The notes below the pieces were generated by a model. That model saw only the letters and a program-made list of their open reading frames with translations, made no database searches and was not told the origin of the DNA. From positions 1 through 25,335 of IMG/VR virus record IMGVR_UViG_3300044940_000242: DNA of 25,335 nucleotides, one strand, 5' to 3'. This document shows positions 1 to 25,335 of this stretch, in pieces. Source of the stretch: a virus. Each line of letters starts with the position of its first letter. Position 1 is the first letter of the stretch. The position numbers were made by a program, and so were the translations under genes.

Positions 1-713
1 GAAGAACAACCAAACCAAGCTCTAAAAAAATTAGTTCCAGAGCTTGTATTAATTAATGGAAAACTTGTAAGTGAAGAACAACCACTCCAAGCTTCTTGAA
101 AATTAGTTCCAGAGCTCGTATCAATCATCGGAAAATTAGTAATATAATTCCAATTTCTCCAAAAACTCGAGAAATTAGTTATTCCACTATAGTTATTTCC
201 TCCGCCCTTTGATCTTAAAAATGATATAATTCTATTTACTTCGTTTATTGAAGCGGTTTCTCTAATTACTATACCATAAATATCACCGCCAGGAACAAAT
301 GGTCCAAATGACCAGTTACCAGAAGATCGCGTAAAATTATATGCAACAGTTCCTGCATTTGTTGATACAATTAAAATGCCATTATTGATGTTATTTGGTA
401 AATTTGTTTCCAAAACATCATCAACTCTATCCATTCTTAAAAATCTTTTACCATTGCTTTCTAAGAGTATTCCTCTTAAAGCTGCGTTTGATTGTATAAG
501 ATTGATATTATTATATGATATATCATCAATTTTTCCAACTGCAGAATTTAAAACTGCTATTGTATTTCCATCGTGTATAGTAAAAACACGATCTTGTTCA
601 CTTAGCAACCACGTGGCGCCATATTTACTCAATTCTTTATGACTAACTGGTCCTTCAACTTCGCGTTTATCAAATGGTGTTCGAATTTCAAATGCTAAAA
701 ACGGATCTCGCAC
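1..713 (-). CDS. Virion/fibre-like protein with BspA-like cysteine repeats (3' end outside window)
   Basis: The minus-strand frame is open from a GTG at 713 to the left edge, giving 237 codons without a stop. The GTG was chosen because AAAGG lies 8 nt upstream and the protein aligns sensibly from there (MRDPFLAFEIRTPF). Residues 1-165 are not recognised. From about residue 190 there are repeats of about 24 residues of the type F-x-x-AW-x-GCSSLTSFPLINTSSGTN, with two nearly identical copies before the sequence runs out. Such Cys-Ser-Ser-Leu repeats resemble BspA/DUF285 surface repeats, which are known in bacterial adhesins and in some phage tail proteins. It lies downstream of the structural genes and is probably transcribed with them. 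Role in adsorption is inferred. The C-terminus and full repeat number cannot be seen. Confidence 0.75.
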   Translation of the reverse strand, partial: MRDPFLAFEIRTPFDKREVEGPVSHKELSKYGATWLLSEQDRVFTIHDGNTIAVLNSAVGKIDDISYNNINLIQSNAALRGILLESNGKRFLRMDRVDDVLETNLPNNINNGILIVSTNAGTVAYNFTRSSGNWSFGPFVPGGDIYGIVIRETASINEVNRIISFLRSKGGGNNYSGITNFSSFWRNWNYITNFPMIDTSSGTNFQEAWSGCSSLTSFPLINTSSGTNFFRAWFGCS

Positions 714-747
714 TTTTATAACCTTTGTCTTTTTTTTAAAAAAATAA

Positions 748-1020
748 TTATTGTTCTACTATTATAGAACCAACTTTAGCGACAGATTTAGCCCAAACAT
801 GCGTTGGATTTGACATCTTTGTCATGTCAGTAAGATATTTTTTCATTTCTCCTTCTCTTGGACCATATATCAATCCAACATTATCAGTTGGTGCAGTATT
901 ATTTGAAGTAAAGTTTATGTAGATAGGAAAACTGCCACTATTTTGAAATGTTATAAAAGGATCAGAATTAGATATAAGAGTCCATTGAGTATTAGTTAAA
1001 GAAATTTTTACGATTGCCAT
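748..1020 (-). CDS. Small conserved-looking virion-type protein, 90 aa
   Basis: The ATG overlaps the stop codon of the 471-aa gene by one base (TAATG), which points to coupled translation. The 90 residues contain neither a signal peptide nor a membrane segment. The composition (QNSGSFPIYINF, then IYGPREGEMKKYL, ending AKVGSIIVEQ) suggests a small all-beta domain, the kind that decorates or plugs a virion. The position after the portal-linked gene fits a minor structural protein. I do not recognise a named family, so the function is unassigned. Proteins of similar style occur in T4-like genomes, but this is recollection rather than a search result. Confidence 0.8.
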   Translation of the reverse strand: MAIVKISLTNTQWTLISNSDPFITFQNSGSFPIYINFTSNNTAPTDNVGLIYGPREGEMKKYLTDMTKMSNPTHVWAKSVAKVGSIIVEQ

Positions 1021-2435
1021 TAAAGTGCCTCTCTTGCAAAACCAAGTATTTCTTTAAAACCAACTTTATCGGTCATTGCAACTTTCATCATTTTCTTTCT
1101 ATTACTTACATTTAGATCATTAAAAAATTGATTGAGAAGCTTAGCATCTTGATCTTTTAGAATAATAGAAGATCCATCATTTAATTTTATCAAACCCGGT
1201 TTAAAAGTAACATTGAGATTGTCTTTAAAAATTTTATCAGACATTTTATTATTTGATGCTTCATTCAATTGAGCTTCTTCATTGAGTTTATTCACTTCAG
1301 TTTTAGGTAAATTGAAGTAATAAGATACATTCTTATCACCATATGTATGGCAAAGAATATCATGAATCATTCTAATTTTTCCACCTACATCTTGTGCAGT
1401 ATATTTTCCACGAATATTACAAATATTTTTATGTAATTCTAAAATTTTATATGCTGGCACATTTTTATAAAATTGAAATTCTTTATGAATATTTTTTAAT
1501 GTAGACATATCAGGTTGTTCTTTCGAATCATTTGCACTTTCTGTTGAATATTTTCCGTTTCTCCACAAATCTAAAATACTTGATCCTCCAAATCCACTAT
1601 ATGGAAAATCTTTAATTTTTTGTGAAAACTCTTCTTTTACGTCACAATTGTCTTTTGACTTTTTTGTTGTTTCTTTAATGTTAGATTTTTTTGTTTTATT
1701 AGAAACAATATTATCTTGCTTATATAGATTAAAACCATCAGAATTATCGTCAAAAGATTTATTAAGATAATCATTTATATCATTCGTCGTTTCTTTACTG
1801 TCAAATTTTTTTGTTTTAGAAGCAACATTACTTTGTCTGTATAGATTAAAATTATTAGAACTATCATCAAAAGCTTTGTTAAGATACTTATCTTTTAATC
1901 TTTTATAAGTATCATTTAAATCTTCATGAACACTTGCTTTTTTTGTAAGATTGTCAGAAGCCATTGAAATGCCTTTTATTCGCATTCCAAGTTTTGATGC
2001 ATGTTTTTTTGTTTCTGGTGTCTGATGAGAACGCGATGCTGACATCGTACGAGATATAATATCATACGCTGCTTTTTTAATATATCTATTTAATGTATCT
2101 GATGAAATCTCTTCTAATTTTTCTTTTTTATTAAGATTTTTATGATATATTTTTTTTGATTTGTTTGATGATTTATATTTTCTATGACTTTCTTCTTCAT
2201 CATAATCACCACCTTCGGCCTTTGGAACATCAAAGGAGTTTTCATAAACAGCTTTATCTTCGCCCTTATCATAATCAGCTCTTCTTTTTGGAGCTTTGGG
2301 CTTTTTGTAGGTGAATTGATTTTCTACATCTACAGGATAATCGATTTTTTGAATTATATGTTTAGCTTTAAAATTAATTTCATCACCCGCAGTTGGTTCA
2401 GCGACTTCTGAAAGACGACGATTAAAAATTTTCAT
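1020..2435 (-). CDS. Lysine-rich structural-module protein of 471 aa, function unknown
   Basis: The start ATG overlaps the stop of gene 20 by one base (TAATG) and its stop overlaps the next ATG in the same way, so three genes form one translationally linked run. The N-terminus (LSEVAEPTAGDE, then KRRADYDKGED) and the C-terminus (NRKKMMKVAMTDKVGFKEI, ending FAREAL) look conserved in style with proteins found beside the portal/prohead-core genes of marine T4-like phages. The middle (about 40-300) is highly charged and low-complexity. About residues 175-265 contain two copies of a block of about 45 residues (YLNKAFDDSSNNFNLYRQ and YLNKSFDDNSDGFNLYKQ). In T4 this position holds prohead core genes 67/68/21. 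A scaffold or core role is possible by position only; no protease motif is seen. Confidence 0.8.
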   Translation of the reverse strand: MKIFNRRLSEVAEPTAGDEINFKAKHIIQKIDYPVDVENQFTYKKPKAPKRRADYDKGEDKAVYENSFDVPKAEGGDYDEEESHRKYKSSNKSKKIYHKNLNKKEKLEEISSDTLNRYIKKAAYDIISRTMSASRSHQTPETKKHASKLGMRIKGISMASDNLTKKASVHEDLNDTYKRLKDKYLNKAFDDSSNNFNLYRQSNVASKTKKFDSKETTNDINDYLNKSFDDNSDGFNLYKQDNIVSNKTKKSNIKETTKKSKDNCDVKEEFSQKIKDFPYSGFGGSSILDLWRNGKYSTESANDSKEQPDMSTLKNIHKEFQFYKNVPAYKILELHKNICNIRGKYTAQDVGGKIRMIHDILCHTYGDKNVSYYFNLPKTEVNKLNEEAQLNEASNNKMSDKIFKDNLNVTFKPGLIKLNDGSSIILKDQDAKLLNQFFNDLNVSNRKKMMKVAMTDKVGFKEILGFAREAL

Positions 2436-4102
2436 TATGGAATCCTCTTTTTTGATTTATTATTATTATTATTTATAATAAAGAAAGATTCTTCGGTTTT
2501 TTGTAATTCTGGTAATTGTTCTTGATATTCTTGATCAACATATTCTTGTTCTGGCTGTTGTTGTTGCTCTATATCATTATTAGATATATCATCATTTTTT
2601 TCTTTTTCAATTTGCTTTTTTATTTTTCTCATATCATCATCTGACATATAAAGAACATTTTTAATGACCCATTCGCGCGAAAAATATTTTCCTATATGTT
2701 CTTCAATATCTCTTAATGTAGAAAGTTTTTCACGAAGAATTTCTGCTTCTTTTAATTCTTCAAAATAGTTATCTTTCATGAAATCATATCGAATTTTATC
2801 TTTTATATCTTTCCATTCTTCTGGTGTAATAATTCCTTTTAAAATTAATTGTTTTTCTAACAATATATCAAAAAGTTGTGAAAAACGTGTACGTAATCTT
2901 CGAATGAATTTAGAAAACTTTAATTCATCTCTTGAAATTTCTGATACACGTCCAAAAGTATACATGGTTTCTGGTTCAAGTCTTGATAAAGGAACACGAA
3001 GAGATTTATATAATTTTCGCTGAAAATACAACATATTTTCATCTCCACTAAGAGCAGGAGCAGATCCACCAGCTAAAATATCAACTTCAGTTGATCTATC
3101 ACCACCTCTTCTTGGAAACCAAAAATCTTCAGTCATCGTCATAAATTTACGCGCATCGGTAATTTCACCTGTAGTAGAATTATATTGAAGTTTATTTTTA
3201 TGACGTGTCATCATATCATAAAGATATTGTTCAGCTTTTGCCTTTGGTAGATTACCAACATCTATATAAAATATTCTTCTTTCTGGTGCTCGAGTAATAG
3301 CATATATTACAGTAGCATCTTCTAACATTCTTAACTGGTTCAAAGGTTTAATAGCGGGATGTAAATACGAAAATACCATTGAATTGTTTTCGTCCATCAA
3401 TCCAGATGTTATACGCGCAATTGAATCTTTTGAAATTCGAACTCCAGTAACTGTTTGATAATTAAAATTGCTATTATACGAACTAGATGTTCCAAACCCA
3501 AATCCATTTTCAGAATATATATAGTATTCTTTTTTGACTTTCTTTAAAGGAACGCCTGAATGTGGATCTTTTTCTTTTTCATCTAATTCTTTAATGAGTC
3601 TTATTTTTCTTGGATCAATATATCTAAGCTCCAAAATTCCTTCAGATAAATTTTGATTATCGATCACAATATGATAATTCAATCTTCCATCGACATAAAA
3701 CTTTTGAAATATGTCATATGCATTATTCGAAAAGTCAAGAAGTCTTAAAATTTCATCAAATTCATAAATGATACGTTCTTTTACTTTATCAGGAAGATTT
3801 GTATCATCAAGTACAATTTCTACAACTTTTTCATGCGCATCAACACTTATAGCTTCATTTACTATCTCATCTACAGCCTGTGCTACTTCAGGCTGCATTA
3901 ACATCGAGCGATATTTTGTAACTAATTCTGATTCTGTTTTTGCGCCACCATCTATATCAAGCATTATGCCATAGGAACTACCTAAAGCAGTTCCTATGGT
4001 TAATGCGCCGTCATCATTTTGCGGTTCAATAAAAGAAAGAGCCGAATTTTTTTGTTCGTCTTCTTTTCTTTTTATTTCAAACCCGAATAATTTAATAGCC
4101 AT
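2435..4102 (-). CDS. 20: Portal vertex protein (gp20-like)
   Basis: This is the dodecameric portal of the T4-type head, which starts prohead assembly, forms the DNA channel and docks the terminase. Its 555 residues compare with 524 in T4. Recognisable segments include TKYRSMLMQPEVAQAVDEIVNEA near the N-terminus, ELRYIDPRKIRLIKE in the middle, AITRAPERRIFYIDVGNLP, and the acidic tail. The C-terminal 60 residues are Gln/Glu- then Asn/Lys-rich and low-complexity, beyond the usual core. Its place between gene 19 and the prohead region agrees with T4 order. The ATG at 4102 has an AAGG element about 11 nt upstream. The stop overlaps the next start. Confidence 0.95.
   Translation of the reverse strand: MAIKLFGFEIKRKEDEQKNSALSFIEPQNDDGALTIGTALGSSYGIMLDIDGGAKTESELVTKYRSMLMQPEVAQAVDEIVNEAISVDAHEKVVEIVLDDTNLPDKVKERIIYEFDEILRLLDFSNNAYDIFQKFYVDGRLNYHIVIDNQNLSEGILELRYIDPRKIRLIKELDEKEKDPHSGVPLKKVKKEYYIYSENGFGFGTSSSYNSNFNYQTVTGVRISKDSIARITSGLMDENNSMVFSYLHPAIKPLNQLRMLEDATVIYAITRAPERRIFYIDVGNLPKAKAEQYLYDMMTRHKNKLQYNSTTGEITDARKFMTMTEDFWFPRRGGDRSTEVDILAGGSAPALSGDENMLYFQRKLYKSLRVPLSRLEPETMYTFGRVSEISRDELKFSKFIRRLRTRFSQLFDILLEKQLILKGIITPEEWKDIKDKIRYDFMKDNYFEELKEAEILREKLSTLRDIEEHIGKYFSREWVIKNVLYMSDDDMRKIKKQIEKEKNDDISNNDIEQQQQPEQEYVDQEYQEQLPELQKTEESFFIINNNNNKSKKRIP
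2470..2477 (-). promoter_or_regulatory. Possible TATAAATA late-promoter box, inside gene 20
   Basis: An exact TATAAATA on the minus strand lies 35 nt upstream of the 471-aa gene start. It falls in the Asn-rich end of gene 20, where AAT/AAC/TTA-rich codons make chance occurrence likely. It is listed because it matches the box seen upstream of other genes here. Confidence 0.25.
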
Positions 4103-4148
4103 AGTATTAATACCTTATTATCAATTATATCTAAAAAATTTAATTTGA

Positions 4149-4682
4149 TTACGTTGTAGAAATACCAGTAGTTCCTTCAACTCTCCAAAGATCATATTGA
4201 AATACAACATCAAATTGTTCTATAGTATCTGTCATTTCCCATGCAAGAGGAATTGGTTCAATTGCGATTGGATGAATACCTTCAAAAACATATGTTCTCA
4301 AAATTCTTCCATCTTTACTATATTGATTTACAATAGCATTTGATTTATATTGCTGAGGAAGTGATCTTAAATTACTATCATGGCTGTTAATTGCATTTGA
4401 CCATGCTTCCATTGCATTTCTTATAGAGAAATCTTCATCATTTATTACGGTGACATTCCAATCTTCAAACATTCTATCACCAGCATATTTCACAAATCTT
4501 CCAAAATATGGTACTACATAAGCACCGACTCGAGAACTAGGTAAAGAAGCAGCTTTTACCATAAATGGTACTTTAAAATCTGCGATGGGAAGAATTGGAT
4601 TTGTAATTTGAACTTGAAAGAGTGTAGGGCGAGCGCCGCCTCCTACTAATTGCGCTTTGAATTCATTTATATTAAATGCCAT
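4149..4682 (-). CDS. 19: Tail tube protein (gp19-like)
   Basis: This is the subunit of the inner tail tube of contractile-tailed T4-type phages. At 177 residues it is close to T4 gp19 (163). Typical features are the ARPTLFQVQI start of the first strand, KAASLPSSRVGAYVVPYFGR, the DWNVTVINDEDFSIRNAMEAW loop-helix, and the C-terminal DTIEQFDVVFQYDLWRVE strand. An AAAGGAG ribosome-binding site sits 6 nt upstream of the ATG, and a TATAAATA box lies about 21 nt upstream of the start, suggesting its own late transcript. The gene lies between portal 20 and sheath 18 as in T4, but a decayed nuclease-like gene has been inserted between 18 and 19. Confidence 0.95.
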   Translation of the reverse strand: MAFNINEFKAQLVGGGARPTLFQVQITNPILPIADFKVPFMVKAASLPSSRVGAYVVPYFGRFVKYAGDRMFEDWNVTVINDEDFSIRNAMEAWSNAINSHDSNLRSLPQQYKSNAIVNQYSKDGRILRTYVFEGIHPIAIEPIPLAWEMTDTIEQFDVVFQYDLWRVEGTTGISTT

Positions 4683-4702
4683 TTATTACTCCTTTTTAAT
4701 TT

Positions 4703-4710
4703 TATTTATA
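4703..4710 (-). promoter_or_regulatory. 19: T4-type late promoter box before gene 19
   Basis: An exact TATAAATA on the minus strand lies about 21 nt upstream of the gene 19 ATG. The last codons and TAA stop of the decayed nuclease gene (TAT AAA TAA) form part of this box. T4 late promoters use this same -10 element, read by the gp55/gp33 system; that those factors are encoded elsewhere in this genome is inferred. Confidence 0.6.
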
Positions 4711-5175
4711 CGAGTATGAAAATATAAAATTATCGGCATCGTAAATAATATCATAACCAACCTTGCACATATTTTCTTTTTCTGTCAAATTTTCATCAAA
4801 ACTGTATTTCAAAAAATCTTTCAATTTGCGTTTTTGAATTTGTATTCTAATTAATCTTTCATTTCTTTTAATATATCAGTAATTTGATGACGTTTCTCTT
4901 ATTTTTTCAAATCTCAATTTTTCATACAAATTTCTATTATACATTCTCTTATCACAAAATATGAAATGACAGAAGATGGTTTAAATTCACCAATAAAAGC
5001 AGAAAAAAAATCTTGTTACTCCACCTTGTAATATATTATTAACCTTTCATTCTTTCTCTTTTTGAACACGTTTTGCAAATTTTCAAATTATTTTAAAATT
5101 TTGTTTCAAAAACTTCTGAACAAATTTTACATTTTATATTTTACTTTTACATTTAAAGATAAATATTTTACTGCA

Positions 5176-5215
5176 ATTTGGGCTATTTCGCCTACTTTTG
5201 CGTCATAGCCCAAAT
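5176..5215. repeat. 11-bp inverted repeat inside the decayed nuclease gene
   Basis: ATTTGGGCTAT at 5176-5186 pairs perfectly with ATAGCCCAAAT at 5205-5215 around an 18-nt loop. It falls in the still-readable N-terminal part of the relic (codons for DLGYD to EIAQI). There is no T-run after either arm, so a rho-independent terminator is not supported. It may be a chance result of codon content, or a cis structure after gene 18, which ends at 5293. Confidence 0.45.
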
Positions 5216-5292
5216 CTTTATAAAATTTTAATGTAACAGGAACTATTTTTACATTCACATATTCATCCAATATCATAGTTTAATTTTCTTTA

Positions 5293-7167
5293 TTAGAAAG
5301 ATTGACCTACAATTTCATCAAATTCAACACCAGTTCTTGTTGCAATAAATGTTAATTCTATAAAGTTAATAGATCTTGCAGGTTTAATGAATATGTTTCC
5401 TCTAAATATATTTCTATCAATTACATCTGGAGTATTCACAGTGCCATCTGAAACTACTCTAAAATCAATTATACCTCTTTTACCCTGTATATCACGAAGG
5501 AAAGGTTCAACCATATTTTTGAACTGTGTTTGAGTAAATTCATCATTAAAATCAAAGAGGAAAGAAGCAGAAACGGTTGCAATTGCTTTTTCAACAGTAA
5601 TGAAAAGTCTTCTTACATTGATTCTATCAAATGCACTAGGACGACCAAGACCGGTTTTATCACCAAAGAGAAGAATTCCTTGACCAACTTGAGAAATAAC
5701 TGGATTTATATCTCTTCCATAAAGAATATCTCGCTGTTCTTTATTTGGATTATATGCAAGTTTAACAACATTTTTAATTATACCTCTTTTATAACCAGCA
5801 GGTGATTCCCATGGATCCACTCTTGCAGCAAGACCTGCAATATCACCATTAAGAGGAACCCAACGATATGCATCATTATACTTATCATAACGATACTTAT
5901 ATCCAGAATCTAAGAACCAATATGATGAAGATTGAATCATATTACGATATTCTATGATATTATTCATTTTTGTGATTGGATTCGATGGATCTACAACTGC
6001 AGCTTTTGGAGGTGATAAAAATGCAACACAATCTTTTCTTCTTTCTGCTATATTTGAAACAATATAGTTAGCTATATTCGCATTTAAAGCTTTACCCTGA
6101 AGAACACAAGAAATATCAACTTCGTTTGCATCTCTATAAAGATCATATCCTTGAGCAATTGCGCCAAAAAGTAGAGGATCAGCTTCACCTCTTCCATCAG
6201 AACCATATTCCATTTTCACATATGAACAAACATCAATTCCAGCATTTATTGGAGGAAGATCAGTACCATCTGGTCTTTTAGTTGTTATCCAAGAAGAACG
6301 ATTTTCTATGACATCTCTATAGTAATTTGTACTTCCATCATCAAGTTTTGCATTTGGATCGGCAGAAACATTTTGATAAACCTCTAAAATAGTATTTGGT
6401 GTTCCAGTTATTTCACCGGTTTTATCTCTTACTACAATATGCATACATCCAGGTAAAGGACCATTAGTTGCAACAGATGAAAAACCCCATAATTTTCTAA
6501 ATGATAATTTATTAAGATCTAACTCTGAAAGAGTGAATTTATTTTTAAAAACAAAATTATAATTAAATTCTGTTATACCTGTATTAGCATTAACCGATGA
6601 AGTTTTATTATAAGATAAAACTATTAAATCTTGATATCCTATTGAAATATTTCCAATTCTTATTACATCATTTTCTATAATTGTAGGATTTATATCAATT
6701 TCTGTACCTTGAATAGAAATTTGATTTGATCCAAATTGTACAGTACCAAACAATTCTTGTGTTTCAAATAAAGGAACATCATAAGCATTTCCAGTTACAT
6801 AACTTACTTCAATAGCATTACCTAATGCGCCTGGATATTTTGCGGCAAAATAAGTTGTTGAAGCATCCATAACGCCAGCAGAAGCTGTATTAGCAGCAGA
6901 AACAACACGAGTCACATAAAGAGAATTTGAATAAGAAAGATAATCCGCGGCAGTGAAAAAAGTTTCAAAATTTTGCCAGGTACTATTAGCAAAAGGTTTA
7001 CCGAATCTCTGAACGAGTTCTTGTTCTGAAGTTACAAATATTCGTTCATATACTGGACCCCAACGAAAAACTCCTGCAATCGCTGCAGGTGGTGTTGCAA
7101 TTGCTGGTATTACCGTTGTAGCATCTACTTCACGAATTGTAACTGATGGGCTTACAGAAAAAACCAT
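5293..7167 (-). CDS. 18: Contractile tail sheath protein (gp18-like)
   Basis: This is the sheath subunit that contracts on infection. Its 624 residues compare with 659 for T4 gp18. The N-terminus (SPSVTIREVDATTVIPAI, then FRWGPVYERIFVTSEQELV) and the C-terminus (FDRINVRRLFITVEKAI, then FIKPARSINFIELTFIATRT) carry the sheath-family signatures. The conserved core strands lie at both ends and the variable surface domain is in the middle (about 130-350). The ATG has an AAAAGGAG site 6 nt upstream, and a TATAAATA box lies about 51 nt upstream, so it is probably expressed strongly late. It follows the large terminase gene as in T4. Confidence 0.96.
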   Translation of the reverse strand: MVFSVSPSVTIREVDATTVIPAIATPPAAIAGVFRWGPVYERIFVTSEQELVQRFGKPFANSTWQNFETFFTAADYLSYSNSLYVTRVVSAANTASAGVMDASTTYFAAKYPGALGNAIEVSYVTGNAYDVPLFETQELFGTVQFGSNQISIQGTEIDINPTIIENDVIRIGNISIGYQDLIVLSYNKTSSVNANTGITEFNYNFVFKNKFTLSELDLNKLSFRKLWGFSSVATNGPLPGCMHIVVRDKTGEITGTPNTILEVYQNVSADPNAKLDDGSTNYYRDVIENRSSWITTKRPDGTDLPPINAGIDVCSYVKMEYGSDGRGEADPLLFGAIAQGYDLYRDANEVDISCVLQGKALNANIANYIVSNIAERRKDCVAFLSPPKAAVVDPSNPITKMNNIIEYRNMIQSSSYWFLDSGYKYRYDKYNDAYRWVPLNGDIAGLAARVDPWESPAGYKRGIIKNVVKLAYNPNKEQRDILYGRDINPVISQVGQGILLFGDKTGLGRPSAFDRINVRRLFITVEKAIATVSASFLFDFNDEFTQTQFKNMVEPFLRDIQGKRGIIDFRVVSDGTVNTPDVIDRNIFRGNIFIKPARSINFIELTFIATRTGVEFDEIVGQSF

Positions 7168-7217
7168 GTTTTTCTCCTTTTATAAAAGATTTTTGAAATA
7201 ATTCAATTTTCTTAATC

Positions 7218-7225
7218 TATTTATA
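7218..7225 (-). promoter_or_regulatory. 18: T4-type late promoter box before gene 18
   Basis: An exact TATAAATA on the minus strand sits in the 70-nt gap between gene 17 and gene 18, about 51 nt before the sheath ATG. Being intergenic and upstream of a highly expressed structural gene makes this one of the more credible boxes in the window. Confidence 0.65.
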
Positions 7226-7237
7226 AAGAATAAGACT

Positions 7238-9280
<2,043 letters not shown>

Positions 9281-9288
<8 letters not shown>

Positions 9289-10096
9289 CTTCAATATCCG
9301 TTATTATTAATTTTATTACACCCCAATCATCATCAAATTCTATTTCAGTATATGGTATGGTTTCATTTATATCAGTTGTTGGTTTTCCATCTGGTGTTAA
9401 ACCAGGAAGAACATGAATCTTTTCTTCTGGTTTAGAATTACTTTTTGTATTACTGAACATATGCACATCAACAAATTTGATGACCTTTCTTTTTCTTTCT
9501 GGTCCGAAATACCAACATTTCATAGTAAAGTTTAAAGTCCAAAGTATAGCTCTTCTTTCTTCATAACTTCCTTCATAAAGTTCTTCATTTGATACTCCGT
9601 TTAAAATCAAAGGAATATCAAATGGTTCCATATCTTCAATTAAAATAACTGTTGTAGTCCATTCCGGTTTAAAAAACGGAAGTATTTGTTCAATAATTTT
9701 TGTTGCATCTTCAGAATATTTTGCCATGATATAAAGTGAAAAATCTATATTATAAGGAGTTCCTGACCAAGAAAAGCTTGAAGAACGATCACTTTCAGGT
9801 TTTAAAGATTTTCTTATTTTCTGCAGAGAAGTAATTTTTCGAGATCCATCATATGTCATATTTGTTATTTCAAAAGAAAGTCTTGGCAATGAAATAGCAG
9901 TTTTTCTATCTAAATTTGGATCTTGAGTAATACGTGAAAGAAATTTTTGCCACGGTCCATAAGATATTGGAACGGTCATGAACTGTTTTTCGATGCCGTT
10001 ATCTTCACGAGATATAGAAATCTTATTGAACAAAGTACCAAAAAGCGCAATATACTTTCTAGTAGTTGCATTATAGAAGTGATTTACAAACGCCAT
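9281..10096 (-). CDS. 15: Tail terminator / proximal sheath stabiliser (gp15-like)
   Basis: In T4, gp15 forms a hexamer that caps the tail tube and sheath and joins the tail to the neck. The 271-aa length matches T4 gp15 (272). Shared segments include the start (MAFVNHFYNATTRKYIALFG), VPISYGPWQKFLSRI, the IIEQILPFFKPEWTTTV block, which matches EQILPYFQPHFNTT in T4, and RRAILWTLNFTMKCWYFGP. The C-terminus is acidic. The ATG overlaps the last base of the upstream gene stop (TAATG) and the gene overlaps gene 16 by a few bases, so 343-aa gene, 15, 16 and 17 form a chain of overlapping genes. Confidence 0.95.
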
Positions 10097-11127
10097 TAAG
10101 TCACCTTATATATTGTTGCATTCCAATAAAAAGTAATCGAGCCGCTTTTGTTTGAATTGAATTTAGCATATAATCTTCCAGCATCTTGTGGCTCATTTGA
10201 CATTCGAATTAAAGCATTGATATTATTATATACATCATATACACCACTTGATAAATTTTGTGCGGTTTGAACAGATCCAATTCCTGTATTACTATCGTAT
10301 AATTCATTTGAAAATATTATAGAATTATAGAATTTCTTACCAATTTGTCCATCTATAGTAGCAATTGCCACTACATCCATAACAACATATTGTATATCTG
10401 TTATTGGAACATTAGATTCTTGAAGATCAAACCAGATTTCTGGAAAACTACCTCTATTAAAACGAACTAAAATTTCTTGATTCATATTGTAGGTAAAAGT
10501 GTATTGTCCAATGTTTTCATCTGGAATACTAAAAGAGAAAAAAGTGTCATGAGCATATCCATCTTTTTTGACTTTAAACCAAGTCTGACCCGCATCAAAA
10601 GATATTTCAAAATTATCGCCACCTCCAAGAGAATGACCATTATCATTCCAAACTTCATCAAAAAATGTTTGATTCCAAACTAAATAAATTTCTTCTGAAT
10701 CAGTTTTTGAATCATAAGTATTTAAAGTAAACGTTTCATATGGAGTAATATCTATTTCAACGGTTGATCCACTATTCCATTTAACAATATCAAATACTGT
10801 ATTTGATGAACTTATCCAAATAGTATTTGTGTTGTTAGATCCTCCAAGTAAACCATTCAAATCCGTCAAATCAGAAACATCTGTCGGAATAAAAGGTTTA
10901 TTAAAAAGACGATTATAGTCACGATCTGGTATTATTTCTGTTATGTCAGTCAATTGTGATATATCAGTTGGAATTGTATTTGCAATTAACGCTAAAGACT
11001 GAGTAAGATCTTCATCTTTAGCATATAATTCTGTAAAATTTGCGTTAGTTTTTGCAAATGCAACTCTAATAGAATCACCGGTCTTATCATTAGGAACCGT
11101 ACCAATATTGATATTTTGTCTAGGCAT
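10096..11127 (-). CDS. Fibre-like virion protein between genes 15 and 14 (343 aa)
   Basis: The N-terminus carries the motif NIGTVPNDKTGDSIRVAFAK followed by TNANFTELY, a virion-attachment-type motif frequent at the start of tail-fibre and decoration proteins in T4-like phages. Residues about 50-100 hold short DLTDL repeats, and the remaining 240 residues are Asn/Ser/Thr-rich and beta-like, without a recognised enzymatic motif. T4 itself has no gene between 15 and 14, so this is an insertion in the neck operon and may be a neck or collar appendage, analogous in position to whiskers. A GGA ribosome-binding element precedes the ATG. It is translationally coupled to gene 15. Function is inferred. 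Confidence 0.8.
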   Translation of the reverse strand: MPRQNINIGTVPNDKTGDSIRVAFAKTNANFTELYAKDEDLTQSLALIANTIPTDISQLTDITEIIPDRDYNRLFNKPFIPTDVSDLTDLNGLLGGSNNTNTIWISSSNTVFDIVKWNSGSTVEIDITPYETFTLNTYDSKTDSEEIYLVWNQTFFDEVWNDNGHSLGGGDNFEISFDAGQTWFKVKKDGYAHDTFFSFSIPDENIGQYTFTYNMNQEILVRFNRGSFPEIWFDLQESNVPITDIQYVVMDVVAIATIDGQIGKKFYNSIIFSNELYDSNTGIGSVQTAQNLSSGVYDVYNNINALIRMSNEPQDAGRLYAKFNSNKSGSITFYWNATIYKVT

Positions 11128-11159
11128 CGTAATATTATCCTTTCTTATTTTAATAAATG

Positions 11160-11906
11160 TTACACAGTATCGGCTGTAATGTTATTACTGTCTACAGTTA
11201 TTTCATTTGAATCTGCCGTAATTGCATAATTTGTGGGTCTATAAATTACTTCACTAAATGGATCGATTTCACTGAAATCTATAATATCATTTCCTTCTTC
11301 TTCAAAGAAGATATTCTTTGCAATAGGATCTTTTTCTAATAGTTTTTCAAGAGATGAAATATGTTTACGATCGGTGTTGATTGTATCAAAATAAGTATCA
11401 ATTTCTAATCTTCCTGTAGCAAATCTTTCATTTGAGTATTCGAACAACTCACATCTTAAATCAAATACCTGAAGAGCACCACTTTGATAAAATACAGATT
11501 CATGTTCAACAAACATGATTTTGAAAAACTTTTTATTCAATGGAAAATAAATGAGATCTCCTTCATTTGGACGTATCTTTGATGGATCTATTCTAGTTAC
11601 ATAGCGTTCAAAAGTTCTTCTTGCAACAGTAAAAGTAACCTGATCACGAATTTGAAGACCAAAACGGCTCAAAAAATCACCTTCACCCTGAAATCCATCT
11701 ATAGATTTCACATACATGTCAATATCATAAGCAGCATTAAATATTGAAAGATCGTCTTCATTCAAAATTTGATCTACCGATTGAAGTGATCTAGTAAGAT
11801 AGATCACGTCAAGTCCATAGATTTGAATAGATTCTATAACAAGATCATCTATAAGTTGCTGCTCATTGAAATAATTATAGTGAGAAAAGAAAGTATTAGT
11901 AGCTAT
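11160..11906 (-). CDS. 14: Neck protein (gp14-like) with an apparent ATA start codon
   Basis: gp14 closes the head after packaging together with gp13 and receives the tail. From 11906 the frame gives 248 residues, near the 256 of T4. It includes the FNEQQLIDDLVIESIQIYG helix, GEGDFLSRFGLQIRDQVTF (T4: FFSNFGMQVQDEVTL) and RPNEGDLIYFPLNKKFFKI (T4: PKEGDLIYFPM). A perfect AAGGAG lies 8 nt before an ATA codon at 11906, followed by GCT ACT, so the protein would start (M)AT exactly where T4 gp14 starts MAT. The first ordinary start in frame is the GTG at 11807, which would remove the conserved N-terminal helix and has no ribosome-binding site. Either AUA is used or one base differs from ATG. Confidence 0.9.
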   Translation of the reverse strand: MATNTFFSHYNYFNEQQLIDDLVIESIQIYGLDVIYLTRSLQSVDQILNEDDLSIFNAAYDIDMYVKSIDGFQGEGDFLSRFGLQIRDQVTFTVARRTFERYVTRIDPSKIRPNEGDLIYFPLNKKFFKIMFVEHESVFYQSGALQVFDLRCELFEYSNERFATGRLEIDTYFDTINTDRKHISSLEKLLEKDPIAKNIFFEEEGNDIIDFSEIDPFSEVIYRPTNYAITADSNEITVDSNNITADTV

Positions 11907-11919
11907 CTTAATATCTCCT

Positions 11920-12225
11920 TTAGATCAATACTATTACAGTTAATGCAATTGCACTTATTATACCTAAAGTGTTGGCCAAAATATCTTTAATTTCTGCATT
12001 TCCTTTATTAGTTGATTTATCAAAAATCTCTACTGCAAAACTCAAAAAGAAAACTAAAAATGCAGAAGTTATAACCGATATCAAATATGGAACATTAAGA
12101 ATTATTAAAATTAGAGCAACTAAAATTGTAGCAACATTACATACAATGTAATGCTTTAACTTATCATGAGCATTAAGAAATGAAGAAATATATTCTTTTA
12201 AAAAATAGTAATAATAATCAACCAT
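11920..12225 (-). CDS. Small membrane protein, 101 aa (YfiM/DUF2279-like)
   Basis: The ATG at 12225 was chosen because AAAAGGAG lies 9 nt upstream; the open frame continues 17 codons further but that part belongs to the decayed nuclease gene in another frame. The protein has a hydrophilic start, a DKLKHYIVCN motif, two hydrophobic segments (about residues 28-62), then FAVEIFDKSTNKGNAEIKDILAN and a final hydrophobic segment. The DKLKH...E-x-x-DK...GNAE-x-x-DI pattern resembles putative phage/bacterial YfiM-like (DUF2279) proteins. Its stop TAA directly abuts the gene 14 ribosome-binding site. An inner-membrane location is likely; the role in lysis or superinfection is unknown. Confidence 0.75.
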   Translation of the reverse strand: MVDYYYYFLKEYISSFLNAHDKLKHYIVCNVATILVALILIILNVPYLISVITSAFLVFFLSFAVEIFDKSTNKGNAEIKDILANTLGIISAIALTVIVLI

Positions 12226-13070
12226 ATAGAATTGACTCCTTTTGAATAGAGAAATAAACTTTTTGACCACAATCATATATCTTCATAAAACCTTTTGATT
12301 TTTCATCATTTCATCTTCTGTTATATTTTCTCTTTCAATAAAAGATCATCTATCTGACATTTTGATAATTTTATTCTTGAATTATTTATTCAAGAATAAT
12401 TAGATGTTAAATTGTGAGTAAAAGACAATCCCATATTTTCATTTTACAAGTAAAAATTCTATTATCACAATAAGAAATAATACTTTCTGGTTTTAAAGAT
12501 TTTATAAAATGTTTAAATAATTTTGATACTCCACCGATTATATTTGTAAATTTCAAATTACAAAACACAGTCAATTCATAATGTTTTGAATTCAATTCTG
12601 AAAACCTCATACAAAAAACTAGTTTATTTTCTTCATCAATTAATCCATAGTTTGTTGAACAATCTAATTTTGATACAATATGATTTTCTTTAATAAAATT
12701 TGAAAAAAATTTTTGATCTTTAATTAGACATTTTCAAGCATAAATCTTTTTTTTATTTTCCAATAGCATTTTCTATAATCGATTTAACGATTTCATAATT
12801 ATTAATTGATCTGTAAAATGAATCAATTTTATTGTTTATCTTCACATTTCTTGTTTTATTCAAATGATAGTTTAAATCTTTGTATTGATGTCAATATAGA
12901 ATTCAATCTTACTTTTTTGTTTACAATATTTGCACAATGGAATTTCAATATTTTTGGCTATAGAATAAAGAATTTCAATTGATTAAGTTGTGTCTTTAAT
13001 TTTTTTTAACTGCAATTGTTATTTTTTTTCTAATACAATTTATTACATATTCATCTTCACAATTAAGCAT
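12218..13070 (-). pseudogene. Decayed nuclease-like gene between gene 13 and the membrane protein
   Basis: Pieces in all three minus frames line up as one broken protein: IEIPLCKYCKQKSKIEFYID (zinc-ribbon-like), KIDSFYRSINNYEIVKSIIE, KKIYACKCLIKD, then the longest open piece (12407-12610: GGVSKLFKHFIKSLKPESI, then ISYCDNRIF), GLSFTHNLTSNYS with a TGA at 12390-12392 where the family seems to have Trp, INNSRIKLSKCQIDDLLL, and EDEMMKNQ to KIYDCGQKVYFSI, stopping at 12218. The order matches the C-terminal half of the phage nuclease-like family also seen as a relic at 4702-5276. The end overlaps the membrane protein start. At least four frameshifts or stops are needed, so it is inactive. The nuclease function is from family memory. 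Confidence 0.65.
12371..12399. repeat. Perfect 11-bp stem-loop in the decayed nuclease gene
   Basis: TTATTCTTGAA at 12371-12381 pairs with TTCAAGAATAA at 12389-12399 around a 7-nt loop. One arm contains the TGA at 12390-12392 that interrupts the relic. No T-run follows the minus-strand arm, so terminator activity downstream of gene 13 is possible but unsupported. Confidence 0.5.
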
Positions 13071-13077
13071 TCAGTTT

Positions 13078-13821
13078 TTATCCTGTAAAATTGTAAACAA
13101 GAGGTTGAAGTTTATATATCATTTCGTCTTCAAGTTCTTTTTTTTCTATTCTTGCATCGTTTAATATTTGTTCACCGTTGAACATAACGCCTCCAACCAG
13201 TTGCATATTGGAGAATTTAGTAATATTTAATCCCCATTGCTCTTTTACAAGAGCTGCAGCATATCTTTGTAACCAACGATCTTTCCATAGATCGGAATAT
13301 TGTTGTTCATCAATGATGTCATATGCCTCAATAATTAACCACCTTCCAGGAGTTAATATTTTTTTGTTAATGTCAATGTATAATTTATTGACATGTCGAT
13401 TATATCTTATAAGAGGTCTTCCAACAAGAATTTCTTGAAGAAATTGCAAATGTTGCATAGTCATATAATAGTTTTGAATATTATATCCAGTTAAATCTGT
13501 AAGATTATTAAGAACAAATTGATATTGAACATTAAAGAAACCAGAACCAGTCATGATGGACGTACTGATATCAAAAATTCTTACTATTCCAAGAAGTCTT
13601 TCTGGAACATTTATATATCCTTGATCTATTTCTTCCTGCGTAAGTTGATGCTTTAAATAAATCAATTGACTACCATCATAATGGTAATCTCTAAAAAATG
13701 AAAGAGCTTCATCTATACGATCTTCTATTTGTTCATCCGATACGTTAATTTGAATGACTGGATGACCAATTTTTCTTAAAATATATTCTTTAAATTCGGC
13801 TCTTGTTGATGGTTGAGACAT
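13078..13821 (-). CDS. 13: Neck protein (gp13-like)
   Basis: gp13 binds the portal and, with gp14, forms the neck that seals the filled head. The protein is 247 aa, shorter than T4 gp13 (309). Typical parts are the N-terminal TRAEFKEYILRKIGHPVI, VSDEQIEDRIDEALSFFRDY helix, INVPERLLGIVRIFDI, the tryptophan-rich DLWKDRWLQRYAAALVKEQWG segment and the final KKELEDEMIYKLQPLVYNF helix. The ATG at 13821 is preceded by AAAAGGG about 10 nt upstream. Its place upstream of gene 14 matches T4, although the relic nuclease and the membrane protein now separate them. Confidence 0.92.
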   Translation of the reverse strand: MSQPSTRAEFKEYILRKIGHPVIQINVSDEQIEDRIDEALSFFRDYHYDGSQLIYLKHQLTQEEIDQGYINVPERLLGIVRIFDISTSIMTGSGFFNVQYQFVLNNLTDLTGYNIQNYYMTMQHLQFLQEILVGRPLIRYNRHVNKLYIDINKKILTPGRWLIIEAYDIIDEQQYSDLWKDRWLQRYAAALVKEQWGLNITKFSNMQLVGGVMFNGEQILNDARIEKKELEDEMIYKLQPLVYNFTG

Positions 13822-13894
13822 ATGTAAAATACCCTTTTATTTTTATTTATTATAGTAAAAATAATTAATGTTTTATCATAATTTTATTATTGAT

Positions 13895-14428
13895 TTATTT
13901 ACTGATAATTTTACCTAATGTATATGATAAGAATAATTTAATGAAAACAAATGGAGGAATCAAGGGAAAGACAAATTTGTAACCTTTTGATATAAGTTCT
14001 TCTTTTGAAACGCCTTTTTTCTGAATGTTATCGTAGTAAAGATTTCCAATTTGTACAATTCCGTGTCCTGCATCTCTTGGAGATTTAACATACCACATCA
14101 AATATTTAAAACGTAAAATATCCCAAAGAAATTGAAATAGATTTCTATTTGATAACATCCACATAAGTGTTAATGAATAGTCTTCACAGTCTCCAAACCA
14201 CTTATCTTCTTTTTCCGAGTAAATAATTCTCCAGTTATCAAACCAACGAACATTATCTTTTCGATAAACAAAATGTGAATTAAGTTTTTTAAGTGCTTCT
14301 TCGATTGTCATCTTTTTGGTTTCCTTTTTAGTTTTTCTAGCAAATAATGTATCAACATGTTCATCCGTTATTCCTCTCATATTTTGAGTTGATAAAATAT
14401 TGGTGACATCCGATGAACCATGATTCAA
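13895..14428 (-). CDS. Transglutaminase-like cysteine peptidase-family protein
   Basis: The core reads MTIEEALKKLNSHFVYR, FDNWRIIYSEKEDKWFGDC, EDYSLTLMWML, then DAGHGIVQIGNLYYDNIQK. The GDCEDYS, GHGIV and LYYDN blocks match the Cys-His-Asp arrangement of bacterial transglutaminase-like cysteine proteinases, of which small phage versions exist in T4-like genomes. The hydrophobic C-terminus (FPLIPPFVFIKLFLSYTLG) may be a membrane anchor. The listed start is a TTG at 14428 without a clear ribosome-binding site; the ATG of MTIEEALKK (about residue 41) is another possible start. The frame stays open to about 14458, and a plausible N-terminal piece lies in another frame upstream, so the 5' end may be frameshifted. 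The substrate is unknown. Confidence 0.75.
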   Translation of the reverse strand: MNHGSSDVTNILSTQNMRGITDEHVDTLFARKTKKETKKMTIEEALKKLNSHFVYRKDNVRWFDNWRIIYSEKEDKWFGDCEDYSLTLMWMLSNRNLFQFLWDILRFKYLMWYVKSPRDAGHGIVQIGNLYYDNIQKKGVSKEELISKGYKFVFPLIPPFVFIKLFLSYTLGKIISK

Positions 14429-14766
14429 AAATCCAACGTTTTCTTTCTTTAATTTGTTGATGCTTTGGCATTAAAGAAATGATAGATTTAAATTCTATAG
14501 GAATATTACTAAGTGGAATTCCATTTTGTATTGTTATCAACCTAACCTAATTGAAAACATTCTTAAAAGAAAATCTAATTTATTTATTTAACTTGTTTTT
14601 CGTTATTCATTTCTTTTTTTGTTTGGATATAAATTCAAACACGATCATTTATAATCAATCTTATGTTTTCTGATTATTAATGTTTTAAAGGTTTATTAAA
14701 TCAGATATGATTACAAATGTATTTTTGTTGTAATTGATTTAATAAATCATATATAATATCAAATAA
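14429..14766. other. Gap with a possible displaced N-terminal fragment and a stem-loop
   Basis: A short minus-strand frame from a TTG at 14540 reads ITIQNGIPLSNIPIEFKSII, then SLMPKHQQIKE, and ends inside the transglutaminase-like gene in a different frame. A one-base shift in the A-rich stretch near 14445 would join the two. Beyond 14545 the sequence has stops in all frames I read. A large AT-rich stem-loop occupies 14692-14746, just past the end of fibre cassette copy 1. Confidence 0.4.
14692..14746. terminator. Large AT-rich stem-loop downstream of the fibre cassettes
   Basis: TTTATTAAATCA at 14692-14703 pairs perfectly with TGATTTAATAAA at 14735-14746, and an inner stem ATTACAA (14710-14716) pairs with TTGTAAT (14728-14734), leaving an 11-nt loop and a 6-nt one-sided bulge. 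It lies 20 nt past the last stop of cassette copy 1, where a minus-strand terminator would be expected. A C/G-poor stem and weak T-run make function uncertain. Confidence 0.4.
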
Positions 14767-14991
14767 TTAAGGCGTTTGCCAAGTTGGTAATTCTGCTAGC
14801 AGAGATTTAAGATCACATGATAGCAGATCATCAAGTTCCATTATAACGATTGCCACTTTCCACACACTATCTCTCCATTCGACAAAAATTCGTGCCTCAG
14901 TAACCCATTCAGGTAAGGTCGAGGCAACATAGCGGACCAGGTGCTCGGCCAGGCGCTCTTCGGCGGTTCGAATGTTGAGTGTAAAGGTCAT
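14767..14991 (-). CDS. Fibre companion B, copy 1, with internal deletion (74 aa)
   Basis: It begins MTFTLNIRTAEERLAEHLV and ends LLSCDLKSLLAELPTWQTP. Compared with the 105-aa copy at 16263-16580 it lacks 31 residues in frame (the EELAAARKQIADAVEAHV to HLA helix) and has many AT-leaning substitutions (T-L-P-E-W for T-V-P-A-W, and so on). Residues 22-50 still match (YVAST, WVTEARIFVEWRDSVWK). The ATG overlaps the stop of companion A copy 1 (ATGA). Because the helical start is gone and the gene upstream is broken, this is probably a nonfunctional remnant, though the frame is open. The family is common next to fibre genes in alphaproteobacterial prophages and may assist fibre assembly; that role is inferred. 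Confidence 0.65.
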   Translation of the reverse strand: MTFTLNIRTAEERLAEHLVRYVASTLPEWVTEARIFVEWRDSVWKVAIVIMELDDLLSCDLKSLLAELPTWQTP

Positions 14992-15139
14992 TCGAATACC
15001 TCGGCAGGCTTTTGGGATGCGGTGATGGCGATTTGGTCATAGAAGGCGATGCCATCGACGTGCTGACCGTCGATGGCGACTTGATCGTCGTCTCCGGATG
15101 GCCGGGCAGGCCGCGCTGCGGGGTCATGGTGAACATCAT
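14988..15139 (-). pseudogene. Fibre companion A, copy 1, frameshifted and shortened
   Basis: The ATG at 15139 follows a GGAG site just after the fibre stop and reads MMFTMTPQRGLPGHPETTI, matching the start of copy 2 (MILTLIPQRGLPGQPETTI). Just after this, near 15080-15088, the reading frame shifts: in the next frame the DNA codes VAIDGQHVDGIAFYDQIAI, then TASQKPAEVFE, which matches the middle and the exact end of copy 2 (TVNGIAYDL, then PAARKPVEVLE). About 55 residues of the middle are also missing. The product from the first frame would be an unrelated tail. Still G+C-rich, unlike the neighbouring phage DNA. Confidence 0.75.
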
Positions 15140-15150
15140 GGAAAGTCTCC

Positions 15151-16129
15151 TCAAAACCAGCGACCGATGGCGGTGAGCGAAACCTCGCACGTCGTTGCGG
15201 TTTGCGCAATCGCCGCCGTCACGGCGTAGGTGGCCGACGTTGTGCCGGGCACGTTGGCGCTGACGGCGCCGAAGGCCATCAGGTTGCGAGCGACGGGAAC
15301 AAACACCGGGATGTCCGTAAACTCAGCGGGATATGTCCAGGTTTGCGCAGCCGAACGGAACCCGCCTGTGAAGGTGGTGTCGATGGCCAGGCTGGTGCTG
15401 ACGGCATGGGTGCAGATCTGAGCACCTTCCGCAAACCGCAAATACTCGCCGTTAGAGTTCGACCCGCGCTCGATCACCGCATCTGTCGGCACCCCTCCCG
15501 ATTGCGAAACGGCGCCAAGAATGTAGTTTTGTGAATATAACTGCCGCCAAGGCATCCAACTGCTTGGCGGCACCCCGACGGAATCGCGTACCCAGACAAC
15601 TACACGATCCGAACTGAAAGGCCGCACAATGGCCATTTGAAGTATGCTGTTTGCTGCCCGCCACCAGTTTTGCAAGATGACAAATGTTGAGTCCGTGCCC
15701 GGCGGCGGAGTTCCTGCGTTCGTGTTATTGAACCGATACCAGCCGATCGGAATGTTGAATGCGTCAATGTCCTCGCCGGGTACTGCGGGCGGAACGGCGC
15801 TCATATTCCCGATGCCAAAATCACACACTTTCAACAATCGACTGGCTGTGCTGTCTGTTGTAGACTGAGTTACCGCTGTGCCAGTAATGGTACCAGTGAC
15901 TTGCATTCCATTATTTGTAATACGTACTCTTTCAGAACTATTTGTTGATATACCAATAATATCATATATCATTTCCGATATCAATGCTCCAACTAAAATT
16001 TGGTGATGATGCTGTACCTGAAGAGCCACCAAATATGACTCCAATAAAAGAGTTTGCAGTAATAGTATTTGCTGATATTATGTTACGATTATCATCAATA
16101 ATTGTAGAGTCTTGTATTTTAATCGGCAC
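15151..16129 (-). pseudogene. Chimeric tail fibre, copy 1, frameshifted in the shaft
   Basis: The GTG at 16129, with AAGGAG upstream, starts VPIKIQDSTIIDDNRNIISA as in copy 2. Relative to copy 2 there is a 21-nt deletion and a 7-nt insertion (ATATGAT, a local tandem duplication) near 15965-15990. The frame therefore stops at a TGA at 15962-15964 after 55 residues. The rest, from IGISTNSSERVRITNNGMQ to the SLTAIGRWF end, is open in the next frame. The tip keeps the same conserved blocks as copy 2 (SRLLKV, NWWRAANSI, PPSSW, QLYSQN, ERGSNSNGEYLRF, GRWF). Unless ribosomes shift or restart (an ATG lies at the start of IYDIIGIS), no full fibre is made. Confidence 0.8.
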
Positions 16130-16229
16130 CTTTATACTCCTTTATACATAATAATAATTGATTGATATTTTTATAAATTATTAAATACATTTTATTCTTC
16201 AATATATTTTTTATTACTTACATATAAAT

Positions 16230-16237
16230 TATTTATA
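16230..16237 (-). promoter_or_regulatory. T4-type late promoter box before fibre copy 1
   Basis: An exact TATAAATA on the minus strand lies about 100 nt upstream of the copy 1 GTG, in the leader that is duplicated between the two cassettes. The same box is at 18008-18015 before copy 2. Its conservation across the duplication, while nearby bases differ, supports function. Confidence 0.6.
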
Positions 16238-16262
16238 AAAAAAATTACAGTATATTAAATAA

Positions 16263-16580
16263 TTAAGGCATTTGCCAAGTTGGTAATTCTGCTAGCAGAG
16301 ATTTAAGATCACATGATAGCAGCAGATCATCACGTTCCATTGCCGCGATTGCCGCCTGCCATACGGCGTCACGCCACTCAATGAAGACCCGCGCCTCGGC
16401 GGCCCATGCCGGTACGGTAGAGGCAACATAGCTGGCCAGGTGCGCGGCCGAGCTGTAGCCAAGCGCATGAGCATGCGCTTCAACGTGAGCCTCGACAGCA
16501 TCGGCAATCTGTTTCCGGGCAGCGGCCAGCTCTTCGGCCCGGCGTTCTTCTGCGGTTCGGATTTTAAGCATGAAGGTCAT
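16263..16580 (-). CDS. Fibre companion B, copy 2 (105 aa), prophage-type assembly/accessory protein
   Basis: The ATG overlaps the stop of companion A (ATGA), so translation is coupled. The protein is an amphipathic helix-rich polypeptide: MTFMLKIRTAEERRAEELA, AARKQIADAVEAHVEAHAH, ALGYSSAAHLASYVAST, VPAWAAEARVFIEWRDAVW, ending ELPTWQMP. This is the pattern of small proteins found directly downstream of tail-fibre genes in alphaproteobacterial prophages (ALGY-S-AAHLA-Y, W-A-EA-F-W-RDAVW). A chaperone role for the fibre tip is inferred from position. The first three quarters are G+C-rich; the last 25 codons are AT-rich like the phage, suggesting partial amelioration or a junction. Confidence 0.8.
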   Translation of the reverse strand: MTFMLKIRTAEERRAEELAAARKQIADAVEAHVEAHAHALGYSSAAHLASYVASTVPAWAAEARVFIEWRDAVWQAAIAAMERDDLLLSCDLKSLLAELPTWQMP

Positions 16581-16897
16581 TCGAGTACCTCAACAGGTTT
16601 ACGGGCAGCAGGGATGAAGACGGGACCGTCGAAGGCAATGACGGTCCAGGGACTGTCGGGCTGATCGAACGCGGCGGTATCATCGAGCCGGACGATCACC
16701 GAGGCGTGCAGCACGTCGTCTTCGCGGCTGATCGGGCCGGCAAACGGGTGCTCGCCCTCGGGGATGCCTTCGCCGCCATCTGGAATTATGCTGAGATCGT
16801 AGGCGATACCGTTCACGGTCAGCACGTCGCCTGTGACGTGAATTGTCGTTTCCGGTTGACCTGGCAAGCCGCGTTGTGGGATAAGGGTCAAAATCAT
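16577..16897 (-). CDS. Fibre companion A, copy 2 (106 aa)
   Basis: A GAGGAG site 6 nt upstream decides the ATG at 16897, 9 nt after the fibre stop; the longer open frame reaching 17185 is antisense-like overlap with the fibre gene. The protein reads MILTLIPQRGLPGQPETTI, HVTGDVLTVNGIAYDLSII, PDGGEGIPEGEHPF, then VIVRLDDTAAFDQPDSPW and ends PAARKPVEVLE. The form is a small all-beta protein with a VDG-type core. Similar proteins sit after fibre genes in alphaproteobacterial (Rhodobacter-like) prophages, as recalled; no activity is known. It is intact, unlike copy 1. Confidence 0.82.
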   Translation of the reverse strand: MILTLIPQRGLPGQPETTIHVTGDVLTVNGIAYDLSIIPDGGEGIPEGEHPFAGPISREDDVLHASVIVRLDDTAAFDQPDSPWTVIAFDGPVFIPAARKPVEVLE

Positions 16898-16908
16898 GAC
16901 GTATCTCC

Positions 16909-17913
16909 TCAAAACCAGCGACCGATGGCGGTAAGCGAAATCTCGCGTGTCGCGGCCGATTGTGATGACACCGCCGTCACGGCGTAGGTGGCCGACGTTG
17001 TGCCGGGCACGTTGGCGCTGACGGCGCCGAAGGCCGTCAGGTTGCGAGCGACGGGAACAACAACCGGAATACCCGTGAACGCAGCTGGATACGTCCAGGT
17101 TTGCTCGGCCGAACGGAACCCGCCCATGAAACCAGTGAAGCCTGGGGTGTTGATGGCCAAGCTGACGCTGACAGCATGGGTGCAAATCTGCGTGCCGTCT
17201 GCAAACCGCACATACTCGCCATTGGAGTTCGACCCGCGTTCAATCAGCGCTCCAGTCGGCACCCCGCCTGATTGCGAAACGGCGCCAAGAATGTCGTTTT
17301 GTGAATACAACTGACGCCATGACAACCAGCTGCTTGGCGGGTTGCCGACAGAATTGCGCACATAGATCGTGATGCGATCCGGGCTGAAAAGCCGCATAAA
17401 GGCCATCTGAAATATCGAGTTTGCCGCCCGCCACCAGTTTTGCAAGATGACAAATGTTGAGCCCGTATTCGGCGGCAGCGTTCCTGCGTTCGTGTTATTG
17501 AAGTAATACCAGCCGCTCGGAATGTTGAATGCGTCAATGTCCTCGCCGGGTACTGCGGGTGGAACAGCACCCATATTCCCGATGCCAAAATCACGCACTT
17601 TCAACAATCGACTGGCTGTGCTGTCTGTTGTAGACTGTGTTACCGCTGTGCCAGTAATGGTACCAGTGACTTGCATTCCATTATTTGTAATACGTACTCT
17701 TTCAGAACTATTTGTTGATATACCAATAATATCATTTCCGATTCGATAAATACCAGTATCTGTATCACCGCTCCAACTAAAACTTGGTGATGATGCTGTA
17801 CCTGAAGAGCCACCAAATACGACTCCAGTAAAAGAGTTTGCAGTAATAGTATTTGCTGATATTATGTTACGATTATCATCAATAATTGTCGAGCCTTGTA
17901 TTTTAATCGGCAC
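16909..17913 (-). CDS. Chimeric tail fibre, copy 2 (334 aa), intact
   Basis: The GTG at 17913 has a perfect AAGGAG 8 nt upstream and aligns with copy 1. Residues 1-90 (PIKIQGSTIIDDNRNIISA, TITANSFTGVVFGG, SWSGDTDTGIYRIGND, SSERVRITNNGMQVTGTI) are AT-rich phage-type shaft. From about residue 95 (TQSTTDSTASRLLKVRDFG) to the end the DNA is G+C-rich: this part has pyocin-knob-like features (GWYYFNNTN, SGSTFVILQNWWRAANSIFQM, NPPSSWLSWRQLYSQN) followed by ERGSNSNGEYVRFADGTQI and a C-terminal beta tip ending SLTAIGRWF. These blocks are typical of prophage fibres of alphaproteobacteria. The tip probably binds the host surface. Followed closely by two companion genes of the same base composition. Confidence 0.88.
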   Translation of the reverse strand: MPIKIQGSTIIDDNRNIISANTITANSFTGVVFGGSSGTASSPSFSWSGDTDTGIYRIGNDIIGISTNSSERVRITNNGMQVTGTITGTAVTQSTTDSTASRLLKVRDFGIGNMGAVPPAVPGEDIDAFNIPSGWYYFNNTNAGTLPPNTGSTFVILQNWWRAANSIFQMAFMRLFSPDRITIYVRNSVGNPPSSWLSWRQLYSQNDILGAVSQSGGVPTGALIERGSNSNGEYVRFADGTQICTHAVSVSLAINTPGFTGFMGGFRSAEQTWTYPAAFTGIPVVVPVARNLTAFGAVSANVPGTTSATYAVTAVSSQSAATREISLTAIGRWF

Positions 17914-18007
17914 CTTTATACTCCTTTATACATAATAATTGATATTTTTATAAATTATTAAATACATTTTATTCTTTAGTATGTTTTTTTATTACTTACA
18001 TATAAAT

Positions 18008-18015
18008 TATTTATA
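18008..18015 (-). promoter_or_regulatory. T4-type late promoter box before fibre copy 2
   Basis: An exact TATAAATA on the minus strand lies about 95 nt upstream of the copy 2 GTG, in the AT-rich gap 18039-17914 side that precedes the intact cassette. It corresponds to the box at 16230-16237 in copy 1. Confidence 0.6.
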
Positions 18016-18171
18016 TAAAAATTACAGTATATCAAATATATGAATAAATTTAAAATTATTGATACTTTTTTATAATAAATTGTTAAACACAATAATTTAA
18101 AAATCAATAAATTGACAAATATTTTAAATTCATTTTGGTATAATTGAATTGTCATTCAAAAAATAAAAAAT

Positions 18172-18930
18172 CTAAATTCGTTGAATATCTTCTTCGATAC
18201 AATTAACTCCATATTGTATCTCTACTATACGCAACTCTTCATTAGTATTATTTATAAGTTGATGCCAAACACCAACTGGAATTTTTATTTCATCATGTTC
18301 TCTAAGAATAGATGTATTAAGTTTGTTTTCGTCGTATCCATGTTTTATTGTTGCTATTCCTTTAGATACAATCCAATATTCATTTCTTAAGCGATGTCTT
18401 TGAAGACTAAGATGTTTATTAGGTTCAACAACAAGTTCTTTTACTTTCATTGATGGACCATCAGAATGAAGTACTCTGTAATATCCCCATTTTTTTAATG
18501 TTTTAGGATTTTTCCATTCTGTAAGTATTTTACTGCTTGAATTTATTTTATGTTCACCTCCAACACCAAAAACAAAACGAACTCGAGGATCTGAAATATC
18601 CATTTCGGGAATATTATTTTTTGTTCTGTCTCCTCCATTTACAAATATTATTTCAGAATCAGAATATGTTTCTAGACAATATTTAATTGCATTTCTTGCA
18701 GACCCATCGCTATCATCGAATATAATAACAGAATCAACAACTTCTAAAGCTTTTATGATAGCAATTCTTTCATTTATATTCATAAATGGTCGACCTTTTT
18801 TTCGAGTCAACCATTCATCACTATTTACACCAACTACAAGAATATCACCTAATTTTTTTGCATGTTCAAAATATGCAATATGACCACTGTGTAAAGGATC
18901 ATAACCTCCAGTAGCAAGAACTATTTTCAT
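18172..18930 (-). CDS. Cytidylyltransferase-like / cupin fusion protein
   Basis: Residues 1-125 form a nucleotidyltransferase of the HxGH type: MKIVLATGGYDPLHSGHIA, with GYDPLHSGH as the nucleotide site, then VVGVNSDEWLTRKKGRPFM and NERIAIIKALEVVD, as in HldE/RfaE-type sugar-1-phosphate adenylyltransferases. Residues about 145-252 form a cupin resembling the sugar-phosphate isomerase domain: VEPNKHLSLQRHRLRNEYW and VGVWHQLINNTNEEL give the His-rich metal-binding pattern. The fusion suggests activation and isomerisation of a sugar phosphate. AAAGGAA precedes the ATG. It is the last gene (promoter-distal) of the carbohydrate cluster. Substrate unknown. Confidence 0.85.
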   Translation of the reverse strand: MKIVLATGGYDPLHSGHIAYFEHAKKLGDILVVGVNSDEWLTRKKGRPFMNINERIAIIKALEVVDSVIIFDDSDGSARNAIKYCLETYSDSEIIFVNGGDRTKNNIPEMDISDPRVRFVFGVGGEHKINSSSKILTEWKNPKTLKKWGYYRVLHSDGPSMKVKELVVEPNKHLSLQRHRLRNEYWIVSKGIATIKHGYDENKLNTSILREHDEIKIPVGVWHQLINNTNEELRIVEIQYGVNCIEEDIQRI

Positions 18931-18958
18931 ATCTTTTTATTCCTTTCTTTAATGTAAA

Positions 18959-19609
18959 TCAAAGTCTTTCTCCTTCAGTATCAAAAAAGAACATATGCCA
19001 AAGCCTGCAATCATGTAAATCACTTCCAAAATACTCTGAAGCTGCATGAATTAAATGACCATCAAATATGACAAGTCTATTAAATATATTTCCAAAAACA
19101 TCGACGACTTCATATGGTGTTCGATCAACAAATGTTTTTTGATTGAAACATTTCATTATATCTGGATGACTTGAATGATGTATTTTTGTCTTTTTATGTC
19201 TAAAAGTTGATGTTCCACACGACGGAGGAGCATCTGGAGTAAGATAAATCATTGCAGCCCACATTTGATCATCACAATGATATACGAGTTTTTCTCCAGC
19301 ATAGTTATGCTGAAAACGACCATTCATTCCATGAGATTCCCAATTTGTGATTTTTGCTCCAATGATTTCTTCAAATGCTTCTTTTACACCAGGAAAAAAA
19401 TGTTGAGTTCTAGTTCTTCTTCCTATATAACCAGGATCATCAAAGTATTCTTGTTTTAAAGCGTATTCTCGAACTGCATATGGATCTTCGTAAAAATTAT
19501 CAACAATAAAAGCTCTCTTTGAAAAGATATATTTTGGATTTACTTTCAGTCTTTCTTCAAGTGGTTTATCCTCATTTATTTTAGGTTTATACCATTTTTC
19601 AATATCCAT
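18959..19609 (-). CDS. 2OG-Fe(II)-type oxygenase (DUF6445-like)
   Basis: The 216-aa protein carries the double-stranded beta-helix iron pattern: H111-x-D113 (YHCDDQMWAAMIYLTPD), H188 (VIFDGHLIHAASEYFG) and R202 (CRLWHMFFFD), plus an acidic N-terminal half (RAFIVDNFYEDPYAVREYA). The DQMWAAMIYLTPDAPPS then GTSTFRHKKT arrangement resembles DUF6445-type putative oxygenases found in T4-like phages. The likely cofactors are Fe(II) and 2-oxoglutarate; the target (sugar, amino acid or protein) is unknown. It starts 1 nt after the stop of the GT2 gene (TAATATGG), so it is translationally coupled to it. Ends GERL with TGA. Confidence 0.82.
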   Translation of the reverse strand: MDIEKWYKPKINEDKPLEERLKVNPKYIFSKRAFIVDNFYEDPYAVREYALKQEYFDDPGYIGRRTRTQHFFPGVKEAFEEIIGAKITNWESHGMNGRFQHNYAGEKLVYHCDDQMWAAMIYLTPDAPPSCGTSTFRHKKTKIHHSSHPDIMKCFNQKTFVDRTPYEVVDVFGNIFNRLVIFDGHLIHAASEYFGSDLHDCRLWHMFFFDTEGERL

Positions 19610-19610
19610 A

Positions 19611-20396
19611 TTAGAACCCCGTGTATTTTGATCTTACAAAATTAAGATCATATGTTGTTGTTCCTATATGTATTTCTTCATTTTCAAATGGAGTACTTCT
19701 TGGTTGCATATATCTCCAACCAGGCCCCCATTTACGAGTAAGATACTCTATATTTAATTTGTTTGCTTTTATTAAAAGATCTGTTAAATTTTTATCACTT
19801 TTGACAGTTTGTGAACCGCTGTCATAATAATTTTTGCTATCTTCTTTACCATGAAAATAGCTGTGTTTTGTACCGACTATTTTATGAATAGGTCTATGTA
19901 CAAATCGCATGATATAATCTGCATCTTCACAATATGCTGGATAAGTATTTTCATCAAAAAGACCAAACATTTGTACAATATTTTCTCTTATTAAGAAGAG
20001 ATCCCAAGCACCAATTCCAAAATCACCAGGATTTGGATGTATCATACCAACAGTAGGACTTTCTTCTACTATTGTTACCATTTCTTCAAGAAGACCAGGA
20101 CCAAATGCAACATCATCATTTGCTATGATCCAATATTCAGCATTCATGTAACACTTTATGATCAGATTCCATGCGCCCGCACAACCGATGTTTGCTGGCA
20201 TATGTACTACTTTAATCTTGTCAATATATTTATGCGTTATTTTAGATAATCTATCAAGTTCTTCATCAATTTCACCTCTTCCGTTATTATTGATGATCAC
20301 AAAATTTTCTACTGGATAATCTACACTCATTACGAGTCTTGTTACCCAATATGGATTTGTTACTACAGGTGCACCTATTACTGGTATTTTCTTCAT
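19611..20396 (-). CDS. GT2-family glycosyltransferase
   Basis: The protein of 261 residues has the GT-A fold order: N-terminal PVIGAPVVTNPYWVTRLV, a sugar-nucleotide segment VIINNNGRGEIDEE, HMPANIGCAGAWNLII, the acidic metal motif ANDDVAFGPG and a later EDADYIMRFV block that can supply the catalytic base. These are the usual GT2 landmarks. The ATG directly follows the TAA of the two-methyltransferase gene, so the genes are coupled. It probably transfers a sugar from a nucleotide donor to an acceptor near the fibre or envelope; donor and acceptor are not decided by the sequence. Confidence 0.88.
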   Translation of the reverse strand: MKKIPVIGAPVVTNPYWVTRLVMSVDYPVENFVIINNNGRGEIDEELDRLSKITHKYIDKIKVVHMPANIGCAGAWNLIIKCYMNAEYWIIANDDVAFGPGLLEEMVTIVEESPTVGMIHPNPGDFGIGAWDLFLIRENIVQMFGLFDENTYPAYCEDADYIMRFVHRPIHKIVGTKHSYFHGKEDSKNYYDSGSQTVKSDKNLTDLLIKANKLNIEYLTRKWGPGWRYMQPRSTPFENEEIHIGTTTYDLNFVRSKYTGF

Positions 20397-22214
20397 TTAT
20401 TTCACTCCTAACATGAATTTTTCTGCGTTTTTTGTTCCTTTATAATCTTTTATTTTAGATATGTCAAATAAATCAGAATGTACAAACCAATCTTCATATG
20501 GTCTGTTATCATCCGGTGATATATCAGATGCAAATAGAACATATCCAAACGATTGTAAATATTTACGAGCTTTTTCTCTGTATTCACTCGTTGGATCTGC
20601 GTAGTGATCATGTTCAAAAGTAATTGCTCTAAAACGATATTTTTCAAATGGTATTGAAAGAAGAACTTTAAATGATGTGCTTGGAGGATCACAATCTATT
20701 TGAAGGTAATCAATAACGTTTTGAAACCCATATGTTTCAAATAAAGCAGAATAATTTGTTGAAGTAGCATCTTTTAATATACAGAGATGTTTTCTTTGTT
20801 CATTATGTGCTTTAACAAATTCTTCATTTATATCTAATGAAATACCATTCCAATCAAATTCTTTTTCAAGTAAATATGTATTATTTCCATAAATTGGATC
20901 TCCAGATCCAATTTCTACATAGGTGCCATTTCTTTTACCACCAGAAACAACTAAAGCAAAAAGATCTTGATATGCTTCAGAATAATTTTGTTGAATATTT
21001 TCTAGACCATCAAATTTATATACAAAATCATCATATTTTTGTTTTGTATATTTAATTAAATATTGAGAACTAAATGCATTCAATTTTACTAAATTATCAT
21101 AGACAATTTTTCTTAATTTATCATCAATATCATAATTGACATATAAATCTAAAAACATATTTTTTGAATCTTCACAAAGACCACACCACCATGCAGTATA
21201 TGCTTTCTGAAAAAGAAGACCATATTTACCTGGATAATTAAGTTTTGTTCTTAAAGGTTTCATATTTTCAAAATCAGAAACTTCAAGTCCAATAGATGCA
21301 ATTAGATATGAATCAAACCATCTTCCGTCAGAGTTTGTATCATTTTCATAGAAAATACTTAATAAGTAATAACCTTCTGGCCTTTTTGGTTGAACGGCAA
21401 TTGCGTGCTGAAGCAAGCCCTTTACAGTAAACTTTCTTGTTCCTTGTTTTTCAAAGCACATTGCTGCACGAATAAGACATTCATATTTGAGTAAATCATC
21501 ATCTGTTCTTTCTGCTGTTCTTATGTAAAAAGAAACTGCAGATGCAGTTTGCCCTATTTCATCATATTCTAGAGCAAGTGCAAAATTTTTTTCTGGATTA
21601 TTAGGATCAAGAACGAAATCTTTTAATAAAGAATCTAAGTTATTGAATTCAGTTTTAAATTCATATTCATTTTTTAGATTTAACCATTCTTTTCTATTTT
21701 TTTCTAATTCTTTATATGTTAGTTCACTCTGTATATTAAGTGGAACCTGAAAACCTCTCTTAATTAAAGATACACCTTCATCCACATCTATGGTCATCAT
21801 TTCTAAATCTATTCTTTCACGTCTTAAATTAACAAAGACCTTCCAACATTCACCATTCCAATCGCCACCATTCCATTGTGGAGTTTGTCTTTCTTCTGAA
21901 ATTGGATTAGTATCATGACAAATAATATATCCATTTGGATTAAGTACATTCAGAGAATTTATTATATCTTTATATACTTGTTCATAAGTATGTAAACCAT
22001 CTATGAAAATTAGATCAAACTTTTCTTTATTTTGTGCAAAGAATTCATCAGAAGTCATCGAAATGATATTTGGTAATTGCGAATTTGGATCTACACCAAC
22101 TTTGTATTCGCAATTAACTTTTTCAAAATTAACACCATTATCGACACCAATTTCAAGATAACTTTTTGCATTTATTTTCTTTGCAATCGCATTAATAATA
22201 TCAGTCCTGTTCAT
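20397..22214 (-). CDS. Two-methyltransferase fusion with a helical-repeat linker (605 aa)
   Basis: Residues 1-105 form a class I SAM-dependent methyltransferase of the MT24 type: LEIGVDNGVNFEKV (SAM loop), KVGVDPNSQ, FDLIFIDGLHTYEQV, NPNGYIICHD. Residues about 195-400 are helical with TPR-like spacing (ALEYDEIGQTASAVSFYI, LIRAAMCFEKQGTRKF, YLLSIFYEND). Residues about 415-600 are an FkbM-type methyltransferase: SEAYQDLFALVVSGGKRNG, YVEIGSGDPIYGNNTY, WNGISLDINEEFV, DYLQIDCDPPS, ITFEHDHYADP. So one protein carries two methyl-transfer active sites, the first for a small molecule or sugar, the second probably O-methylating a sugar or lipid. AAAGGG precedes the ATG, and a TATAAATA box lies 187 nt upstream. 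Confidence 0.88.
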   Translation of the reverse strand: MNRTDIINAIAKKINAKSYLEIGVDNGVNFEKVNCEYKVGVDPNSQLPNIISMTSDEFFAQNKEKFDLIFIDGLHTYEQVYKDIINSLNVLNPNGYIICHDTNPISEERQTPQWNGGDWNGECWKVFVNLRRERIDLEMMTIDVDEGVSLIKRGFQVPLNIQSELTYKELEKNRKEWLNLKNEYEFKTEFNNLDSLLKDFVLDPNNPEKNFALALEYDEIGQTASAVSFYIRTAERTDDDLLKYECLIRAAMCFEKQGTRKFTVKGLLQHAIAVQPKRPEGYYLLSIFYENDTNSDGRWFDSYLIASIGLEVSDFENMKPLRTKLNYPGKYGLLFQKAYTAWWCGLCEDSKNMFLDLYVNYDIDDKLRKIVYDNLVKLNAFSSQYLIKYTKQKYDDFVYKFDGLENIQQNYSEAYQDLFALVVSGGKRNGTYVEIGSGDPIYGNNTYLLEKEFDWNGISLDINEEFVKAHNEQRKHLCILKDATSTNYSALFETYGFQNVIDYLQIDCDPPSTSFKVLLSIPFEKYRFRAITFEHDHYADPTSEYREKARKYLQSFGYVLFASDISPDDNRPYEDWFVHSDLFDISKIKDYKGTKNAEKFMLGVK

Positions 22215-22476
22215 TTCAATCCCTTTAATAATTATAAAAACATGTTTAATTTAATAACACTAATAAAAAATGAAAATTTTAAATTCTAAAAAACTTAAAT
22301 ATATTATTTTCTCTTTAATAAAAGAGCAATTTTCTTCTATTTTAAGTTTTTTTTCATAGAATGTCGTAATTTTTTTAATGAATTTTTTCTATATTAAAGT
22401 TATTTATATCTTATAGACACATCAATTTCATTCGTTCCTTTTTGTTATTAAATTAAGGTTTTTAGATGTAAATATT
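22215..22476. other. Noncoding gap with nested inverted repeats
   Basis: No frame reaches 30 codons. An outer pair AAACTTAAA (22291-22299) and TTTAAGTTT (22341-22349) encloses CTCTTT AATA AAAGAG (22311-22326), a perfect 6-bp hairpin. It separates the GT17/propeller pair from the rest of the cluster and is the largest nongene space in the cluster. No clear U-run follows the hairpin on the minus strand. Confidence 0.45.
22401..22408 (-). promoter_or_regulatory. T4-type late promoter box in the gap before the methyltransferase gene
   Basis: An exact TATAAATA on the minus strand lies in the 262-nt noncoding gap 22215-22476. The nearest downstream start is at 22214, giving a leader near 180 nt. 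A nested AT-rich inverted repeat (CTCTTT with AAAGAG at 22311-22326, and AACTTAAA with TTTAAGTT around it) lies between, so a terminator for the GT17 gene and a promoter for the next block may coexist here. Confidence 0.5.
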
Positions 22477-23295
22477 TTACTCTTGAAATAAAAATTTTCT
22501 TATATTTTCAATTTCAAAAACTTCTTTTGGAAGTTTTGAAACATCATATATTTGTAAAATATGATCATGTCGACCCAATAAATCTACACTATTTTCTTTT
22601 GGATGATAATTTTCTAGAACTTTTATCTCTTTCCAATGAGCACATGATTCTTCTTTTATCTTGTTTTTTTCTTTTCCACCCATCCATGAAAAATGCCAAC
22701 CTGCATCTTCTATAATACCATTATCAACTGCGAATATGTCAGGAAAAATTAAATTATTCAAATTAAATGCATAAGATTCTCGTATTTCTGAAGGCGTATA
22801 CTTTTCTAAATGATGTTTCATACACATAAATGGTGCGCGCCATTCTATTGGATTACCATATTGATCATGAACACGATATCTCGCAGAACTTGAAAGATAA
22901 ACAAGAGGTACTCTTAAAATTGATTCTTTATTATTTCTTACTATTGTTTCATAATATTTTATATATTTAGGATTTATAATCTCATCGCAATCACTAAAAA
23001 ATGCTACATCATCTGAATTAATAAAATTTACTGCAGCATCTCTTTGCATTCTTTCTCTGACCCAAGGATTTTTTTCTTCATCATAGCTCGGCATGTAGAC
23101 ATGTACTAATTGAATTTTTTCTTTTGATATTTTTAGTTTATCTATAACATTTTTAGCAGTAAATTCTTTTTTATCACCTCGGTGTGTATGACTACCTTCA
23201 GTAATAATAAATCTATCGACGTGATCATAAAGAAGTTTTATACGTAATTCTAAAATTTCTTTTTCATTGAAATAAGGAAAACAATCAATTATCAT
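22477..23295 (-). CDS. GT17-type glycosyltransferase
   Basis: The 272-aa protein begins MIIDCFPYFNEKEILELRI, VDRFIITEGSHTHRG, and has WVRERMQRDAAVNFI, the DxD-type FFSDCDEIINPKY segment, APFMCMKHHLEKY and AGWHFSWMGGKEKNKIKEE. The D-x-F-x-FNE-x-E-LE-R opening and GWH-F-W-GG block are typical of glycosyltransferase family 17, whose animal members add bisecting GlcNAc; bacterial and phage relatives act on unknown acceptors. The start lies inside the end of the propeller gene (11-nt overlap), so both are made together. The catalytic-looking acidic residues are present. Confidence 0.85.
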   Translation of the reverse strand: MIIDCFPYFNEKEILELRIKLLYDHVDRFIITEGSHTHRGDKKEFTAKNVIDKLKISKEKIQLVHVYMPSYDEEKNPWVRERMQRDAAVNFINSDDVAFFSDCDEIINPKYIKYYETIVRNNKESILRVPLVYLSSSARYRVHDQYGNPIEWRAPFMCMKHHLEKYTPSEIRESYAFNLNNLIFPDIFAVDNGIIEDAGWHFSWMGGKEKNKIKEESCAHWKEIKVLENYHPKENSVDLLGRHDHILQIYDVSKLPKEVFEIENIRKFLFQE

Positions 23296-24328
23296 TTATG
23301 AAATCCTTCAATTTTTCTATTGATAATTTAACAACATAAGCAGCATTATCTTGAAATCCAAAAGTAATCAGAACATCATCATTTTTATAACACATCCCGA
23401 CTACAAACTCAACATGACCATTCATCATAGAAAAATCCTTCGTAAACTTGACTATATTCCAATTTCTATCCCATACAACAAATCTATGTCTATAAACTGC
23501 ATCTTTTCTTCCGACAACAGATCTAAAAAGATCAACCTCGTGTGTTAATGCAATATAATGATCTTTACCAAAAGGAATCACCTGTGAACCGCCGCGTAGA
23601 TCATTTGGTATATAGATATAATTTCCAAGATGTATGGTATAAGAATTTTGCATTATAGGATCTACAACTACAACCTCTGTTGGATTTGACCATTTTATAT
23701 ATGTGTAATCTTTATCAATTATAGGCATCCAATTTTTTTCACAATATGAATTTTTATCTTTTGGAGGAGGAATTCTAAAACGAGAAACTTCTGTAACATC
23801 GTTCTCCTTAACAACTATTTCTGATAATTCCATTCTTCCTTGTCCGTTTGTTGTAGTATCTCTTCGAACACCAGTTATGTATAACTTATTATCCCAAAAT
23901 ACTAATCTGGCGTCTTCTAAACCTACAAAATCCCATAAAGGTTCATATGTATCAAATTTGCTTGTATCAATCTTATTAAGACGAACAATATTTAAGTCAT
24001 CATCAAGTTCTCCATACCAATTCCATGTTCTTAAATGCAAATCGTTTTCTGGATGAAGATAAGTAAGAGGGCCCCATGGATGTTGAAAAGTCTTTTTTTC
24101 TGAATGATAAAAAGTATAATTTACATGACGTATATTGACGATAATTTTTCCATTTAAGTTAAAAATAGAGGGGTTCATCAAACCCGTTCCATTTGTATTT
24201 AAACTTGGAATTATTAATGGCTTTATTTTTCCGCCATTTTCTATAACATATTTTGAAAAAGATTCATTATTTTCGTAAAGATATTGATTTTCTATTTCAA
24301 AATATCCCTTTTTTAATTCTGTAATCAT
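23285..24328 (-). CDS. Five-bladed propeller, glycosidase-like protein
   Basis: The 347 residues contain repeated blade motifs: MNPSIFNLNGKIIVNIRHV, VGLEDARLVFWDNKLYITG, VRRDTTTNGQGRMELSEI, CEKNWMPIIDKDYTYIKWS, NPTEVVVVD, DLRGGSQVIPFGKDHYIAL and VLITFGFQDNAAYVVKL. This is the layout of five-bladed glycoside hydrolase/phosphorylase-like proteins (GH43/GH130 clan style); the NP-S, LEDARL and E-NWMP blocks supply the acidic pocket. The true reaction (hydrolase, phosphorylase or glycosyltransferase-like) cannot be read from sequence. AAAGGAT and a TATAAATA box 58 nt upstream mark it as the first gene of the cluster. It overlaps the next gene by 11 nt. Confidence 0.8.
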   Translation of the reverse strand: MITELKKGYFEIENQYLYENNESFSKYVIENGGKIKPLIIPSLNTNGTGLMNPSIFNLNGKIIVNIRHVNYTFYHSEKKTFQHPWGPLTYLHPENDLHLRTWNWYGELDDDLNIVRLNKIDTSKFDTYEPLWDFVGLEDARLVFWDNKLYITGVRRDTTTNGQGRMELSEIVVKENDVTEVSRFRIPPPKDKNSYCEKNWMPIIDKDYTYIKWSNPTEVVVVDPIMQNSYTIHLGNYIYIPNDLRGGSQVIPFGKDHYIALTHEVDLFRSVVGRKDAVYRHRFVVWDRNWNIVKFTKDFSMMNGHVEFVVGMCYKNDDVLITFGFQDNAAYVVKLSIEKLKDFINDN

Positions 24329-24385
24329 AATTATCCTTTCATTTTAAAGTTTAAAAAGTTTTTCATGTCTATGTTTCATGCAGTG

Positions 24386-24393
24386 TATTTATA
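24386..24393 (-). promoter_or_regulatory. T4-type late promoter box before the carbohydrate cluster
   Basis: An exact TATAAATA on the minus strand lies in the 88-nt gap between the collagen-like fibre stop and the propeller ATG, 58 nt before that start. It would drive the propeller and GT17 genes independently of the fibre. Confidence 0.55.
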
Positions 24394-24416
24394 TTAAGGT
24401 TTGATTTATTGCATAA

Positions 24417-25335
24417 TTAATAATCTTTATTTTTTATTGCATCAATATCTTTATGTAATTCATTTATTTTTTCTTTCAATTCTTTAACTGCTTGAATAAC
24501 AATTGCAGTCAAAGGTGTATAAGAAACTGTTTTTAGACCTGCATTATTTGTTTTAACAAGTTCTGGCATATTTTTTTCAAGCTCTTGTGCTATAATACCA
24601 TAACTTTTTGTTTTGCTGTCTTTCCAATTAAAACTATATACCATTATTTTATCTAAAATATCAAAACTATTATCTATTTTATTTAAATTTTCTTTGAATC
24701 TCAAATCTGATAATGAATCAAAATTTGTTGCTGAAAGATCGCCTGTAAATGGATTGAAAAATAATTTTGTTGTAGAAACTTTTGCAATTTGATTAGATCC
24801 AGATGAAGCTATAAAAACTGGAAAATGTAAATCACTAGTTGTTGTATCATCTATTGCATTAATTTGAGTAGAGGGTCCTGTTGCACCTTGAATTCCTTGA
24901 ATACCTTGTCGTCCTTGAATTCCTTGAATGCCTTGTGATCCAGTTGTTCCTTGAGATCCAGTGATTCCCTGAATTCCTTGAATGCCCTGTCGTCCTTGAA
25001 TTCCTTGAATACCCTGTGATCCAGTTGTTCCTTGAGCTCCAGTTGTTCCTTGATCTCCAGTGATCCCCTGAATTCCTTGAATGCCCTGTGATCCAGTGAT
25101 TCCCTGAATTCCTTGAATGCCTTGTCGTCCTTGAATTCCTTGAATGCCCTGTGATCCAGTTATTCCCTGAATTCCTTGAATGCCCTGTGATCCAGTTGTT
25201 CCTTGAGATCCAGTGATCCCCTGAATTCCTTGAATGCCCTGTGATCCAGTGATTCCCTGAATTCCTTGAATGCCTTGTCGTCCTTGAATTCCTTGAATGC
25301 CCTGTGATCCAGTTATTCCCTGAATTCCTTGAATG
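24417..25335 (-). CDS. Collagen-like tail fibre with C-terminal S74 chaperone (5' end outside window)
   Basis: The minus-strand frame is open from the right edge to the TAA at 24417, with no start codon inside. Roughly 50 Gly-x-y triplets (mostly GIQ, GIT, GSQ, GRQ) come first, then GATGPSTQINAIDDTTTS, a beta-rich stretch (FFNPFTGDLSATNF) and the S74 intramolecular chaperone from SLSDLRFKENLNK through YGIIAQELEKNMPELV to the final coiled coil (AVKELKEKINELHKDIDAI). The Ser of SDLRFK, followed by R and K, matches the autocleavage site of endosialidase-type chaperones, which trimerise a fibre and are then released. The N-terminal virion-attachment part is not visible. Confidence 0.9.
   Translation of the reverse strand, partial: IQGIQGITGSQGIQGIQGRQGIQGIQGITGSQGIQGIQGITGSQGTTGSQGIQGIQGITGSQGIQGIQGRQGIQGIQGITGSQGIQGIQGITGDQGTTGAQGTTGSQGIQGIQGRQGIQGIQGITGSQGTTGSQGIQGIQGRQGIQGIQGATGPSTQINAIDDTTTSDLHFPVFIASSGSNQIAKVSTTKLFFNPFTGDLSATNFDSLSDLRFKENLNKIDNSFDILDKIMVYSFNWKDSKTKSYGIIAQELEKNMPELVKTNNAGLKTVSYTPLTAIVIQAVKELKEKINELHKDIDAIKNKDY
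24885..25335. repeat. Tandem collagen-coding DNA repeat with 153-bp higher-order unit
   Basis: Units of 9 bases (one Gly-x-y triplet) recur to the window edge. Over this there is a longer unit: the segment 25056-25182 recurs at 25209-25335 with only a few differences, an offset of 153 bp (17 triplets). It is a length-variable coding repeat, not a CRISPR array, since there are no unique spacers and the frame is maintained throughout. Confidence 0.85.

Follow-up and report, generated by a model that had tools for sequence, protein, structure and literature searches.

In several described systems, as in the locus analysed here, the fibre gene is directly followed by a gene for a small protein: T4 gp37/gp38, Mu S/U (Tfa), the lambda gpK-type Caudo_TAP systems, and Phage_tail_APC. 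Phages freely recombine their fibre tips. Host range is set by the swapping of fibres, and the usual view is that the fibre moves alone or together with its chaperone. A "host recognition module" consisting of about ten genes, among them a fibre and its cognate downstream chaperone, was described in 2023 as common to the unrelated Alteromonas phages A5, V22, and P24 (PMC10579305). The chaperone of this module has the domain DUF4376; for V22, it has been proven that a protein with this domain serves as fibre chaperone (PMC7289586). Among Mu-like and other Pseudomonas phages with 62-64% GC, Casadabanvirus DMS3 (genes 49-51), F10, and KPP25 have the same class of fibre tip as the locus described below, followed by the same small gene (companion A) and by a third gene with an N-terminal anchor motif. 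The C-terminal domain of that third gene is unlike that of its counterpart here (companion B), and these phages show no duplication.

The analysed window is a metagenomic viral sequence of 25,335 nucleotides (IMG/VR record IMGVR_UViG_3300044940_000242). It has a T4-like backbone with a GC content of ~0.29, inside which lie two tandem blocks at ~0.58. The set of fibre tip, companion A, and companion B is a mobile module of the published fibre-plus-chaperone sort, with B as the putative chaperone; what is new is the near-obligate partner gene A, which has no name. A previous reading of this DNA, made from the sequence only, knew of no named system for such a unit. This is superseded by the A5/V22/P24 module, though that module has a different tip family, companion A has not been described for it, and companion B has another C-terminal domain than its chaperone. 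In the window, the module is limited to the tip of the fibre, companion A, and the larger part of B. It differs from the fibre/assembly-protein pairs of T4, Mu, and lambda by the extra gene A in between, and companion B matches none of the Pfam models for T4 gp38, Mu Tfa, Caudo_TAP, or Phage_tail_APC.

A T4-like genome with two GC-rich blocks

The window has the gene cluster of the T4 superfamily (T4-type terminase, portal, sheath, tube, and neck), with PHROG matches to portal, terminase, sheath stabiliser, and connectors. Its sheath is nearest to those of the Sinorhizobium phiM12-group and of Pelagibacter and Caulobacter T4-like phages. The nearest named relatives are the T4-superfamily phages Sinorhizobium phiM12, Caulobacter Cr30, and Pelagibacter HTVC008M (42-47% identity), a comparison of the sheath that says nothing on their fibre loci.

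On entering the two blocks, GC climbs from 0.20-0.33 to 0.58-0.63. Likelihood segmentation delimits GC-rich stretches at 17674-16318 (0.59 GC) and 15904-14846 (0.57 GC), with flanks at 0.23-0.24. Third-position GC is 0.67 in the tip and 0.68 in companion A, compared to 0.11-0.19 in the sheath, portal, neck, and terminase genes; the N-terminal part of the fibre (0.18) and the 3' end of B (0.22) are AT-rich. None of the 400-nt windows from 80 T4-like relatives exceeded 0.54 GC. The contrast proposed in the sequence-only reading is thus real in base composition and codon use, and it is the compositional mismatch expected of an exchanged fibre-chaperone module. It applies to the middles of both units and not to the leader, the N-terminal part of the fibre, or the 3' end of B, all of them AT-rich. 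Such an AT-rich recipient exposes the transferred stretch almost base by base.

The blocks occupy a variable slot (13822..18171, minus strand) with a cytidylyltransferase-like gene (18172-18930) on one side and a neck gene (13078-13821) on the other. The slot is empty (67-134 nt) in 25 T4-like relatives (L029 and 24 others). As had been read from the letters, it holds two adjoining units with identical gene order, both on the minus strand.

An intact and a degraded unit

Unit 2 (16263..18037) is upstream in transcription and intact, with leader, chimeric fibre, companion A, and companion B. Its AT-rich leader (17914..18037) starts at ATTTGATAT (18037) and carries a late-promoter-like TATAAATA at 18015 as well as a ribosome-binding site, AAAGGAGTATAAAG, ahead of the GTG at 17913. 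TATAAATA is a T4-type late-promoter sequence which occurs once in each unit leader (18015 and 16237). The fibre (16909..17913; 334 aa, GTG start) has an AT-rich N-terminal part, a stem repeat, and a GC-rich tip part (16909..17674). The N-terminal part (IIDDNRNI) is common to other T4-like phages, and the full-length fibre as query matched its N-terminal relatives in marine phages only. The left GC breakpoint (17674) is inside the stem repeat NNGMQVTGTITGTAVTQSTTDSTASRLLKV and the right one (~16318) within B; the AT-rich share of the unit 2 genes is the N-terminal third of the fibre and the last ~20 codons of B, with foreign DNA between. Companion A (16577..16897; 106 aa) has a predicted all-beta fold and companion B (16263..16580; 105 aa) an N-terminal TAEE anchor motif and a helical domain.

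Unit 1 (14764..16260) is a degraded downstream copy that extends from the hybrid junction ATTTAATAT (16260) to ATTTGATAT (14764). Its leader (16130..16260, with TATAAATA at 16237) is ~96% identical to that of unit 2. The fibre (15151..16129) is frameshifted by a 21-nt deletion together with a 7-nt ATGATAT duplication: ~55 codons are readable, after which the frame is lost (~15965-15990). This leaves an N-terminal piece (~15962-16129) and a tip piece (15151-15966) that is an open frame, 84% identical to unit 2. Of companion A, a remnant is left (14988..15139), out of frame and with ~160 nt deleted, and companion B (14767..14991) is reduced from 105 to 74 aa by an in-frame internal deletion; the AT-rich part of B begins earlier than in unit 2. 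Both units had been taken for working sets of a chimeric fibre and two companions. With its fibre frameshifted, A gutted, and B shortened, unit 1 is broken, and only unit 2 is intact.

Relatives of the tip and its companions

The fibre matches PHROG 2712 (tail fibre, E 3e-41). A profile of four tips identifies the tip as homologous to the C-terminal tip of the F2-pyocin side fibre (PDB 25ve, E 6.6e-12), part of a phage-tail-like bacteriocin, in a match that covers the last ~150 residues only. The same trio of tip, A, and B occurs on the viral contig L011 (64% GC), which is 83.7% identical to unit 2 over 595 nt (tip end, A, and most of B) and 76% identical over 453 nt of the tip. Contig L173 (69% GC) has a whole-length tip at 79% amino acid identity with A adjoining, and Rhizobium phage RHph_X2_26 carries tip, A, and B in the same order. 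The donor search found no set identical to that of the window, the best reaching 84% at the DNA level. Genomes otherwise unrelated to each other (the T4-like window, L011, RHph_X2_26, DMS3, F10, KPP25, and the contigs L126 and L127) have the same linked genes, as in an exchange between unrelated phages. The sequence-only reading had proposed that tip and companions stem from GC-rich, largely alphaproteobacterial phages or prophages; because the trio co-occurs in such genomes (L011, RHph_X2_26, Rhizobiales and Roseovarius-type genomes), the proposal has withstood the tests set for it.

Companion A (P0002) is a whole-protein match to PHROG 2398, a family with no assigned function (residues 1-103, E 1.5e-17). 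PHROG 2398 was absent from 14 well-known genomes searched as control. Searches of Pfam and NCBIfam with the tip, A, and B gave nothing over threshold, and neither A nor B had a credible match among solved structures. The fold search with A retrieved its own viral family only, without a credible solved match, and that with B uncharacterised viral proteins and generic helical matches, with no solved relative. Companion B (P0003) matched no Pfam model at threshold, DUF4376, Caudo_TAP, and Phage_tail_APC included, unlike third genes elsewhere in the same position, which do match tail-fibre chaperone models.

Linkage of companion A to the tip

In loci collected by searches with A or the tip, using HMMs built in part from set-bearing loci, a tip precedes A in 61 of 61 A-bearing loci (48 clusters), and A follows the tip in 74 of 77 tip loci; the same order holds in 16 of 16 loci from bacterial genomes. 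This ties a widespread gene to one tip class. Among Casadabanvirus records whose fibre N-terminus is conserved, a close DMS3-type tip is present in 19, and these same 19, and no others, have a close A; D3112, JBD30, and JBD93 have neither. The claim that the small companions travel with their fibre is borne out by these counts and by this co-variation.

The third gene usually combines the common N-terminal motif, found in 47 of 53 loci but in 22 of 955 control windows, with variable C-terminal domains; some third genes belong to known tail-fibre chaperone families. In several A-bearing loci the C-terminal domain is DUF4376 (E 3.9e-26), as in the A5/V22/P24 chaperone, in some it is Phage_tail_APC (1.5e-21), and in others it is of the B type. 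Because a B-type third gene follows A in only 14 of 48 clusters, the full trio is not obligate. Companion B was rejected as a marker of the set, most B-family matches in other phages (L013-L028) following fibres without A.

One may argue that the tip alone matters and that A and B are passengers which happened to lie downstream in the donor. Fibre tips do recombine freely, the roles ascribed to A and B are read from sequence, and the fold of A has no informative solved match. We nevertheless consider this unlikely: A follows the tip across unrelated phages, in Casadabanvirus it appears and disappears exactly with the tip while the neighbours remain constant, and there the third gene's N-terminal motif likewise tracks the tip. 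The start of the third gene tracks the tip and its end does not. Tip, A, and this motif may form one co-adapted, near-obligate receptor-binding cassette which phages of every tail type and pyocin-like elements pass to one another, the C-terminal domain of the third gene being exchanged independently and the motif acting as a docking signal that matches the chaperone to the tip/A type; we regard the case for this proposal as evenly balanced. The linkage of A and of the third gene's start to the tip suggests, as a rule that can be tested, which partner a transplanted tip requires; it also yields a hypothesis on the function of the common phage gene PHROG 2398.

Origin of the locus

Between the two units, divergence is 4% at the AT-rich ends and 20% in the GC-rich middle (p 6e-16). 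Differences at third codon positions amount to 4/93 in the stem and 40/166 in the tip (p 2e-5); within the tip they exceed those at first and second positions (p 4e-4), and a 91-nt patch is 98% identical between units. The right-hand GC breakpoint is unlike in the two units (25 vs 5 changes, p 3e-4). When the two tips were tested for mosaicism against L011, the runs test gave no significant result (z -1.28), so that the argument for exchange stands on the uneven divergence and the breakpoints. The tips look to have been exchanged separately within one duplicated slot. No paper on tail-fibre genes duplicated in tandem came up in a literature search for such cases.

From the observed anatomy, homology, linkage, mosaic divergence, and empty site, we infer a transfer route, an order of events, and functions which, taken as a whole, we consider quite probable. 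The recipient would be a T4-superfamily phage from a group infecting alphaproteobacteria, with a fibre gene in the variable slot by the neck gene, preceded by an AT-rich leader and a T4-type late promoter of its own. By recombination, GC-rich phages or prophages would have supplied a new receptor-binding tip with downstream A and most of B, the left crossover falling in a stem repeat used by both kinds of phage and the right one inside B. The whole unit would then have been tandemly duplicated via short ATTTGATAT homology, the GC-rich middles swapped for different alleles, after the duplication or before, and the downstream copy would have decayed later. The tip probably binds the host surface. 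B may serve as a chaperone in tail-fibre maturation, recognising the tip/A type by its N-terminal motif, and A may be a small beta protein needed with this tip class, perhaps attached to the tip.

The sequence-only reading had a captured cassette duplicated together with its promoter leader. The tandem duplication, leader included, is supported by ATTTGATAT at the matching ends and by an internal junction of hybrid sequence, but a simple copying of the cassette as it stood is not: with ends and middles so unequally diverged and right GC breakpoints that differ, "captured, then duplicated" is too simple. A single capture and a single duplication, after which the copies diverged in the ordinary way and one of them decayed where it stood, would agree with the like gene order and leaders and with tips that, at 81%, are slightly closer to each other than to L011 (75-76%). 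It is already disfavoured, and we hold it improbable, by the uneven divergence, the 91-nt patch, the breakpoints, and a third-position pattern that resembles alleles diverged while functional. That unit 1 is a silent tip store feeding unit 2 by gene conversion, or that ATGATAT-repeat slippage acts as a switch, is suggested by the open frame of its tip, the start frameshifted by a 7-nt tandem repeat, and by the mosaic identity with its one patch. Yet unit 1 is damaged in A and B as well, the repeat comes with a 21-nt deletion, the runs test was not significant, and there is a single genome to go by; phase variation via this repeat is weakly supported, and we consider a variation system of either kind very unlikely. 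The arrangement is seen in one metagenomic contig, with no independent assembly found, and a search for the leader DNA pattern in a collection of viral contigs, from which near-identical records may have been left out, gave no match and thus no second contig of the locus. This might point to an assembly chimaera between a T4-like and a GC-rich phage, which we nevertheless regard as very improbable. The fusions are in frame at both ends, the two copies are non-identical with the T4-type leader present twice, unit 2 keeps three genes open across four junctions, and the sequence is unlike every GC-rich relative found. Comparable GC-discordant sets are carried by L127 (set at 0.63 GC vs 0.46) and L126 (0.61 vs 0.45).

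The module and its recipient

The window is a real, well-delimited case of a known process, the exchange of host-recognition modules among unrelated phages, which has already been published (PMC10579305). The novelty lies in companion A (PHROG 2398), a third partner that has no name and is nearly obligate; in the way the conserved beginning of the third gene tracks the fibre tip; in breakpoints that can be seen against the AT-rich recipient; and in the duplication of the slot, one copy of which has decayed.

The recipient record is linear (25,335 bases in IMG/VR) and carries on its minus strand a T4-type structural cluster with portal, terminase, sheath stabiliser, head closure and neck genes. 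Its tail sheath is nearest to those of Sinorhizobium phages phiM12, phiM7 and phiN3 (47%), Pelagibacter phages and Caulobacter phage Cr30, which suggests that the host is probably an alphaproteobacterium. The terminase gene of one relative (L048:12171-14407) seems to be split, with intein-like sequence (CVKGNTQI...).

Two blocks with a GC content of 0.58-0.63 are embedded in surroundings of about 0.2-0.33; two-breakpoint segmentation places them at 17674-16318 and 15904-14846. GC3 is phage-like in the first ~80 fibre codons (0.18), reaches 0.67 in the GC-rich fibre tip, 0.68 in A and 0.63 in most of companion B, and is 0.22 in the last B codons. The foreign DNA therefore starts within the fibre gene and ends within the B gene.

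The cassette lies in a slot whose content varies among relatives. The cytidylyltransferase-like gene next to the slot was found in 51 T4-like loci; in 25 of these it adjoins the neck gene at 67-134 nt, and other loci have 0.7-5.4 kb in between. Among the 25 with an empty slot is the nearest relative (L029, 84% neck identity). In freshwater relatives (L033:2750-7906), the slot is occupied by a 1718-aa protein. A run of cytidylyltransferase/sugar isomerase, glycosyltransferase, methyltransferase and DUF6445 genes lies between the window's fibres and neck genes (18172-24328, minus strand). A second fibre of another type (24417-25334, minus strand), cut by the contig end, has collagen-like GIQ repeats and a C-terminal Peptidase_S74 chaperone domain.

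Two unequal units and their probable history

The sequence-only reading had claimed two three-gene cassettes. This holds for unit 2 (18037-16263, minus strand), in which all three genes are open. In unit 1 (16260-14764, minus strand) the fibre is frameshifted, A lacks about 160 nt and is out of frame, and B is shortened and in frame; the array is therefore one working cassette plus one remnant. The outer ends of the array (18037 and 14764) both bear ATTTGATAT, and the internal junction (16260) bears the hybrid ATTTAATAT, which is the trace expected from tandem duplication between short repeats. Both leaders contain TATAAATA, the sequence known from T4 late promoters; it occurs at nine sites on the coding strand and at none on the other. 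Unit 1 is adjoined by a gene for a 177-aa peptidase-like protein (13895-14428, minus strand; weak match to PHROG 12671), with a relative in only one of 80 T4-like loci (L073, 52%).

Simple duplication of a captured cassette, as initially proposed, is disfavoured by the uneven divergence of the units. They differ at 20 of 460 sites in the leader, the AT-rich fibre stem and the B 3' end, whereas 165 of 843 sites differ in the GC-rich parts (p 6e-16). Within the tip, third codon positions are in excess (40/166 vs. 38/333 at other positions), and the stem has no such excess (4/93 vs. 10/187), which suggests that the tips diverged mostly while still functional and that the ends diverged recently. 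One 91-nt tip patch is 98% identical between the units. The right breakpoints also differ: where the GC-rich B part runs out, its final 100 nt have 25 GC-to-AT changes from unit 2 to unit 1 and 5 opposite ones, pointing to an earlier end of the foreign stretch in unit 1. The likely reading is that different tip alleles were exchanged in this slot, an exchange that may have preceded or followed its duplication.

Relatives of the cassette

L011 (IMGVR_UViG_3300044995_000108; 43.6 kb, 64% GC) encodes a collagen-like fibre ending in a window-type tip, followed by A (90% amino acid identity) and B. Alignment of its DNA with unit 2 gives 83.7% identity across 595 nt and 76% across 453 nt, and the last tip subdomain of L011 is unrelated to that of the window. 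Another contig, L173, with a GC content of 69%, aligns with the entire tip at 79%, last subdomain included. Rhizobium phage RHph_X2_26 carries tip, A and B. An A-based genome scan yielded 16 loci, mostly in Rhizobiales and Roseobacter-type genomes plus one Pseudomonas, with the tip just upstream of A in all 16 and B in four.

The window is not the only case in which this set has moved into DNA of another composition: one contig (L127) carries tip, A and B with a GC content of 0.63 in a phage of 0.46, and in a separate phage (L126:3198-4662) an AT-rich fibre start is joined to a GC-rich tip and a GC-rich half of A, after which comes an AT-rich B. The right breakpoint of the latter falls inside A.

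Linkage of tip and companions

The tip is directly upstream of A in all 61 A-bearing loci (48 clusters at 90%), including one (L124) missed by the linkage rule and identified in separate inspection; B is present in 14 of the 48 clusters. Conversely, A is next in 74 of 77 tip loci, a figure for this tip class only, as the tip profile was built from A-bearing tips. In T4-like relatives of 39% GC, a fibre end with a tip of this general type lies upstream (L030:42-314); A was not found there.

Casadabanvirus provides a natural experiment on this linkage. The fibre N-terminus is nearly constant across these phages, and the same 19 records have a close DMS3-type tip and a close A. D3112, JBD30 and JBD93 lack A, and their fibres have a different C-terminal part, which in JBD30 is a sugar-binding-like foot (PMC11445458). 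In these three phages the third gene retains its C-terminal domain (RRQAYRTESDPLRLEAEFDA...) and is without the N-terminal motif of DMS3. Here, as in the window, the boundary on the right falls within the third gene.

A is predicted to be all-beta (mean pLDDT 91.7). Fold searches gave no credible match among solved structures; viral matches were its own family, one named as a structural protein of Pseudomonas phage YH30. In KPP25, the A and tip genes are each deposited as structural proteins. Our guess, with modest support, is that A binds or stabilises the tip.

By a strict pattern, the ORF after A starts with an IDxSxxxTAE-type motif in 47 of 53 loci vs. 22 of 955 control windows; by eye, three of the six missed loci show a variant. 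Downstream of the motif, domains vary (DUF4376, Phage_tail_APC, the B-type helical domain and unnamed ones). B had no match to Pfam models of DUF4376/Phage_tail_APC-type chaperones. By analogy with the third genes carrying DUF4376, B may be a fibre maturation chaperone, since gp27 of phage V22, a DUF4376 protein, is needed for an active V22 fibre (PMC7289586).
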